From Bradyrhizobium sp. AZCC 2176 (GTDB taxonomy: Bacteria > Pseudomonadota > Alphaproteobacteria > Rhizobiales > Xanthobacteraceae), in contig NZ_JAZHRX010000001.1 of the NCBI RefSeq assembly GCF_036924645.1, positions 4,243,501-4,307,500 on the forward strand: DNA of 64,000 nucleotides, given 5' to 3'. Below are positions 1 through 64,000 of the stretch, piece by piece (position 1 is the first letter of the stretch; every line of letters starts with the position of its first letter). A model generated the notes under the pieces. The model was not told the DNA's origin, searched no databases, and was given only the letters and a program-made list of their open reading frames with translations. The translations under genes and the position numbers were made by a program.

Positions 1-807
1 CAAAAGGTCGCGGAGGCATTCGACGCAATTTACCTGCATACATCCACGTTCGGAGCGGCAGCCGCCCGCAATATTGCGATGCGTGCCGCGACAGCTGATT
101 ATATCGCTTTCTTGGACGATGATGATGTTTGGACTTCAAATCATATCCATGGCCACTTGGCCTTGCTGGCCGCCAATCCGCGTCTGGATATGGTGTTCGG
201 TCAGATCATAAACACTGATCCCGAACGGCGTCCAATCTACGGTCCCTGGCCGGAACAATTGCCGGATGAGCGACGAGACCTTCTGAAATTCATGTTGAAT
301 GGGTACTTCCCGCAGATCGGAGCGACGGTCGTGCGAGCTCGGGTGCGTGAAACGGTCGGGTTTTTCGACGAGAGTTTCATCGGCGGTCAGGATTGGGACT
401 GGCAGTTGAGGATCGCCCGCCAGCACGGTGTTGGTTTCGTCAGGCAACCGTGTGTCCTGTTTTCTCAAAGGGAAACCGGTACCTACGATAGCCTGCAGTT
501 ACGGCGCGCCAAGTTCACCAGACGAATCTTTCTGAGAAATGCAATTCCTGAATGGCGCGTGTGGGCCTCGCCAATCGCATTTGCGAGATCGTACTTTGAG
601 GTAACGGATCACTATTTCTTCTATTTTGCAGAGACCGCACTTGATCACGCCAATAAAGGCGAACGCTGGCTTGCGATTTGTGCAATCTGGCGGGCGTTCA
701 CGATGTTTCCGTCGCGCGCGTTGCGGAAGCTGCTCTCGGACAGCTCGTTGAGGGAAGCTTTGATGATGACTTTGCGCAGCGCGAGGGCCGGCAGGTCGTC
801 CGGCTGA
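1..807 (+). CDS. Glycosyltransferase family 2, 5' end cut by window
   Basis: The reading frame is open from the first base and ends at TGA 805-807, so the N-terminus lies outside the window. The visible part carries the GT-A signature: an AARN-type stretch followed by FLDDDDVW, the acidic metal/nucleotide-sugar binding motif, and later a GGQDWDW segment typical of GT2 acceptor regions. It should transfer a sugar onto a lipid-linked glycan on the cytoplasmic face of the membrane. The flippase gene follows after 8 bp on the same strand, so the two are probably co-transcribed in a polysaccharide cluster. Sugar and linkage cannot be told from sequence. Confidence 0.9.
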   Translation, partial: QKVAEAFDAIYLHTSTFGAAAARNIAMRAATADYIAFLDDDDVWTSNHIHGHLALLAANPRLDMVFGQIINTDPERRPIYGPWPEQLPDERRDLLKFMLNGYFPQIGATVVRARVRETVGFFDESFIGGQDWDWQLRIARQHGVGFVRQPCVLFSQRETGTYDSLQLRRAKFTRRIFLRNAIPEWRVWASPIAFARSYFEVTDHYFFYFAETALDHANKGERWLAICAIWRAFTMFPSRALRKLLSDSSLREALMMTLRSARAGRSSG

Positions 808-815
808 CAGTCAAA

Positions 816-2375
816 ATGAACAGCCAGGAACGTAATCGCCGAGTTCTGAACACCGATCATCTCAACAGAGATATTGGCCGGCATGCTGCGCGGGGAGGAA
901 TTATTGCGATCGCTGCGCAGCCGATCCGCATGTTCATTCAGTTTTTTATTACCGCCGTGCTGGCGCGCCTGCTCGAGCCGGACGCTTTCGGCCTTGTGGC
1001 GATGGCGGCTGCGGTGACAGGATTTGTAGCGCTGTTCTCCGAGTTGGGCCTGACGTCCGCAACGGTTCAGCGTCATCAGATCGACCAGGATATGGTGAGC
1101 GGGCTGTTCTTCATTGGTTTCGGAGTAAGCATTGTTCTGGTGCCGATTGTTTGTGCCGTCGCTCCAATCGCTGCCTGGTTCTTTAACGATCCGCGCGTTT
1201 CTGGCCTGATCATCTTGATGTCTCTCTCCTTTCCACTGGCCGCCCTCGGTTCGCAACATACTGCACTGTTGCTCCGCTCGATGCGCTGGATGGTCCTGCA
1301 ATGGACAGGTCTGGTGGGACATGCGGTGGGTGGATTGGCAGGGATCCTGGTGGCGTGGAAGACCGATCTTGGCTATTGGTCGCTCGCGGTTACAACTCTC
1401 GTTGCACAAATCGTCACATTGTCATTGATATGGACGGTATGTCCCTGGCGGCCAAGTCTGGTTGTCGACTGGCGCGGAGCTCGTAGCAGTCTCCACTTCG
1501 GCGCATATTTGGCGGGCTTCAGTATCGTCAATTTCTTCCACCGACAATTGGACAACATCATCGTCGGCTGGCGCTTCGGAGCTACCGAACTGGGATTCTA
1601 CTCGCGCGGCTATCAGTTGATGTTGTTGCCGCTCAATCTCTTCAATGGCCCCCTTAGTGCGGCGATCGAACCGTCGTTGAGCCGATTGCAGCACGAGCCG
1701 GACCGTTGGCGTCAGGCGTTTTTGGATGCCTTGGGACTGCTCATGTTCCTCGGAGCTGGAACGGCCGCTTGCTTAATTGCGGTTTCTGATCCTCTGATCG
1801 CCATTATTTACGGACCGGGCTGGGAGAAATCAGCAACCATCTTCCGGTGGCTGGCGGTGTCTCTTTTCGCCGGGATCCCAATGAATGCGTCCGGATGGAT
1901 CTATATTTCCTTGGGTAAGACCCGCCGAATGTTCGTTTGGAGTCTGATCTTTGTGCCCATCATCGGTCTCGGCTTTTTGCTGGCCATTCCGTATGGCGCA
2001 GTCGGGATAGCAGCCTCCTATGCCATTACCATGAACCTGCTGTTGCTTCCTTGCTTTGCATTTGCATGCAGAGGGAGCCCCGTGAGCTTCTCCGACACCA
2101 TAAAGGTAATCCTGCCGCTGGCCGGGTGCGGGGTGGTTGCTGCCCTGGCCGGAGTATCAATTTCGGATCGCAGCCATCATAACCTTGTGCAGTTGTTGCT
2201 GGGAGCATCAGTTTCGGGCGGCGTCTTCCTCCTGCTCGCAAGTTGCGTGATCATAAGGGCGAATATCTATCGAGAACTCCGTACCCGCGTTGTGACCCTG
2301 TCGCGCGGTCTTGCCGAAGAGGTGAGGGTAAGAGCGATACCCTACCTTGCTCGTCTGCAATCTACAAAAAAATGA
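816..2375 (+). CDS. Wzx-type polysaccharide flippase (MOP superfamily)
   Basis: A protein of about 519 residues with some twelve or more hydrophobic segments and the conserved N-terminal pattern of lipopolysaccharide/colanic acid exporters (ARLLEPDAFGLVAMA, then LGLTSATVQR). It should flip undecaprenyl-linked oligosaccharide units across the inner membrane. I chose the ATG at 816, 8 bp after the preceding transferase. The frame is open upstream to 678, but that extension lies inside the transferase gene and is not membrane-protein-like. A second flippase lies at 55265, so the window may serve two polymers. Confidence 0.9.
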   Translation: MNSQERNRRVLNTDHLNRDIGRHAARGGIIAIAAQPIRMFIQFFITAVLARLLEPDAFGLVAMAAAVTGFVALFSELGLTSATVQRHQIDQDMVSGLFFIGFGVSIVLVPIVCAVAPIAAWFFNDPRVSGLIILMSLSFPLAALGSQHTALLLRSMRWMVLQWTGLVGHAVGGLAGILVAWKTDLGYWSLAVTTLVAQIVTLSLIWTVCPWRPSLVVDWRGARSSLHFGAYLAGFSIVNFFHRQLDNIIVGWRFGATELGFYSRGYQLMLLPLNLFNGPLSAAIEPSLSRLQHEPDRWRQAFLDALGLLMFLGAGTAACLIAVSDPLIAIIYGPGWEKSATIFRWLAVSLFAGIPMNASGWIYISLGKTRRMFVWSLIFVPIIGLGFLLAIPYGAVGIAASYAITMNLLLLPCFAFACRGSPVSFSDTIKVILPLAGCGVVAALAGVSISDRSHHNLVQLLLGASVSGGVFLLLASCVIIRANIYRELRTRVVTLSRGLAEEVRVRAIPYLARLQSTKK

Positions 2376-2474
2376 TCCGCCCTTCGAGCGGCGTGTGAAA
2401 AGGTGAGGTTGGCGGTGCGTGTGAGCCGCGAGCTGGAATTGGTGAGGCGGCAGGTAAAGGTTTGTTCGCGCCTG

Positions 2475-4115
2475 TCACGGTTTGATGGTGCGCTTTAGCC
2501 ATTCAGGCAGCAGAAGTCGAAGCATTTTTGCCGGCCCGGAAATCTCTCCCTGTCTGCGCATCCTGGACCACAGCGCAATGCGCTGGCGAAGGGGCAGGGC
2601 GCCCATGTAGATCATTTTAACTTCCGGCAACAGAGGCTCCGCTCCGACAATATCCTGATGCATGTCGTCGGGCGGGCCCATGTAGGGACGTTCTACGATA
2701 TCGTTCGTGACCGCGCTATTCACGCGCGCGGGAAGACTTCTGACACATTGGAAGGCAGCTTCGAGGTGAGAGCGCCAGCCCGAGGAAACGTGGAACCGCT
2801 CGATTGCCCGGCGCGCAGCCTCGCCCTTCTCAATGCGAAAGGGAGCATCGACGACGAGCCGGTCGAGCATGGCCTCGTACTCTTCAGTCGTCCTGGCGAC
2901 GAGGCACGTTCCAACCAGACCCACGTGGTTGATGCCGAAAATCCTGGCTTCATCAGGCAACGTGAAAATGGTGACAGCCGGCAAGCCGTATCCCGCAGCT
3001 TCCATCATGGAAGTGGACGATACGAACGGATATGAGTCGACGTAGACATCTGCAGCTTCAAAATAGCGTTTGGGATCAGGCACCTCAGACAGACCTGTTA
3101 TGCGACCACCGACTCGCGTCTTGGCTGCCTGCCAATCGTCGGGCTCGCCAGAACCGACGACGACCAAGTGAGCTTGAGGATGCTTCTCGAGCAACTTGAT
3201 GTGCCGGTCGGCGAAGCTCATGCCGTCAATCGACCGGTATTTCGGCCTTCGAGCCACAGAGAGAAGCAGAACCGTGTCCGGGTGCAACCCAAGGCTCGAC
3301 TTTGCATCATTGCGAGATTGTAGTCGTGTCGTTGAATCAACGATGGTCGGCAGCAGAAAATTGCGATCGGCTTCCACGCCGCGACGAGAAATCGAGATGT
3401 CAGTGGCGGCGTCCCGGAGGTTGAGAACAAGGTCGGCAACGCTTGTTCCCAGCCAGAACAAGTGATCGGCATGATTTAAAAACAGAACTGGCGGCAGTCC
3501 GTTCTCGTCGGCAAAAGCCAGAACCGGGATTACATCTTCGCAGTGAATGTGCAGAATAATCACATCGTACGCACTCGCAATCCGGCGGAGCGCGCGAACC
3601 CAGTCAAATCGGCTACCGATGGATTGATTCAGCCTGACTAACTCACCGCCGCTACGCCGTACCGACTCCGTCAGATGTTCGGGAATTTCACCGCGGTGCT
3701 GCGTGAGTACCACGGAACTCATTCGATCGCTGTCGGCATTGATCCAGCGGCCGATCATCCGTGTCAGGCCGCCGACTGACGAGAGCTCACTTCCGACATG
3801 AAGGACTCGCTTGAACTCGCCCCTTTCCCTCGGCTTTACGCCATTGCTGCCCGGCGCGATCTGTCGGCCTATCGCGTTTAGAATTGCCTCGAGCCGGGGG
3901 CTGTTGAATATTCCGCAATGAGTGTGTGTCGCAATGGTTGCAGCGGTGGCGGCATAGAATGCCGCCATTTCCAGCTCGCCCTCCGCGTAGGCGCTCTCCG
4001 CCAGCTTAACCTCAGCGTCGAAGCGGGCAAAGTTTGAAAGTATCCGCTCTGAGGCAGATTGCGAACTTGCTGCGCCGTTCGCTTCAGGTCGAAGAACCGT
4101 TGTATCGATCGTCAT
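2475..4115 (-). CDS. GT4-like glycosyltransferase with N-terminal extension
   Basis: A protein of 546 residues. The first 100 or so residues are alanine-rich and helical and do not resemble a transferase. From about residue 105 (RVLHVGSELSSVGGLTRMIGRW) a GT-B fold begins, and the C-terminal half shows the GT4 pattern (VVVGSGEPDDW, then a YVDSYPF...MMEAAGYGLPAV nucleotide-sugar site). It is the last gene of the minus-strand operon that starts at 9024 and lies 15 bp behind the aminotransferase gene, so it probably uses the amino sugar made by that operon. The helical extension may mediate partner binding. Confidence 0.82.
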   Translation of the reverse strand: MTIDTTVLRPEANGAASSQSASERILSNFARFDAEVKLAESAYAEGELEMAAFYAATAATIATHTHCGIFNSPRLEAILNAIGRQIAPGSNGVKPRERGEFKRVLHVGSELSSVGGLTRMIGRWINADSDRMSSVVLTQHRGEIPEHLTESVRRSGGELVRLNQSIGSRFDWVRALRRIASAYDVIILHIHCEDVIPVLAFADENGLPPVLFLNHADHLFWLGTSVADLVLNLRDAATDISISRRGVEADRNFLLPTIVDSTTRLQSRNDAKSSLGLHPDTVLLLSVARRPKYRSIDGMSFADRHIKLLEKHPQAHLVVVGSGEPDDWQAAKTRVGGRITGLSEVPDPKRYFEAADVYVDSYPFVSSTSMMEAAGYGLPAVTIFTLPDEARIFGINHVGLVGTCLVARTTEEYEAMLDRLVVDAPFRIEKGEAARRAIERFHVSSGWRSHLEAAFQCVRSLPARVNSAVTNDIVERPYMGPPDDMHQDIVGAEPLLPEVKMIYMGALPLRQRIALWSRMRRQGEISGPAKMLRLLLPEWLKRTIKP

Positions 4116-4130
4116 CGATCGCCTATTCAG

Positions 4131-5291
4131 CTATTGGGCCGGAACAACGCTCACTTGTGCGAGAATGGCAGACTTGAGCTCGTTCACCACGGTGTTCTGC
4201 TCTTCCTCACTCATCTGGGGATATAGAGGCAGGATAATGCAGTGATCCTGAGCGGCCTCCGAATGAACCAGCGATGCGTGTCCAGTCCCCTCATAGCAAG
4301 CTTCGCGATGCGCGCACATGATTCCGCGGCGGGTGGAAACTCCTGCATCCAGCATGGCCTGCATCGTGGTTCTCTGATCAACGCGATCAGGCAGCCGTAT
4401 GCAATAGCTTTGGAAGTTGCTGCGCGCCCAGTCTGGTTCGTACGGAGTGCCGATCCCAAGGTTATCCTGGAGTAGTTGGGTGTAGCGGGCCGCCAGGCGC
4501 CGGCGGGCTGCAATGATTTCCGGCATTCTCTTCAGCTGTGCGCGTCCCACAGCCGCCTGAATGTCGGTCATGCGATAATTGTAGCCAACTTCAGGATGGC
4601 TCTCGAAGATAACTTGGGGTGAGGTATGTCGGACTGTGTCTGGAACGCTCATTCCATGCTGCCGCAATCGTCGGAATCGCGCATCCCAAGCCGGATTGCG
4701 GGTCGTGAGCATGCCACCATCACCAGTGCTCATCACTTTCCTGGGATGAAACGAGAAACAGACGATATCGCCAATAGGCTGACCGATTTTCTGCCATTGA
4801 CGATCAATGTGTATTTCACTGCCTATTGCGCAGGCTGCGTCCTCGACAACAGGAAGACCGTGCCGTCGTGCGATCTCCATGACAGTCTTCATGTCGCACG
4901 GCATGCCCATTTGATGGACGCACAAGATCGCTCGCGTGCGAGGGGTTATTGCGGACTCAATCGCGGATGGGTCGATGTTGTAGGTCGCCGGATCAACGTC
5001 GACGAATACGGGCGTCGCATTGCAATACCTGATCACATTCGCGGTGGCGATATAAGAATGACTGACCGTGATTACTTCATCTTCCGGCTTGATGCCTATC
5101 GCCAGCAGCGCAAGATGGAGGGCAGTAGTGCAATTTGAAACAGCGCAGGCATGCGTGGCGCCGACAAAGTCTGCAAACTCCCGCTCGAAAGCCGCGACTT
5201 CCGGACCCTGCGTGATCCATCCGCTGAGAATGACTCGGGCAGCCGCGTCCGCCTCACGGTTGTCCATCACAGGTTTGATGATGGGAATCAT
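4131..5291 (-). CDS. DegT/DnrJ/EryC1/StrS aminotransferase (first of two)
   Basis: A PLP-dependent sugar aminotransferase of 386 residues. The PLP lysine is K185 in the motif SFHPRKVMSTGDGG, and VEDAAC supplies the cofactor-binding aspartate. It should convert a nucleotide keto-sugar to an amino sugar. I chose ATG 5291 because it overlaps the stop of the epimerase gene (ATGA), which indicates translational coupling; an ATG at 5321 would add ten poorly conserved residues. The adjoining SDR epimerase probably supplies its keto-sugar substrate. Confidence 0.9.
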   Translation of the reverse strand: MIPIIKPVMDNREADAAARVILSGWITQGPEVAAFEREFADFVGATHACAVSNCTTALHLALLAIGIKPEDEVITVSHSYIATANVIRYCNATPVFVDVDPATYNIDPSAIESAITPRTRAILCVHQMGMPCDMKTVMEIARRHGLPVVEDAACAIGSEIHIDRQWQKIGQPIGDIVCFSFHPRKVMSTGDGGMLTTRNPAWDARFRRLRQHGMSVPDTVRHTSPQVIFESHPEVGYNYRMTDIQAAVGRAQLKRMPEIIAARRRLAARYTQLLQDNLGIGTPYEPDWARSNFQSYCIRLPDRVDQRTTMQAMLDAGVSTRRGIMCAHREACYEGTGHASLVHSEAAQDHCIILPLYPQMSEEEQNTVVNELKSAILAQVSVVPAQ

Positions 5292-6259
5292 TGGATATTG
5301 TGCCTGTTCTCGTGCCACCAAGCGACCAAACGCTGCAATCCTTCCTGCAATCCTACAGTTGCCTTGAAACCCAGCATGTCCTCGGCTTTGGCGATATCTG
5401 CAAGTCGACGCGAAACTGGATTGACCTTGCGTTCGGGGCCGTATTCCGGTGCAAGGTTGGACCCCATCACGCGAAGCAATGCCGTGGCAAGTTCATTGAG
5501 GCTTGTCTCAGTGCCGCTCGCCACATTGAACACCTCGTCGCTGATGTCGGATTGGAGTGCCAGGATATTGGCGCGGGCAATGTCATCAATGTAGACAAAA
5601 TCCATCGTCGTGCTGCCGTCACCTAAAATTAGTGGCGGTTCGCCTGAAGCGATCCGATCCATCCATCGGATTAAGACTTCGGTGTATTTTCCGTGGAGGT
5701 CCATGCGAGGGCCGTACACGTTGAAGTACCGCAGCGCGACATACGGCAGGCCGTACATGTCGTTGAAGGAACGCAGCAGGCCTTCAAGCATCACCTTGCT
5801 GGCGCCGTACCAGGTCCGGTTATTGTATGGATGGTGATGTTCTGCCGTCGGGAAAACATCCGCCAGGCCGTAAATCGAGGCGGAGGATGCAGTTACAACT
5901 TTTTTGACATTGGCAGCCTGAGCAGCCTCGAGGACGTTGTAGCTGCCGACGCACATCACTTCGAGCGCTTCACGAGGCTCCGCGGCGCAAGCGGTGATGC
6001 GCAGCGTGGCCATATGGATCACGGCATCCATGCCCTGTGTCACTTCATTGAGGCGATCGATGTCCCGGATGTCTCCCTGCACGAGTTCGACCCTCGGGTC
6101 GCGCAATGCCGCTTCCACGTTCGCGGTCGAACCACGAACGAGATTGTCGAAGATGGTGATCTTGGCAGGGTCGTGATCGCGGAGCAGAAGGTCAATGGTC
6201 GTCGACCCAATCAGACCGCATCCGCCGGTCACCAGTATTTTCGAGCCACGGATTTTCAT
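5288..6259 (-). CDS. NAD-dependent epimerase/dehydratase (extended SDR)
   Basis: An extended short-chain dehydrogenase/reductase of 323 residues acting on a nucleotide sugar. The NAD-binding Rossmann motif TGGCGLIG is at residues 11-18, and the catalytic YGASK (Y151, K155) follows a serine-rich stretch. C4 epimerisation or 4,6-dehydration is likely, as in GalE/RmlB relatives. The gene is coupled to the aminotransferase downstream by a 4-bp overlap and sits 19 bp behind the second aminotransferase gene, which places it in the amino-sugar operon. The exact substrate is unknown. Confidence 0.9.
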   Translation of the reverse strand: MKIRGSKILVTGGCGLIGSTTIDLLLRDHDPAKITIFDNLVRGSTANVEAALRDPRVELVQGDIRDIDRLNEVTQGMDAVIHMATLRITACAAEPREALEVMCVGSYNVLEAAQAANVKKVVTASSASIYGLADVFPTAEHHHPYNNRTWYGASKVMLEGLLRSFNDMYGLPYVALRYFNVYGPRMDLHGKYTEVLIRWMDRIASGEPPLILGDGSTTMDFVYIDDIARANILALQSDISDEVFNVASGTETSLNELATALLRVMGSNLAPEYGPERKVNPVSRRLADIAKAEDMLGFKATVGLQEGLQRLVAWWHENRHNIQ

Positions 6260-6278
6260 GATCCGTTTGTCCTCTCAG

Positions 6279-7394
6279 TTAACGAATTGGAACTAATTGC
6301 TTTGCTGTATGCAGAACAGCTGCGACGACTTCATCTTGCTGAACCCTGGTGAGTTCGGGATACATCGGCAATGAAAGAACTTCGTCAGCAGCCCTTTCCG
6401 AATGAGGGAAATCTCCCCGACGCCACCTTGCGTCCTCATAAGCGGGCTGAAGGTGAACAGGTATCGGGTAGTGAATTCCTGTCTGGACGCCTTTCCCTGT
6501 CAGCTCCTGCTGCCATTTTGACCGTTCCGAGCTGCGGATCGCATAGACATGATAAACATGGCGGCTAGCGTCGGACCATTGGGGTGTTTCAATCCCGCTG
6601 CCAGCAAAGGCTTGGTCGTAATAGCGGGCCGCGGCCCGACGGGCCTCCGTCCACTTCTCGATATAACGCATCTTCACACGCAGGACAGCGCCCTGGATAC
6701 CTTCCATGCGGAAGTTATAGCCCTTGAGCACGTGATGATATTTCTGCTCTGCGCCCCAATCCCGCAACATCCTGATCTGTTTTGAGTAGCCAGGATTGTC
6801 GGTCGTCACCATGCCGGCTTCGCCATACGCTCCCAGATTTTTACCGGGATAGAAACTAAAGCAGGCCATGTCACCGAGGCTGCCAACGCGACGTTTGTTG
6901 TACTCTGCGCCATGCGCTTGGGCCGCGTCTTCAATCACGATCAGTTTGTGTCGCCGCGCAACCTCGACGATTGCATCCATGTCTGCCGGCAGGCCGTACA
7001 GATGAACTGGAATCACGGCTCGCGTTCTTGCGGTGATCGCCGCCTCGAGCTTTGTTGGGTCCATCGTGAATGTCTTCGGGTCGATGTCCACGTAAACCGG
7101 TGTGGCGCCGGTATAATGGATCGCCGCCGCTGTCGCCACGAACGTGAACGGGACGGTGATGACTTCATCACCCGGACCGATGCCCGCCGCTAGCAGGGCC
7201 AGATGCAAGGCGCTGGTACCCGAGTTGACGCCTACGGCATCTCCAGCACCACAGTACGCGGCAAATTCCTTCTCGAGAGCGACAACCTCGCTTCCCAATG
7301 TGAACTGACAGCTATCGAGGACGCCTTGAATAGCGACGGCAACCTCGTCCTTTATGCTGGTGTACTGCGCCTTGAGATCGACGAACGGAATCAC
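6279..7394 (-). CDS. DegT/DnrJ/EryC1/StrS aminotransferase, WlbC/WbpE-like
   Basis: A PLP-dependent aminotransferase of 371 residues, with lysine K185 in SFYPGKNLGAYGEAG and the cofactor motif IEDAAQAHGA. It overlaps the oxidoreductase gene by 4 bp (ATGA). In the known UDP-2,3-diacetamido-2,3-dideoxyglucuronate route, an oxidoreductase (WlbA/WbpB), an aminotransferase (WlbC/WbpE) and an acetyltransferase (WlbB/WbpD) act in sequence, and the same three families lie side by side here. Assignment to that 3-aminotransferase step is therefore an inference from context and sequence character. It is a paralog of the 4131 gene and not an identical copy. Confidence 0.9.
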   Translation of the reverse strand: MIPFVDLKAQYTSIKDEVAVAIQGVLDSCQFTLGSEVVALEKEFAAYCGAGDAVGVNSGTSALHLALLAAGIGPGDEVITVPFTFVATAAAIHYTGATPVYVDIDPKTFTMDPTKLEAAITARTRAVIPVHLYGLPADMDAIVEVARRHKLIVIEDAAQAHGAEYNKRRVGSLGDMACFSFYPGKNLGAYGEAGMVTTDNPGYSKQIRMLRDWGAEQKYHHVLKGYNFRMEGIQGAVLRVKMRYIEKWTEARRAAARYYDQAFAGSGIETPQWSDASRHVYHVYAIRSSERSKWQQELTGKGVQTGIHYPIPVHLQPAYEDARWRRGDFPHSERAADEVLSLPMYPELTRVQQDEVVAAVLHTAKQLVPIR

Positions 7395-8428
7395 CGGAAG
7401 CTTCCCTTACGCTGGACGTGAACGGTTTCGCCGCGGCCTCGCATTGAACTGGTGGCGGCTTCCACCAGTTCGACGATGCGAAGTCCCATTCTGCCATCGG
7501 TCACGGGTGGCTGTGACTTCTCGATGCAGTCGACGAAATGCTCGACTGCGACGCGCAGCGCTTCACCTTCATTGAGCTTTGGCGCCCACATATCACCAGT
7601 GCGATAGCCGACCCGCATTTCGTAGATCTTCTTGGGGTCGTCAGTGAAGCTAACCCCCTTGTCGTAAACTTTGATCTTTTCGCTGGGCTCAAGGTCGTCG
7701 TACGTGATCATCTTGTTGCTTCCGCCCAGCAAAATTTGCCGGACCTTTACTGGCGCAAGCCAACTTACGTTTATGTGAGCAATAGTCCCACTGTCATAGA
7801 ACATCGTTATATAGGCCAGGTTCTCCGGCGTTCCCGGGAAGTGATTGATGCCAGCCGCAGACACGGCGTTGGGATGTTCCTTCAACAGATGATCTAGAAT
7901 CGAGAAGTCATGGACTCCCAAATCTGAAATGACATTAACGTCATGCTGAAACAGACCAAGATTCACCCGGCTACTGTCGTAGTATAGAAGTTTTCCAAGT
8001 TCGCCGCTGGCTACAATTTCCTGCATTTTGCGAACCGCACCCGTGTAAACAAAAGTATGATCTACGAAAAGGATCAGGTTGCGCTTTTCCGCCTCGTCCA
8101 GGAGCTGACGTGCTTGCAATGACGTTTCTGTCATAGGCTTTTCAAGCCAAAGATGCTTGCCGGCCTTGAGGACGGCCATGCCGAGTTCAAAGTGAGTGTT
8201 GACTGGTGTGGCGATAGCTATCGCATCGATCGTAGGATCGCGTATGAGATCCTGAAAGTCGGCTGTAGTCTTGACCGCGGGATAGCGGCGCTGGACGAGC
8301 GCGAGCTTTTCGGGATTGGAGTCCACAACAGCGGTGAGCGTGACGCGCGTCACCTCCGCGAGATTTCTAACGAGGTTGGGGCCCCAGTATCCGTAACCGA
8401 TTACGCCTATGTTGATCACTAGCTTCAA
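7391..8428 (-). CDS. Gfo/Idh/MocA oxidoreductase, WlbA/WbpB-like
   Basis: A protein of 345 residues with an N-terminal Rossmann fold (GVIGYGYWG, residues 8-16) and the family signature EKP at residues 96-98, whose lysine is catalytic. Next to an aminotransferase and a hexapeptide acetyltransferase, it is best explained as the NAD-dependent 3-dehydrogenase of a UDP-N-acetylglucosaminuronate pathway. It couples to the aminotransferase by a 4-bp overlap. Upstream there is a 92-bp gap to the acetyltransferase gene. Confidence 0.88.
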   Translation of the reverse strand: MKLVINIGVIGYGYWGPNLVRNLAEVTRVTLTAVVDSNPEKLALVQRRYPAVKTTADFQDLIRDPTIDAIAIATPVNTHFELGMAVLKAGKHLWLEKPMTETSLQARQLLDEAEKRNLILFVDHTFVYTGAVRKMQEIVASGELGKLLYYDSSRVNLGLFQHDVNVISDLGVHDFSILDHLLKEHPNAVSAAGINHFPGTPENLAYITMFYDSGTIAHINVSWLAPVKVRQILLGGSNKMITYDDLEPSEKIKVYDKGVSFTDDPKKIYEMRVGYRTGDMWAPKLNEGEALRVAVEHFVDCIEKSQPPVTDGRMGLRIVELVEAATSSMRGRGETVHVQRKGSFR

Positions 8429-8520
8429 AGCCTTTCATAGCTGAGCTGATTTAAACATCGTTGCGTCGATGGAGTGGCACCATTGACAAGATTTCCAGAC
8501 AGGAAAGTTGTCGTTCTACG

Positions 8521-9024
8521 TTAAGAAGCGTTCGCAACGGCAGATTTTGATCCGTGCCTCGTGTCCCCGACGATTTTTGCGGGTACTCCGGCCACGATTG
8601 CGAAATCGGGCACATTCTTCGTCACCACAGCACCCGCGCCAACTAATGCAGATTCTCCGACCGTGACGCCTGGCAAAATGGTAACATTCGATCCAATCGA
8701 GGCTCGGCGCTTCACTCGGGTGAATTCGAGCTTCCAGTCTTCCTCAGTCATGGGAGAGCCGTCGGGATTGGTCGCCCGTGGCAATCGATCGTTGGTAAAC
8801 ATCACGCCATGGCCAATGAAGACTTCGTCTTCAATAACGACTCCCTCGCAAATAAAGCTATGGGAGGAGATTTTACAACGGGCGCCGATCGCAGCATTTT
8901 TCTGGATTTCCACAAAGGACCCTACGCGGCTGTCATCCCCAATGGTGCAACCGTAAAGGTTCACTTGATCTGGATGATAAATCGTGACGTTGGTTCCCAG
9001 TTTACTCGTGTCCGATATTGGCAT
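8521..9024 (-). CDS. WlbB/WbpD-like sugar N-acetyltransferase (left-handed beta helix)
   Basis: A protein of 167 residues built of hexapeptide repeats (GDDSRVGSFVEI, IGARCKISSHSFIC and similar), which predicts a left-handed beta-helix acetyl-CoA-dependent transferase. The motif GHGVMFTND followed by PRA is characteristic of WlbB/WbpD enzymes that N-acetylate UDP-3-amino sugars. It is the first gene of the minus-strand operon running to 2475, so its upstream region (9025-9481) probably contains the operon promoter. Length fits the family, usually 160-200 residues. Confidence 0.88.
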   Translation of the reverse strand: MPISDTSKLGTNVTIYHPDQVNLYGCTIGDDSRVGSFVEIQKNAAIGARCKISSHSFICEGVVIEDEVFIGHGVMFTNDRLPRATNPDGSPMTEEDWKLEFTRVKRRASIGSNVTILPGVTVGESALVGAGAVVTKNVPDFAIVAGVPAKIVGDTRHGSKSAVANAS

Positions 9025-9481
9025 ACCATTTTACTTTCTATCCGAAGTGATAGTGCGCGGCCCGGAGCGCATCAAGGCAGGGCAAGTGATAGCATTTATC
9101 TCAAGTGGCGGAAGCCCGGCGCCAACTGAAATATCGTTTTCGACCGGTCTAGTTCTTTCGAAGGTTAAGGTCGCGAAGGGAAGATGGCGCTGACTTCGCT
9201 TTCGCAAGCGACTGTCGAGGCCTTGTTGGATTAAACGTGACTCGTTAGCGTTAATAGTGGTGAGCGGTACGGTCTCCGGCAACATCGCTGCATTAACCAA
9301 GGATTTTGTGTATGACTGCTGGTCGGTTGGCATGGACAGCGAGACTGCGCGAGGTTGCTGTCCTGCGGTCAGCCGGTGGCTGAATGCGCGGGCCGCGGGC
9401 GGTCAGGCCAACTCTACCGATGCACTTGATGATATTAAGCTCATTTCGATCGTTGCCCGCTCAGCCCTCGAGTTGTTGTCA
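9025..9481. promoter_or_regulatory. Divergent intergenic region, amino-sugar operon versus FkbM gene
   Basis: About 450 bp with no convincing gene between the minus-strand acetyltransferase and the plus-strand methyltransferase. It should carry divergent promoters, though I could not place -35/-10 boxes with confidence. A short palindrome, TCGCTTTCGCAAGCGA, lies near 9198-9213 and could be an operator or a hairpin. The plus frame is open back to a GTG at 9257, but the 75 residues so gained do not look like folded protein. Confidence 0.35.
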
Positions 9482-10207
9482 ATGAATAAGCTATCGGCGA
9501 GTCTCCGCAGCATTTCTCCTTCGCTGTGGCAGTACCTGAAGTACAAGCAATATATGTTGTCGAATGACTCTGAGCGCGAGATACATTTCGTTGAGAGATA
9601 CATCAGTGCAGATCGAGCCGCGGTCGACATCGGTGTTCACCTTGGGTTTTACACGCGGCACTTCACAAGGTTTGCGAAGTCGGTGATTGGATTCGAAGCT
9701 AATCCAGCCAGCGCAAAATTTGCTCAAAGTGTTTTTGGAAAATCCGTTCGAATAGAATGGAGCGCGGTCTCGTCCGATGGCGGCTCTGCGACATTGCGAA
9801 TACCCGTCAGGGTGGGAGACGTTGCGGCATTGGGCACGATCTCCGACGCAAACCGGCTTGAAGGGCATGAATTTACGGAGGTTGTTGTCCCAAAAAAGAG
9901 GTTGGACGACTTCGATCTACCTCAGATCGGTTTCATTAAGATCGACGTCGAGGGCCATGAAGAGTCGGTACTCCGCGGCGCCGAGGGGATTCTTGAGAGG
10001 GATCGCCCAAACCTCATGATCGAGATTGAGGAGCGGCATAACCCCGGCGCAATCGAGCGTACCGCTGCTTGGTTCGAACGCAGAGGCTACAAGGGACAGT
10101 ACTTCGATGGCGCTGAAATGCGCTCAATCGATCAATTCCGCCATGCTGAACTGCAGTCGGGAAAATCCGGACTGCCCTACATCAATAATTTCTTTTTCGT
10201 GCCCTGA
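9482..10207 (+). CDS. FkbM-family SAM methyltransferase
   Basis: About 241 residues. The SAM-binding motif AVDIGVHLGFYTRHF, the acidic IGFEAN strand end and the FkbM signature IGFIKIDVEGHEESVLRGA are all present. FkbM enzymes O-methylate sugars or polyketides, and in a polysaccharide cluster a sugar is the likelier target. I took ATG 9482 because the family is about 240 residues and the upstream extension looks non-coding; GTG 9257 is the alternative. One residue departs from the usual DIGANxG (DIGVHLG here), which may alter the SAM site slightly. Confidence 0.85.
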   Translation: MNKLSASLRSISPSLWQYLKYKQYMLSNDSEREIHFVERYISADRAAVDIGVHLGFYTRHFTRFAKSVIGFEANPASAKFAQSVFGKSVRIEWSAVSSDGGSATLRIPVRVGDVAALGTISDANRLEGHEFTEVVVPKKRLDDFDLPQIGFIKIDVEGHEESVLRGAEGILERDRPNLMIEIEERHNPGAIERTAAWFERRGYKGQYFDGAEMRSIDQFRHAELQSGKSGLPYINNFFFVP

Positions 10208-10431
10208 GCTTGCTCGCGATGTTCGAGCGCGACCGTCTCGAATTACAAGCTTGGGCACGCTTGGCCGCTGAACTGAGTGGCTGCTGACACAAGGCTGCAC
10301 GGAAGCCGGTCGTTCATGCTCATCGCCAAGGCAGTCGGAGCGCGACAAATTCGCGACGGCAGATCGGCTCGTCAAGTCGACCCAAAAAGGGTAGAGCAGG
10401 GTGACTGGAGGTCCTTCGAGAAGGAATGGGC

Positions 10432-10983
10432 ATGCCGACCGGCATCGTTAAGGTGTTTCATCGTTCCAGAGGGTATGGCTTCATTCGTCCTGAAACGGGC
10501 GGCGAAGACATTTTCGTTCATCGCAGGGCGCTCGAAGCAGCTGGTATCAAGCACCTGCGAAAAGGCCAGAGGGTGAGCTTTGATAAGGCGAATGATCTGG
10601 GTAGACCGTTTGCGACTAGTCTGCGCTTGGCAAACAAAGCGGGCTCCAAAGAGGGCAACGGAGTCTCACTCGGTTTTCAGGCCGTGCAAAATACAGATGT
10701 GGCTGACGAAAAGCCGGACAAGCCCATTCGAAAGCCGATCATCCGCGCGGCTCTTGAGCAATCGCTGGCGGATGCGGTTCGTGCTGTCGCCCCTGAGTGC
10801 CAGGCCTTTATAGGGGTCATTATTGAACGCGTGGTTCCGGAAACGTCGGTCGGTGCAAATTGGGCAGTTAAAGGTGTGAGGTACGGAAGGGCCGATCGAG
10901 ACCGGTGCGAAGCAGCGTTAGGCATGTCCCTTCATGAAAAGCAACTTGAATACACGCTATCGGATGAGCAAAAGCGAAGTTAG
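10432..10983 (+). CDS. Cold-shock-domain protein with C-terminal extension
   Basis: Residues 3-65 or so form a cold-shock domain with the RNA-binding motifs GYGFI (RNP1) and DIFVH (RNP2). A linker follows, then about 80 residues I do not recognise, including a helical ALEQSLADAVRAVAPECQAF segment. Usual CspA proteins are about 70 residues, so this is an elongated form of the kind seen in alphaproteobacteria. The start at 10432 is favoured by an AAGGA 6 bp upstream; an ATG at 10426 is also in frame. It likely binds single-stranded RNA as a chaperone or regulator. Confidence 0.85.
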   Translation: MPTGIVKVFHRSRGYGFIRPETGGEDIFVHRRALEAAGIKHLRKGQRVSFDKANDLGRPFATSLRLANKAGSKEGNGVSLGFQAVQNTDVADEKPDKPIRKPIIRAALEQSLADAVRAVAPECQAFIGVIIERVVPETSVGANWAVKGVRYGRADRDRCEAALGMSLHEKQLEYTLSDEQKRS

Positions 10984-11332
10984 CGGTGCTTAGATATTAA
11001 TAGGGAAGCAACGAAGTGCTTACTGCCCGTGTATTGGAACGGTATCTCTTTCTTCATCACCTCAAGTCGGGACGCATGCAGGGTCGGGCGGCAGCAACAA
11101 GTTCTCGCGGCCCAATCCCTGTTCCCTCGCAATCGCCGTTCCCAGCCACTTTGGGCCCCATGGGGGCGCGACCACGGAAGTTTATATTCGCGCCGGAGGC
11201 GCCCGTTTCCGTTCACGACATAGTGACGCCCTATGTTGATCTCCGGGCCACCCATGCTGCGACTAAGTAGCGAGAGGCGCTATTGGCATCCCGCTTGCTT
11301 TGATGGATTTGAGCTGGGTAGGGCAATTCAAT
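10984..11332. other. Gene-poor interval
   Basis: About 350 bp between the cold-shock-domain gene and a small hypothetical gene. Reading frames are open here on both strands but have atypical, proline/arginine-rich composition and no ribosome-binding site. I see no repeat or RNA gene. Confidence 0.4.
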
Positions 11333-11539
11333 ATGACACGGCGACATATCATTTTAGGTCGAGATCAGGGACATCTTGCAGCAGAACGGGACAGGTGGCT
11401 CTCCGAGCACCCCGATTTCGAGCTACTTCGAGAGTATCCAGCAAAAGCCGAACAAAGCCTGCTTGCTCGAATTGGCGGAAAGAGTGTTCCGCAAGTCTCG
11501 ATCGAACTGGAATATGCCTATCGTCCGCGATTGACTTGA
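11333..11539 (+). CDS. Small hypothetical protein
   Basis: A basic protein of 68 residues starting MTRRHIILGRDQGHLAAERD, with no domain I recognise. AGGG about 9 bp before ATG 11333 makes this start plausible; an in-frame ATG at 11300 lacks such a site. Composition is protein-like, without membrane segments or a signal peptide. It is convergent with the small membrane protein gene at 11556. Function is unknown. Confidence 0.5.
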   Translation: MTRRHIILGRDQGHLAAERDRWLSEHPDFELLREYPAKAEQSLLARIGGKSVPQVSIELEYAYRPRLT

Positions 11540-11555
11540 TTTCCAGCGATTTAAT

Positions 11556-11759
11556 TCAGCGGTGGAGGCGATAGAAAAAAAAAGTAGCCATCACGACTGC
11601 ACTCAACACCGCCGCACCCAATAGTGCATTTGTGCGGATGTCTTCGCCCAATAGACCGCCATAGTCGTGAAGGACATAACGAAGCACGGCCGCAACTGAA
11701 ATTGTGGCCAAGACCACCCATAGCACACTTCGTAGCCGAAAATCTCTCGGATCCGGCAT
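11556..11759 (-). CDS. Small two-helix membrane protein, hypothetical
   Basis: A protein of 67 residues with two hydrophobic helices (SVLWVVLATISVAAVL and ALLGAAVLSAVVMATFFF) separated by the loop LHDYGGLLGEDIRT, ending in a basic tail. AGGGA lies about 8 bp before the ATG. It is monocistronic as far as can be seen. A degenerate relative of its first half lies on the other strand at 11996-12136. No function can be assigned. Confidence 0.6.
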   Translation of the reverse strand: MPDPRDFRLRSVLWVVLATISVAAVLRYVLHDYGGLLGEDIRTNALLGAAVLSAVVMATFFFYRLHR

Positions 11760-11995
11760 GGAACGTCCCTAAAAAATAAATCATTATCATTCGTTCGGGA
11801 GGTTCACAACCCGCTGCAAACCTCGCGAGGCGAGGGAAGCAGGACGCGTTCGCCGTTCTGGGCAAGGCGTAATTCGTCAAATTGTGCAGTGCGGCATGTG
11901 CGAAGGCAAGTCGGATCAAAGAGCTTCGTGCCAGCAAATATCGAAATATCTGGCCATCCGAATGACAAAAAGCACGAGATATTAATTGGATATGA

Positions 11996-12136
11996 GGGTT
12001 TAATCTTCAAGAAGCGCTCAATGCTCGCTTCCGTTACGTTGTCGCGTTTGCGATCGTGGCCGTCGCCATCGCTGTTTTGTTGCGACATACCGTCCATGTT
12101 TACGGTGGATACTCGCCGGCCGATATTCGCGCTTAA
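11996..12136 (+). pseudogene. Remnant related to the 67-residue membrane protein
   Basis: The plus frame that opens after TGA 11993-11995 and ends at TAA 12134-12136 has no usual start codon. It encodes a hydrophobic helix followed by VLLRHTVHVYGG and ADIR, which line up with VLRYVLHDYGG and EDIR of the 67-residue protein at 11556. The match covers about 35 residues by eye. It is best read as a decayed paralog left by duplication and inversion; chance similarity of hydrophobic sequence is the alternative. Confidence 0.4.
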
Positions 12137-12288
12137 GCGCTGGAGCGCGTTCACCCGCTTCCTCGAAGACGACCGTTCGCCTGCTCTTTGGCATGATGAG
12201 CCCCGCCCCGGCGTCCTGATGGGCCCGATAGCGTGACGCACCGAGGTTGATGCCTGCTTTGCTTGCCGAGCGGCGTACTTGCCCGGCT

Positions 12289-12317
12289 AAAAAAGAAGCC
12301 GCCTTGCAGGCGGCTTC
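12289..12317 (-). terminator. Rho-independent terminator of the PEPxxWA-CTERM gene
   Basis: On the minus strand a 9-bp GC-rich stem (GAAGCCGCC / GGCGGCTTC, arms 12295-12303 and 12309-12317, 5-nt loop) is followed by six T residues. It sits 22 bp after the stop of the 12339 gene. Similar GCCGCC/GGCGGC hairpins follow the other two PEPxxWA-CTERM genes. Confidence 0.85.
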
Positions 12318-12338
12318 GGAATCCAATCGGAGCGCTGA

Positions 12339-13040
12339 TCAGGCCGCGAGCGTTGCGCCGTTGCGACGGCGATAAGCCATAAAGCCTACACCCGCAAAGC
12401 CGAGGATCAACATCGCCCAGGTTGAGGGCTCCGGAACGGCGGCTACCACATTGAGCGATACGTTGTCGAAGTATTGCGAGGTAACGCCACCACCGGGTGC
12501 GAAAATGCGCGTGGCCTGTAGCTGGATGGTATGCTGGCCCGCCGTAAGGCTGGTAGTGAAATCCAGCGTGTCGCGCAGTGTCGTCGACGTGCCAGGGCCG
12601 ACGAAGTCAAAGCTATCCAACACGACGCCATCCAGCAGGACACTCATCAATCCGAACGCCGTGAGACCGTTCACGCGGGTAAATCCCGCAATATCGGCCG
12701 AGAACGTCGCCAGACCACCCGTCGTCGTGAACATCTGCAAGACGCCACCACCTTCCCCGGGGGCGGAACCATAGATCGGATTGATCTTGCCCGCGTTCAG
12801 GAACAACGCGTTCGAGGTGCCGGAACCCGTCACGTTGAAAGAAACGACCGAAGCGTTCTGTGGCTGCGGAGCACCTGGCAAGCTCGGAGTGGCCGCGATG
12901 GTTCCGTTCGCGGTAGTGTACGAGGTCCACCCCGTCAGACCCGATTGAAAGTCGCCGTTCGTGATCACCTCGACAGCTTTGGCCGGCACAGCGGACACAA
13001 GAAGAACAGCGCAAGACAGTTTAGCGATAGTACCAACCAT
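12339..13040 (-). CDS. PEPxxWA-CTERM sorting domain protein
   Basis: An exported protein of 233 residues. A signal peptide covers the first 22 or so residues (ending AVPAKA). The middle is a glycine/threonine-rich beta domain starting [13 protein letters not shown], which resembles carbohydrate-binding-like jelly rolls. The C-terminus carries [19 protein letters not shown] and a basic YRRR tail, the exosortase recognition signal. The protein should be exported by Sec, cleaved at the tail by an exosortase and displayed or released at the surface. No exosortase gene is in the window. A strong terminator follows. Confidence 0.93.
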
Positions 13041-13492
13041 TTAATTGTGCTCCGTTGAGAACCAGCGCCGAAACACTGAATGTTCCCCGCCAGGCTCGCT
13101 CGATGACTGCATCCCAAGGCTGGCCCAGGTGTTTATTTAAAGTTCGCCAGCTCCAAATTATCTAACGTGGTAGTATGACGTGCGAATGATACTCTACTGC
13201 GTTGATCGCCATGCCATCTCTCAGGCAAGCAGGTCCTCTGCTCGCGCAGCACGGCCGTCGCGCAAAGGTCTTGTCACTTTGGACTGTCCGCAGTTTTGAC
13301 CCTTCCTCGCAAGGTTAAGGGCATTCCTGAATGCAGGCGGCAGATTTAAAATTTTCTGGCCGGTATTTTTGGCGCTCGTTCATTGCATTCTGTGGCAGCT
13401 GAAGCGCTGCGGTGCCAGCGCAGCCGTCGCTCGATCAGGCGCATGCACGGCCCGTAACCTCGGTGGCCCACTCTCTTTGGCGGCGACTGCCG
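13041..13492. other. Intergenic region upstream of the PEPxxWA-CTERM gene
   Basis: About 450 bp without a supportable gene. It must hold the promoter for the minus-strand 12339 gene and the 3' flank of the 13493 gene. The stretch around 13130-13200 is AT-richer than its surroundings, which suits a promoter, but I could not identify a sigma-54 type -24/-12 pair or a clear -35/-10. Confidence 0.35.
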
Positions 13493-13918
13493 TCAGGCCG
13501 ATGGCGGCTTTCCGTCCGCATTGTCGACAACGGGCCCGAGGGCCGATATCGCCGCGGCCTTCAGGCGGATCGGATCGCGCTCGCCGTCGCCAGCCACCTT
13601 CAAAATAGTCGCGGCGATCAATCGAAGCTGCTGGTCCGATGCCGGCCCGGGCAAGTAGGCTTCGGCAGCTTCCAGGGCCTTTGACATCAACTCGATCGTT
13701 TGCGGACCGAACGAGGGACCGCCAAATTGGGCATGGTCCAACTCCTCGATAATCCGGCGGGCCTTTCCGCCCTGTGCTGCTTTCTCAGACTCGAGACTTG
13801 TCGTGCCGTTCTGGGAAGTTTCGGGCTTTGGATCGGACACAGGACTCCCGCCTGGGGGCATAAGCTTTTCAGGCACAAACAGCTCAAGAACAAATTTCAA
13901 GGTATCTCGAAATCTCAT
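13493..13918 (-). CDS. Hypothetical protein
   Basis: A protein of 141 residues. The N-terminal third is polar and disordered-looking (PPGGSPVSDPKPETSQNGTT). The rest is helical and alanine-rich, with AAEAYLPGPASDQQLRLIAATILKVAGDGERDP. There is no signal peptide or membrane span. ATG 13918 has only a weak ribosome site; ATG 13861 (MPPGG) is an alternative. I do not recognise a family. Confidence 0.55.
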   Translation of the reverse strand: MRFRDTLKFVLELFVPEKLMPPGGSPVSDPKPETSQNGTTSLESEKAAQGGKARRIIEELDHAQFGGPSFGPQTIELMSKALEAAEAYLPGPASDQQLRLIAATILKVAGDGERDPIRLKAAAISALGPVVDNADGKPPSA

Positions 13919-14173
13919 CTTGCTTCTGTCCGGTCGCCACCTCGGGCTATGCTTGGAAAACCTTTACGCTTGCACGGACGTTGCTATGGCGGAAAATCCG
14001 AATCATCCGGTAATCCAGCCTTTCGTTTTTTCAAAAAAATGCAACGTTGTTGATCGGGCAGCGGTTCGATAGGCTTTACAAAACTTGCTTTTCCAACGGT
14101 GGTCTGCCGGTCCAGCGAAGCAGTGCAGCGAAGACAGGTACCCAGGAAGACCGCTACCCCAAGGAGACTCGAT

Positions 14174-14521
14174 ATGGCACGGGCTTTCAAGGTTCGTTCC
14201 GCGGAGCGCGATGCTCAGACCGACAGCGAACGGCTCGGCTCCATTTCGGCCGCCGTCGAGGCCGCCGTCGTGTCGATCCAGAAAGAAAGGGACGCTCTGC
14301 GCGCGCGGGTCGATGCGGCGCGCGATCAGGCTGCCTTTGCCACCGGCACTGATTATGATGAATATCTGACGCGCGACGCCAAGGATGCGGCCAGGATCAA
14401 GGAATACGAGCAGCAAATGGCAAGCGGCGAAAAACGCATACAGGAGCTCGAGCGTCAGCTTGGCGGTCTGGATGCAATTCAGGAAGTCTTCGGCCGGTAT
14501 TTCGCCGACAAGGTGCGGTAG
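14174..14521 (+). CDS. Small coiled-coil protein, hypothetical
   Basis: A charged, helical protein of 115 residues. The heptad-like stretches AAVEAAVVSIQKERDALRAR and MASGEKRIQELERQLGG predict coiled coils. The start at 14174 has AAGGAG about 9 bp upstream, which decides it over in-frame codons farther up. No enzymatic motif is seen. It could be a structural or adaptor protein. Confidence 0.65.
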   Translation: MARAFKVRSAERDAQTDSERLGSISAAVEAAVVSIQKERDALRARVDAARDQAAFATGTDYDEYLTRDAKDAARIKEYEQQMASGEKRIQELERQLGGLDAIQEVFGRYFADKVR

Positions 14522-14568
14522 GAACCATCAGCCGCGGAAATGGTGGATAATCCGCGTTTAAATCGGGA

Positions 14569-14832
14569 TTATACCGGCTCTGAGTGCCGAACATTGAGCC
14601 GGGATCGCAAGTGCAAATAAGCCGGCCGGGTCGTCAGCCCCAGGAAATAGCCTACCTGAACGGTAATGATTGGAAGGGCCACGACGGCCAGGCCGTCCAG
14701 CAATCCCTGGCCGTTGGCCCAGGCCGAGACAAGGTACGCGCCGACGCCCAGCACTGAAAGCGGGAGCAACGCCAAAATATTAAAATGGAGGCCCACATAG
14801 ATGCCGGCACCGCAGGCGAGGATGGGCAGCAT
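14569..14832 (-). CDS. Small membrane protein, hypothetical
   Basis: A protein of 87 residues with about three hydrophobic segments (ILACGAGIYVGLHFNILALL, VLGVGAYLVSAW and LAVVALPIITVQVGYFLGL) and a basic C-terminus. It lies just upstream of, and divergent to, the polysaccharide-initiating sugar transferase at 15026. Small membrane regulators of polysaccharide synthesis (ExoX-type) occupy similar places, but I see no sequence match to them. Confidence 0.55.
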   Translation of the reverse strand: MLPILACGAGIYVGLHFNILALLPLSVLGVGAYLVSAWANGQGLLDGLAVVALPIITVQVGYFLGLTTRPAYLHLRSRLNVRHSEPV

Positions 14833-15025
14833 GCGTCAGCTCGCTCCATAATACGGTTAAAAGCGCAATCAAACTGATTAAATATTGCGTCGCACTCCGG
14901 CCGAGTGTATGGTCACCGGTATTAACGAAGAGTTACTTAGGCCTTTGAAGGTCTGTCGGATTTATGGCTCTCTGGGCCAATAATCAGACAGTTCGTATCA
15001 GCGATACTGCGCGGGCATTTTTCTT

Positions 15026-16489
15026 ATGTCGATCGGAGCGGATATTGGCAACAAGGTAGGCCAACTCGACCAATCCGCTGGCGGTTCTCCCGCTCGTTTC
15101 TCCAGCAACGCAGTCCCCTATCTCCTATCGACCGCAGATGCCTTCGTGATCCTGCTGTCCAGTGTGGCGGGGGGAATCGGATATCAGCTATCCATTGGCG
15201 CTGCCATGCACAACATTCTCCCGCATTGCGCGGTCGGCTTGTTGGCAAGCTTCATTCACATCCTGCGGATGAGCGGCAGCGGTTATTACGATTTTCCCGA
15301 CAGCGCCAAACCGCGCGTCGAGATCGGCGAAATACTGATCTGCTGGTTTACGACAGGGTTGCTGCTCGCCTTCTTCGCGTTTCTGCTCAAGATCGGCGTC
15401 GATTATTCGCGCGGCGCCTTTGTGATGTTTTATTTTGTTGCGCCGGTGGGACTGCTCGCCGTCAGGAAGGGTACCAAAGTGGCCCTGGCGACTGCCGTTT
15501 CGCGCGGCGTGATCGGCCGGCGGGACATCGTGCTGATCGGCGATTTCCACGAGATCGCCGCGCTCGAGCCCCGGGATCTCCTGGTCTTCTTCGGCACTTC
15601 CGAAGTCAGCCGCTTCACGCTCAGTTCGGAAGACGATCCCGTGAAGCGCGACTCGACCGACGTCAGCGTCATCAACTCAGCGGCAAACTTTGTCAGGCGG
15701 AACAATTGCCGGGAAGTCTTGCTTGCGATGCCGTGGGAAGATGCGCCCCGGCTGGAGTTCATCCGCGAGCACGTCAAGACGCTGCCGGTAGCGGTGCGGC
15801 TTTTGCCAGACATGCGGGTCCGGACGTTGTCGAATTATGCGTCATCGGCGCGTCAGCGCGTTCTCGCCATCGAAATTCAACGTGCGCCTCTCAGTGCTGC
15901 GGAACGCTTCGTCAAGCGCGTGATGGACGTTGTCATTGCGGCCCTGGCGCTGGTGTTCTTTCTGCCGATCATGGCGCTCACGGCTATCGCCATCAAGCTT
16001 GACAGTCCCGGGCCGGTTATTTTCCGGCAGTTCCGCAAGGGATTTAATGGCAAGCAGTTCATGATGTTCAAATTCCGCACCATGACCGTGCAGGAAAACG
16101 GGCCCGCCGTGGTGCAGGCGACGCGCGACGATCCGCGGGTCACGTCCATCGGCCGTCTGTTGCGATCGGCAAGCATCGATGAATTGCCGCAGTTGCTGAA
16201 TGTTTTCAGGGGAGATATGTCGCTGATCGGTCCGCGCCCGCATGCGCTGGCCCACGACAATTATTTCGAGACGGTGTTGAGCGAGTATGCGTTCCGGCAT
16301 CACGTCAAGCCCGGCATGACCGGTTGGGCGCAATGCAACGGCGCGCGCGGCGGCACACCCACGATTGAGCACATCTCCGAACGCGTAAAACTTGATCTCT
16401 GGTACATCAACAACTGGAGCCTGTGGTTGGACATCCAGATATTGATCAAGACCTTTTTCGAGGTTCTGCGTAAGCGCAACGCTTACTGA
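15026..16489 (+). CDS. Polyprenyl glycosylphosphotransferase (WcaJ/ExoY-type)
   Basis: A protein of 487 residues with several N-terminal membrane segments (residues 30-150), a central soluble nucleotide-binding-like region, and a C-terminal bacterial sugar transferase domain from about residue 295. That domain contains KRVMDVVIAALALVFFLP, the KFRTM motif, SIDELPQLLNVFRGDMSLIGPRP and PGMTGWAQ. It should load the first sugar phosphate onto undecaprenyl phosphate and so start polysaccharide synthesis. The gene stands alone behind a roughly 190-bp upstream region. The sugar is unknown; glucose and galactose are usual for the family. Confidence 0.94.
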   Translation: MSIGADIGNKVGQLDQSAGGSPARFSSNAVPYLLSTADAFVILLSSVAGGIGYQLSIGAAMHNILPHCAVGLLASFIHILRMSGSGYYDFPDSAKPRVEIGEILICWFTTGLLLAFFAFLLKIGVDYSRGAFVMFYFVAPVGLLAVRKGTKVALATAVSRGVIGRRDIVLIGDFHEIAALEPRDLLVFFGTSEVSRFTLSSEDDPVKRDSTDVSVINSAANFVRRNNCREVLLAMPWEDAPRLEFIREHVKTLPVAVRLLPDMRVRTLSNYASSARQRVLAIEIQRAPLSAAERFVKRVMDVVIAALALVFFLPIMALTAIAIKLDSPGPVIFRQFRKGFNGKQFMMFKFRTMTVQENGPAVVQATRDDPRVTSIGRLLRSASIDELPQLLNVFRGDMSLIGPRPHALAHDNYFETVLSEYAFRHHVKPGMTGWAQCNGARGGTPTIEHISERVKLDLWYINNWSLWLDIQILIKTFFEVLRKRNAY

Positions 16490-16787
16490 TCCAGCTGTGG
16501 ACGTTGCGGCGCTCGTGATCTGCCGGCTGTCGGCTTCTCTCAACCCGTGGGTGTGGGGAACCTTGCCATCGGCGGTGTAGTGACACTTGTTGGTTCGCGC
16601 AGTCTCGAGCAGGCCGCCCGGAAGGGTTCGAAGCTGATCGAAATTTGATCGATATTTGAACCACTTAGCTTCGATGCTATGCAGACCCCGGGTTTTTGCG
16701 GAGATTTGTTGCCAAATCTACAATTTTGCTGGAAAGGGCCGCCGCTGGACTTATAGTTTGTTACGAATCGTGATGGTCACAGGCGGG

Positions 16788-17162
16788 ATGAACAAGAAGC
16801 CAAATTTCGACGGAATGTCAGTAGACGAGTTATGGCAGCTCCATGAGGAGCTCAGTCAGGTCTTGTCGGTTCGATTGACGTCGGAAAAGCGTGAGCTTGA
16901 GAAGCGGTTGGCGCAACTTCGGCGTGAGAAAGAGATGCGCCAATCGGAGACCGCGGAAGCCCGAAGTGCGCCGCGTGAGCGCCGGAAGTACCCGCGCGTA
17001 TTCCCGAAATATCGAAACCCCGAGGAGCCTTCCGAAACCTGGTCGGGTCGTGGCAAGCAGCCGCGTTGGCTCACGGCCGCGCTAAAGACCGGTCACAAGA
17101 TCGAGGAGTTCGTGATTGGCAAGCAGGAAGCCAGCGAAAGTACCCGCCGCCGCCGCGCATAG
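16788..17162 (+). CDS. H-NS family histone-like protein
   Basis: About 124 residues. An N-terminal oligomerisation helix region (SVDELWQLHEELSQVLSVRL, then a charged coiled coil EKRELEKRLAQLRREKE) is followed by the C-terminal DNA-binding motif YRNPEEPSETWSGRGKQPRWL, near-canonical for alphaproteobacterial H-NS/MucR-like silencers. It should bind AT-rich DNA and may silence the AT-richer polysaccharide genes around it. I favour ATG 16788; ATG 16773 would add five residues. Confidence 0.9.
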   Translation: MNKKPNFDGMSVDELWQLHEELSQVLSVRLTSEKRELEKRLAQLRREKEMRQSETAEARSAPRERRKYPRVFPKYRNPEEPSETWSGRGKQPRWLTAALKTGHKIEEFVIGKQEASESTRRRRA

Positions 17163-17203
17163 GGTCTTGGCAGCCGCGACGGCGGTGTAACCGGAGGTTC
17201 TCC

Positions 17204-17446
17204 ATGAGGCTCGCGCTCAGTGCAGCATTGTCCCTGCTGCTGATCGGAACCGCCGCTGCAGGCCAAAACAACGTGTCGATCGGCAAATTGCGCCTGGCCG
17301 ATGCCGCTACCGATGCCTGTTTTGCCAACTGCGCCAGCCAGAACGATGCTTGCAAGCGCGTGTGTCCCACCACGCTCGGCGCTCCCTGCCAGAGCGCATG
17401 CGACAGCCAGGCCCAAACCTGCAGGCAAAGCTGTCAGACCAGATAG
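17204..17446 (+). CDS. Small exported protein with four CX3C motifs
   Basis: A protein of 80 residues with a signal peptide (MRLALSAALSLLLIGTAAAG) and a mature part containing four CX3C motifs: CFANC, CKRVC, CQSAC and CRQSC. They are spaced as two CX3C-X6-CX3C pairs joined by seven residues. GGAGG about 7 bp before ATG 17204 fixes the start. Paired CX3C motifs usually form disulphide-linked helical hairpins, so a small oxidised periplasmic protein is expected. Function is unknown. It follows the H-NS gene by 41 bp on the same strand. Confidence 0.72.
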   Translation: MRLALSAALSLLLIGTAAAGQNNVSIGKLRLADAATDACFANCASQNDACKRVCPTTLGAPCQSACDSQAQTCRQSCQTR

Positions 17447-17495
17447 CGGTTTGCGGTCGCGACGCCCATCGCTTGGACGGATGCGACCTCCATAG

Positions 17496-18422
17496 TTACT
17501 TTGCGGCCTGCCGATAAAATTCAGCTTCTGAGTCCCAGGCCGATGGCTCGCTCCAGCCCAATTCCGCCCCGTCAATTCGGTCGGTGTTGATCCGGACCAT
17601 CGGTTCGGTGAAGTCCTCCTGCTGCAGCAACGTGACGGGGCAGGCAACGCCAACGCGGGATGACATTTCAACGGCGAAGCGTTGAGCAAAGGCGCCCTGG
17701 CTCTCGACATAGAAGCTCGGATTGAGCTTCGTTACGCCGCGCTGCGAAGGCACTCGCTCGGCAAAAGTTGCATAGGCTGCGGCCAAGAGATCAACATGAA
17801 TGTTGTCCCGCACGTAGAGCGGTGTCCGTACCGCCGGAACTTCACCCTTGAACCAGGAACGTATCAGATAGTTGCAAAACCGCGGCTCCTCGAATGGTCC
17901 AATAGGATTCGCGATCACGAACTTCCCGAGATTGAAATGCAGGGTCTCGCTCAGGAAACGATAATATTGCCAGGCGAGGCCTTTCGACAGTCCGTAGGGT
18001 GAAAAAGCCCTGAGCGGCGCATCGCCTGCGCCTTCGTCCTGCTCGAATACCGAGCCGGTGAGCACGACGCCCTTCAGGCCGCGGTCCATCATCTTCTTCA
18101 GGACGGCGACAAGATTCTTCGTATTGTCGGCGACGGCGCCAATGACGTCGAAGTCCGGATTGCGGTAATCGCCGGTTTGGGCCGCATGCTGGCACAGCAG
18201 ATCCCAAGAGCCCGTGCCGGCGAGATCGAGAAAGCGAGCCGAGCCGAACGGGCAGTCCTCGACGACTTCAGCAACACGGCGAAGCTCGGCCACGCGGCTG
18301 CCGCGCAAGCCCGAATAATCGCTGCCCCTGAGGGGGGCAACGACGGTATGGCCTCTCGCGGCGAGGCCGCGCGCAAACCACAGACCGGTAAACGAACTGC
18401 CTCCGGTCAGAAGGATTCTCAC
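17496..18422 (-). CDS. NAD-dependent epimerase/dehydratase (SDR)
   Basis: A short-chain dehydrogenase-like protein of 308 residues starting at GTG 18422, which overlaps the preceding stop (GTGA). The Rossmann motif is LLTGGSSFTGLW, and YGLSK provides the catalytic Tyr/Lys pair. It is the last gene of the rfbF operon and should act late on a CDP-linked deoxy sugar as an epimerase or reductase. TGGSSFTG departs from the usual TGGxGFIG, so cofactor preference is uncertain. Confidence 0.82.
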   Translation of the reverse strand: MRILLTGGSSFTGLWFARGLAARGHTVVAPLRGSDYSGLRGSRVAELRRVAEVVEDCPFGSARFLDLAGTGSWDLLCQHAAQTGDYRNPDFDVIGAVADNTKNLVAVLKKMMDRGLKGVVLTGSVFEQDEGAGDAPLRAFSPYGLSKGLAWQYYRFLSETLHFNLGKFVIANPIGPFEEPRFCNYLIRSWFKGEVPAVRTPLYVRDNIHVDLLAAAYATFAERVPSQRGVTKLNPSFYVESQGAFAQRFAVEMSSRVGVACPVTLLQQEDFTEPMVRINTDRIDGAELGWSEPSAWDSEAEFYRQAAK

Positions 18423-18985
18423 GTCAGGCCCCGCAGGGATTCGATGCCATGGAAGACAGGATCGAAGTCCGGCCAACTGCTGTCCTTGGGCGAAACTTCG
18501 ACGGGCTGTCGCGGCCACTCGATGCCAAATCGCGGATCGTCGAAGCGCAAGCCGCGCTCCTGCTCGGGGGCGTAGAACGCATTCACCAGATAGAACGCTT
18601 CGGTATCGTCGGTGAGCGTCATGATGCCGTGCGCAAAACCCTGCGGAACGAAAATCATCGTTCGGTTTTCTGCGGTGAGTTCAACGCCGAACCATTTGCC
18701 GAAGGTCGGGGAGTCCGGTCGCAGATCGACGATGGCGTCATAAAGGGCGCCGCGGATGCAGCGCACCACCTTGATTTCTGCGGCGGGCACCAATTGATAA
18801 TGCATCCCGCGCAGGGTGCCGGCTTTTGCACTCAGGGAATTGTTGATCTGAACGATCGACATCGGCACACCGGCCGCCTCGAACTCCTTCTGACAGAAGA
18901 AGCGTGCGAAAAACCCCCGGTCATCGCCGCGCTTTTCGAGTTCGATGGTGTAGGCGCCATGAAGCGGCGTAGGATGAAACTTCAC
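18419..18985 (-). CDS. dTDP-4-dehydrorhamnose 3,5-epimerase-like protein
   Basis: A cupin-fold protein of 188 residues with the RmlC signature: RGFFARFFCQKEF, SLSAKAGTLRGMHYQ, VRCIRGALYDAIVDLR and FVPQGFAHG. The histidines of GMHYQ and FAHG are the conserved catalytic/binding ones. RmlC itself acts on dTDP sugars, but the neighbouring rfbF makes CDP-glucose, so this copy may epimerise a CDP-4-keto sugar. It is coupled by a 4-bp overlap to the SDR downstream. Confidence 0.88.
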   Translation of the reverse strand: MKFHPTPLHGAYTIELEKRGDDRGFFARFFCQKEFEAAGVPMSIVQINNSLSAKAGTLRGMHYQLVPAAEIKVVRCIRGALYDAIVDLRPDSPTFGKWFGVELTAENRTMIFVPQGFAHGIMTLTDDTEAFYLVNAFYAPEQERGLRFDDPRFGIEWPRQPVEVSPKDSSWPDFDPVFHGIESLRGLT

Positions 18986-19004
18986 GATGTAAGCCCTTCA
19001 ACGA

Positions 19005-20048
19005 TTATTGCCAGCGGAGGTCGGCAGACAGGCGACCCACCGCAATGTGGTCCTTGAGCGTCTTCAATCGCATCAGCGAGGATGTACGAAATTCCTTGTC
19101 CGAGAATCCCATTCCGTTCAGCCCGGCTGAGAGGTTTCGGACGGACTGGACGAGCGGGACCGCAGGGAGATGCGCAGGCGCCAATTCGGCAAAAAGCGAG
19201 AAATCAACCTGATAAGAGCGCAGGTCCGGCGGCGCCGCCGTATTGATGCTGACCCGGGTTCCCGGCAGTTCAGCGGCCACAACCTCAGCCAGATCGCGGA
19301 CCTGATAATTTCCCGTGTTGCTGCCGGCATTCACCACAAGAACCCGTCCGCCACGGTCGGCATCACGTCCGATGGCCCATTCAACGGCCCGCGCCATATC
19401 GGCCACGTCGATCAGCGGTCGCCACGGCGTTCCGTCGCTGAGCACGGTGATTTCGCCTGTGGCCAGCGCGCTCGCGACAAAGTCGTTCAAGACCAGGTCG
19501 AGCCGCAGGCGATCCGACATGCCGCAAGCCGTCGCAAATCTCAGGCAAGTGACCGTCATTTCGCCCGCGTTGCTGGCGCGAAGCGCGTTTTCCATCGCGA
19601 CTTTGGACCGGGCATAGGCGGTGAGGGGATTGAGCGAATCGCTTTCGCGCTTGGGGCGACCTTCCGCGGCGCCGTAAATGCTGCAACTCGAAGCGAATAC
19701 GAAGCGGCCGACACCGCGCTGCTCCGCCATCTGCGCAAGTGCAACGCTGGCCTTTTCGTTGATCGCTTCGGTGACGCCTTCGAATTCCTTGCCCATCGGG
19801 TCGTTGGAGATCGCCGCGAGATGGACGACGACATCGACGCCATCGAGCAGTTCCGGCGGAAAGTTTCTGATATCGCCGAAATGCGCGCGATCCAGCAGCG
19901 ACTCGGGCAATTTGGTCGCGCCAGTAAGATTGTGGGCAAAGAATGCGGTATCGAAGCCGATCAATTCGGCGTCTGGAAATTTCTGCCGGAGGTGACGCGT
20001 AAGAATCGGGCCGACATAGCCCATCGAACCGGTAATAAGGATACGCAT
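19005..20048 (-). CDS. NAD-dependent epimerase/dehydratase (extended SDR)
   Basis: About 347 residues beginning MRILITGSMGYVGPILTRHL, with a glycine-rich NAD motif and the catalytic YARSK after SSCSIYG. Extended SDRs of this kind are found with rfbF in CDP-sugar operons and act on the nucleotide sugar, though the classic CDP-glucose 4,6-dehydratase sequence start is not seen here. ATG 20069 is an alternative start that overlaps the rfbF stop by 7 bp. It is followed after 19 bp by the RmlC-like gene. Confidence 0.86.
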   Translation of the reverse strand: MRILITGSMGYVGPILTRHLRQKFPDAELIGFDTAFFAHNLTGATKLPESLLDRAHFGDIRNFPPELLDGVDVVVHLAAISNDPMGKEFEGVTEAINEKASVALAQMAEQRGVGRFVFASSCSIYGAAEGRPKRESDSLNPLTAYARSKVAMENALRASNAGEMTVTCLRFATACGMSDRLRLDLVLNDFVASALATGEITVLSDGTPWRPLIDVADMARAVEWAIGRDADRGGRVLVVNAGSNTGNYQVRDLAEVVAAELPGTRVSINTAAPPDLRSYQVDFSLFAELAPAHLPAVPLVQSVRNLSAGLNGMGFSDKEFRTSSLMRLKTLKDHIAVGRLSADLRWQ

Positions 20049-20062
20049 GGAATCTTTCTTCT

Positions 20063-20833
20063 TTACCATTTTTTCCAGGGAGCCTTATTGCTTGACCAAA
20101 GATCTTCCAAATATCGCTTGTCCCGCAACGTATCCATCGGGTGCCAGAATCCGTCGTGGAGGAACACGCTGAGCTGGCCATCATTCGCCAGATTCGTCAT
20201 CGGTTCTTTTTCCCAGACGGTCGCATCGCCTTCGATGTAGTCGCCGACCTTGGGTGAAAGCACGAAGAAGCCGCCATTGATCCAGTTGCCGTCGCCGCGC
20301 GGCTTTTCCTGAAAGCCGGTGACGCGGCTGCCCTGATGGTTGATGGCGCCGAAGCGGCCGGGCGGCTGCGTGCCGGTCACGGTCGCCAGGCGGCCCTCGC
20401 GGCGATGGAAGGCGATGCTTTCGGTGATGTCGATATCGGCCACGCCGTCGCCATAGGTCAGGCAGAAGGCGTCGTCATCGCCGATATAGGGGAGGATTCG
20501 CTTGATGCGCCCGCCGATCATGGTCTCTTCGCCGGTGTCGATCAGCGTCACCCGCCACGGCTCGGCGTGCTTCTGCAGAACCTCCATCCTGTTTTCGCGA
20601 AGGTCGAAAGTGACGTTCGATTGATGCAGGAAGTAGTTGGAAAAATATTCCTTGATCACGTAGCCCTTGTAGCCAAGGCAGATGATGAAGTCGTTGATGC
20701 CGTGGCTAGAGTAGATCTTCATGATGTGCCACAGGATGGGCTTGCCGCCGATCTCGATCATCGGTTTGGGACGAACATCGGTTTCCTCGGCAAACCGGGT
20801 TCCCAGGCCACCCGCCAGCAATACTGCGCGCAT
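20063..20833 (-). CDS. rfbF: Glucose-1-phosphate cytidylyltransferase
   Basis: A protein of 256 residues, the usual family length. The nucleotidyltransferase motif LAGGLGTRFAEETDVRPKPMIEIGGKP is at the N-terminus, with the RfbF-specific stretches FIICLGYKGYVIKEYF and LTYGDGVADIDI. It makes CDP-glucose from CTP and glucose-1-phosphate (EC 2.7.7.33) and opens the CDP-deoxy-sugar operon running to 17496. ATG 20833 was chosen because the motif starts there; the frame is open to 20920 without sensible sequence. Confidence 0.93.
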   Translation of the reverse strand: MRAVLLAGGLGTRFAEETDVRPKPMIEIGGKPILWHIMKIYSSHGINDFIICLGYKGYVIKEYFSNYFLHQSNVTFDLRENRMEVLQKHAEPWRVTLIDTGEETMIGGRIKRILPYIGDDDAFCLTYGDGVADIDITESIAFHRREGRLATVTGTQPPGRFGAINHQGSRVTGFQEKPRGDGNWINGGFFVLSPKVGDYIEGDATVWEKEPMTNLANDGQLSVFLHDGFWHPMDTLRDKRYLEDLWSSNKAPWKKW

Positions 20834-21107
20834 TAACTTGCCACTCAATACGTTGAGATTAATAGGTTTACCGGTAATCACTACATGAAATGGCCAAGCC
20901 GCGCGAGGCCGCGCCGTCATTTCGTGACGAATGGTTTATTTGATTTCGCCCGCCGATTTACGGGTTCCCCTGCAGCAATGGTCCCTAAAATCGATTCCCG
21001 CGGCCATGCCCGCGCGCGTTGAGGTTGAGTGCCGCCGAGTAAGGTTGACGGGTTAGCTTAATGCACGGCTTTGATTGAGCGGTTCGCGAGTCAAGCTAAA
21101 ATGCAGC

Positions 21108-21272
21108 ATGAAACAAAATCGCCAGCGTCGGAAGGTTGTCACAAAGCGCAAATCGCGGGCCAGACCGGTAGATCTCGCGCGGAGATATAGGGAAGTGTGC
21201 GAGCTCCGGCGCAAGCTCGAATGCGTTACAGCCGCGGTGGCTTCCCTTCGTCCAGACAACATTGAGGTGTGA
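21108..21272 (+). CDS. Small basic protein, hypothetical
   Basis: A strongly basic protein of 54 residues (MKQNRQRRKVVTKRKSRARP), followed by a short helix-forming region. No clear ribosome site precedes ATG 21108; an in-frame TTG at 21075 is possible. The charge suggests nucleic-acid binding, but coding status is uncertain. Confidence 0.4.
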   Translation: MKQNRQRRKVVTKRKSRARPVDLARRYREVCELRRKLECVTAAVASLRPDNIEV

Positions 21273-21325
21273 ATCCGCCGACATTTATTTCGGCGGATTT
21301 GCCTTCAATGCCGGAGTTCGATCCG

Positions 21326-21526
21326 ATGAGCCGTTACAACCTGTTTCAAGTCACATCGCTCAGCCCGGAACGGGCGTGGGCGGACACCTGGCATCTCTGG
21401 ACGGTCATGATGCCGAGGCGCTCGATCACCGGCCGGCTGTTGTGGGGCAAGGTGTGGCGCCGGCACGATGGCAGGCGCTGGATCTACAAAAAGTTCGTCG
21501 AATACGAACCCGACGATCTCGTCTGA
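21326..21526 (+). CDS. Small hypothetical protein
   Basis: A protein of about 66 residues, rich in Trp and Arg (WADTWHLWTVMMPRRS, then WGKVWRRHDGRRWIYKKF). GGAG about 8 bp before ATG 21326 supports this start; ATG 21308 is in frame too. Neither signal peptide nor membrane segment is present. The sequence looks like a genuine small protein of unknown role. Confidence 0.55.
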   Translation: MSRYNLFQVTSLSPERAWADTWHLWTVMMPRRSITGRLLWGKVWRRHDGRRWIYKKFVEYEPDDLV

Positions 21527-21543
21527 TAGATAGACCGCTTCGC

Positions 21544-21711
21544 TCAGGCGTTGCGCGACGCGCCGTTGCGGCGTTCTGAGCGAAAGGCCAGCGCAACGCC
21601 GATGGCGATGAGGGTCATCGTTGCCAGCAGGCTGGCCGAAGCGGTGCAATTAATGCACGTTCCAACGATCGAGAAGGTCTCGCTCGCGGGAGCTGCGACA
21701 AGGTTCGTCAT
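21544..21711 (-). CDS. 55-residue protein with CxxC and C-terminal anchor
   Basis: ATG 21711 to TGA 21544 on the minus strand encodes 55 residues: a short polar N-terminus, the motif CINC, one hydrophobic segment (SLLATMTLIAIGVALAF) and a basic tail RSERRNG. AGGA lies about 7 bp before the ATG. The layout (hydrophobic helix plus Arg cluster at the C-terminus) resembles the tail of sorting-signal proteins, but there is no PEP motif. A small tail-anchored membrane protein is the safe reading. Confidence 0.5.
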   Translation of the reverse strand: MTNLVAAPASETFSIVGTCINCTASASLLATMTLIAIGVALAFRSERRNGASRNA

Positions 21712-22020
21712 ACCGTCATCCTGACATTCAGGTCCGAGGGCATAGGGCCGGAATTAAATATAGCAGCCCTTTCCAGATCCAGCCAGCAGCAGCAGCGCGT
21801 TGCAGTCAGATCCGAGGCTCATCCGCTCGTCGCAGGTATATTAAATGGCCCGAAACGGACCTATCGTCCCTTCGGCTATTTTCGGCACCAGTTTTTCCCG
21901 GGCCGTCAGTCCGCGCGCCTGCCGGGTTCCGGCCGATTTACTGTCGATTAACTATGATGTTTTACCAAATATTTACGCGCCAAAAATTGCCCACGGTGCG
22001 AAGCTGTTTGGGGATTTTAT
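21712..22020. promoter_or_regulatory. Upstream region of gspD
   Basis: About 310 bp with no supportable gene. It becomes AT-rich from about 21940 to 22020 (tttaccaaatatttacg), consistent with a promoter for the gspD-lipoprotein pair, though boxes cannot be fixed. Confidence 0.4.
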
Positions 22021-24300
22021 TTGTTACTTTCTCGCAGCCTTGCGACGAGATTAGCCGCCAGTTGGGCGGCAATACTCGTTGTGTCGGGCTGCACCACCTC
22101 CACCACGACGCCTTTAACGACGGTGTCGCAACCCAGATTGACGGCGGGACAGCCGGTCTCCCTCGAACAGACCTACGCGTATGACGGCGGCCCCACCGGC
22201 GCCGTGCCGCTTCCGTCCCCCTCGTCACCGGCAGTTGCCGTCATGGATGGCGGCAATGGCAGCATGATCGGCGGGACATATTCGAAGCGGAAGTCCGCCG
22301 GCACCGACGGGAACGTGGTTCTCAATCTGGCGAGCGTTCCGCTTCAGCAAGCCGCCAAGACCGTTCTCGGCGACATGATCGGCGTGAACTACGTCGTCGA
22401 CCCGCGCGTCGACGGAGTCATTTCCGTGCAAACGACGCGTCCGGTCAGCAAGGCCGAAGCGATGGAGATGTTCCAGACCGCGCTGGTGCCGATCGGCGCG
22501 GTGCTGGTGCAAAGCCGCGGCACCTACCGGATCGCGCCGGCCGACCAGGCGGCCACGGGCGTGATCGCGACCGGCGATGGTCCGGCCGAGAGCGCCATTG
22601 CCGGCAACGGCATTCGCGTCGTTTCCCTGAAATATGTTTCCGCCACCGAAGTCGCCCGCGTGCTGGAGCCAATGGTGCCGAAGGGCGCCATCGTCCAGGC
22701 CGACGACGCGCGCAACATTCTCGCGCTCAAGGGCTCGCCGGCGGAAATCGAAAGCATGCTCGACTCGATTTCGGTATTCGATGTCGATGTCATGAAGGGC
22801 ATGTCGTTTGCCGTCGTTCCGGTGAAAACGCCCCAGCCGGAAAAAATGGTCGACGAACTGAAGGCGATATTCGCGGCCGAGAAAGAGGGGCCGCTCAAGG
22901 GCCGCGTCAGGTTCATCGCAAACACGCGGCTTGGTGCCATCCTGGTTGTGACCTCGCAGCCGAGCTATCTGCCGAGGGCGCAGACCTGGATCAGGCGGCT
23001 CGACGCCAAGGCGGCCGGCTCCGAGCGTCAGCTTCACGTCTATCAGGTCCAGAACCGGCCCGTGGCGGAGCTCGCAAGCGTCCTGCAGTCGATGTTTGCG
23101 AATGAAATGAAAGTAGTGAAGCCGCCGACGCGCAGCGTTTCCCCGCGGTCGAAGCAGGCGAGCTTTTCCGGAAGCTCGGCAAGATCGCCCGGAACGGGCG
23201 GCGCGACTCCGGATATCGATCAAGGCGCGGCTATCGGGCTTCGCGGTGTAAGTCCCGGCAACGATCTGCAAAGCCTGCAGCGTGCGCTGAACAACGAGCC
23301 GGATGCATTGACGCCGGATTCGATGGAGCCGTCTTCGTCGCCTTCGTCATCCAACGGGGCGGTCGGCGAGCCGCCGCTCAAGATCGTGGCGGATGAAACG
23401 AAAAACTCGCTCCTCATCATGGCCAATGACCGGGACTACCAGCGCGTGCTTCGCGTCATTCAGGGGCTCGATGTCGTCGCAAGCCAGGTGTTGATCGAGG
23501 CTGTCATCGCGGAAGTGGTGCTTAACGACAAGCTGCAATATGGCGTGCAATGGCAACTGTCGAAAAAGGGAACGCCGACCGCTTCGTTCTCAAACGCGCT
23601 GACCGGCGGCGTGGCTTCGGTGTTTCCCGGTTTCAACTATGCCGTCAACGCCGCGAGCATCGCGTCGACGCTCAGCGCGCTGAACGCGCTGACACGCGTC
23701 AACGTCATTTCGACGCCGTCGCTGATGGTGCTGGACAACAAGACGGCGAGGCTGCAGATCGGCGATCAGGTGCCGATCACCACGCAGACCGCCACCAGCA
23801 CGGTGACGGCCCAGACGGCGATCGTCAATTCAATCACCATGCAGGACACCGGCGTGATCCTGTCAGTGACGCCGCGCATCAATGAAAGCGGCAGGGTGCA
23901 GCTCGAGATCGAGCAGGAAGTCAGCGCCGTGGTGAAAACCACGTCATCCGGGATCGACTCGCCGACCATTCAGCAGCGGCGTGTGAAGACCACCGTCGTC
24001 GTCAACGACGGCGAGGTGCTGGCGCTTGGCGGCATGATCCAGGAACAGGCCAACAAGACCAGTAACCAGATCCCGCTGCTCGGCGACATACCCGGGCTTG
24101 GCGCTGCGTTCTCCAACCGGGGCGACCAGGTCCAGAAGACCGAGCTCGTCATCCTGATCACGCCCAAGGTCGTCCGCGACGGCACGGAAAGCCGTCTCGT
24201 GACGGAAGAATACCGGCGCAAGATGCATGTCTACATGCCGCACACGACCTCGCGCGAGCGTTCGCCGGCCAATACGATGCAGCGGATGATTTCACAGTGA
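22021..24300 (+). CDS. gspD: Type II secretion outer-membrane secretin GspD
   Basis: A protein of 759 residues with a lipoprotein-type signal (LVVSGC, Cys about residue 24), periplasmic N0/N1/N2-type repeats (for example VPLQQAAKTVLGDMIGVNYVVDPRV and IRVVSLKYVSATEVARVLEP), a Ser/Gly-rich linker, and the C-terminal secretin core (NVISTPSLMVLDNKTARLQIGDQVPI, then LGGMIQEQANKTSNQIPLLGDIPGLG). It forms the outer-membrane pore of the type II system. TTG 22021 is the start that gives the signal peptide. It lies 6-8 kb from the other gsp genes. Confidence 0.93.
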   Translation: MLLSRSLATRLAASWAAILVVSGCTTSTTTPLTTVSQPRLTAGQPVSLEQTYAYDGGPTGAVPLPSPSSPAVAVMDGGNGSMIGGTYSKRKSAGTDGNVVLNLASVPLQQAAKTVLGDMIGVNYVVDPRVDGVISVQTTRPVSKAEAMEMFQTALVPIGAVLVQSRGTYRIAPADQAATGVIATGDGPAESAIAGNGIRVVSLKYVSATEVARVLEPMVPKGAIVQADDARNILALKGSPAEIESMLDSISVFDVDVMKGMSFAVVPVKTPQPEKMVDELKAIFAAEKEGPLKGRVRFIANTRLGAILVVTSQPSYLPRAQTWIRRLDAKAAGSERQLHVYQVQNRPVAELASVLQSMFANEMKVVKPPTRSVSPRSKQASFSGSSARSPGTGGATPDIDQGAAIGLRGVSPGNDLQSLQRALNNEPDALTPDSMEPSSSPSSSNGAVGEPPLKIVADETKNSLLIMANDRDYQRVLRVIQGLDVVASQVLIEAVIAEVVLNDKLQYGVQWQLSKKGTPTASFSNALTGGVASVFPGFNYAVNAASIASTLSALNALTRVNVISTPSLMVLDNKTARLQIGDQVPITTQTATSTVTAQTAIVNSITMQDTGVILSVTPRINESGRVQLEIEQEVSAVVKTTSSGIDSPTIQQRRVKTTVVVNDGEVLALGGMIQEQANKTSNQIPLLGDIPGLGAAFSNRGDQVQKTELVILITPKVVRDGTESRLVTEEYRRKMHVYMPHTTSRERSPANTMQRMISQ

Positions 24301-24734
24301 AGCGCCGAGCGGCCATAAGAAATTTCTGGCTGATGTCGAGCATGGCGTGCTCGCTGGCGGGCTGTGTGACCTATGCCTATCCGATCGAACCGCCGCCGCC
24401 CTATGCGGTCTTGCCGGTCGATGAATCGATGAGTTGCAACGGCATCGCCGCTTCTTTCCGTTACGCGGCGCGGCGTGCCGCCCGGCTGGAGTATTGGCTG
24501 GCGGTGGGGCCGCTGGCGGGCTACGGCTATGAACGATACCCGCTGGATGCGCCCAAGCAGCTCATCGATGAACGCAGGCGGCTCGACGCACTGGCGGATC
24601 TGCAGCGCTACAAGGGTTGCACCGTGATGGAGCCGGGGCCTGCCGTTGTCGAGGAACGTTTGAAGCTCGAAGGCTCGGTCCGTCCGCCGGCACCACCTCT
24701 GCCGCCCCCGGTCGTGCTCAATTCAAAAGGCTAG
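24297..24734 (+). CDS. Small lipoprotein coupled to gspD
   Basis: A protein of 145 residues starting at GTG 24297 that overlaps the gspD stop (GTGA). The signal ends in a lipobox, SLAGC. The mature part begins proline-rich (YPIEPPPPYAVLP), has a helical middle and ends in PPAPPLPPPVV. Coupling to gspD suggests a pilotin-like or accessory role in secretin assembly, but I see no sequence match to known GspS pilotins. Confidence 0.7.
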   Translation: MKRRAAIRNFWLMSSMACSLAGCVTYAYPIEPPPPYAVLPVDESMSCNGIAASFRYAARRAARLEYWLAVGPLAGYGYERYPLDAPKQLIDERRRLDALADLQRYKGCTVMEPGPAVVEERLKLEGSVRPPAPPLPPPVVLNSKG

Positions 24735-25073
24735 TTGCGGCGCCCGGCCGAGGAAGATGGGCACAATTGTCTCGGCATAGCGCTATGATGTGGCATTCCG
24801 CTCTACGCTGGCACCGCACGCCGTTCGCCTGAGTGGCCGCGAGCGCTGCCACGTTCGCAGAGACCTCAGAGAACACAGGTTCGCTCCTCCTGTGGCCCGG
24901 GCGGTCGATGGCGCACGAGGGCAGTCTGAACAACGGAAAGTGGCAACGGAAACGCCGGATATCGCGGCATCGCGCGCTGGCGGACGGGGCACGTTTCGCC
25001 TAGTGTTGACCTCGGTGCACCCGAGGTTCACGGCGCCGTCGCGCAGCGGGATTTCGACTGGGCTTTGGACAGA
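24735..25073. other. Gene-poor interval before the hydrolase gene
   Basis: About 340 bp with only short, arginine-rich open frames that look like GC-rich shadows. It probably holds the promoter of the hydrolase gene. No terminator with a T-tract follows the lipoprotein gene that I can see. Confidence 0.35.
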
Positions 25074-26333
25074 ATGCGCAGACTCTTGATTGTATTTTCG
25101 ACGCTATTCTCGATTTTCATGCAAAACGCTCAGGCCCAGCCGCTAATTGTCGATCCGGAGTCCATAGTCCCGCTGCCGGACAAGTTCGATATGGAGATGC
25201 CGGCGCCTGACGTGCCGCCCGAGATTGCTCGCTTTCAGGGCGCGTGGATCGGAACCTGGCATGACGACAGACATATCCTCGTAGTCGAGCGCGTCACGCC
25301 CGACGGGCATGCGAACGTGGTTTTCGCACAATCAGACTCGGCGTTTTACGGCATGAATCGAGAATGGTGGCGGGACAAAGCAACTATCGCCGACGGCGTG
25401 CTTACCATGACGGGATTTCGCACCTTCCGATACGCCTTCGATGGTCCGGACCGGTTGTACATGACCGCGACCCTCAAAAACGGCGGCGTCACCTCCGGAA
25501 CGTTGGTCCGCACCGATGCGATACGCCTTGCGGCGGGTGATCGACCGATCGAGTGGCCGTGGCCCGGCGAGCGCGTATCGATTCCGCACCTTGCGGTTCG
25601 GACTCCCGATGGCGCACGGCCGATCAAGCTCGAAGCGACGTTCTATCCGCCGGTCGGCCCTAGGCCGGCGCCGCTCGCGATCTATACCCACGGATCCGAC
25701 GTCGGCCGGAATCAACTGAGGACCTGGTCGTTCTCGACCGAGGCGCATTGGCTTCGCGACAACGGTTTTGCTGTAATGGCGCTGATGCGTCGTGGACGCG
25801 GCAGGTCCGAGGGAATCAATGGCGAGGAAGACTTTGGGCGTGGTCACGACGGCAGCCTCATTGATGTTTCGGCAGGCGTCGCACAAGCAGTCGAAGACTT
25901 CGAATCGGCGATTGCCTATGGCCGCAAACTGCCTGGCGTGTGGCCGGGGCCCGTTCTACTCGCTGGCCAGTCACGCGGCGGGTTTCTCGCCATGCACTAT
26001 GCCGGCCTCAAGCCCGGCGAAGTGATGGGCGTGGTGAATTTCTCCGGCGGCTGGTACCCCTACGGACCGGTTACCACGCCGTACTATGCGAATGCTGGCC
26101 GCGGCGCGGCTGACAAGGTCCCGCAACTCTGGTTGTATGCAGACAACGACCGTCTCTACGACGAAGCCCTGATCCGCGAATACTATCAAGCATTCGTCGC
26201 AGCCGGCGGCAGCGTGCGCTTCGAGCTTATCCACGGCGTTCCGGGCGACGGCCACTTGCTGAGGCTTTTTGCTGATCGGTGGCGACCGATCGCCGACAAA
26301 TTCCTGGCCTCACTCAATCGACAACGCCACTGA
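25074..26333 (+). CDS. Exported alpha/beta hydrolase
   Basis: A protein of 419 residues with a signal peptide (MRRLLIVFSTLFSIFMQNAQA). Residues 40-160 form an N-terminal beta domain. The hydrolase domain follows, with the oxyanion region IYTHGSDVG, the nucleophile elbow GQSRGG, an aspartate region LYADNDRLYDE and a late histidine in GDGHLLR, making a plausible Ser-Asp-His triad. It resembles dienelactone hydrolase/peptidase-type esterases. An exported esterase between gsp genes could be a type II substrate, but this is not shown. Confidence 0.82.
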   Translation: MRRLLIVFSTLFSIFMQNAQAQPLIVDPESIVPLPDKFDMEMPAPDVPPEIARFQGAWIGTWHDDRHILVVERVTPDGHANVVFAQSDSAFYGMNREWWRDKATIADGVLTMTGFRTFRYAFDGPDRLYMTATLKNGGVTSGTLVRTDAIRLAAGDRPIEWPWPGERVSIPHLAVRTPDGARPIKLEATFYPPVGPRPAPLAIYTHGSDVGRNQLRTWSFSTEAHWLRDNGFAVMALMRRGRGRSEGINGEEDFGRGHDGSLIDVSAGVAQAVEDFESAIAYGRKLPGVWPGPVLLAGQSRGGFLAMHYAGLKPGEVMGVVNFSGGWYPYGPVTTPYYANAGRGAADKVPQLWLYADNDRLYDEALIREYYQAFVAAGGSVRFELIHGVPGDGHLLRLFADRWRPIADKFLASLNRQRH

Positions 26334-26617
26334 CCCACTTCGGAGCGTGATGCACTTACAGAGCGTCCGTTTGGAGTGCCTAGTTTTGTACCGAAGTGGC
26401 GCCGCAGTGCCATCCAAAACAATGTGCAGACAAACACTTACGACCCTCGACGGCACGGAGCGACACCGTCGCTTTTATCTTGCCCTCGGTCGGTCGACGG
26501 TCTCGTCCTCGCCGACCCCACGCGAATCTTCCCCAAAATGCGATCAGACAAAACGCACGGGCGCCGCCGACCCATGTCAGAAAATCCCGGACGAGCCCGC
26601 AATAGGCAAAAATTCGT

Positions 26618-27832
26618 TCAAGCATCGAGCTCTCGCTCCAGCGGGTTCTCTTGCACGTCGAGCCGCATTACGTACAGCGTTGCAAGCAAGGCCATTCCCG
26701 AGGACAGGAGCATCATTGCTAACAGGGTTGGGGCCGCATTCGCTTCGGTCAGAACCGCGCCCGTGATTGCCGACAGGAGTGCCCCGCCGCCCATCGTCAG
26801 CGCAGCCGACAGCCCCGACGCGCTGCCTGCAAGTTCTGACCGAACAGAGACGACACCGGCATTGCTGCTCGGGATCGCCAATCCGTTGCCGAGACCAACG
26901 CAGGCACAGGCGCCGAAATACATCGGCAAATTCACCGCGTCATAGAAGCAAAGCAGGATTCCCAAAACCAGGCCCACACACGCCACCAATCCGCCCATCA
27001 GCATCATCGTCGTGAGCCCATAACGTTCGGAGAAGCGGCCGCACAGAAAGCTGCCGAGAACAAAACCGACCGTGATGGTTCCCATATAGAAACCGAGCTC
27101 CGCGGTGGAAATCCGGAACGTGGAGACAGCGACAAGCGACGCTCCGCCAATGAAGATGAAGAACGCCCCCCGGGAAAACGTCATGCACAGCGCGTAACCC
27201 CAAAAACGCCCAGATCCCACGAGCTTCGCATATGATCGAAATTGCCGCGCAAACGTAGCCGCGGGTGTTTTGTTGGTTTCCCGCAGATCGAGCCAGCACA
27301 GCGCGAGGGTCGCGCCGCCCATGACGAGAAAGGCCCAGAAACTGGCCCGCCATCCGTACAGCTCATCGAGTGTACCACCCAGCATCGGGGCCAGCATGGG
27401 AGCGACGGCCGAGGCCATTGCCACGTAGCCGATGGAGCTTGCAGCTTTGTTGCCTGCGGAGAAATCCCGAATAATGGCGACCGAAACGGCGTAAGCAGGG
27501 GCGATGACCGCCTGCATCATGCGGAAGGCGAGAAACACCCAGACGTTGGCCGCCAACAGGCAGCCCAGCGAGGCGACGAGGAAAAGCAGCAGGGCGGCAA
27601 GGATCACAGGTCGCCTGCCGAAGCGATCCGACAACGGCCCCATCACGAGCTGCAGCAAGGCGCTCACGGCCGCGTATACGGCGATGCATAGATTGACGAG
27701 CGCATAGTCCGCCTGAAACTCATGGGCGATGTTTGCCAATGAGGGCAGGAACATGTTGAGAGATACCACCGACAGACCGCTCAGCGCGATCAAGGTCATC
27801 AGGGCCGGCGGGTCTGCGGCTTTCCCTGGCAT
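26618..27832 (-). CDS. MFS exporter, Bcr/CflA-like drug resistance family
   Basis: A protein of 404 residues with twelve predicted membrane segments and the major-facilitator motif A (GPLSDRFGRRPVILAALLLF) between helices 2 and 3. The start MPGKAADPPALMTLIALSGLSVVSLNMFLPSL fits Bcr/CflA antiporters, which export small molecules such as bicyclomycin, chloramphenicol or amino-acid-like compounds. A leader-peptide attenuator lies directly upstream (27877-27978). About 45 bp separate the terminator hairpin from the ATG. Substrate is unknown. Confidence 0.88.
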   Translation of the reverse strand: MPGKAADPPALMTLIALSGLSVVSLNMFLPSLANIAHEFQADYALVNLCIAVYAAVSALLQLVMGPLSDRFGRRPVILAALLLFLVASLGCLLAANVWVFLAFRMMQAVIAPAYAVSVAIIRDFSAGNKAASSIGYVAMASAVAPMLAPMLGGTLDELYGWRASFWAFLVMGGATLALCWLDLRETNKTPAATFARQFRSYAKLVGSGRFWGYALCMTFSRGAFFIFIGGASLVAVSTFRISTAELGFYMGTITVGFVLGSFLCGRFSERYGLTTMMLMGGLVACVGLVLGILLCFYDAVNLPMYFGACACVGLGNGLAIPSSNAGVVSVRSELAGSASGLSAALTMGGGALLSAITGAVLTEANAAPTLLAMMLLSSGMALLATLYVMRLDVQENPLERELDA

Positions 27833-27876
27833 GGGTTTCCTCTTCTCAATCTGACAAGCCGGACAGAAACTTGCTC

Positions 27877-27905
27877 AAAAAAAAGCCCCCGAACTTGTCG
27901 GGGGC
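27877..27905 (-). terminator. Intrinsic terminator of an attenuator, before the MFS gene
   Basis: On the minus strand an 8-bp stem (GCCCCCGA / TCGGGGGC, arms 27898-27905 and 27885-27892, 5-nt loop) is followed by eight T residues at 27884-27877. Its 5' arm overlaps the arm of an alternative hairpin (27903-27911 with 27939-27947), so both cannot form together. It lies 45 bp upstream of the exporter ATG, so it would stop transcription before the gene. Confidence 0.85.
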
Positions 27906-27947
27906 GCACGGGGTACCGGCATGGATGCCGTTACCGGTCCATGCGCC
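27903..27947 (-). promoter_or_regulatory. Candidate antiterminator hairpin
   Basis: In the minus-strand transcript GGCGCATGG (27947-27939) can pair with CCGTGCGCC (27911-27903, one G-U pair), extended by ACCGG (27938-27934) with CCGGT (27919-27915). The 3' arm shares three bases (27903-27905) with the terminator stem, so the two folds compete. The 5' arm lies inside the leader-peptide reading frame, so ribosome position would decide the fold. Confidence 0.65.
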
Positions 27948-27978
27948 AGCGCCCTACTACGACGGTTGCGATCGTCAT
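27931..27978 (-). CDS. Leader peptide, 15 residues, Val-rich
   Basis: ATG 27978 to TAA 27931 encodes MTIATVVVGRWRMDR. Three consecutive Val codons (GTC GTA GTA) precede Gly-Arg-Trp-Arg. The frame ends just before the alternative hairpins, the normal layout of a transcription attenuator controlled by ribosome stalling. Val codons would suggest sensing of charged tRNA-Val, but a translation-inhibitor sensor is also possible because the regulated gene is an MFS exporter. No strong ribosome site is visible upstream. Confidence 0.65.
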   Translation of the reverse strand: MTIATVVVGRWRMDR

Positions 27979-28053
27979 CTCAAATATCTCTAATGATCTA
28001 CGCCCAGTGTAGAAACTCGCTCCGTGAGTGTCAACGATCGGCTAGCGCCACGT

Positions 28054-28728
28054 CTAACACCGAACTGATATTTCCAAGCCACCTTGGAAGGGCAGTGTCA
28101 TTGTGGTGAAGCTGTTGGCTGGATCATGTAGAAACGCGAAATAGTCAGCATAAAACCCCCGATGTTGTTTGGTGTTGTCGCACACCACAACCGCGCCTTG
28201 TGAAAGATGTGGCGAAATCAATTCTAATGCAGGTCGCGCCATCGCGATCCAAACATCCATTAGGACGAAGTCGATTGGCCCATCGATCTGCTTTAGGGTT
28301 TCGCGAAGATCGCCTACTCGCAGTTCGATAAAACTACTCAATCCGGCTTGCGCGAAATGTGCCCGTGCAGCCGCCGCTTTGCTTGGCTCATATTCGGTCC
28401 CAATGACCACTCCGTTGCCACCGAATGCATTAACATTGTCGCGCACGGCTGCAGCGAGGTAGATGGTCGACACACCGTACGACGTGCCAACCTCGATGAT
28501 CTTGGAGACTTTTTTCGCGCGGCATAGCTGGTAACAGAACTCCGCCTTGTCGCGATCAAGTGCAACGAGCTTGTCGCTCCGAAAGGCCCTAATTTCTTCT
28601 GCGCTTGGAGAAAGCTCGCTGCTGTCCCGTTTTGCCTCGAATGCCTGGATCAGTGCGGCCTGCTCGTCGCTCTTCGCGTGAAGAGCATCAAGGAAGTCCT
28701 GCAATGCCTGATTGGCAAGTACGGTCAT
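28054..28728 (-). CDS. SAM-dependent methyltransferase, O-methyltransferase-like, TPP-controlled
   Basis: A protein of 224 residues: about 70 helical N-terminal residues, then a class I methyltransferase fold with KIIEVGTSYGVSTIYLA (SAM motif I), VIGTEYEPSKAAAAR (motif II acid) and DFVLMDVWIAM. The arrangement recalls the O-methyltransferase family 3/YrrM group. Its ribosome site, GGGAG, is part of the 3' end of a TPP riboswitch, so translation should fall when thiamine pyrophosphate is plentiful. The natural substrate is unknown; the control suggests a link to thiamine or its precursors. Confidence 0.85.
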   Translation of the reverse strand: MTVLANQALQDFLDALHAKSDEQAALIQAFEAKRDSSELSPSAEEIRAFRSDKLVALDRDKAEFCYQLCRAKKVSKIIEVGTSYGVSTIYLAAAVRDNVNAFGGNGVVIGTEYEPSKAAAARAHFAQAGLSSFIELRVGDLRETLKQIDGPIDFVLMDVWIAMARPALELISPHLSQGAVVVCDNTKQHRGFYADYFAFLHDPANSFTTMTLPFQGGLEISVRC

Positions 28729-28731
28729 GGT

Positions 28732-28812
28732 CTGCTCCCTTCGCTGGCATTACCCAGACAGGTTCAACGGGTGTGATCTCAGCCCGCGTCAAACGGGCAC
28801 CCCGGACGCGCC
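28732..28812 (-). promoter_or_regulatory. TPP riboswitch (THI box)
   Basis: Read on the minus strand, the conserved blocks appear in order: GGGGTGCCC, GGGCTGAGATCACACCCG, TTGAACCTG, TCTGGGTAATGCCAGCG and AAGGGA. These are the P2/P3 and P4/P5 cores of the thiamine pyrophosphate riboswitch, including CUGAGA and the GCGnAGGGA end. The last block doubles as the Shine-Dalgarno site of the methyltransferase ATG at 28728, so ligand binding should hide it. No T-tract terminator lies between it and the gene, which favours translational control. Confidence 0.95.
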
Positions 28813-29144
28813 AACGTTTCAGGTCAACGTATAGCCGTCAAGCATCGCGGTCAGAATGTCTCTTGTGGGTCAAACGCGTCATTTTGGCACCTTGCCTTCA
28901 ACTTCCGGGTCGCCCCCTGGAACGCACATGGCACCGATACCCAGGGTGGTTCGGTGCCATGTCCATGGAAGCACATCGAGACGCCCGCGACATCGGAAAC
29001 AGCTCCTTTGAGCGCAGTGCCAAATCGTAGGCAGTCGAATATTCTCGGGTTACGGCATGAGATAGGTTGCGACTTCATAGCGCCACGGCGAAGCAGTAGT
29101 GCCCATCTTCGTCGGCCGTGGCGCCCTACTGTCGATGCGGAAGC
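28813..29144. other. Gene-free region upstream of the riboswitch
   Basis: About 330 bp between the riboswitch and the 3' end of gspK. It should contain the promoter of the riboswitch transcript on the minus strand. I see no gene, and no terminator for gspK can be named with confidence. Confidence 0.4.
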
Positions 29145-30059
29145 TCAGCTTGCGGCTGCTTCGCGAACGCGCAGGCACGCGCGCGACGTGTCTTGCGGGC
29201 GTTCCGGCCGCGAGCTTGATGGATCGATATCCCCGCGCCGCCATTCGCGAATGACGTAGGGGCGACCGTTTCCGCCCTCCAGCGAGACCAATGCCTCCCG
29301 GATGAAGCGCGTGCCGTCCAAGGCGCTGATATCCGCGCGGATGGTCATGCTGCCGCCCAAGGGCAGCCCTCGTTTGGCGTTCGTCTGCTTCAGTTCGACG
29401 TTGAGCAGTCTCAGCAAGGCGGGGGAGGCGGCTTCCATGTCCGGCTCCGGCCGCCCGGAGCGAACGGTGACGTGGCGAAGCGCTGCCCGAAACAATCGGG
29501 GCGACATGCCGTCGAGCTGATCCAGTTGCATCACGGTGGTGAAGCGTGCCTCGGCAGGCGCTGCGCTCGGCGTGCCCTGCGCCTTCGGTATGCGGAATTC
29601 GGTGATCTGCGCGGCGATGCGCATGCCCCTCGACTGATCGCCGGTGAGCGCGGTGAAGAGGCGGGTCAAGGCGGCCGGGCTCGCCGTGTTCAGGTCGATT
29701 TTTCCGGTCTCTTCCTCGACCGTGATCGTGGCGCGTTCGCCGCCGGGCAATTGGCACCGCAACGGAAAATTGACGGCTTGTTCGGGTGTTGTGGCCAGCG
29801 CCGCGGCGATTGCCAGGTTGACGGCGCTCTCTGCCGCCATCTCGGCTGCCGCGACCGAGGCGTAGTTCGACGATGTCTTGGTGCGGTAACGCGCGCCGAC
29901 GATGACCGCCATTCCAAGCAGCGTAATCAGGCCCAATGTCCAGATCACGGCAACCAGTGCGAAGCCCGATTGTCTGGCCCTAGCGCGGGGCAAAGAAGGG
30001 CATTCCGGCCGGCCAGGGACGGCAAATCGGTTCGTTCGAGCCTTTCGCCGGTTTGCCAC
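29145..30059 (-). CDS. gspK: Type II secretion minor pseudopilin GspK
   Basis: A protein of 304 residues with a basic leader, then the prepilin-like cleavage site and helix G/FALVAVIWTLGLITLLGMAVIV. A SAM-like helical domain contains KIDLNTASPAALTRLFTAL, typical of GspK. It caps the pseudopilus tip with GspI and GspJ. It starts at GTG 30059 and is divergent from gspE, whereas gspK normally follows gspJ on the same strand. The long C-terminal basic segment (RPERPQDTSRACLRVREA) looks unstructured. Confidence 0.88.
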   Translation of the reverse strand: MANRRKARTNRFAVPGRPECPSLPRARARQSGFALVAVIWTLGLITLLGMAVIVGARYRTKTSSNYASVAAAEMAAESAVNLAIAAALATTPEQAVNFPLRCQLPGGERATITVEEETGKIDLNTASPAALTRLFTALTGDQSRGMRIAAQITEFRIPKAQGTPSAAPAEARFTTVMQLDQLDGMSPRLFRAALRHVTVRSGRPEPDMEAASPALLRLLNVELKQTNAKRGLPLGGSMTIRADISALDGTRFIREALVSLEGGNGRPYVIREWRRGDIDPSSSRPERPQDTSRACLRVREAAAS

Positions 30060-30217
30060 GTCGATAAGCCTTGCTGGGACGGCCAGGCGGCCTGACCTCG
30101 CGTCATCAGCCGATATTTACGCAGGAATGGCAAACAAAGCGTCAAACAGCTTGTGTTAATCAAAACCCCCTAGAATCGCGCCGACGGAGAAGCCCCGCGA
30201 GACCGCCGAGCGCGCGA

Positions 30218-31999
30218 ATGTCATTCGATATCCAGCAATTGTTGCGCCCGGCCGCGCCTTCGAGCCGGGGAACGGAATTGCCGAGGCCACGGGACGCCGG
30301 CTTCGCGCAGGCGTTCTCCGACCTTCTGGTCGGCAAGGACATGGTCGATCCCGCCGCGATCGGCCGGGCCCGGCGGGCCGCAGAAGCTGCTTCCGAGCGT
30401 TTCGATCTTGTGCTGGTCAAACTGGGCCTGATTTCCGAGGCCGACCTCTGTCTGGCCTATGCCACCTATTGCGGTCTGCCACTGATCGAACCTGTGGATC
30501 TCCCGGCCAAGCCCGTCCTGGCGGACCGCTTGCAATTCTCTTTCCTCAAGACCAACCGGATCCTGCCGATCTCGTTCGACGGCCGGCGCCTGTTGATCGC
30601 AACCGCCGATCCCTTTGTCGATGAGTCCGTACAGGCCATCAGCTACATGCTCGACGTGCCCGTCGATCTCGCCGTGATCGCGCCGGCGGAAATCGAGCGC
30701 GCCTTGCGGACGCTGTATCAGGACGCAGCGTCCGAGACGCACGCCGAGGAGACTGACGGCATCGCGATTGCCGGCAACGACGGCAGCGAATTCGACGTCG
30801 AGCGCCTGCGCGATATCGCCAACGAAGCGCCGGTCATCCGGCTGGTCAACCAGATCATCGCGCGAGCCGTCGAGCGCGGCGCGTCCGACGTGCACATTGA
30901 ACCCGGACGCGATGCTGTCGCCGTTCGCTACCGCATCGACGGCTTCCTGCAGCAGGAGCGCCTCGTGCCGGCGACGCTGCGGGCCGCGCTGACGACGCGC
31001 ATGAAGATCATGGCCAAGCTTGATATTGCCGAGCGGCGGCTGCCGCAGGATGGCCGCATCAAGACCGTGGTGCGCGGCGTCGAGATCGACATCCGTGTCT
31101 CGACCTTGCCGACGGTATTCGGTGAAAGCGTCGTGATGAGAATTCTCGACCGAACCCGGGTGGAGCTCGACTTCACCAAGCTCGGGCTAGACGGCAGGAC
31201 GCAGGAATGCCTTCAGCGCCTGATGGCGCTTCCGAACGGCATCATCCTCGTCACCGGCCCAACCGGCAGCGGAAAGACGACGACGCTCTACACCGCCCTG
31301 AAGGATCTCAACCGCCCCGAGCTAAAACTGTTCACCGTGGAAGATCCGATCGAATATCAGCTCTCCGGAATCAACCAGATCCAGGTTCAGCCGCAGATCG
31401 GTCTCGACTTCCCAACGGCGCTTCGCTCGATCCTGCGCCAGGATCCGGACATCGTTATGATCGGCGAAATCCGCGACCTCGAAACCGCGCGCATCGCCAT
31501 CCAGGCGGCGCTGACCGGCCATCTGGTGTTCTCGACCCTGCACACCAACAGCGCGATTGCCGCGATAACGCGCCTGATCGATATCGGACTGGAACGTTAT
31601 TTGCTCGCCTCGACGATTGCGGGCGTGATGGCGCAGCGTCTGGTCAGGAAGCTTTGTCCCGTCTGCGCGCGATCGCATAGCAACAGCGAGCGGGCGCATG
31701 GCAAGCTCAAGATGGCGATAGCAGGCAATCCGCGAATAGATTGGTCGCACAGCCGGGAGCCGGTCGGCTGCGATGCGTGCGGCAACACCGGTTATAGCGG
31801 CCGCACCACGATATCGGAGCTGCTGGTCATCGATGACAGCGTCCGCGAGGCGATCGGACGCAGAAGCCAGGACCAGCGCGCGGTCGAGCAGTTGGCGCGC
31901 GAAGCAGGCTTTCACACGCTCTACGAGGATGGCCTGCTGAAGGTCGGGGCCGGCGAGACTTCGCTCGAAGAAGTTCTTCGCGTCACCCGCGCGTCCTAA
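30218..31999 (+). CDS. gspE: Type II secretion ATPase GspE
   Basis: A protein of 593 residues. An N-terminal GspE domain (residues 30-150) is followed by the ATPase core: Walker A GPTGSGKTTT, the Asp-box ELKLFTVEDPIEY, Walker B IVMIGEIRDLETA and the His box TGHLVFSTLHTN. A zinc-binding tetracysteine pair (CPVC and CDACG) is present. It drives pseudopilus assembly from the cytoplasmic face. ATG 30218 was chosen because the family N-terminus starts here; the frame is open to 30071 in non-family sequence. It heads the gspEFHIJ run. Confidence 0.94.
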   Translation: MSFDIQQLLRPAAPSSRGTELPRPRDAGFAQAFSDLLVGKDMVDPAAIGRARRAAEAASERFDLVLVKLGLISEADLCLAYATYCGLPLIEPVDLPAKPVLADRLQFSFLKTNRILPISFDGRRLLIATADPFVDESVQAISYMLDVPVDLAVIAPAEIERALRTLYQDAASETHAEETDGIAIAGNDGSEFDVERLRDIANEAPVIRLVNQIIARAVERGASDVHIEPGRDAVAVRYRIDGFLQQERLVPATLRAALTTRMKIMAKLDIAERRLPQDGRIKTVVRGVEIDIRVSTLPTVFGESVVMRILDRTRVELDFTKLGLDGRTQECLQRLMALPNGIILVTGPTGSGKTTTLYTALKDLNRPELKLFTVEDPIEYQLSGINQIQVQPQIGLDFPTALRSILRQDPDIVMIGEIRDLETARIAIQAALTGHLVFSTLHTNSAIAAITRLIDIGLERYLLASTIAGVMAQRLVRKLCPVCARSHSNSERAHGKLKMAIAGNPRIDWSHSREPVGCDACGNTGYSGRTTISELLVIDDSVREAIGRRSQDQRAVEQLAREAGFHTLYEDGLLKVGAGETSLEEVLRVTRAS

Positions 32000-32015
32000 A
32001 GGGAGCACCGAGCCC

Positions 32016-33281
32016 TTGGCAACTTTTCACTACAAGGCGTACACGGAACGAGGCGCGGTCACGGCAGGGACGATTGTTGCCGAAGGGCTCGATGCGGCCG
32101 TCGACGCGCTCTATGGCTCGGGGCTGACGCCGTTCGAAACCTACGGCGTGGCCGACCGGACGGCGGAACGACCGAACCTTTCATCGATTTCGTCGCGAGA
32201 CGCCGAAACGTCGATCTGGAAACGCGAACTCGTTCAGTCAAACCGCTTCAGCCTGAAGGAGCTGACAGCGTTTACAGTTGAACTGGCTTCGCTAACCAAT
32301 TCCGGGCTGACGCTCGATGCCGCATTCCGGATCATCGCAGGGCCGGGCGCTGCGCCGAAAACCGCCCGTCTTGCCAACGGGCTTCTCAAGGACGTGCTGG
32401 CCGGATTGCAACTTTCGGAAGCGATGGCGCAACGGCCGGATGTGTTTCCATCGGACTATCGGGCCATTCTGGCCGCCGGCGAAGCCGGAGGGGTTACCGG
32501 GCAGGTCCTCAAGCAGATCGCCGAATTGCTGGCGCGCCGGCTCGAGATCCGCAACAAGATTGCGTCGGCGCTCGTCTATCCCATGATCCTGATCCTGATG
32601 TCGCTGGTATCGGTCGTGGTCATCGTGTTCGTGCTGATACCCAGCATCTCGCCCATCTTCGTCGATGCGGGCCTGCCGCTTCCCGGTATCCTGCATTTCT
32701 TCGAGGAGATTCAGGATAACTGGCTGATGGTCCTGCTGGCGATTGCTCTTTGCGGCGCAGCCGGTTTCGTATTGTGGGGCAAGGCGAAGCAAAATCCGGA
32801 AGTCATGCTCGGCGCCGATCGTTTGAAATGCTCGCTGCCGGTGATTGGTGCGCTGATTCGAAACCGCGAGGCCGGAGGCTTTGCGCGGGCGCTCGGCACG
32901 CTGCTCGTCGCAAGGGTGCCGTTGATGTCCGCGATGCAAACCGCGCGGGCGCTGGTTACCAACCGGCACCTGAATGCGCTCTACGAGGCCGCCATCAAGC
33001 GTGTTCCGGAAGGCACGCCGCTGCACCGCGCCTTCGAGGGGGACGGTCTGTTGCCGCCCGCATCGCTTCGTCTCGTGGCCGTCGGAGAGGAGTCCGGTCA
33101 GCTCGGCCTCATGCTCATTCAGGTGGCCAGCGTGATCGAGGCCGACCTGCAGCGCCGCATCGAACGCATGGTCGGCCTGCTGACGCCGGCTTTGACGCTT
33201 CTCATCGGCGGAAGCATCGGTGGGCTCATCATGCATGTGATGAGCGCCGTGCTGTCGATCAACAATCTCGCATTCCAATGA
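32016..33281 (+). CDS. gspF: Type II secretion inner-membrane platform protein GspF
   Basis: A protein of 421 residues starting at TTG 32016 (MATFHYKAYTERG) behind AGGGAG. It contains two repeated GspF domains (FTVELASLTNSGLTLDAAFRI and RALGTLLVARVPLMSAMQ) and three membrane helices, including YPMILILMSLVSVVVIVFVLIPSI and the C-terminal LTLLIGGSIGGLIMHVM. It anchors GspE and the growing pseudopilus in the inner membrane. Its stop overlaps the gspH start by 4 bp. Confidence 0.93.
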   Translation: MATFHYKAYTERGAVTAGTIVAEGLDAAVDALYGSGLTPFETYGVADRTAERPNLSSISSRDAETSIWKRELVQSNRFSLKELTAFTVELASLTNSGLTLDAAFRIIAGPGAAPKTARLANGLLKDVLAGLQLSEAMAQRPDVFPSDYRAILAAGEAGGVTGQVLKQIAELLARRLEIRNKIASALVYPMILILMSLVSVVVIVFVLIPSISPIFVDAGLPLPGILHFFEEIQDNWLMVLLAIALCGAAGFVLWGKAKQNPEVMLGADRLKCSLPVIGALIRNREAGGFARALGTLLVARVPLMSAMQTARALVTNRHLNALYEAAIKRVPEGTPLHRAFEGDGLLPPASLRLVAVGEESGQLGLMLIQVASVIEADLQRRIERMVGLLTPALTLLIGGSIGGLIMHVMSAVLSINNLAFQ

Positions 33282-33718
33282 AACGCCCCGCACGATCGTC
33301 AGCCGGGTTCACGCTGGCCGAATTGCTGGTGGTCATCGGGATCATCGCGCTCGTCCTTGCCGGCACGCTGTCCGCCAAACCGAAGGCCGTGGCCACGCGT
33401 GTCGCCGTTACTGCCCGCTCTGTTACGGCGACGCTTCAGCTTGCTCGTGCGCAGGCGATGTCGAGCAATGCCGAAACGCTGTTCCGGCTCGACGTGGAGA
33501 AAGGCCGCTTCGGCTTGCCGAATTCCATGCACAGTATGCCGCGCGGAATGATTGCCGCGGTGGTAGTTGCCGAGACGGAGCGCTCAGGCGAGCTTGGCGG
33601 TATCAGATTTTACCCGGACGGCCAGTCTTCCGGCGGCGAGATCGCGCTGATGCTGGAGGGGCGATCGGCGCGCATCGCCGTCAACTGGCTGACCGGCGAA
33701 CCACGGTTGATCCAATGA
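33278..33718 (+). CDS. gspH: Type II secretion minor pseudopilin GspH
   Basis: A protein of 146 residues from ATG 33278 (ATGA overlap with gspF). The class III leader MKRPARSSAG is followed by FTLAELLVVIGIIALVLAGTL, with the conserved Glu at +5. The C-terminal beta part IRFYPDGQSSGGEIAL is GspH-like. It is cleaved and N-methylated by the prepilin peptidase, then packed near the pseudopilus tip. Confidence 0.9.
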   Translation: MKRPARSSAGFTLAELLVVIGIIALVLAGTLSAKPKAVATRVAVTARSVTATLQLARAQAMSSNAETLFRLDVEKGRFGLPNSMHSMPRGMIAAVVVAETERSGELGGIRFYPDGQSSGGEIALMLEGRSARIAVNWLTGEPRLIQ

Positions 33719-34161
33719 TGCGCGCGCGTTCCAGGCGAGTGTTTGTCAGGCGCAGCGGCGAACGCGGATTTGCGCTCATCGAGATCCTCGTTGCCTTCGT
33801 CATCCTGGCGCTGGGGCTCGGTGCCATATCGACCGGCGTGGCGGTGGCGATGCGTTCCGATGCACGCACGCAGGCCAATCGCGCCGCGCTGCGCGTTGCG
33901 CAGTCCCGTCTCGAAGCCGCCGGCATTTCCGAGGTGCTTGCGACGGGCTACCGCGAAGGCGTGATCGCGAACAGATTCCGGTGGCGGCAGACCGTCACCG
34001 AACTTCGTCCCGCCAGCGACACGCGCCCGGAGCAAGGCGCGCGGCCGGCGCCCGCAAATGGCGCATTGAGGTCCTTCTGGGTCGAAATAGCCGTTGAGGC
34101 GCCGGACGGCACCGCCACCAGGCTCGCAGCGTTGAAGCTTGCGTCAGGGACGAAGCAATGA
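33715..34161 (+). CDS. gspI: Type II secretion minor pseudopilin GspI
   Basis: A protein of 148 residues with a basic leader ending in G and the helix FALIEILVAFVILALGLGAI, carrying the +5 Glu. It overlaps gspH by 4 bp and gspJ by 4 bp, the usual order H-I-J. It forms the core of the tip complex with GspJ and GspK. The C-terminal domain is short and beta-rich (WVEIAVEAPDGT), as expected. Confidence 0.9.
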   Translation: MMRARSRRVFVRRSGERGFALIEILVAFVILALGLGAISTGVAVAMRSDARTQANRAALRVAQSRLEAAGISEVLATGYREGVIANRFRWRQTVTELRPASDTRPEQGARPAPANGALRSFWVEIAVEAPDGTATRLAALKLASGTKQ

Positions 34162-34802
34162 CGCGCGTGGTCCGCAACCGGTTAATTGCCCGGGTTGGCG
34201 CCCGCCGGAGCGGCGAGCAGGGGTTGACGCTGATCGAGTTGCTGTTGTCGCTCGCCATTCTGGCGATCCTGACGGGCTTTCTGGCCGGCGGCTTGTCGAT
34301 GGGCCGGCGGGCATTTGCCGTCGACCGTGCCAGCGAGATCGGAAGCGAGACCAGTGCTGCGATCCAGACCATAGCTGCGCTCGTGGGGGCGGCGCTCCCG
34401 GTCCGGTTTGACGGGGCAGGCACAAAAGACGCCATCGGGTTCGACGGTCGCGGCGAGGCGATCGTCTTCGTAGGCTTGAGCGAGGGACGGTCACTGCGCG
34501 GCGGGCCGCACAAGATCGTCTTGCGGCGGAGTGGAGGGGATATCGTCGCGGACTTCGTACCGCTTACCGGGGCGCGTTCGAAGGATAGCCTTGAGCCGGC
34601 ACCGGCCCGGGTCGTGGTGCTCAGCGGCGTGCGTGAAATCCGTATTGGGTATTTTGGTACCGTCGACCCCAAGGTCAAGCCGGCTTGGCGCTCCGATTGG
34701 ATTCGCGCCGAGCGGCTGCCCGATCTGGTTTCGATCCGGATCGAATTTGAGGACGAGCGGCGTAACGAGCCTGCCACCATCGTGGCGCTGCGTCAGGGCT
34801 AA
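34158..34802 (+). CDS. gspJ: Type II secretion minor pseudopilin GspJ
   Basis: A protein of 214 residues with the leader ending RRSGEQG, then LTLIELLLSLAILAILTGFL with the +5 Glu, and a longer C-terminal domain (VVVLSGVREIRIGYFG, VSIRIEFED). It is the last gene of the compact gsp run. An acyltransferase on the opposite strand follows, where gspK and gspL would be expected. Confidence 0.88.
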   Translation: MTRVVRNRLIARVGARRSGEQGLTLIELLLSLAILAILTGFLAGGLSMGRRAFAVDRASEIGSETSAAIQTIAALVGAALPVRFDGAGTKDAIGFDGRGEAIVFVGLSEGRSLRGGPHKIVLRRSGGDIVADFVPLTGARSKDSLEPAPARVVVLSGVREIRIGYFGTVDPKVKPAWRSDWIRAERLPDLVSIRIEFEDERRNEPATIVALRQG

Positions 34803-34939
34803 AGCCTTCCGACTTCACGCGCTCGCGGGTGGTGGCTCAATTGCCGCCAAAACCAGCGCAGGAACATCGCCCGAGTTGGTCGTCTTCAATCCTGATATTT
34901 CATTACACCTGATTCATTGTGATGGGGACGGTCAAGCGT

Positions 34940-35977
34940 TCAACCAGTAACGGCTGCCGGATGAGGCCGAGCAGGTGCCAAACGCCGAAGTGGTGTTTCC
35001 ACAAAATAGTAGGACAACGACGCCAAGAAAAACGAGATGCCCAAGACCGCCGACCCGGTTATCACAGGGTTCGTGTGCGGGGCTAGTTTGGGTGTCACGA
35101 AGGCGAGAATGGGGAAGTGCCAAAGGTAAAGTGAATAGCTGATTTTTCCGATCCATGTCGCTGCCGGGGTCTCAAGCAGGGTCCTGAAAACGGATTGACG
35201 ATAGAGTATGAAGTAAAACAACGGGAAGAAGGCAAGTCCCTGGATTGAATAGCGTGCCGTCTCTCGAAAGGTCGGGTTGCGGATGACCAGCGTGGCGAGG
35301 AGCAGAATAAGGCTGACGGTAACGGCCATTCTGCTGGCTAGCCAATCCAGATTGAGCTTCAACCTGATGCCTATCGCCAGCAGCGCACCAAAGAGGATTG
35401 AATCGATCCTCGTGTCGGTGCCTACATAGGTGCGAATTTCTGGCATTCCACTCGACACGAGGAAAATGCGCCAAACCAGGACGGCGCAACACACGACAGC
35501 GAGGCCGATCAGAAACCGCTCTCCGAACTTCCAAAGGTTCGCAACCAGAATTGGAAAGACGAGATAAAAGTGTTCTTCAATGGCGAGCGACCATAGAGGG
35601 CCCAGCGGCAGCGCCATAGCTCCTTTCGATATCACGTAGAAATTCATGAAGTAAAAGACGGCCGCGATGACTTCATTGGCTGAAGAAACGCCAAAGGCAA
35701 GGAAATAGGTCAAACTCACGACGGCGACCATGGTCAGCAGCGCCGGAGCCAGCCGCATGAACCGGCGGATATAGAATCCCTTGATATCGATCGAACTAGA
35801 TCGATCCAGTTCGTCGATAAGCAGTCCAGTGATCAAAAATCCGCTAATGAAAAAGAAGAACGTGACGCCGAGGCCGCCCGGGACGACACCATCTTTCAAC
35901 AAATGCGAGAATAGAACGAGCAAGATGGCAACCGCGCGCATCCCGTCAATGCTTGAAATATACTTTTCAGAACTCAT
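34940..35977 (-). CDS. Acyltransferase family 3 (OafA/YrhL-type)
   Basis: A membrane acyltransferase of 345 residues with about ten hydrophobic segments. The family signature starts at the N-terminus (YISSIDGMRAVAILLVLFSHL, carrying the conserved His) and continues with RRFMRLAPALL and WSLAIEEHFYLVFP. It should transfer acetyl or a similar group to a surface glycan. It lies antisense within the gsp cluster, between gspJ and gspL, and its base composition is AT-richer than the gsp genes, which suggests later insertion. Confidence 0.88.
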   Translation of the reverse strand: MSSEKYISSIDGMRAVAILLVLFSHLLKDGVVPGGLGVTFFFFISGFLITGLLIDELDRSSSIDIKGFYIRRFMRLAPALLTMVAVVSLTYFLAFGVSSANEVIAAVFYFMNFYVISKGAMALPLGPLWSLAIEEHFYLVFPILVANLWKFGERFLIGLAVVCCAVLVWRIFLVSSGMPEIRTYVGTDTRIDSILFGALLAIGIRLKLNLDWLASRMAVTVSLILLLATLVIRNPTFRETARYSIQGLAFFPLFYFILYRQSVFRTLLETPAATWIGKISYSLYLWHFPILAFVTPKLAPHTNPVITGSAVLGISFFLASLSYYFVETPLRRLAPARPHPAAVTG

Positions 35978-36712
35978 TGAAATACGTGTACCCGCCCCGC
36001 CGGAGAAATAAGCTTACCCGACGCTCGCTCTAACCATCATTGCCGCCGCCGAGAATGTCCCAACGCCGCCTATAATTACTATATAATCCACCAAAGCGGC
36101 TTCTCAAATAATTCATTAAATCAGCACGTCTTCGCAGTTGGCCTATTCAACGTGGCGCTGCGTATGTCATCGCGTTCTGCCTCCGTTCTACTCGACGCCA
36201 GCCGGGATCATCAGATCAGTGATCTCTGAAATAGAACGGCAGATTGAGGCATACGGGCGCGATATTGGTCACGTCCATTCAGTCGCGAGCCCGTCGATTG
36301 CCGCCACGCCGACGCCTTCGCAATCTGCGTTGCGTCCACCCCGGAGGCCGGGGTGTTGAGTCAATCCAGAGTGGCGGCGGGACTTGGCTGAAGGGTGAGC
36401 AACTACATGAAGTTTGGGTGACCCGACCAATTGCCGCGAAGAGGCCGGCTTCCGCGGGCAGAAGTGTCGAGGCTGGCTCGGGCAATATCCAGTCACGAGC
36501 GTTAACCAAGGGTTCCTGGCCGTGAATCTTGATCACCTAGAAGCCGCCGTCCTCGCAATTAACTCCTTAGTGCTTGATGCCGGGAAACCATTGCATAGCC
36601 TCGATTTAGTCTTGCGCTGGATCCACCCGCCGGGGAAAAGGCCGCTCGTTACTCTTCGTAAAGAATTAGTAAATAAGCTTCGTTCATTCGAATCGAATGC
36701 CTCGATCCGCAA
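35978..36712. other. Gene-free stretch between the acyltransferase and gspL
   Basis: About 735 bp with no supportable gene. It is AT-rich around 36040-36125, a likely promoter zone for the minus-strand acyltransferase. A 7-bp GC stem (CACCCCG / CGGGGTG, 36337-36355) lacks a T-tract. The length and lack of coding character suit a junction left by the rearrangement that moved gspK. Confidence 0.45.
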
Positions 36713-37835
36713 GTGACGATCATGCCTGTCGCCGATCTGCCCGTAGTCCGAGCCGGTGGCCTCCGCGTCTTGACGGCGTGGGGCACGGACTTTGCGTACT
36801 GGTGGCTGTCGGGCTTGCGCGAGGCAGTTCCGGCGCGCTGGCGCGAATGGGCCGAGGGCGAGGCGAGGCCGCAGGTCACGCTTTGCCGGGATGGCGACAG
36901 CGTCACCTGCCGCCTGATGTCTGCCACGGGTCCAGCGGAAATCCGGATTCCATTGCCGCTGTTCAACGCGGCCGCGCTTGAGCAGTGGCTTGCCGAGCAG
37001 GGCGTGTCGCGGGAAGCGACAACCGTGGCGCCGGTCATTTCGCGCGAGCTTTTTTTCCTGCGTGAGTTGAGCGTGCCCAAGGCGGCTTTTGGTGCCCTGC
37101 CCAAAATCCTTGACCAGGACATATTGCGGCGAACGCCATTCCAGCTTTCGGATATCTGGCATGCCGCAACCGCCGTCGGGCAGGAATCGGACGGCGTCGT
37201 GCCGATGTGTCACTGGATTATCAGGCGTGATCGCGCCGAGGCGGCTTTATCGGAGCTCGGTCTGGCATCGCGGGATGTCGACTGTCTGGCGGTGGCAGAC
37301 GCGGGCGGCGAGGCCGTGCGCGTGATCGCGTTCCGCGCCGTCAGCGATGATGATCCGGCTTGGGCGCTCCGGGCAGTTCGGCTGCTGGCAGTCGCCGCGC
37401 TCGGCGCCGTCTTATTCGGACTGGCCGTGTTCGAATGGCGCCAGGCCAGCGTCGCCGCCGTGCTGGAGACGGCAGTTGCTGAGGCCCGGCAGTCCGCTCA
37501 AAATCGGTCGGGACGGCCTGGATCCCGCGGCGCGTTTGTTCGCGATGAAGGCCGAGACCGGCATCCTTGCCGTGTGGGATGAGCTGTCGCGAATTCTGCC
37601 CGATCATACTTTTCTGACCGAAACCCGCATCGCCGACGGCACGGTGACGGTATCAGGGTTTTCGGCGGATGCGGCGCGTCTGGTTCGCATCATCGACCAG
37701 TCACCGCTGTTTTCGGGCGCGACCCTTACTTCGGCGATTACGCCGGATGCGAACGAGCGCAAGGATCGCTTCAGCATCGTCTTCAAGCTGCGTGGCGCGC
37801 GCACGGCGACCGCAAGATCCCGGCCCGCGCCATGA
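36713..37835 (+). pseudogene. gspL: GspL-like secretion protein, frameshifted
   Basis: Reading from GTG 36713 (or ATG 36722), the frame encodes an N-terminal cytoplasmic part and a membrane helix (LLAVAALGAVLFGLAVFEW) as in GspL/PilN. It then runs into unrelated sequence and stops at 37582. The next frame continues with a PilN-like periplasmic domain (IGRDGLDPAARLFAMKAETG) to 37835. Removing one A from the AAAA at 37500-37503 joins both into one protein of about 370 residues. Either the gene is broken, or the run holds a sequencing error or a slippage site. Confidence 0.8.
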
Positions 37836-38443
37836 TCCAGAATCTGAAATTGGCGCGCGGGACGCCGTTCCTGGCCTTCAACGCTGCCGCCATACTCTTT
37901 GTCACCATCTTCTTCCTTGCACCGATCCTGGCGCACTTTGCCGCGAGGGGCGAAGACATTTCGGATCACGCAGCGCAGCTTGCGCATTTCCAGAATGTGA
38001 TGCGCACCGCAAAGAAGTCGGCGGGCAGCGTCGGGCGGTCGGGCGACCCTTTCCTTCCCGGCAGCGAAGAGCGCGTCGCCAGCGCCGATCTGCAGGCCAG
38101 CCTGAAGTCGATGGCGGCGAATGCCGGCGTCAATCTGCTCGCGATCCGCGGGTTGCCGAGCGGGCGCTCCCAGCCGTTGCACATGATTGCGGTCAGCGTC
38201 GAGCTCGAAGGCCCGCTGAAGACTATCAGAGACATGATCTTCACGATCGAGAATCAGACGCCGCTGTTGTTTGTCTCCACGGCCTCGTTCCGCAGCCTGG
38301 CGGACGGGGAGGACGGTCCGATCAGGGCCGAGCTCAGGGTTCAGGGAGCTATCCGCAACGGGTCGCAGCCTTCAGGACGCGAGCAGGCCACGGGCGGCGG
38401 GCAAGCCGGCTCCGCATCGGCTACGGCGGAGCGGATGCCGTGA
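37832..38443 (+). CDS. gspM: Type II secretion protein GspM (PilO-like)
   Basis: A protein of 203 residues: short cytoplasmic start, one membrane helix (FLAFNAAAILFVTIFFLAPIL), a coiled region and a ferredoxin-like periplasmic domain (SLKSMAANAGVNLLAIRGLP, VSVELEGPLKTIRDMIFTIE). It should pair with GspL to link GspE/F to the periplasm. It overlaps the gspL stop by 4 bp and the next gene by 4 bp. Confidence 0.82.
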   Translation: MIQNLKLARGTPFLAFNAAAILFVTIFFLAPILAHFAARGEDISDHAAQLAHFQNVMRTAKKSAGSVGRSGDPFLPGSEERVASADLQASLKSMAANAGVNLLAIRGLPSGRSQPLHMIAVSVELEGPLKTIRDMIFTIENQTPLLFVSTASFRSLADGEDGPIRAELRVQGAIRNGSQPSGREQATGGGQAGSASATAERMP

Positions 38444-39051
38444 CGTCATTGGCGCAAATGGTCCAGCTTCGGCTGTCAGGCATGACCGGCTCTCCGCGGC
38501 AATTCGTGGCCTCCAGGCTCGCCGCCATGCTCGGGCGGACCGATTTGCCCAGCCGGAGCGAATTGACGGCGCTGCGGCCTGCAACGCGCGTTCTCATCCT
38601 GGGTTTTGCGGCCTGGATCGGACTGGTTGGCGTGACGACGCTAAGCGCGGTGATTTCGCTTGAGCTGTCGACGGTCACGGCCCCGACCTGGTTTGGCAGC
38701 CGCAGCCCGGTCGCCAAGGTGTCGGACGCGCGCGCCGCCGCAGGCTTTGAGAATATCGTGCAGCGCCCGCTGTTCTCACGGAATCGGCAGGGTTTTGTCG
38801 CGGCCGAACCGGCCGCCGCACCACCGCCGCCGATGGCAACATTGGACTCCGGAATGACCCTGAAAGGGGTGTTCATGAGTGACGGTGTGGCGAAGGCTTT
38901 CCTGATCACGACGCAAAGTCCGCTGGGCGTATGGGTCCGGCTCAATGGGCAAATCGACGGCTGGCGCGTCGCCGCGGTGACGCCCGAGCACGTCGTGTTG
39001 GAAGGGCAGAGCGAGAAGCTGACGGTGCCCCTTCATACGAGCGGGAGATGA
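38440..39051 (+). CDS. Type II secretion GspN/GspC-like protein
   Basis: A protein of 203 residues from GTG 38440 (GTGA overlap). One membrane helix near residues 50-70 (VLILGFAAWIGLVGVTTL) is followed by a proline-rich linker (AAAPPPPM) and a homology-region-like domain (LKGVFMSDGVAKAFLI, WRVAAVTPEHVVLEGQSEKL). The HR-type beta domain is as in GspC, which contacts the secretin. No PDZ domain is present, so it fits the shorter GspN/GspC-type forms of alphaproteobacteria. Confidence 0.78.
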   Translation: MTSLAQMVQLRLSGMTGSPRQFVASRLAAMLGRTDLPSRSELTALRPATRVLILGFAAWIGLVGVTTLSAVISLELSTVTAPTWFGSRSPVAKVSDARAAAGFENIVQRPLFSRNRQGFVAAEPAAAPPPPMATLDSGMTLKGVFMSDGVAKAFLITTQSPLGVWVRLNGQIDGWRVAAVTPEHVVLEGQSEKLTVPLHTSGR

Positions 39052-39668
39052 TGCGCTCGCTCCGCAAGACCGGCGACCGTACCAGCCGTTTCTTCGGCGA
39101 AGCGCTGGCATGGCGCTCGGCAGGGCGGCCACACGTTGTCGTGGCGTGGGCCTTGATAGCCGGCACGGTCTGGTTCGCCATCGGCCTTGCCGGCGATCCC
39201 GCCTGGGCACTGCCCGCTATCGCGGGCTGCTACCTCGTCGTCCTGCTGGCCGCTGTTTGCGCTATTGACGGCCGCTACGGGATCATTCCGGACAGCATGG
39301 TTCTGGCGCTGGCCGCCGGCGGCGCGCTACAGGCCTATCTGTGGGGCCCGGCGGACTTCTGGTGGCGTGGATTTGAGGCTGTAATGGTTTTTGCTGCCGC
39401 GTCCTTGTTCCGCGCCGGCTATCGTTGGCTGCGGGGCCATGACGGTCTGGGCTTCGGCGACGTCAAGTTCGTCGCGGCGGGCACCCTTTGGATCGGCGCG
39501 GAAGGAATTCCCGGCCTGCTGCTGATCGCGGTGGCGTCCGCCCTGGTCAGTCTGCTGATCCTGAGAGCGCAAGGACATGACCTCCACGGCAAGCAGGCGA
39601 TCTCGTTTGGGCCTCACCTTGCGATCGGGCTTTGGTGGATGTGGGTTCTAGGGCCGCAGCCGGTTTAA
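39048..39668 (+). CDS. Prepilin peptidase, A24 family (GspO-like)
   Basis: A membrane protein of 206 residues. The two catalytic aspartates are visible in AVCAIDGRYGIIPDS and GLGFGDVKF (GxGD motif). It lacks the N-terminal methylase/zinc domain of full-length GspO, as in TadV/CpaA-size enzymes. It should cleave the leaders of GspG, H, I, J and K. ATG 39048 overlaps the previous stop; ATG 39051 is equally possible. Confidence 0.87.
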   Translation: MMRSLRKTGDRTSRFFGEALAWRSAGRPHVVVAWALIAGTVWFAIGLAGDPAWALPAIAGCYLVVLLAAVCAIDGRYGIIPDSMVLALAAGGALQAYLWGPADFWWRGFEAVMVFAAASLFRAGYRWLRGHDGLGFGDVKFVAAGTLWIGAEGIPGLLLIAVASALVSLLILRAQGHDLHGKQAISFGPHLAIGLWWMWVLGPQPV

Positions 39669-39680
39669 AGCCGCGCAACA

Positions 39681-39706
39681 GAAAAGCCGCCCGAAGGCGG
39701 CCTTTC
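39681..39706. terminator. Bidirectional terminator hairpin
   Basis: GCCGCC (39686-39691) and GGCGGC (39696-39701) form a stem with a CGAA loop. It is flanked by AAAA on the left and CTTT on the right, so it can end transcription of both the peptidase gene (+) and the converging PEPxxWA-CTERM gene (-). Confidence 0.75.
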
Positions 39707-39726
39707 GCTCATTGGTGAAGATGGAG

Positions 39727-40389
39727 TCAGGCAGCCAGCGCGGCTGGCCGAGGTTTGCGCCGATAGGCCATGAAGCCGATGCCGGCGAAGCCAAGGATCA
39801 ACATCGCCCAGGTCGAGGGCTCCGGAACGGCATTGACCTGAATCGACACGTCGCCCAGTTGCTGGTTGTCCGCGCTGAAGAGCTTGAGGTCGAAGGTGTA
39901 GATGCCGGAGGCATTGGGATTGAAATTGATCGGGCCTCCCAGAAAACCGAAGCCCAGATTCTCGCTGTTCTGATAGAGCGGGCCACCGATCGGCGTATTG
40001 TCTCCAAATATTGTCTGCGGATTGATCGTCGATATCCCTCCGGGACCGGTAATAGTCAGCAATGAATGGGTGCCCAGCAGCGAACCCGGGTTGACCGAAA
40101 ACTCGAAATTCCACAATGCCCTGCCAGGCGGGGTGCTGCCCACCGGAGCAATATAAAGATTTCCTGTCGGCGTGATCGGGCCAACAAATCGAATGGAGGC
40201 ACGCAATCCGAGTTCGACCCCATTATCCTCCGCGTCGACCGTGAAATGGCCGTTGCTGGTACCGCTCCCCTGGGTCCAGCCCGACGCAAGATCCTGATTA
40301 AACGTGACGACGGCCGAGGCGCCGCTGACAAAAGAGGTCAGCGCAAGCGCGGTTCCGAGAGCGATCAAACCCAGCGACGAAAACCGCAT
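39727..40389 (-). CDS. PEPxxWA-CTERM sorting domain protein
   Basis: A protein of 220 residues with a signal peptide ([26 protein letters not shown]), a beta-rich middle ([17 protein letters not shown]) and the C-terminal signal [19 protein letters not shown] plus [10 protein letters not shown] 40389 is preceded by GGGGGA at a good spacing, so it is preferred over the in-frame ATG 40401. Expected fate is exosortase processing at the cell surface. It is convergent with the type II genes. Confidence 0.93.
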
Positions 40390-40569
40390 AATTTCCCCCA
40401 TTTATTATTGGTTGTATTTTTCTTAAACACGTTCATCTAATTAAAGTCAATCTCCGGTGGGGATAACTCTTCGTTGCACGTGAAATGAGTCGCTGGCAGT
40501 TCGCGCGCTGCGAAATCACGCATTTTCAACGTTGAGCCAGCAAGATTAAATCGGGACAGTCCGTTAATC

Positions 40570-40971
40570 TCACGATGGCTTGTCCTTGGCAGACCATAGC
40601 CGCCGGGCGATTCTCGCAAATATGATGCCGGCCGCGCCGCCCGCTATTTTCTCCAGCGCATCGATCAATGTGCCGTGCCGGTCCGGCGTCACGGTCTGCA
40701 AAGTCTCCAGCAGCGCCGCGGCGCCGAACACGATGCAGCAAACAAGAATCAGGCGCCGAGGATAGGCGAAGCCGAAGAGGGCGCCGAGGATAGCAAACGC
40801 GATAACGTGCTCGAAATGCGCGTAGGTTTGCATCGCAGGCCGCATCAAGAACGGCGAGAGCTTGAAATAGATGGCATAGACAAATCCGACATGCGTCAGC
40901 GTGGCATAGGCGATCGCGATGACCGCGATCCATGCCGCTGCCATGGCAAGCCGGGCAATACGTCTCTTCAT
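40570..40971 (-). CDS. VanZ-like membrane protein
   Basis: A protein of 133 residues with four hydrophobic helices, and the VanZ-type motif FEHVIAFAILGALFGFAYPRR followed by ALLETLQTVTPDRHGTLIDALEKIAGG. VanZ-like proteins are often encoded in polysaccharide and exosortase clusters, but their biochemical role is poorly defined. GTG 40986 is an alternative start. Confidence 0.75.
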   Translation of the reverse strand: MKRRIARLAMAAAWIAVIAIAYATLTHVGFVYAIYFKLSPFLMRPAMQTYAHFEHVIAFAILGALFGFAYPRRLILVCCIVFGAAALLETLQTVTPDRHGTLIDALEKIAGGAAGIIFARIARRLWSAKDKPS

Positions 40972-41111
40972 GTTGGCGTTTTGCACCGGGCCACAACTTC
41001 TTTCGAGCTAATAGGATCCTTAACCTTACCTTGGACGGACGGGTCAGGAGGATTTTGCGAGCCTTTCCCGCCAGCGGCAGCAGTAAACTTTCCGATAAGG
41101 GAAACGATCGA

Positions 41112-41507
41112 TTGCGAGGCGGCCGCTTAGGCGAAGTCCAACAGATTTTCGATAAGATTGCTGAAAGACAAAATCAACAAATTCGGGTGGGTCGGGTGTT
41201 TACGGATCGTCGAAAGAGCGAACGTCGCTCTTGTCAGGGGGCGGCAAAGATTCAATTCGGGGTCGGCTCATTGCCGCGCGATTGCACCATCACTGACATA
41301 TCTGACGGCGGCGTGCGGATTGTCGCCCAAAATCTCGACGTGCCCGCGGAGTTCACGCTGATCCTTTCAACCGGCCGCCCGCGCCTGTGCCGGCTGGCTT
41401 GGCGAATCGGATGCGAATTTGGCGCCCAGTTTATCGACCATCTGGCCACGGCGCCGTCGCAACATTCGGCACCGCGGGGTAGTGCTAGGACACCGGAATA
41501 TGCGTAA
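41112..41507 (+). CDS. PilZ domain protein
   Basis: About 131 residues with a PilZ-type pattern: basic TDRRKSERRSCQ, then CTITDISDGGVRIV (matching the DxSxxG element) and RLAWRIGCEFGAQF. PilZ domains bind cyclic di-GMP and often control polysaccharide synthesis or surface behaviour. The start is uncertain: TTG 41112 has AAGGGA upstream, while GTG 41187 would give only the domain. Confidence 0.75.
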   Translation: MRGGRLGEVQQIFDKIAERQNQQIRVGRVFTDRRKSERRSCQGAAKIQFGVGSLPRDCTITDISDGGVRIVAQNLDVPAEFTLILSTGRPRLCRLAWRIGCEFGAQFIDHLATAPSQHSAPRGSARTPEYA

Positions 41508-41805
41508 GGCACGTTCAGCGCTGTTTGCGCTTTCCCTGGCGGTTGTGATGCTCCCTGAGATCGCGGCCGCAGGCGGCGCGTTTGTCGTCGTCCCGGGATT
41601 TCGCGGGATTGGCTATCCGGGCGGGTACGGCTACGCGCGCCTCTACGGACATCCATTTGACGACGGCTACGACTATCCGTTCGGCTATGGCGAGTATGCC
41701 GAGTACGGTCCATGGACCTACCGCGGTGATGGTGCCTGCTATGCGTTGCGTCGGGTATGGACCGTCAGGGGCTGGCGGCAAAGAGCGGTGAGAGTCTGCG
41801 ATTAG
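41500..41805 (+). CDS. Small exported Gly/Tyr-rich protein
   Basis: A protein of 101 residues with a signal peptide ending EIAAAGG and a Gly/Tyr-rich mature part (GYPGGYGYARLYG, DGYDYPFGYGEYAEYG) ending in a Cys pair separated by about 20 residues (GACYALRRVW to VRVCD). AGGA lies about 9 bp before the ATG. It overlaps the PilZ gene by 8 bp, so the pair is probably co-expressed. Similar small GY-rich proteins are common in Bradyrhizobium; function is unknown. Confidence 0.7.
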   Translation: MRKARSALFALSLAVVMLPEIAAAGGAFVVVPGFRGIGYPGGYGYARLYGHPFDDGYDYPFGYGEYAEYGPWTYRGDGACYALRRVWTVRGWRQRAVRVCD

Positions 41806-41850
41806 GCGCAAGGTTCGATCCGGCGCGATTCCGCCCGACGGCGCACGCGC

Positions 41851-41958
41851 CTAGAAGTCAAATGCCCAGGCGAGGCTATGCAGAAGCAGCCACGACCAGC
41901 CGATCATGGCTGCGGCGATGGCAGACAGGTAGGCGAACCGGGTAGCGCTTGAACGCAT
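41851..41958 (-). CDS. 35-residue membrane miniprotein
   Basis: ATG 41958 to TAG 41851 encodes 35 residues with one hydrophobic segment rich in Ala, Trp and Leu (AAAMIGWSWLLLHSLAWAF). It starts 4 bp after the stop of the 62-residue gene at 41963, so the two may form a mini-operon. No strong ribosome site is seen, but coupling would explain that. Coding status is moderate. Confidence 0.4.
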   Translation of the reverse strand: MRSSATRFAYLSAIAAAMIGWSWLLLHSLAWAFDF

Positions 41959-41962
41959 GACG

Positions 41963-42151
41963 CTACTTCGAGACAACCCTGTTGACATCGACCGGCGCCC
42001 GTAGCGCGGCTTCGGTCCGGAACACGGCCTGGCGCAACCTCACCACTTCTGCGTAGCTATCGCTCAGCGACTTCTCGGCCGGCAATTCCCGGATATTTTT
42101 TGGTTTGCTCAAACGCTGTCGCTTCACGAAACACTCCGCGAGTTCATACAA
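41963..42151 (-). CDS. Small hypothetical protein
   Basis: A soluble, helical protein of 62 residues (MYELAECFVKRQRLSKPKNI, ending in RLRQAVFRTEAALRAP). It has no known motif or clear ribosome site. Its protein-like composition and the adjoining miniprotein gene support it modestly. Confidence 0.45.
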   Translation of the reverse strand: MYELAECFVKRQRLSKPKNIRELPAEKSLSDSYAEVVRLRQAVFRTEAALRAPVDVNRVVSK

Positions 42152-42397
42152 TCAATTTGGCCGAATACGTCAACTCAAAAGCAACCATAGTTTCCTGCGC
42201 GTCGTTCACAACGCAACTCGCGCGTTAAGCTTGATACCCGCGCAAAACATTAAATCGGGAACCTCGCTACGGCGCTTGCGTGACGTTCCGTCGATCCCCG
42301 ATACTCGAACCATCGCCGCCGTCGCGCAGAAGGCAGTACGATCGCTGAACGGATGCTGAACGATCAACCCTGACAAGTGACACGTACCGAAACCGAC

Positions 42398-43924
42398 CTA
42401 TCTGGACGCCGCCGGTGCCCCGCCCACTTTCGTGCGCCATGGCCAGGTCGAAAGGATGCGCTCGGCGTCGGCTTCGAGAAGCTTTCGTTTAGCGATGACT
42501 TCTTCCTTCACAAGCCGAAGGTCTTCGTCCTGATAGAAGAAATCGGCGCAGCGTGAATTGTAGTCATTTGCAAGCGCGTTATAGGCGCGAATGTCTTCGG
42601 GCCCCCGGACCTGTTGCTTGATCACACGCAGCCGTTCTTCCTGAAAATGACAGTAGCGAACATATTCTCGCGAAAGGCGTTGGCCTTTGCCGACCGGGGG
42701 AAGCAGCTCGGGCTCCGCCTTCGGTTGAGGCGGGTTCGGTGCCGAGGCGACGGATGCCGCTCCAGGGTCGAAAGTCCAGTACGCAGCCAGAATTCCAAGC
42801 ACCGCCAGCAGCGCCGCAGCCGCGAGCATGGCTTTCTTGACGTGACGGAAGCCGCGGCCTTCTGCAGGCACCGCCGGATCCCGATCTGGTTCGATACCGT
42901 TCAAAGCGGCGCGCTGCATATCGCGCAATATTTCGCCGGCTTCGGCGAGCCGCGCGGCCGTATCCGGAATTGATCCGAAAGCGTCGAGCGCGTGATCCAG
43001 AACCTGCTGCGCCCGAAGGTAATGGTGGTGGTTGCAGAGATCGCCAAGCAGGCCGAATATCCGATCGGGGGTGCGGGTCATCTCGGGATCGCTGAACCCC
43101 TCATGCGCGTCGAGCAACAGCAGGGGCTCGCAGAGCAAGGCCCAGCAATCCAGCGCGTCGGCCAGCCCCTCCATCGTGGACGCATCGTCCGGTCGTTGTT
43201 GCAGCGATTGGCAGGCATCGTCGACCTGTCGATCGGCTTTGGATCGCATCTCCCCAATGGCGCGCCGGTAGGCCGCCAGCAGGAAGGAATGCGTCTGGAT
43301 CAGCGGCTGGTCACGCGTAGCGAGGATTTGGCGGGTGGCGTGAAGCAACGGCTCCGCGGCGCTTTCAACCGGATCGTAGGCTTCGATCGCGGCCACGCAT
43401 TGGGCGTCGAGCAAATCGTCCAGGCCGTCCCTTACGCTCTCCAGCGAGGGCGGAGGCCAGCCGGCGCGATGCCGGAGCGCCTGCAGGGCCTGATAAATTT
43501 CCATGACGTCGATGGAATTGTGCGCGCCCATCAAGGCAAGGAGCAGTTCGCTCGACGCGCCGCGGCGAGCCGTGTAGCGTGCAATGAAATTGGCCCTCGA
43601 GATCGGTGCAAACTGAGCCGACGCTTGCAGTAGATCCTGGTCGGAAGCGTCGGCAGGCAGCTCGGCGTAGAACAGATCGATGCGGTCGGGCGTGCTGTCG
43701 AAGGGATACGAGAGTTCGCTCGGCAGGCGCCGGACCGGGTCCAGGAGGGTCGCATAGGCCTCCGTCAGGCGTGTCTCCGGCGCGATATGCGCCTGTCGTG
43801 CCCGCGCCAGAGCGGCCTCGATCTCGGAGGCCGTTGCGTCAGGATCGAGTCCCAGGAAGCGGAATGGCTCGGCTGACGGATCAGATCCGGAAGGCGAGAT
43901 GCTGCTGGCTGATTTGACTGCCAT
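42398..43924 (-). CDS. J-domain-like membrane-anchored protein, hypothetical
   Basis: A protein of about 508 residues. The N-terminus (residues 15-60, FRFLGLDPDATASEIEAALARARQ) is arranged like a J-domain start but has no HPD in the part I can read. A long helical region suggestive of TPR repeats follows, then one membrane helix (AMLAAAALLAVLGILAAYW) and a charged, Cys-containing tail. ATG 43924 avoids a 40-bp overlap with the preceding gene. It may act as a scaffold, as such proteins do with DnaK partners; this is inference. Confidence 0.65.
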   Translation of the reverse strand: MAVKSASSISPSGSDPSAEPFRFLGLDPDATASEIEAALARARQAHIAPETRLTEAYATLLDPVRRLPSELSYPFDSTPDRIDLFYAELPADASDQDLLQASAQFAPISRANFIARYTARRGASSELLLALMGAHNSIDVMEIYQALQALRHRAGWPPPSLESVRDGLDDLLDAQCVAAIEAYDPVESAAEPLLHATRQILATRDQPLIQTHSFLLAAYRRAIGEMRSKADRQVDDACQSLQQRPDDASTMEGLADALDCWALLCEPLLLLDAHEGFSDPEMTRTPDRIFGLLGDLCNHHHYLRAQQVLDHALDAFGSIPDTAARLAEAGEILRDMQRAALNGIEPDRDPAVPAEGRGFRHVKKAMLAAAALLAVLGILAAYWTFDPGAASVASAPNPPQPKAEPELLPPVGKGQRLSREYVRYCHFQEERLRVIKQQVRGPEDIRAYNALANDYNSRCADFFYQDEDLRLVKEEVIAKRKLLEADAERILSTWPWRTKVGGAPAASR

Positions 43925-43970
43925 ATCCGGAATACCGACCTGGTCGTCACTGTGTCGCGCAATAGAGCGG

Positions 43971-44453
43971 CTACGTCGAGCCACTGGATGTATTGGCCAC
44001 GTCGAAGTCATTCCTGAGCTGCACGCCGATGTCGTGCACCCGGGAACGCCAGAGCTCCCGATCGATGCGGGGGTCGGCTTCCGGTCGTATTGTCAGCATG
44101 GCGTTCCACGGGTTTGACCCATAGACCGTAACGACAAATCCGCCATGGGGGCAACCGTCGATCGCGCGCAGCGACTTCATGATGAGGCCTGCAAGTTCAT
44201 CGGCGTTACGCGCCTGCTTGCCGCCCGAGCGGATAGGCGAGGCGGGTTGAATGTCCCGATCGGGCTGCTTGTCGGCGGGAAGCGAGGGAGGCAGGCTCTG
44301 GCTGCCGATCTCGAGTGCGGCAGGTAAAACCGCGCGGGCAGCCTCTGCAGAGGGTTCGGCAGAACGGTCCTCGTCAGCAATTCTTTTGGGTATCGCCGCG
44401 ATCTTCTGCGCAAATTCTACCAGGCTTCGATGCATCTCATCGTCGGTGGACAT
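43971..44453 (-). CDS. Hypothetical protein
   Basis: A protein of 160 residues. The N-terminal half is Pro/Ala-rich and likely disordered; the C-terminal half (GGFVVTVYGSNPWNAMLTIRPE) is probably a small folded domain. ATG 44453 has AGGA 6 bp upstream. It lies between a GT2 gene and the J-domain-like gene on the same strand, 46 bp before the latter, suggesting one operon. No family is recognised. Confidence 0.65.
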   Translation of the reverse strand: MSTDDEMHRSLVEFAQKIAAIPKRIADEDRSAEPSAEAARAVLPAALEIGSQSLPPSLPADKQPDRDIQPASPIRSGGKQARNADELAGLIMKSLRAIDGCPHGGFVVTVYGSNPWNAMLTIRPEADPRIDRELWRSRVHDIGVQLRNDFDVANTSSGST

Positions 44454-44479
44454 AAATAATCCTGGGGTCGGCTTTGTAA

Positions 44480-45499
44480 TCAGGAGGTCAAGGCTGGATT
44501 CTTGACGTCGGTTACCTTGAAACCTTTGAAAAATACGCTGTGCCGGATTGAATCCGAAAGGTGCTGCGGAGGTGTGGTGTCTTCCGTTCCGGTAAGGAGA
44601 ACCCGCAATCGCCAGAGCGACAGGCCCGCGATTCTGCAAATGTCGACCATCGCGGCGTAGAGCGCGCCGTAGTTCTTCAGGAAGTGGCGTCTGCGCGCTT
44701 CCAGCAGATAGGGCGGCAATCGCTTGGGCTTGCTGTTCACACCGGTCGACTGACCGACGAGGTGGACCACGCGGCTTGCCGGAACGTACCAGGTCGGCCA
44801 TCCCCGCTTTTTGGCATTGAAGCAATAGTCGATGTCGTCGAAATAGGTGAAAAAGCCTTCGTCGAGCAACCCCGTCGCTTCCATCGTCTCGCGCCGGATG
44901 ATCATGCTGGCGCCGGAAACCCAATCCGTCTCGAAGGCATGGTCGGCGACGGGCGGGGCCACCACCCAGCGGCCCAAGAGCTTGCTGACCAATCCAAGTT
45001 TCAGGCTGCTCTCGAATTCCCCCAGCGGCGACTGAAAGCGGAACGCGGATCGTTGCGGCGTGCCGTCGGGATCTTCGAGCCGGCTGCCGCCGATGCCGAC
45101 TTCCGGATTATTGTCCATGAAGTCGACGAGCGTCTTGAATGCGTTCGGCCGAACGATCGTATCGGAATTGAGCAACAGAAAATATTCGGGCTTGTTTGCC
45201 GATTCCAGAACGGGACGCAGGATCGCATTGTTGCCGCCGGTAAACCCTAGGTTTACGTCGAGTGCCGTCAGCGTGCACCAGCGTGACCAGCCGTTGTCGT
45301 CGATTGCACGCTGGATCAGTTCGGCGGATCCATTTCCCGATCCGTTCTCGCAGATCGCGACATGCGTGCCGGGAACGCTGGCAATCTCCTCTGCGATTGA
45401 ATGCAGGCAGTCAATCGCCAGCTGGGTGACGCGATAGTTGACGATGACGACGAGCAATTTCACGCGGCTGGACCAAGGTTCCTTTGGGGCAATTGGCAA
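44480..45499 (-). CDS. Glycosyltransferase family 2, rhamnosyltransferase-like
   Basis: A protein of 339 residues with the GT-A start LLVVIVNYRVTQLAIDCLHSI, the acidic motif LLLNSDTIV and the FDDIDYCFNAKKRGW acceptor motif, typical of WbbL/RfbN-type GT2 enzymes. It adds a sugar, often rhamnose, to a lipid-linked glycan. GTG 45463 is an alternative start. It is the first gene of a minus-strand run that continues to 42398. Confidence 0.87.
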   Translation of the reverse strand: MPIAPKEPWSSRVKLLVVIVNYRVTQLAIDCLHSIAEEIASVPGTHVAICENGSGNGSAELIQRAIDDNGWSRWCTLTALDVNLGFTGGNNAILRPVLESANKPEYFLLLNSDTIVRPNAFKTLVDFMDNNPEVGIGGSRLEDPDGTPQRSAFRFQSPLGEFESSLKLGLVSKLLGRWVVAPPVADHAFETDWVSGASMIIRRETMEATGLLDEGFFTYFDDIDYCFNAKKRGWPTWYVPASRVVHLVGQSTGVNSKPKRLPPYLLEARRRHFLKNYGALYAAMVDICRIAGLSLWRLRVLLTGTEDTTPPQHLSDSIRHSVFFKGFKVTDVKNPALTS

Positions 45500-45524
45500 G
45501 CTTTATTATTGCCAAGGAGAAAAG

Positions 45525-45549
45525 GAAAGGCCGCCCGAGGCGGCCTTTC
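45525..45549. terminator. Strong hairpin after the PEPxxWA-CTERM gene
   Basis: An 11-bp perfect stem (GAAAGGCCGCC / GGCGGCCTTTC) with a 3-nt loop lies between the stop of the 45576 gene and the start of the GT2 gene. On the minus strand it ends with TTTCC, a short T-run, so it should terminate the PEPxxWA-CTERM transcript. Confidence 0.7.
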
Positions 45550-45575
45550 AGTTACGGTTGACTTGGAGCGTTAGC

Positions 45576-46229
45576 CTAACGAAAGGCGAGCTTCGACCTG
45601 CGGCGATAGGCCAACAAACCGATTCCGGCAAAGCCGAGCAACATCATCGCCCAAGTCGTGGGTTCCGGAACCGCGCTGACGTTAAATCTCACGACGAGGT
45701 CGTCGTAATCAGCGTCTGCCGGGCGGCCCCCGTCGTCGAAAGCAATTATGCCGGAGCTGCCGCTCAGAGCGCCCAGATTACCGAACTTGTCGTAGAACGA
45801 AATGAAGAAGTTTGGCGCGTTGGCCGGTGCGGGTGGATTGAATCCATTGGTCACCGACGGAGTGTTCTGATTGGCGCCGAACGCAAAATTGAGGAGGCCT
45901 GCCAGCGAAAGGGTGTCGCTGACTGTATCCCCGTAGGAACTAACTGCGGTAGAGAACTGCAGATTGCCGAGAACAAGGAATGCGTTGGTATCACCAGCTT
46001 CCTTGCCGAGGTAAGTGTATTCGACCTTCAACGGACCATTGGCGAACAGTTGCGCGCCGAAATAGCCGAATACGCTTCCGATAACATCGTTCCCGGCGGC
46101 GCCTGTAGCCTCAGTGCCAGTGCTGCCGCCAATCGCCGTGACGGTGGACGCGTTGACTTGTCCGATGAGGCCGACCGTCACCATCACGGCGAGGCCAAGC
46201 CGTCGAAACAATCTGTATTGACTGACCAT
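45576..46229 (-). CDS. PEPxxWA-CTERM sorting domain protein
   Basis: A protein of 217 residues. A signal peptide (LGLAVMVTVGLIGQVNA) precedes a beta-rich region with FDDGGRPADADYDDLVVRF, an acidic loop of the kind seen in calcium-binding surface proteins. The C-terminus is VPEPTTWAMMLLGFAGIGLL plus YRRRSK. It should be an exosortase substrate. A strong hairpin follows it. Confidence 0.92.
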   Translation of the reverse strand: MVSQYRLFRRLGLAVMVTVGLIGQVNASTVTAIGGSTGTEATGAAGNDVIGSVFGYFGAQLFANGPLKVEYTYLGKEAGDTNAFLVLGNLQFSTAVSSYGDTVSDTLSLAGLLNFAFGANQNTPSVTNGFNPPAPANAPNFFISFYDKFGNLGALSGSSGIIAFDDGGRPADADYDDLVVRFNVSAVPEPTTWAMMLLGFAGIGLLAYRRRSKLAFR

Positions 46230-46331
46230 GAATGCCGTTCCTGTAGCCCAGCGGGCAATTATTGCTGTTTAACCAAAATATTAAAGCAAATTTAATGCAA
46301 TGCGTATTCGCCCGTCAAGCACGTAATATGG

Positions 46332-49300
46332 TTAATTAACGGATCTCAGATTGATGGTTGATGGTGTTTTTTGCATTTGGCGCAGCCGGTCGATCAGGAG
46401 GTAAATCACCGGCGTCGTATAGAGCGTCAGGATCTGCGACACGAACAATCCACCGATGATGGTGATGCCAAGTGGTCTCCGCAGCTCGGTGCCGGGGCCG
46501 GTGGCAATGACCAGCGGGATGCCGGCAAACAGCGCCGCCATCGTCGTCATCAGGATCGGCCGGAACCGGGCGCGGCACGCCTCGAAGATCGCGTCCGCCG
46601 ACGACAGGCCGCGGTGGCGCTCGGCGTCGAGCGCGAAATCGACCATCATGATGCCGTTCTTCTTGACGATGCCGATCAACAGGATGATGCCGACAAAGGC
46701 GATCACCGTCAGCGGCGTGTTGGTCACCTGCAGCGCCAGCAGCGCGCCGAGGCCGGCGGACGGCAAGGTCGAGATGATCGTGATCGGATGGGCCAGGCTC
46801 TCATAGAGCACGCCGAGCACGATATACATCGCCACCAGCGCGCCCAGGATCAATAGCGGCTGTCGGCCGCTGGTCTTGTTGAAATCACCGGCATTGCCGT
46901 CGAAACTGCCGCGGATGCCTTCCGGCATGTGCAGTTCCTCGACCGCGCGCTGGATGTTCGAGGTCGCGACCTCCAGCGGCACATTGGAAATGACGTTGAA
47001 CGACACCGTTGCCGATGGCATCGACTGGGTGTGATTGATCGCCAGCGATGCCAAACCGCGGTCATAGCGAACGACGGCGGACAGCGGCACCTGCGCATCG
47101 TTGGCGCCGGCCACGAAGATGCGTTCCAGGTTGGAGGGATCGCTCTGGAATTTCGGGTCGATTTCCAGCACCACCATGTACTGGTTGCGCTGGGTATAGA
47201 TGATCGAAATCTGCCGCTGCGCAAAGGCGTTGTTCAAAGCGTCGTCGATGTCCTTGACGCGGACGCCGAGCGCGGCGGCGGCGTTGCGGTCGATCGTCAA
47301 CGTGAGCTGCAGCCCGGCGGCATCGCGGTCGGTGGAAATGTCGGTGATGCCTTCGACCGTTTCCATGCGCTTGGCAATCAGGGGGGCCCATTTCTTGAGC
47401 AGGTCGACGTCGACACTTGACACCGTATACTGGTAATTGGAGTTGCTTTGACGCCCGCCGGTACGAACATCCTGAGCGGCAAACATGTAGAGTCGCACGC
47501 CCGGCATCGTTTCCAGCTTCTTGCGCAGCCGGTCGATCACGAGTTGGGTGCTCAGGCCGGCTCTTTCCTGCGGCGGCTTGAGGCTGATGAAGAACAGCCC
47601 CCGGTTTGCGGTCATGCTGCCGAGGATCGATCCGATCCCGGCGACGGCTTCATCGGATTCGATTGTCTCCTCGAGCTGTTGCTGAAATCTGGTCATCGAC
47701 TGGAACGAAGTGTCCGAAGAACTTTGCGAGGCACCGACGATGAGGCCGCTGTCATCGATCGGGAAATAGCCTTTCGGGATCTTGATGTAGAGCACCACCG
47801 TCAGCGCGATGGTCGCAAAAAACACGATCAGCGTGAGAAACGGGAATCCCAGCACCGCCCGCAGCGTCCAGGTGTAGAAGGCAACGATGCGCGACAGCGT
47901 GCCCTCGACCCCGCGGTCGAACCAGGTCGCGCGGTCCGGCGTCGCCTGCTTGATGTAGTGGGCGCAGATCATCGGCGTGACCGTGAGCGAGACCACGGTC
48001 GACACCACGATGGCGAAGGTCAGTGTCAGCGAAAATTCGCGCAACAGCCGGCCGGCGATCCCGTCCATGAAGATCAGCGGCGTGAAAGCGGCGACAAGCG
48101 ACAGGCTGATCGACAGCACGGTAAAGCCGATCTGCCTGGCACCTTCCAGCGCGGCGGGGTAAGGCGCCATACCGTGTTCGAGGTTGCGGTGCATGTTCTC
48201 GATCATGACGATGGCGTCGTCGACCACGAAGCCGACCGAGATCGCGAGCGCCATCAGCGACAGATTGTCGATCGAGAAGCCGGCGAGCCACATGCCGGCG
48301 CAGGTGCCGGCCAGCGCCAGCGGCACCGAAACGCCCGCCGCAATGGTCGGCGTCAACCGGCGCAGGAAAGCGAACACCACCAGCATGACCAGGAACGCGG
48401 TCGCCAGCAGCGTATACTGCATGTCGGCCACGCTGGCGCGGATGGTTCCGGTGCGGTCGACCAGCGTCGAAATCTCGAGGCCGGCGGGTAGCCAGCGCTG
48501 GAGCTCCGGCAGCAAGGCCTTCACCCGATCGACGGTGTCGATCACGTTGGCGTCGCCCTGCTTGGTGATCTGGATCAGGACCGCCGGCTGCTTGTTGAAC
48601 CAGGCGATCGAGCGGCTGTTGCGGACGGAATCCTCGACCTCGGCGACGTCGTCCAGGCGGACGAAACTGCGCCCCGCGCTCTTGATGATGATGTCGCGGA
48701 ATTCCGCCGCGGTGCGCATCTGCTTGTTGGTCGAAATCGTCTCGCTCTGGCGGCCGCCGTCGAAGATGCCGACCGGCCCCAGCGGATTGGCGTTGATGAT
48801 GGCGAGCCGCACGTCGTCGGTCGCAATCCCCGCATTCGACAGCGCCACCGGATTGAGCGCGATCCGCACCGCGGGCTGGTCGGCGCCGCTCACGGAAACC
48901 TCGCCGACGCCCGGCACCTGCGAGATCCGCTGCGCGATCACGGTGTCGGCGACGTCGTACATCGCGCTGGTGGTCAGCGTCTTCGACGTCAGTGCCAGCA
49001 CGAACACGGGTGTTGCGGCGGGATTGGCTTTACGGAATCGCGGCAGCGACGGCAGGTCGCTCGGCAGGTCCGCCAGCGAGGCATTGATCGCCGCCTGCAC
49101 GTCGCGCGCGGCGCGGTCGATGTTGCGGCCGATCGCAAACTGCAGCTGGATGCTGGTCGCGCCCAGCGAACTGGTCGAAGTGATCTGCTCGATGCCCGCG
49201 ATCTGGCCGAGCCGCCGCTCCAGCGGTGCTGCGACCGTTGCCGCCATCACGGCGGGATCCGCGCCGGGGCGGCCCGCGAACACCCGGATCATCGGGAAGT

Positions 49301-49424
49301 CGACATTGGGCACGGCGGACACCGGCAGGAAGGCGTAGGCGACCATGCCGGCGAGAAACAGCCCGATCGCCAGCAGCGTGGTGCCGACCGGCCGGCGGAT
49401 GAACGGCTCGGAAATCGAGGCCAT
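46332..49424 (-). CDS. RND efflux transporter, MdtB/MdtC-like
   Basis: An inner-membrane pump of 1030 residues, the full HAE-type RND length. It has a duplicated 12-helix layout, and the first helix begins EPFIRRPVGTTLLAIGLFLAG. Conserved elements include VPNVDFPMIRV, the DDAIVMIENMHRNLE motif with helix-4 aspartates, and the second-half GIVKKNGIMMVDFALDAER. It couples proton flow to export of drugs or lipophilic compounds. No adaptor (MFP) or outer-membrane channel gene adjoins it here, which is unusual. Confidence 0.92.
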   Translation of the reverse strand: MASISEPFIRRPVGTTLLAIGLFLAGMVAYAFLPVSAVPNVDFPMIRVFAGRPGADPAVMAATVAAPLERRLGQIAGIEQITSTSSLGATSIQLQFAIGRNIDRAARDVQAAINASLADLPSDLPSLPRFRKANPAATPVFVLALTSKTLTTSAMYDVADTVIAQRISQVPGVGEVSVSGADQPAVRIALNPVALSNAGIATDDVRLAIINANPLGPVGIFDGGRQSETISTNKQMRTAAEFRDIIIKSAGRSFVRLDDVAEVEDSVRNSRSIAWFNKQPAVLIQITKQGDANVIDTVDRVKALLPELQRWLPAGLEISTLVDRTGTIRASVADMQYTLLATAFLVMLVVFAFLRRLTPTIAAGVSVPLALAGTCAGMWLAGFSIDNLSLMALAISVGFVVDDAIVMIENMHRNLEHGMAPYPAALEGARQIGFTVLSISLSLVAAFTPLIFMDGIAGRLLREFSLTLTFAIVVSTVVSLTVTPMICAHYIKQATPDRATWFDRGVEGTLSRIVAFYTWTLRAVLGFPFLTLIVFFATIALTVVLYIKIPKGYFPIDDSGLIVGASQSSSDTSFQSMTRFQQQLEETIESDEAVAGIGSILGSMTANRGLFFISLKPPQERAGLSTQLVIDRLRKKLETMPGVRLYMFAAQDVRTGGRQSNSNYQYTVSSVDVDLLKKWAPLIAKRMETVEGITDISTDRDAAGLQLTLTIDRNAAAALGVRVKDIDDALNNAFAQRQISIIYTQRNQYMVVLEIDPKFQSDPSNLERIFVAGANDAQVPLSAVVRYDRGLASLAINHTQSMPSATVSFNVISNVPLEVATSNIQRAVEELHMPEGIRGSFDGNAGDFNKTSGRQPLLILGALVAMYIVLGVLYESLAHPITIISTLPSAGLGALLALQVTNTPLTVIAFVGIILLIGIVKKNGIMMVDFALDAERHRGLSSADAIFEACRARFRPILMTTMAALFAGIPLVIATGPGTELRRPLGITIIGGLFVSQILTLYTTPVIYLLIDRLRQMQKTPSTINLRSVN

Positions 49425-49688
49425 GCGCAATCCCGTCCATGGCGCGGCGTTGGCGCGCGCCGAATACAGTGGTCGTATCCTTTAAAAACCCGTTCGAACC
49501 CGCCCCGCGGCCGCGCCGGTTTAAGCCGCCATTTACCAGGCGGCGGCCACCTGCGAATAAATCCTGCCCGAAATATACCTAAGCTTTTCGAAATCCGTTA
49601 CTGGACGTTGACCGTCTTGCGAGCGCCTTCCAGTCGTAAACCCTTTGGACACCGCTGGACAACAGTATCGTTCCGGTAAATTCACCCG

Positions 49689-50225
49689 ATGAATTCAGGG
49701 ACCATCATGTCGGCCGCGAACCTGCACAACCCCCTCGACCGCGCGCGGCAGCGCGCCGGAACGCCGGACCCGGGCCGGGCCTTGCGGTCCCCGGGCCGCG
49801 CCTCGCGGTCCCGCCACCGCAAAAATGCGGGCTATACGCTGCTCGAGCTGCTGGTGGTGATGGGCATTCTGGCGGTTCTGACCGCGATCGCGACGCCGCA
49901 GCTGATGGGATATTTCGGCAAGGCCAAGACCCAGTCGGTGCAGCTGCAGATCGAGAATATCGGCACCGCGCTCGAGCTTTATTACATGGAGAACGGCGCC
50001 TATCCGAGCCCCGGCGCCGGGCTGAAGGCCCTGGTGGAAGCGCCCCCCGAGGCGCCGCGCTGGAACGGCCCTTACTTAAAGAAGGCGAAGAACCTGCTCG
50101 ATCCCTGGGGCCGGCCGTATCAATACGCCATCTCCGAGGGCCAGTACGAGGTCTATTCGCTCGGCCCCACCGGCAAGGCCAAATCCGCCAGCGCCGGCGC
50201 AGCGCCGGCATTCCCCGGCGGTTAA
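49689..50225 (+). CDS. gspG: Type II secretion major pseudopilin GspG
   Basis: A protein of 178 residues. The prepilin signal is HRKNAG/YTLLELLVVMGILAVLTAIA, with the +5 Glu, followed by the GspG hallmarks LYYMENGAYPSPGAGLKALVEAP and DPWGRPYQYAISEGQYEVYSLG. The stretch before the cleavage site is about 48 residues, much longer than the usual 5-10; an in-frame start at ATG 49707 would shorten it only slightly. It is the major pilus subunit yet lies 10 kb from the rest of the gsp genes. Confidence 0.9.
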   Translation: MNSGTIMSAANLHNPLDRARQRAGTPDPGRALRSPGRASRSRHRKNAGYTLLELLVVMGILAVLTAIATPQLMGYFGKAKTQSVQLQIENIGTALELYYMENGAYPSPGAGLKALVEAPPEAPRWNGPYLKKAKNLLDPWGRPYQYAISEGQYEVYSLGPTGKAKSASAGAAPAFPGG

Positions 50226-50353
50226 CGGCGGAATTAAATGGTTTCCCGGAAGTCACGGACTAGCGCGGATGACGCGGCCTGCGGTAAAATGACGGCGGTC
50301 GCGTAATCAATCATGTTCAAATTTAAATCCAACCGATGATTGGACCCTGACTG

Positions 50354-52402
50354 ATGACGTCGAGAATGGACCGTAGAACATTCCTGCAAGGCGTGAGCGT
50401 CGCTTCCCTGACGTCGATGCTGCCGGCCGCCGCGATGGCCGGGCCGGTGCCGCTGGCGGCGCCGGTGAAGGCGCCTTTATGGTCAGCTCCCAAATTCAAT
50501 GGCGGCCGCTCGCAAGTGAATTTGAACTTCCTTCAAGGTGGTGGGGACTATCCGTTCCTGAACTGCATGAAGACGGCGCAGGCATGGGGACATATCGACA
50601 ATAGCGGGCCGCCGGAGCCGAGCATCCTAGATAGCGAAGGCTATCCTACATCCATCGTGCACGGTGGCGTTTACTCGGTGTTCTTTGTGCCGTCGCAAGC
50701 CCAGCGTCCGGGAAATTACGTGATTACCTGGAGCGGCAACGGAACCATCTTTTGTGGAATGAGCAATACTGCCGTAAGCGGCAGCAAGACCAGCACAAAT
50801 GGCAGCGGACGATATGTGTTCTCGACGACCGATACGCGCTTCGTCATCGGCATAAAGGCCATCGGAACGCCTTACATTACCAATTTGCAGGTGTTCCACG
50901 TCAATGACGAAGCGGCGCTCAATGCCGGACAGGTCTTTAGCGACAAGTTCAAGCAGCGCCTGGCCGAAGCGAATTTCGGCGTCGTTCGCTTCCTCAATTG
51001 GCAGTGTGGCAACAACACCAATGTCACGACATGGGCAACGCGAAAACCCATGAGTTATGTCTTCTATTCGGGACAGGAGTTTCGCAGCAGTCTCTATGCC
51101 GGCCTCACGACCAATGTCGGTGCCGACTATTCTGCGTCGCTTCCAGGATTCCAACTGGCCGACAAAGCAACCGTTATTGTGAAGTTCAATGCGAGCAATA
51201 ACAGCGCCTCAACGCTGAATGTGAACGGAACCGGTGCGTTCAATATTTTGAACGAGTATTCCGGGCCTCTCTCTTCGGGCACCAACTCCTATCCGGTGGG
51301 TGGCACCTGGCAAAGTCTGGCGACGCTGGTGTTCGACGCAACCTTGAAATCCTGGATCAAGTTCGGCGGCGATATCGCGATGGGAAGTGCGGGCCTTGTC
51401 AATGGCTGCCCTCCCGAGCTGATGCTTCGGCTGTGTTCGGAAATCGGCGCACATCCTCACTTCGTCACGCCGGCGCTGGCGATCGATCCGGCAACCGACT
51501 ACATGCCCAATCTTGCGAAATATTGCCGCGCCAACGCGCCGTCCTGGATGATCCCGCGTTTTGAGGGGCCCAATGAGCTTTGGAATGCTGGACCGGGATT
51601 TTATCAAACGGGCTACGCCAATGCCAAGGCGGTAGCCTATGGATGGGGACCGGATTTTACTAATTGGTACGGCAAGGCAATGTCCGTCCTGGGACAGGCC
51701 ATAAGCCTTTCCTACTCAGGCGATCGTACCAAGTATCAGGTGTTGTGCGGGGTGCAGACAGCGGTTGGCAGCAGCACCGCCGGCACCACCGGAAGCAACG
51801 CAAGGCTCGCGTCTACTAAATATCTCGCGCAGTCGGCTCCAGCTCAGGCGCCCTACACCAAGACCCCAGCCTCGAACTGGGTAACTCATGTTTGTTGCGC
51901 TCAATACTATGCTCCGTCTGATTATGGGACCGCCCAGGAGGCAGTCATAGCCGCAAATTACGCCGCTGCAGTCACGGCTGGAGATACGGCGCTGCAGCAG
52001 TCGATCGTGGCTGCCTATGCGAGCACGGCAAACAGCGGAGCCGGAAACTATACGATCGCCAAATGCGCCACCTTCTACGCGAACTGGAAGGCGTGGGCCT
52101 TGAGCCTCGGCATAACGAAAATGTGCGGGTATGAAGGCGGTTATTCGCCCGATCTCAATGGAACAGCTCAAGTGAAAGCTTTGCGTGCCGCCTCCAAACA
52201 GGCTTCCGTGCTGTATAATTTGACGACCATCAACTACAACAATTTCGTTGGTCTATCGGACGGCGGTTTTACGGCTGAGTTTCCATCGTGCTTCCAGCTT
52301 TCAGGACCCATGCCAATAAATAACGCATGGTCCGTTCTTGACGACATTTATCAGACGCCTAATCCGCCGCAGTGGAATGCGATCGCTGCATTCAATCGCT
52401 AG
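50354..52402 (+). CDS. Tat-exported protein, probable clan-A glycoside hydrolase
   Basis: A protein of 682 residues with a twin-arginine signal (DRRTFLQGVSVASLTSMLPAAA). In the middle, RFEGPNELWN carries an Asn-Glu pair near residue 408, and MCGYEGGYS places a second Glu near residue 594. This arrangement is that of acid/base and nucleophile in clan GH-A enzymes. Tryptophan- and Asn-rich surroundings fit polysaccharide binding. Tat export next to gspG suggests it may leave the cell through the type II system. The exact GH family is not recognised. Confidence 0.72.
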   Translation: MTSRMDRRTFLQGVSVASLTSMLPAAAMAGPVPLAAPVKAPLWSAPKFNGGRSQVNLNFLQGGGDYPFLNCMKTAQAWGHIDNSGPPEPSILDSEGYPTSIVHGGVYSVFFVPSQAQRPGNYVITWSGNGTIFCGMSNTAVSGSKTSTNGSGRYVFSTTDTRFVIGIKAIGTPYITNLQVFHVNDEAALNAGQVFSDKFKQRLAEANFGVVRFLNWQCGNNTNVTTWATRKPMSYVFYSGQEFRSSLYAGLTTNVGADYSASLPGFQLADKATVIVKFNASNNSASTLNVNGTGAFNILNEYSGPLSSGTNSYPVGGTWQSLATLVFDATLKSWIKFGGDIAMGSAGLVNGCPPELMLRLCSEIGAHPHFVTPALAIDPATDYMPNLAKYCRANAPSWMIPRFEGPNELWNAGPGFYQTGYANAKAVAYGWGPDFTNWYGKAMSVLGQAISLSYSGDRTKYQVLCGVQTAVGSSTAGTTGSNARLASTKYLAQSAPAQAPYTKTPASNWVTHVCCAQYYAPSDYGTAQEAVIAANYAAAVTAGDTALQQSIVAAYASTANSGAGNYTIAKCATFYANWKAWALSLGITKMCGYEGGYSPDLNGTAQVKALRAASKQASVLYNLTTINYNNFVGLSDGGFTAEFPSCFQLSGPMPINNAWSVLDDIYQTPNPPQWNAIAAFNR

Positions 52403-52490
52403 GCGAGTCTTGTCGCGCAGATTGCTTGAGAGCTGATTCGTGGCTGTGTCACCCAGGATCGCGAGCGTTTGGTCGCGGTCCTGACGAGAG

Positions 52491-53633
52491 CTATGCCGAG
52501 TCCGTCTTGGCTGCGAGGCTGCCTTGTCCGATCGGAGCGACGGCTTCCGATTCCTTTCCCAAATTTCTTAGCGAGAGGATAGGTTTCTCGAGAAGCCTGA
52601 AGCTCAGTTCTGAGATGATGAGAACGATTCCGGCATAGGCAATAAAGGTAACGAAGCTATAACTCGCTGCGAAACCGCCGAAAAACTGCTTCAGACCGAA
52701 TAGCACTGGCACGTGATACACGTATATGCCGTAGGAAATCACGCCGATACGGCAAAGCGCCTTGTTTCGGAGAAGCCTGAGTAAAGGAATTTTTTGGAGG
52801 GCGCCGATCATCACTGCAGCCGAAAGCAGATCAAGCAACGAATAAGCCCAGATGAATCCGGCTCCGGCAAGCAGATACATCTGGTACCCGAGGCTACCCT
52901 TGAAGGCGGCTTTGTATGCAAAGTGCTGGTGCAAAATCACCGCTGCACCCAGCGCAGCTGTGAGCAGCCCCACCGTCGCGATCAACCTTCCCGCATTCTT
53001 GAGATCTTGCAGCTTCCATACTGCGATCGCAGCTCCAAACGCGAATGCATCAAATTGCGAAAACGGCAGGACGTAGATCGTGCGTCCCAGAAGTTCGTCA
53101 TCATAGCCAAAACCTCGAAGCGTCAGATAGAGCAATGCCCGGACTGCGGGGCCTGATAGAATAACGCCGACAATAATCCGCTTCAGGTTCGTGAGGGAGC
53201 AGAAGTAGACCACGAGAGGCCAGAGTAGGTAAAACTGCTCTTCGACGGCGAGAGACCATAGGTGTGTAAAAGGTTCCCCGATGTCGGAGGGCCGCAGACG
53301 TCCGATGTTCGTCGTATATGTTAGCAGGTACGGCCAATCCGCCTCGAGCGCCCCCGGCCTTCCGGTAGACGCAGAAAGAACCGCCATGACGATCAGATAA
53401 AAGAAATAGAGCGGAAATATCCGCAACGTTCGGCGCCAATAGAAGCGGCCGAGATAAGATGGAAACGGCTTTTCTTTTTCGGATAGAAGGATGTCGGAGA
53501 TCAGATATCCTGACAGGACGAAAAACAATTGAACGCCAACCCATCCCGCCGGAAACGGGCCGAAGTGAAACAATACGACAAATATTACAGCGGTCCCTCT
53601 CAGGCCATCGAGTTCTGCCAGTCGTGAATTCAT
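52491..53633 (-). CDS. Acyltransferase family 3 (OafA/YrhL-type)
   Basis: A membrane acyltransferase of 380 residues: N-terminal motif LAELDGLRGTAVIFVVLFHF, then FYWRRTLRIFPLYFFYL and LWSLAVEEQFYLLWPLVVYF, with about ten membrane helices. It probably O-acetylates a surface glycan. It is convergent with the Tat protein gene and divergent from the Wzy-like gene. Its relative at 34940 is of the same family but clearly distinct. Confidence 0.9.
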   Translation of the reverse strand: MNSRLAELDGLRGTAVIFVVLFHFGPFPAGWVGVQLFFVLSGYLISDILLSEKEKPFPSYLGRFYWRRTLRIFPLYFFYLIVMAVLSASTGRPGALEADWPYLLTYTTNIGRLRPSDIGEPFTHLWSLAVEEQFYLLWPLVVYFCSLTNLKRIIVGVILSGPAVRALLYLTLRGFGYDDELLGRTIYVLPFSQFDAFAFGAAIAVWKLQDLKNAGRLIATVGLLTAALGAAVILHQHFAYKAAFKGSLGYQMYLLAGAGFIWAYSLLDLLSAAVMIGALQKIPLLRLLRNKALCRIGVISYGIYVYHVPVLFGLKQFFGGFAASYSFVTFIAYAGIVLIISELSFRLLEKPILSLRNLGKESEAVAPIGQGSLAAKTDSA

Positions 53634-53741
53634 AAAACTAATGGTTTCCGGGGCTTGAGATTGTCTGGCTTTAGTACAATAACAAAAGCATTATCAATTA
53701 TGTGCAGCTTCATCCTGCAGGTTTGCTAGGAATATATCAAG

Positions 53742-55211
53742 ATGGAGGAAGGAGCCTCGGCGACAGCAAACTGGCTTGCGAGTATCGCCCTGCTGGCATG
53801 GCCAGCGGTAGCCCTGTTTCTCTATCGAACCCGGTCATTTTCCGAGGCCACGGTATGGACCATTTTGGGGGCGCTCCTGCTGTTGCCTTCCCAAGTATCG
53901 ATCAAATTACAAATGGTACCGGCGATCGACAAGAATTCAGTCGCGAATCTTTCCGCGTTGGCTGCATGTTTGTTGCTAGCTCCTCGTACGAAGCGAGTTG
54001 GCGTCAGCGTTGGGTTGGCCGGACTGCTGGCCGTGATCTACATCCTGGCTCCCGTAGCCACTTCCGCCCTCAATAATGACACTGTGATCATCGGTGGCCG
54101 GCTGCTGCCCGGCGTTGGATTGTATGACGGCATTTCCGCCTTGCTCAGTCAGTTGATATTGCTGCTTCCCTTTTTCATCGCTCGCCGCTTTCTTCGTGAA
54201 GCCAAGGATATTGAGGCAATCTTCTTCGCTCTCGCGCTGGCGGGACTGATCTATTCTCTCCCAATGCTGTTCGAGGTCCGGATGAGCCCGCAGTTGTCAA
54301 CGTGGATCTACGGCTATTTTCCTTCGTCGTATGCAGGCGAGATGCGATACGGGGGATTTCGACCGGTCGTGTTCATGAGCAACGGTATCAGCGCCGCCTT
54401 CTTCTTATCGACATCCTTTTTGGCTGCGGTCGTCTTGTCGCGCGTCAAGAGCCCGATCAACGGTTTGCCCGCGACACCTGTGTCAGTTTACCTGGGCGCA
54501 GTTCTTGTTCTGTGTAAATCAGCCGGTGCATTGGTCTATGCGGTAGCGTTAGGCTTTCTGCTTCGTTGGATAAAGCCGATCGTACAGGTTCGCGTCGCAG
54601 TTTTGCTTGTGAGTATTGCTGTCCTATATCCAGTCCTTCGGATGGCTGACCTGTTTCCCGACAAGCAATTGGTCGAGCTGTCGGCCACGATTAATCAGGA
54701 ACGTGCGGATTCTCTTAAGTTTCGATTCGACCAGGAGCGGACATTACTTGCACATGCTTCTGAGCGATTCATGTTTGGCTGGGGCCGCTATGGGCGCAAC
54801 CGCGTTTACGAAGAATCCGGAACAGATGTCAGCATAACCGATGGATTGTGGATCCTGACGCTGGGCCAATTTGGGTTTGCCGGTTTCATCGCCCAGTTTG
54901 GTCTGCTGACGATCCCTGTATTTCGTGCTGCAAGGGTGCTGAAGCAGATTGGATCGGCCCGCGAAAAGATATTCATAGCGGCACTTGCGATCATTGTGGC
55001 TATTACCGCCGTTGAGCAATTGCCGAATGCGTCGATTACGGCATGGAGCTGGCTCTTGGTTGGAGCCTTGTTAGGACGCGTAGAGGAGATCAGTTTAACG
55101 CGGTCTCGAACCAGAAGCCCGGAACGATTCAAAATGAATTGGCACGTCCGACCCGAACGCCGGCTTGGCGAGAGCGCCCGTTCAAACCTGCTAGCCAACA
55201 ATGGTCGCTGA
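53742..55211 (+). CDS. O-antigen polymerase/ligase-like membrane protein
   Basis: A protein of 489 residues with a dozen or so hydrophobic segments and a large periplasmic loop near residues 330-370 that ends RFMFGWGRYGRNRVYEESG, like the H/R-containing loop of Wzy/WaaL proteins. It should polymerise or ligate lipid-linked repeat units in the periplasm. It leads a plus-strand set with the second flippase and FkbM gene. Sequence alone cannot separate a polymerase from a ligase. Confidence 0.8.
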   Translation: MEEGASATANWLASIALLAWPAVALFLYRTRSFSEATVWTILGALLLLPSQVSIKLQMVPAIDKNSVANLSALAACLLLAPRTKRVGVSVGLAGLLAVIYILAPVATSALNNDTVIIGGRLLPGVGLYDGISALLSQLILLLPFFIARRFLREAKDIEAIFFALALAGLIYSLPMLFEVRMSPQLSTWIYGYFPSSYAGEMRYGGFRPVVFMSNGISAAFFLSTSFLAAVVLSRVKSPINGLPATPVSVYLGAVLVLCKSAGALVYAVALGFLLRWIKPIVQVRVAVLLVSIAVLYPVLRMADLFPDKQLVELSATINQERADSLKFRFDQERTLLAHASERFMFGWGRYGRNRVYEESGTDVSITDGLWILTLGQFGFAGFIAQFGLLTIPVFRAARVLKQIGSAREKIFIAALAIIVAITAVEQLPNASITAWSWLLVGALLGRVEEISLTRSRTRSPERFKMNWHVRPERRLGESARSNLLANNGR

Positions 55212-55264
55212 TTGTGAGTGATGCTTTGAACAGACGCTGCCCGGTACTCGCGGATGTGTCGTAA

Positions 55265-56632
55265 ATGAGCGCGGCTGATCGAGTCACGCTAAGGCAACGG
55301 GTAGTTAAGGCGGGGCTGTGGAGCCTAGCCGGTTACGCATTGAGCATGATCATCCGTTTCGGAAGCAATTTGCTCATGACGCGGTTGCTGATGCCAGAAA
55401 CATTCGGAGTGATGGCGATCGCTTCGACGGTCATGATTGGGCTTGCCATGTTTTCGGACCTCGGGCTCAAGCAGTTTGTCGTTCAAAGCAAACGAGGAAG
55501 CGACCCGTCCTATTTGAATACGGCCTGGACGATACAAATTGTCAGAGGTGTATTGTTGTGGGGCGCTGCTATTGCCTTGAGCGGCTTTCTAGCGATTCTC
55601 GGACATGCTGGGGTGACGTCCGAGGCAGGTGTCTACGGCTCATCCATACTGCCGTGGATCATTGTCGCGCTTTGTTTTTCGACGGTTATTTCAGGATTTA
55701 CGTCGACTAGATTGCTGGAAGCAAGCCGCGGGCTTGCACTCGGGTCCCTCACGCGTATTGAAATCGTTGCCCAGATTGTCGGCCTGGTTTGCGTGGTCGG
55801 CTGGGCTGCGATTGACCGATCGATCTGGTCTCTCGTCGCGGGAAGCATCACTAGCGCTGCGGTAAGAACCTGGCTGAGCCATGTCTGGCTGCCGGGCCTC
55901 AGCAATCGATGGGAGTGGGACAAGTCGGCTGCTCGCGATATTCTTCACTTTGGCAAATGGATTTTTTTGGCTTCCATCCTGGGATTTCTTGTCAACAGCG
56001 GAGACCAGCTGTTGTTGGGTGGTTTAGTGAATCCGAACGTCTTGGGTCTGTACGTAATTGCCAACCTTTACGTCAGTACGGTCGACGGCATTCTAACGAG
56101 GATCATGAGTGACGTCTCGTTTCCTGCCTTCAGTGAGGTCGTCCGTGAGCGAAGGGCGGACCTGAAGCAAACTTACTATAGATTTCATAGCCTCATAGCC
56201 GCAGCGGCATACTCCTTGGCGGGACTCCTTATCACCTTTGGGCAGGCATTGGTCAGTTTGCTCTACGACGATCGCTATGAATATTCCGGATCAATTTTGA
56301 AAATCCTCGCATTCACTCTATTTACGGTGCCATTTAGACTCTCCACTCAATCCTTCCTGGCGCTCGGAGTGCCGAAGTTTCAATCGAATATTGTGCTGCT
56401 GCGATTAATCTTCCTGGTAATCTTAACCTTAGCCGGCTTCTATTTTTTTGGCCTAGTTGGTTCTGTGTGGGGCATCGTGCTAAGCCATTTTTCGTATCTC
56501 CCATTGATTATCTCGTATAATTTGAAGCATGACTTGTTTGATTTTCGAAGAGAGATCTACTTGCTGGCGTTTGTCCCGATCGGGCTGACCGCCGGAACTG
56601 CTCTCTCACTCTTGGCAGGGTATGTGAAATGA
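55265..56632 (+). CDS. Wzx-type polysaccharide flippase (second)
   Basis: A protein of 455 residues with about twelve membrane helices and the MOP-type start LWSLAGYALSMIIRFGSNLLMTRLLMPETFGVM. It should flip lipid-linked oligosaccharide units. It lies 53 bp after the polymerase-like gene and overlaps the FkbM gene by 4 bp, so the three belong to one operon. The first flippase of the window is at 816. Confidence 0.9.
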   Translation: MSAADRVTLRQRVVKAGLWSLAGYALSMIIRFGSNLLMTRLLMPETFGVMAIASTVMIGLAMFSDLGLKQFVVQSKRGSDPSYLNTAWTIQIVRGVLLWGAAIALSGFLAILGHAGVTSEAGVYGSSILPWIIVALCFSTVISGFTSTRLLEASRGLALGSLTRIEIVAQIVGLVCVVGWAAIDRSIWSLVAGSITSAAVRTWLSHVWLPGLSNRWEWDKSAARDILHFGKWIFLASILGFLVNSGDQLLLGGLVNPNVLGLYVIANLYVSTVDGILTRIMSDVSFPAFSEVVRERRADLKQTYYRFHSLIAAAAYSLAGLLITFGQALVSLLYDDRYEYSGSILKILAFTLFTVPFRLSTQSFLALGVPKFQSNIVLLRLIFLVILTLAGFYFFGLVGSVWGIVLSHFSYLPLIISYNLKHDLFDFRREIYLLAFVPIGLTAGTALSLLAGYVK

Positions 56633-57564
56633 CGTTGACTACGCCGACCCGCGTGCGTCCTAAGAACGAGATACTGGTTTACCGAGCAATCGATAATTTG
56701 CTGCGTTACTGCTTGCGCAAGCTGCCTCCCACCAAGCGGATTGAAGCGATCGCTCTTTGGTGGGGGTATCGGTTTCAGCCTGCGCCCCGCTTATCGCGAC
56801 TTCGATCTGGATCACTCATCGAGACGACTCATGCTGATCATTTGCAGCTGCTGATCTACTACCTTGGAACTTTTGAGCCTTATTGCATGCCCTTTGTGAG
56901 AGGATGTGTTTCGCCGGGGGGAACGATCGTCGACGTTGGAGCGAACATCGGTGTTTACACGCTTGAGGGAGCTGCTGCGGTGGGGGCAACCGGTCGCGTC
57001 ATATCGATTGAGGCCGCCCCGCTCCATGCAAAGGCCTTAAGCCACAATATAGAACTGAACGGATTGACAAATGTTTCCGTCATTGAGACGGCGGTCGGGA
57101 GATCGCGTGGAGAAGCTACGCTTGCGCGTTTGAGCAAAGATAATCTCGGAATGTTTAGTCTCGGTGCAAATGGAGACGTGGAAGCTACCGTCGTCACGGT
57201 TAGAACCATCGATGAGTTGTTGGAGGAGTATGGAGTTCGTTCGATTGACCTAATAAAGATGGACATTGAGGGGTCCGAGTATAACGCGCTGTTAGGGGCA
57301 GAAAGAATCATCCGAACAGCGCGACCTGCGATTTTGATTGAACTCAATGAGCCAGCGTTACGTAGCTGCGGATCGTCGTCGCGCGATGTTCGGCGACTGC
57401 TACACGGTATGGATTATCGGGGCTGGAAAATTGGCCGTAGTTGCGTGAAGCCGCTCACCAACGAGAACGATATGATCGAATGCGATGAATGCATTTTCAT
57501 TCCTCGCGACAACCAAACTCTCATAGCGAAACTCGGATTGGAAGAGCCAATAGTTATCAACTAG
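56629..57564 (+). CDS. FkbM-family SAM methyltransferase
   Basis: A protein of 311 residues. Motif I is GGTIVDVGANIGVYTLEGA, followed by VISIEAAP and the FkbM signature IDLIKMDIEGSEYNALLGAERI. It starts at ATG 56629 within the flippase stop (ATGA). O-methylation of a sugar in the polymer is the likely role. It has an N-terminal extension of about 75 residues compared with the FkbM protein at 9482. Confidence 0.88.
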   Translation: MTLTTPTRVRPKNEILVYRAIDNLLRYCLRKLPPTKRIEAIALWWGYRFQPAPRLSRLRSGSLIETTHADHLQLLIYYLGTFEPYCMPFVRGCVSPGGTIVDVGANIGVYTLEGAAAVGATGRVISIEAAPLHAKALSHNIELNGLTNVSVIETAVGRSRGEATLARLSKDNLGMFSLGANGDVEATVVTVRTIDELLEEYGVRSIDLIKMDIEGSEYNALLGAERIIRTARPAILIELNEPALRSCGSSSRDVRRLLHGMDYRGWKIGRSCVKPLTNENDMIECDECIFIPRDNQTLIAKLGLEEPIVIN

Positions 57565-57594
57565 ACGGCCGCTCTCTTCTGAGGTCGACAGACT

Positions 57595-57699
57595 ATGCGC
57601 ATCACTTTTGTAATGCCGACTGTGACGATGACAGGTGGCAATGAGGTTATCGTTATCTATGCGCAAATGCTGACAAAACTCGGTCGAGGCACGCGATAA
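57595..57699 (+). pseudogene. Truncated glycosyltransferase start (duplicate of 57871)
   Basis: ATG 57595 to TAA 57699 encodes 34 residues (MRITFVMPTVTMTGGNEVIV) that match the start of the GT4 protein at 57871 (MRVTFVLPGLNMSGGTRVVA) through the stretch IYAQMLTKLGR / IYADELSRRGH. It then breaks off. This is best read as a decayed N-terminal fragment of a related GT4 gene. Confidence 0.6.
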
Positions 57700-57870
57700 C
57701 GGCACTCTTAACCGCGTTAATCGATCAAAATCCTAAGGAGAGGATGGTGCAGACAAGCTATAGCTGTATGGGCAGTAAACCAGTAGTTTGTGCGAATGGT
57801 TGATGACTAGGACTGTAGCGACGCAGCTGGCAGGGCAGCGATCTCGCCTCCAATTCCGAAGGGTACTTAA

Positions 57871-58989
57871 GTGCGTGTTACCTTTGTACTACCTGGACTG
57901 AATATGAGTGGGGGTACCCGGGTCGTAGCCATCTATGCGGACGAACTATCGCGAAGAGGTCACGAGGTTTTCGTCGTTGCTCCGCCAACTCGACCGGTTC
58001 CCGGCTTTCAACGGGTGCGAGACTATTTTGCCGGTAAAGGGTGGACGCGATATTGCAGTCGCGGACCGTCGCATTTCGACGGAAGGTCTACGAACGTCAC
58101 GCTTCTCGATCGCTGGCGCCCGGTCGAGGAGCAAGACGTTCCTGATGCTGACATAGTAATTGCAACCTGGTGGGAAACCGCCGAATGGATTCGTTTCTTC
58201 AGTGCCAGAAAGGGAGCGAAGGTCTATTTCGTGCAGCATCATGAAGTCTTTCCGTATCTTCCGGTGGAGCGGTGCCGCGCGACCTACCAGTTCCCCCTCC
58301 ATAAGATCGTTGTCGCAAGATGGCTCAAGGATCTGATGGAGCGTGAATATGGAGATGCAAACGTAGACCTAGTGCCGAACAGCGTTGATCGGAGTCAGTT
58401 CTTTGCCCAAAGGAGACCCAAGCAACGGCGGCCGACTGTTGGCCTGCTCTATGCAGCTTCCGAGTTCAAGGGGCTGGACATAGCTCTGGCCGCCCTCGAA
58501 TTGGTTCGGACGAATATCCCAGAGCTCCGGATCATGTCTTTTGGCAGCCGGGATGCGTCGGCTCATCTCGCCCTTCCCGCCGGTACGGAGTATCTGCGTT
58601 CACCGCCACAGGATCAAATTCGCGAAATCTATGCCAGCTGTGATGTTTGGCTTACGGCTAGCAGATCCGAGGGATTCAACCTGCCAGCCATGGAAGCCAT
58701 GGCCTGTCGAACTCCTGTCGTTTCAACCCGCGCCGGATGGCCGGAAGAGGCGATCAGGCCGGGGTGGAACGGGTGGCTCGCCGATGTAGATGACGTGGCC
58801 GAACTCGCCCGAGGTGTTGAATGGATCCTTCTGCGGACCGAGGATGAGTGGCGCCGTCTTTCGGATAATGCATTGGCAACGGTGGAAACGTCTTCCTGGG
58901 AGGCCAGCACTGATCTCTTTGAGGACGCTCTCGGCCGTGCATGGAGAGAGAGCAGGACAGGTTTTCCGAAGGCTCTTGCTGGTCCGTGA
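57871..58989 (+). CDS. Glycosyltransferase family 4
   Basis: A GT-B enzyme of 372 residues. The start (GTG 57871, with AAGGG upstream) gives MRVTFVLPGLNMSGGTRVV, the glycine-rich N-domain loop. The C-domain has the EX7E motif in SEGFNLPAMEAMACRTPVV. It transfers a sugar, probably with retention, from a nucleotide donor. A truncated relative precedes it. Confidence 0.9.
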   Translation: MRVTFVLPGLNMSGGTRVVAIYADELSRRGHEVFVVAPPTRPVPGFQRVRDYFAGKGWTRYCSRGPSHFDGRSTNVTLLDRWRPVEEQDVPDADIVIATWWETAEWIRFFSARKGAKVYFVQHHEVFPYLPVERCRATYQFPLHKIVVARWLKDLMEREYGDANVDLVPNSVDRSQFFAQRRPKQRRPTVGLLYAASEFKGLDIALAALELVRTNIPELRIMSFGSRDASAHLALPAGTEYLRSPPQDQIREIYASCDVWLTASRSEGFNLPAMEAMACRTPVVSTRAGWPEEAIRPGWNGWLADVDDVAELARGVEWILLRTEDEWRRLSDNALATVETSSWEASTDLFEDALGRAWRESRTGFPKALAGP

Positions 58990-59158
58990 CAAGAACGGAC
59001 TGGCTGTTTCCAGAGCCGGGTGATCGGAGGGGCGCCGATTGGCGTCAGGCTCAAATTCGTTCAAGATTGGGCGCTGGTTATTAGTTAAGCGTCGAAGCGC
59101 TGACTTGTGTGGCGAATGATTATGTAGCGAAATACTGGGGCTACCAGACGTAGCATTT

Positions 59159-60163
59159 TCAGACCGTACTGCAGCTTCTGATATACTTTTGCTCCTTATG
59201 ATCACAATACAACCTGTGCAGTTTGCGTCGAATGCGGCTTGCAACGGATGAATCATTTCGCATAGGTCCAAGGCTACTTAACCAGACCGCGACGGCAGGA
59301 TGCGTCGCTTTGAGGAGGTCGACAAAAGTATCCCAAAACCATGGCCACATTGAATCGTGGTAATGGACGACTCGCGCATCTCGAAGCTCTTCTTCGGAAT
59401 ACCACGTTGGATAAGTCCTGCTGCCAATATTGTAGTTGTGCGAATACGGGAGCGCACGCCATCTTAGCCCCATTTCGTGCATAGCCAGGCCGATCGCGCT
59501 CATTTCGTTGATTCCAATCGAGAAGCCGCTCGCATTTGTTTTGTTACGTGCATCCATGAGTCGATTGCACATTTCCAAGTAACGTTTACTGAAGCCTGTT
59601 GCCCGTCGGTAGACAATCACACCACCATTCCAATAAAGTCGTATTCTGATTCTTTCTCGTTCGGTTGTAATCCAAGGCAAGTGATCGACATCGATGCCAA
59701 CCGCTCGACAGTTGGTCTGCCAGAGAGCATCGAATTCATCTCCTTCGCCCGAGGTTCCCATTTCTTTTGTAGACGCGCAGGCAGCAAAATCTTCACCGTC
59801 CTTGAGGTGAAAAAGACTGGGCTCGTTAACAATCAAAATGTCACTGTCTAACCAGGCGATCGTGTCAGTATTTATGTGTTCTTCAGCGGCGACTAACGCG
59901 AGCGGCTTGTTGAGAAATTTGAACCAAAGATATCGTTGGGGCCGGCAGTCGCGAATGTAGGTTACGGCGAGTCTGTCAAAAGCCGCTAGCGTATCTGATG
60001 AAAGTTTTGGACCGGCCCGCGGAGTAATTGCAAAGATGGGGGCGCCAGAAAAGACTCCACCCCAACGTCTTAAGCTTTCGGCCAACCGAACTGTTTGAAC
60101 TTCAAGCGGGCCCGATTCTACAGCGCATACAAAACTGATGGACGGAGTCATCGAAAAATACAT
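59159..60163 (-). CDS. GT8-like glycosyltransferase, hypothetical
   Basis: A protein of 334 residues. A GT-A-like fold is suggested by the metal-binding DxD in AWLDSDILIVNEP and the later WNGGVIVYRR segment, as in galactosyltransferase-like GT8 enzymes. An acceptor-side histidine occurs in YSHNYN. It probably acts in the same polymer as its neighbours. It lies 7 bp behind the GT4 gene at 60171, on the same strand. Confidence 0.72.
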   Translation of the reverse strand: MYFSMTPSISFVCAVESGPLEVQTVRLAESLRRWGGVFSGAPIFAITPRAGPKLSSDTLAAFDRLAVTYIRDCRPQRYLWFKFLNKPLALVAAEEHINTDTIAWLDSDILIVNEPSLFHLKDGEDFAACASTKEMGTSGEGDEFDALWQTNCRAVGIDVDHLPWITTERERIRIRLYWNGGVIVYRRATGFSKRYLEMCNRLMDARNKTNASGFSIGINEMSAIGLAMHEMGLRWRALPYSHNYNIGSRTYPTWYSEEELRDARVVHYHDSMWPWFWDTFVDLLKATHPAVAVWLSSLGPMRNDSSVASRIRRKLHRLYCDHKEQKYIRSCSTV

Positions 60164-60170
60164 CCTCTAA

Positions 60171-61391
60171 TCAAAAGCATTTTGATGCAGTCGAGCCCGA
60201 AGGCTCAATTTGGCAATCTTTAATCAGGCGCTTTAGCGCAGCGGCGAATCCATGCTCTCTGTCATAGAATAGCGCTTGGAGATCTCGGCACGATGCGGCT
60301 AGCCGACGATAGCGATCTCGATCATCGATCAAAGTGAGGATCCCGTCCACGTAGCTCAGCACGTTGTTGGTTTCGGCCTCAACACATGCAGGTCGCAGAA
60401 CATCAAGAGCCGGAGTTACCGCACTCGTTATCACCGGTCGTCCAACCAAAATTCCTTCGATCGCGCTTTTACTGATACCCTCAGCGAAGTCGGTCCGGGT
60501 GGGAACAATCGACAGATGACTTCTACCGAGAATTTCCCGCAGGTCTTGCGGTGAAGTGTGGCCGTGGATTGAAACGATGTCCTCCAGACCTAGCAATTTT
60601 TGTCTGCGTTTGAGCTCGTCTAACTCACCTCCCGATCCGCAGACATCCCATTGCACCTTGCCCGGCGTTTTGTTCTCGATGCTGCGCGCCATCTCAAGCA
60701 GATCAAACACCCCCTTATTGGCTTCAATTCGGCCCGCAAATACGATCTTGAACGGACTCACTTCAATTCGTGGTGGAGGAACTCCGTCGTAAACTTCCCG
60801 TCGAAACTGTGGATACATGAGATGAAGTCGGCGCGTACTGCCGGATATTTCCGATATTTGTCTCGCGCATTCTGGCGAGATGCTTACGGATGCAGTGCAC
60901 AGCCATCGAAAGAAAATTGCATCAAGGCGGAGTATCACTCTCTGAACGAAACCTTTCGGAGGCGATCCGGCCGGCCAAAGGGTGTTGTGAAGCACGGGAA
61001 CGACTTTGATGCCGAACAGGCGAAATAGCGACAGAACGAAGTAGTACGTTGAGCCCGAGGAAATCAGCGCTAAATCAGCCCGAAACAATTTAGCTGTTTT
61101 AAGTAGGCTTATTCCATACGCTATTTCTGAGAGATGGTAGGATATTCCAGACTTTCCTACACGTTTCGGTCGGTGTTCCAGAATCGTTCGTCCATCGTGG
61201 ACGTGCTTTCTCTCTGAATTGTACGAAACGATATAGGCATCGGCGTTCAGTTCTCGGCACAGATCCTCAAACTGTCCAGAGTATGTGAGAGACATCTGAC
61301 CCGGGTCGTCAGCGTTTGCCTTCCAATGCTCGTGAACCCCAATGACATTTCCGGGTCCGGCTGCATAAAATATTCTCAGAGCTTTGATCAT
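60171..61391 (-). CDS. Glycosyltransferase family 4
   Basis: A protein of 406 residues with a GT-B C-domain: FKIVFAGRIEANKGVFDLLEMAR, SIHGHTSPQDL and EGISKSAIEGILVGRPVI, the EX7E nucleotide-sugar motif. The N-domain is less typical, beginning RIFYAAGPGNVIGVHEHWKA. It is co-directional with the GT8-like gene downstream and probably co-transcribed. Confidence 0.88.
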   Translation of the reverse strand: MIKALRIFYAAGPGNVIGVHEHWKANADDPGQMSLTYSGQFEDLCRELNADAYIVSYNSERKHVHDGRTILEHRPKRVGKSGISYHLSEIAYGISLLKTAKLFRADLALISSGSTYYFVLSLFRLFGIKVVPVLHNTLWPAGSPPKGFVQRVILRLDAIFFRWLCTASVSISPECARQISEISGSTRRLHLMYPQFRREVYDGVPPPRIEVSPFKIVFAGRIEANKGVFDLLEMARSIENKTPGKVQWDVCGSGGELDELKRRQKLLGLEDIVSIHGHTSPQDLREILGRSHLSIVPTRTDFAEGISKSAIEGILVGRPVITSAVTPALDVLRPACVEAETNNVLSYVDGILTLIDDRDRYRRLAASCRDLQALFYDREHGFAAALKRLIKDCQIEPSGSTASKCF

Positions 61392-61463
61392 TCTTGAGCT
61401 TTAAATTTCTAGACTTTTGTCAGGCCGTTTTTCTATCCTTAAGAGGAAAGCAGATAAAGAAAT

Positions 61464-62453
61464 TTACTTGTATTCGACAATCTGACCACGCCGTTCCAAC
61501 AGCCTATCCAACAAAAACCTGAGTTGTCCGACGCTCTCAGCAAACCGCCCCATCACCTCGAAGAAAGCGAACTTCACCTGGTCGCTTCCCGGGCCCGGCT
61601 GGCGCGGGATACGTCGCAGGAGCTGCATTGGATAGATTAGTAGTGCTGCAAGACCGGGCGGACCCAGCAGCACAGTGCCGGCGAGGATGACCAGGGGAAT
61701 TCCAATACCCCAGATCAGTGCCCGCCGGCTCTCCCAAACCCACAGCCGTTCGGGTGATGCGCCATGCACGTGGCGGCCCATCGCAAAGGCGTAGCCGCTG
61801 CGGACGTTGCGGCGCCACCATTGGTCGAACCGTGTCATGGCGGCGTCATGCAGCGTCATCTCCTCATCGATCCGCCAGATCGACCATCCGTCCGCGCGCA
61901 GCCGCACGCAGAGTTCGGGCTCCTCGCCGGCGATGAAGTTCTCGCGGTAGCCGCCGACGCCTTGCAGCGCGGCGGTCCGCATCATCACGTCGCCGCCGCA
62001 GTAACGTACCTCTCCGGGCGGTACATTCCATTCCGCATCGCAGATCCGGTTGTAGATCGAGCGCTCGGGATGGCGCTCGCGGCGGCGGCCAAAGACCGCG
62101 CAGGCTCCGGGAGTCGTTGACAAGAATGCCAGGGCTTGCTCCGGCCAAGCCTCGCGGAGTTCGCAATCGCCGTCAATGAACTGCACGAACTCCAGATCAG
62201 TCCGCAGCTCCATCAGCCGGCGAAAGCCGGCATTGCGCGCCCGCGCGGCGGTGAAGCCTGTCTTCATGTCCAGTTCGATGACTTCGACGCCGCGGCTTTT
62301 CGCCCAGGCGACCGAGCCGTCGGTCGAGCCGGAGTCGACGTAAACGATGGCGTCGGCGCCTTGCGCGGACGTCAGGCATTGCTTGAGGCGCTCGCCTTCG
62401 TTGCGGCCGATCGCAACGACGCCGTAGCGGGATGACTTTTCAGCCGGCGTCAC
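61464..62453 (-). CDS. Glycosyltransferase family 2 with C-terminal membrane segments
   Basis: A protein of 329 residues. The GT-A start (YGVVAIGRNEGERLKQCL) is followed by the acidic triads VYVDSGSTDGS and FIDGDCELR. Later, EEPELCVRLRADGW and a QWWRR motif near the catalytic site are visible. One or two membrane helices (IWGIGIPLVILAGTVLL) lie near the C-terminus. It overlaps the acetyltransferase gene upstream by 14 bp, so they are coupled. Confidence 0.87.
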   Translation of the reverse strand: MTPAEKSSRYGVVAIGRNEGERLKQCLTSAQGADAIVYVDSGSTDGSVAWAKSRGVEVIELDMKTGFTAARARNAGFRRLMELRTDLEFVQFIDGDCELREAWPEQALAFLSTTPGACAVFGRRRERHPERSIYNRICDAEWNVPPGEVRYCGGDVMMRTAALQGVGGYRENFIAGEEPELCVRLRADGWSIWRIDEEMTLHDAAMTRFDQWWRRNVRSGYAFAMGRHVHGASPERLWVWESRRALIWGIGIPLVILAGTVLLGPPGLAALLIYPMQLLRRIPRQPGPGSDQVKFAFFEVMGRFAESVGQLRFLLDRLLERRGQIVEYK

Positions 62454-62976
62454 GGGCGGGGCCTGCTTCCGATTGCTGACGACGCGGCTTGACGATGGCG
62501 GGTACGCCGATAGCTATGCTGTTTTCCGGAACATCCTCGATCACGACAGCATTGGCTCCGATAATCGAATTGTCGCCAACCCTGATCGGACCCAGCACTT
62601 TGGCTCCGGCACCAATGTCGACATTGTTTCCGATGATGGGCGCAACCGGCTCCTCGACACGTCGCAGGCCGACAACCACGCCGTTGCGGATGCGGCAATT
62701 GTCCCCGAAACGCGCATAGCCACTGACAATAATGCCGCCAAAATGATCGATGACGAAGTTGCGGCCCACGGTGGCTTCGCAGGGCAATTCTATCCCGGTC
62801 ACGATTTGAATGATCTTGTAGAGCACCTTGTAGATGAACGAACACAGCTTGCGCAGCAATGCCGGCCGCACGCCGTATCGCCATCGGCCGAATCGATAGA
62901 TCACCATGACCCAAAAGCCCTGGGCCCCCGCGTCACGGCCATGGGCGTTAAAATCGGCTCGAATATTTTCAAACAT
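62440..62976 (-). CDS. CysE-like serine/sugar O-acetyltransferase
   Basis: About 178 residues from ATG 62976 (MFENIRADFNAHGRDAGAQG), with an N-terminal helical region and then hexapeptide repeats in VIDHFGGIIVSGYARFGDNC and APIIGNNVDIGAGAKVLGPI. This is the CysE/SAT type left-handed helix. In a polysaccharide cluster it more likely O-acetylates a sugar than makes O-acetylserine. The frame is open to 63174, but that extension is not family-like. Confidence 0.85.
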   Translation of the reverse strand: MFENIRADFNAHGRDAGAQGFWVMVIYRFGRWRYGVRPALLRKLCSFIYKVLYKIIQIVTGIELPCEATVGRNFVIDHFGGIIVSGYARFGDNCRIRNGVVVGLRRVEEPVAPIIGNNVDIGAGAKVLGPIRVGDNSIIGANAVVIEDVPENSIAIGVPAIVKPRRQQSEAGPARDAG

Positions 62977-63370
62977 TGCAAAAGTGTGCCGACGGTGGGC
63001 TTCCCGGTTCCAAGGATCATATATTCTCGCGACATGCTGTAGCACCGGGGCGGATTGAACAGGAAGCGTTCTGGTTGCGATGAGGCTCCGACGGCTGCCA
63101 TTTTGGATAGAACTTAAGAGGGTAGTTAAGATTAGCCATGAACTCGGGAGATCGAGGCCGGCAACCGTCGCCAATTTGGCGGCGGTTTCGCACCCGCGGC
63201 GTACCCCGTTCTCCCTGGAGTTGGCGTTCCATTCAGGATGCGGTATTAATCACATATATTAAATCGATTTCACCGAGCAACAATTTCGTAGTAGATCGCT
63301 TACCATTCGTTAATCATATGGCGGGATCCCGCGGTGCGCCGGGCGGAACTTTGAAGTTCGTGGAGCTTTC
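62977..63370. promoter_or_regulatory. Divergent promoter region
   Basis: About 390 bp between the minus-strand acetyltransferase operon and the plus-strand WecG/TagA gene. It is AT-rich around 63240-63320 and must hold divergent promoters. Small open frames here look non-coding. Confidence 0.4.
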
Positions 63371-64000
63371 ATGTTGAAGACATTGCGCGTCCCGCCGGCC
63401 TCGTCCGACTTCGCCGAGCCGCGATCGGCATGCGCCTCCCCGGACGACCTTTCCCGCAACGTATACGGCCTCCTCGGCATTCCCGTGGACGCGCTCGATT
63501 TCCCCTCGCTGCTGCGGTCGATGGCGCTTGCAACGAATGCTGGCGCGCCATTCCTGATTTCGACCCCCAACGTCAATTTTCTCGTCAAGAGCCAGATCAA
63601 CGGCGCGTTCCGGGAGTCCATGCTGCTGAGCGATCTGTGTCTTGCCGACGGCATGCCGCTGATCTGGATCGCCAAGCTGCTGCGTATTCCGATCCATGAG
63701 AGAATTGCCGGCAGCGACCTGTTCGGCCGGCTCAAATCGGCCGGCGCGACAGGCCGGCGTCTGCGGGTCTTCCTGCTGGGCGGCGCCGAGGGGCTGGCGG
63801 CCGCAGTTGGCGCCAGGCTGAACGCTGAACGGAGCGGGCTGGAATGCGTCGGCGTGCTCAACCCAGGTTTTGGTACCATCGAAGAGATGAGCTCGCCGAA
63901 TATAATCGATGAAATAAATGCCAGCGGCGCGGATTTAATTGCAGTATTTTTCGGCGCCGAAAAGGCCCAGGCCTGGCTGCTGCATAACCACTGGCGGCTG
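63371..64000 (+). CDS. WecG/TagA/CpsF-family glycosyltransferase, 3' end cut by window
   Basis: The frame opens at ATG 63371 (GGAG upstream) and runs off the window, giving 210 residues. The family motifs are clear: STPNVNFLVKSQINGAFRES, LCLADGMPLIWIAKLLRIP and HERIAGSDLFGRL, then FLLGGAEGLAAAVGARL. The domain usually ends near residue 240, so little is missing. The enzyme transfers an N-acetylmannosaminuronate-type or similar sugar onto a lipid-linked acceptor. Confidence 0.92.
   Translation, partial: MLKTLRVPPASSDFAEPRSACASPDDLSRNVYGLLGIPVDALDFPSLLRSMALATNAGAPFLISTPNVNFLVKSQINGAFRESMLLSDLCLADGMPLIWIAKLLRIPIHERIAGSDLFGRLKSAGATGRRLRVFLLGGAEGLAAAVGARLNAERSGLECVGVLNPGFGTIEEMSSPNIIDEINASGADLIAVFFGAEKAQAWLLHNHWRL

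Follow-up and report, generated by a model that had tools for sequence, protein, structure and literature searches.

A predicted valine-codon attenuator of the ilvI family upstream of a Bcr/CflA-type transporter gene in Bradyrhizobium and other Alphaproteobacteria

Introduction

The systems closest to the element reported here are the attenuators in front of the acetolactate synthase genes ilvB/ilvI of Alphaproteobacteria, which Vitreschak et al. reportedly described in 2004. Leader peptides can also respond to antibiotics: in cmlA and erm leaders the drug stalls the ribosome on the leader peptide, and in cmlA-type leaders this drug-dependent stalling works through translation attenuation. Excerpts of two studies (PMC4117421, PMC1273637) show that ilvB/ilvI attenuators of Alphaproteobacteria, such as that of Caulobacter ilvBN, are already in print, and an excerpt of a third (PMC6123439) describes the E. 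coli ilvBN leader as a peptide of 32 amino acids with 11 branched-chain residues. In the open-licence literature that we searched, including excerpts of PMC3738593, PMC1273637, PMC4117421, PMC8632094, PMC10117765, PMC6123439 and PMC7298713, we found no valine attenuator in front of an MFS transporter.

We analysed a stretch of 64 kb (the window) from the 7.15 Mb single-contig genome of Bradyrhizobium sp. AZCC 2176, where an element of this type precedes the gene of a Bcr/CflA-family MFS transporter. It is of the classical attenuator kind, but unusually it stays attached to one transporter clade and its codons are shifted towards valine. In our reading it is very probably a ribosome-mediated transcription attenuator, belonging to the sequence family of the ilvI attenuators, that ties expression of the MFS gene to the supply of valyl-tRNA; this confidence covers the attenuator and the valine cue, not the role of the pump.

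Results

A leader ORF, two stems and a T-run precede the transporter gene

All parts of the locus lie on the minus strand. A consensus scan found a sigma-70-like promoter, TTGACA-17-TACACT (28006..28034), which would drive the leader transcript. The leader ORF has 15 codons (MTIATVVVGRWRMDR*, 27931..27978), with its ATG at 27978, its stop ending at 27931, and three valine codons in tandem, GTC GTA GTA. The 5' arm of the antiterminator (GGCGCATGG, 27939..27947) overlaps leader codons 11-14, and from 27947 to 27939 it pairs at 9 of 9 positions with the 3' arm (CCGTGCGCC, 27903..27911, read from 27911 to 27903), whose final 3 nt also form the terminator base. The intrinsic terminator (GCCCCCGACAAGTTCGGGGGC and then T8, 27877..27905) has a stem of 8 bp, 7 of them GC, that extends from 27905 to 27885, and the T8 runs to 27877. 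The regulated gene (26618..27832, ATG at 27832) encodes a Bcr/CflA-family MFS transporter of 404 aa, as judged from TIGR00710, PF07690 and a tree. A possible protector hairpin, ATGG-A-CCG-GTAA-CGG-CAT-CCAT (27921..27942), would hold the stop codon in its GTAA loop.

The first-pass annotation had read here a 15-codon frame with three valine codons, a terminator with eight T and then an MFS gene, all of which we recovered on the minus strand. It had also claimed two mutually exclusive hairpins: both are present, but they share only 3 nt (27905..27903), so that the exclusion is confined to the base of the terminator, and in the lowest-energy fold of the window the terminator co-exists with part of the antiterminator helix. 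Among the features of ilv-class attenuators, the locus has tandem control codons, an intrinsic terminator, an alternative stem overlapping both ORF and terminator, and fixed spacing; it departs from that class in that the regulated gene is an MFS transporter and not a gene for biosynthesis of the sensed amino acid.

Upstream of the leader lies the ORF of a class I methyltransferase (PF13578, 28054-28728, minus strand), and the 3' end of a TPP riboswitch (RF00059, 61.7 bits, 28719-28814, minus strand) covers its ATG; to our knowledge a methyltransferase is an unusual target for a TPP riboswitch. Among the loci compared, this methyltransferase matched no other genome, only loci of the same genome. 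The genes at about 22000-24300 and at 29145-33700, which we take to be type II secretion-like (gspD-, gspK-, gspE- and gspF-like), flank hydrolase, MFS and methyltransferase genes, as if the latter had been inserted within the cluster.

The element is conserved in relatives

A scan for the layout (a stem of at least 7 bp with T6, preceded at 10-60 nt by the end of a 10-30-codon ORF) gave 2 places in the 64 kb window, whereas 60 dinucleotide shuffles averaged 0.017. The second place (around 12295) is presumably, from its motif, the C-terminal end of a PEP-CTERM-type protein, and because it also fits the scan, layout alone is not proof. Alignment with relatives is the stronger proof. An MFS homology scan provided 58 loci. 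When upstream regions were scanned for a terminator plus an ORF, 22 of the 58 showed the layout, as did 2 Burkholderia loci, which makes 24 loci outside the window with the same ORF and stems before the MFS gene. They include Bradyrhizobium, Kiloniellaceae, Pelagibius, Rhodospirillales and Sneathiellales, and the layout was absent in most Rhodobacteraceae homologues of that scan. The nearest named relative for the window's MFS, Bradyrhizobium sp. sGM-13 (L011; 89% identical), has a leader peptide identical to that of the window. A DNA search found no copy of the element in the 35 other genomes of the genus that it covered (35/35). Judged by these comparisons the element is real and widespread, in many Alphaproteobacteria and two Burkholderia.

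We aligned 41 copies, 37 before MFS genes and 4 before ilvI. Columns 1-42, from the valine codons to past the stop, are gap-free in all 41 rows; since rows from the layout scan were trimmed at a constant distance from the stop, this is evidence for the spacing between valine codons and stem, not for the cut. Counting from the stop, position -10 is valine in 32 of the 41 copies (29 of the 37 MFS rows), position -9 in 29 (28 of the MFS rows) and position -8 in 29 (26 of the MFS rows), and the valine codons change synonymously, with GTC, GTG, GTA and GTT all used. Adjacent valines were found in 39 of 44 V-type MFS leaders, the pair being absent in the other five (L012, L023, L095, L097, L098). 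Moreover, 21 of 43 MFS copies and 20 of 21 ilvI copies have a TTGAC box at a distance of 30-75 nt upstream of the leader ATG, whereas three control windows gave one in 5, 0 and 2 of the 43 and in 1, 1 and 0 of the 21.

The stems are kept as well. Across the 41 rows, 90.5% of antiterminator cells and 95.4% of terminator cells are paired. Covariation is weak for the antiterminator, as 38 of 500 shuffles reach the observed score, and better for the terminator (1 of 500). In two copies (L078, L171) both sides of the antiterminator have changed bases and the pairing is kept, and the real arm pairs at 8 or 9 of 9 positions in 60 of 68 copies, whereas three control leader arms do so in 0, 1 and 1 of 68. 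The protector hairpin, with 7 of 7 pairs in the window, has 3 to 7 of 7 across the 41 rows and is thus unevenly conserved. Covariance matches below 33 bits were taken as chance (L079-L083, L099-L100, L133-L137), with the exception of L078 (31.7 bits), which has both MFS and leader. Frame and stems are therefore conserved in relatives, which is the check that the first-pass annotation had proposed, and the attenuator withstands it.

By eye, the leader frame of Rhizobium etli IE4803 (L208) is shifted after the branched-chain codons and overruns the usual stop; L224 is a near-copy of this locus in the MFS and element trees, and its shifted frame is taken from that kinship.

The same element precedes ilvI in other Alphaproteobacteria

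With covariance model R1, 9 of 397 genomes of the window's order scored above 50 bits, its own included, and the eight others all carry the match before an MFS gene. Across the class, 16 of 385 genomes did so, again counting its own, with 11 matches before MFS genes and 4 before the acetolactate synthase large subunit, and these four loci all belong to one family (f74). In the order of that family, covariance model R2 found the element in 222 of 244 genomes, covering 95 of 100 genera. In our reading this order is Rhodobacterales, since its MFS copies cluster tightly with plasmid copies of Leisingera, Phaeobacter and Roseobacter. There, all 51 of the best-scoring loci examined precede ilvI (acetolactate synthase). 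More generally, every R1 or R2 match above 40 bits at the loci examined stands before an MFS gene or ilvI, and a draw of 398 genomes across the phylum gave, above 40 bits, the window's own genome and 23 of family f74.

Two matches were present in 13 of the 244 genomes. Both copies were read in five of these, and in all five one precedes ilvI and the other an MFS gene (L166-L175), two of the five (G1341, G1323) being near-identical there; for the remaining eight, one copy was read each, always before ilvI. The window's own genome has a separate leader before ilvI, MRNIITKLLIVVVPTRTAGGG*, which contains Ile, Leu and Val codons and goes unrecognised by R1 (9.6 bits).

The V-type transporter leaders favour valine

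The codon at -9 encodes valine in 35 of 44 V-type MFS leaders, and in the ilvI leaders of the order taken as Rhodobacterales it encodes Ile or Leu in 20 of 24 and Val in 3. Leucine occurs within residues 2-11 in 13 of 39 V-type MFS leaders versus 37 of 38 V-type ilvI leaders. From these two counts, the signal of the V-type MFS leaders looks to be mainly valine. The contrast is weaker in Rhizobiales, where Leu is present in 5 of 6 Atu_C8-type MFS leaders and 27 of 27 ilvI leaders; Val is commoner in the former than in the Rhizobiales ilvI leaders, but since 5 of the 6 keep Leu and all 6 have Ile, valine would not be the sole cue there. Fisher tests of V against I+L between MFS and ilvI leaders gave p = 6.3e-5 for the V-type and p = 0.043 for the Atu_C8-type, with relatedness ignored. 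The sample for residue composition comprised 39 V-type MFS, 38 V-type ilvI, 6 Atu_C8-type MFS and 27 other ilvI leaders (26 Rhizobiales loci and the one of the window's own genome), and omits near-duplicates and leaders with no clean frame. Valine as the likely cue, as first proposed, thus gains support, also from the occurrence of the same element before ilvI in other Alphaproteobacteria.

Rhizobiales transporters carry an Atu_C8-type leader

The Rfam family RF02502 (Atu_C8) matches the window element at 30.2 bits (E 1.7e-4), below its gathering threshold of 50. It matches the MFS leaders of Rhizobium and Phyllobacterium at 89-113 bits: 91.4 bits in Rhizobium pisi, 97-112 bits in R. etli IE4803, R. 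gallicum, R. lusitanum, Rhizobium sp. BG4 and Phyllobacterium sp., and 89 and 113 bits in Rhizobium sp. Kim5 and CC1099. Altogether ten Rhizobiales MFS loci have an Atu_C8-type leader, and on the seven Rhizobium and Phyllobacterium plasmids examined the Atu_C8 element is the leader of the MFS gene.

A search of 199 Rhizobiales genomes with Atu_C8 gave a match in 99, above threshold in 27; 29 of the 30 loci examined from it precede ilvI and one (L181) precedes an MFS gene. Where second copies were found, one genome (G221) has ilvI and MFS, and another (G161) MFS and ilvI. This suggests that the Atu_C8 'sRNA' of Rfam is an ilvI leader in most loci examined, and the RF02502 entry may deserve a cis-regulatory label. 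The second copy of a third genome (G058) had been predicted to precede an MFS gene and was found before a second acetolactate synthase that shares 75% identity with the first; its leader (MKIAMVLAVVIGRMGRMV, L230) is almost the same as the Rhizobium MFS leaders.

The element tree, built on few columns, has a 98% split that separates Rhizobiales ilvI and Rhizobiales MFS leaders from the other ilvI and other MFS leaders, and an AU test did not reject a single clade of all MFS elements (p 0.27). In the MFS tree the Atu_C8-type transporters are nested inside the V-type ones, which points to a probable replacement of their leader by the local ilvI type, and exchange of leaders between ilvI and MFS genes is likely on this phylogenetic evidence. 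Leaders may thus be swapped between a biosynthetic gene and a transporter, or may arise anew before both.

The leader-bearing transporters form one clade

The window's MFS scores 211.8 bits against TIGR00710 (Bcr/CflA efflux MFS; cut-off 200.9) and 183.7 bits against PF07690, in agreement with the earlier proposal of a leader-peptide attenuator upstream of a Bcr/CflA-type MFS. Its best NCBIfam matches are efflux families, namely Bcr/CflA multidrug (169.5 bits), CmlA/FloR (137.5) and EmrD (124.4), and PunC follows at 115.8 bits. Efflux is a family annotation, and the superfamily also holds importers, so that the direction of transport is putative.

We built an MFS tree of 95 rows by a quick method, with three E. 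coli outgroup proteins, leaving out L022 and L210 (short or in pieces), L062, L065, L067, L068, L074, L172 and same-genome repeats. All leader-bearing rows fall in one clade of 58 (support 91), in which 51 rows have a leader (42 window-type, 9 Atu_C8-type), one has a TPP riboswitch and six have none; many of these rows were found through the leader search, so the shares within the clade are not a survey. No leader was found by R1 or R2 in the 34 non-outgroup rows outside the clade, and the Atu_C8 model gave nothing at threshold in 36 of the 40 rows called leaderless, those to which it was applied.

The gene is, on its distribution, accessory: 24 of 24 other genomes of the genus that were searched gave no match at E<=1e-60, and it occurs on plasmids, as seen among the 20 of 46 matched rows that were examined. 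A neighbourhood comparison of 25 loci (24 with a leader, and L057) found the MFS gene and overlapping frames in common; beyond the MFS, the only ORFs shared among the 15 clusters listed were those of L007-L008, and of L012, L013 and L022 at differing places. On a Leisingera caerulea plasmid (L217) the leader-MFS unit lies near an annotated chloramphenicol phosphotransferase and a GNAT acetyltransferase.

In two loci a TPP riboswitch directly upstream of the MFS gene replaces the attenuator: before the orthologous gene on pAt2 of A. tumefaciens Sta004 (L009, 1299-1415, 74.6 bits), and in Mesorhizobium mediterraneum R31 (L210, 1306-1422, 75.4 bits), where the MFS gene matched in three pieces and is possibly broken. 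In another locus (L231) a gene at 3-1694 that we take to be dxs-like, and so another TPP enzyme, stands directly before the leader-MFS unit; it matched no other locus compared and was set aside as incidental.

A stalled ribosome would leave the antiterminator free

The ORF, the stems, their spacing and conservation, and the sharing of the element with ilvI can be read directly from the DNA; from them we infer a stall, antitermination and a valine cue. Transcription would start about 20 nt before the leader ATG, going by the promoter. With tRNA-Val charged, a ribosome at the stop codon would hide 27947..27939 and block the antiterminator, and the terminator would then end transcription upstream of the MFS gene. 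With slow decoding of valine, the ribosome would pause at codons 6-7 and 27947..27939 would stay free, in which case the antiterminator could form first and take the base of the terminator, and the MFS would be made.

If the edge of the ribosome footprint is taken to lie 15 nt past the first P-site base, a ribosome at Val -11, -10 or -9 does not reach the antiterminator arm; one at -8 covers three of its bases, and one at the stop codon all of them. Pair probabilities of the antiterminator were computed for the 41 copies in the transcript before the terminator 3' arm. Stalls at Val -11 to -9 give a mean of 0.81, with all 41 copies exceeding 0.5; a ribosome at -8 gives 0.42 (above 0.5 in 23 of 41) and one at the stop codon, by construction, 0. 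With no ribosome the mean is 0.70, and since the antiterminator also forms in this state in 34 of 41 copies, the protector hairpin is only tentative.

Equilibrium folding gave a different picture for the terminator base. Averaged over 44 MFS copies its probability is 0.80 ribosome-free, 0.86 and 0.89 stalled, and 0.995 at the stop, and in the window the values are 0.96, 0.74 and 0.85, and 1.00, so the stalled state is not below the ribosome-free one in the 44-copy mean but is below it in the window. Since the terminator is on average the preferred equilibrium fold in all of these states, antitermination could work only kinetically.

Discussion

If the valine cue is right, a transporter annotated as a drug exporter would be under direct control of amino-acid supply in many Alphaproteobacteria, reaching Burkholderia, and compounds that starve the cell of valine would offer a handle on the purpose of an orphan Bcr/CflA pump. 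What the pump does is a separate question. We give about even odds to the hypothesis that it removes a compound that lowers the supply of valine or the charging of its tRNA, in which case the attenuator would sense the damage and not the compound. Induction by valine shortage argues against export of valine itself, and export of Val-related compounds, which the first-pass annotation had raised as a possibility, is conjectural. A narrower version, in which the circuit senses damage from natural poisons of valine synthesis that hit acetolactate synthase or its cofactor thiamine diphosphate, is unlikely; it would make the attenuator and the TPP riboswitch two unrelated sensors for one pump clade, and it draws on the riboswitches before the MFS genes of Sta004 and R31 and on acetolactate synthase being an enzyme that needs thiamine diphosphate.

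The main rival to export of a valine-depleting compound is import, which we regard as possible but doubtful. Under the same valine attenuator, the transporter would scavenge valine, a valine precursor or a valine-containing peptide, and induction by shortage suits such uptake better than it suits valine export. In its favour, the NCBIfam matches include PunC, an E. coli relative whose annotation is purine nucleoside transport, and FslD, annotated for rhizoferrin import, although the efflux families score best, and an accessory gene that occurs on plasmids suits resistance better than housekeeping uptake. Neither of these two objections is decisive.

It is very unlikely that the leader is instead a drug sensor, on whose peptide a ribosome-targeting antibiotic would stall the ribosome and so induce the pump. 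Phenicol exporters are among the NCBIfam matches, any slow translation would open an attenuator too, and the Arg-Trp-Arg of the window peptide recalls the Arg-Leu-Arg motif that an excerpt of PMC8632094 names for antibiotic-resistance leader peptides. However, residues -5 and -6 vary, the conserved C-terminal residues of the V-type leaders coincide with the RNA stem, and the Atu_C8-type leaders of the same pump end differently (GRMGRMV, RRMGTAA). Conserved stall-site residues, beyond those given by RNA pairing or codon identity, were found in neither the V-type nor the Atu_C8-type copies. Synonymous change of the valine codons and the presence of the same leader before ilvI also speak against it. 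The response to ribosome-targeting inhibitors that the first-pass annotation had offered as an option has accordingly lost ground, the C-terminus of the peptide changing between lineages while the branched-chain codons stay. A role mainly in trans is the most improbable, whether as a small RNA, the type under which Rfam lists the weakly matching Atu_C8, or as a leader peptide like S. meliloti peTrpL, which according to an excerpt of PMC7298713 acts in trans on an efflux operon, since the copies above noise at the loci examined lie directly upstream, and on the same strand, of ilvI, the second acetolactate synthase or an MFS gene, which is a cis position; cis and trans roles can coexist.

The attenuator read here as sensing valyl-tRNA can be set beside several known systems. 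With the S. meliloti peTrpL/SmeAB system it has in common an amino-acid attenuator linked to drug efflux in a rhizobium, but that peptide acts in trans on another operon, as the excerpted text has it (PMC7298713), whereas the attenuator of the window would act in cis before its transporter. In the inducible cmlA-type leaders of phenicol exporters, too, a short leader ORF precedes a pump from this superfamily; the codon choice of the window leader and its kinship with ilvI leaders point instead to tRNA charging. In E. coli ivbL-ilvBN a leader peptide gene precedes acetolactate synthase by annotation, a likeness in layout. The E. coli K-12 locus (L206) also has emrD, a member of the MFS superfamily to which the window's transporter belongs; it starts some 0.9 kb away from ivbL on the opposite strand, istR, tisB and ysdE lying in the interval, and we attach no meaning to this arrangement. 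Compared with the Atu_C8 'Rhizobiales sRNA' (RF02502), the window element has the same layout and stands on the other side of the main split in the element tree. Like it, the alphaproteobacterial ilvB/ilvI attenuators have a leader ORF that contains branched-chain codons, together with an antiterminator/terminator pair, and the ilvI attenuators of Rhodobacterales, the order as taken here, belong to the same sequence family. The window element differs from them in controlling a transporter, and the V-type leaders in being mostly valine and not mixed Ile/Leu/Val.
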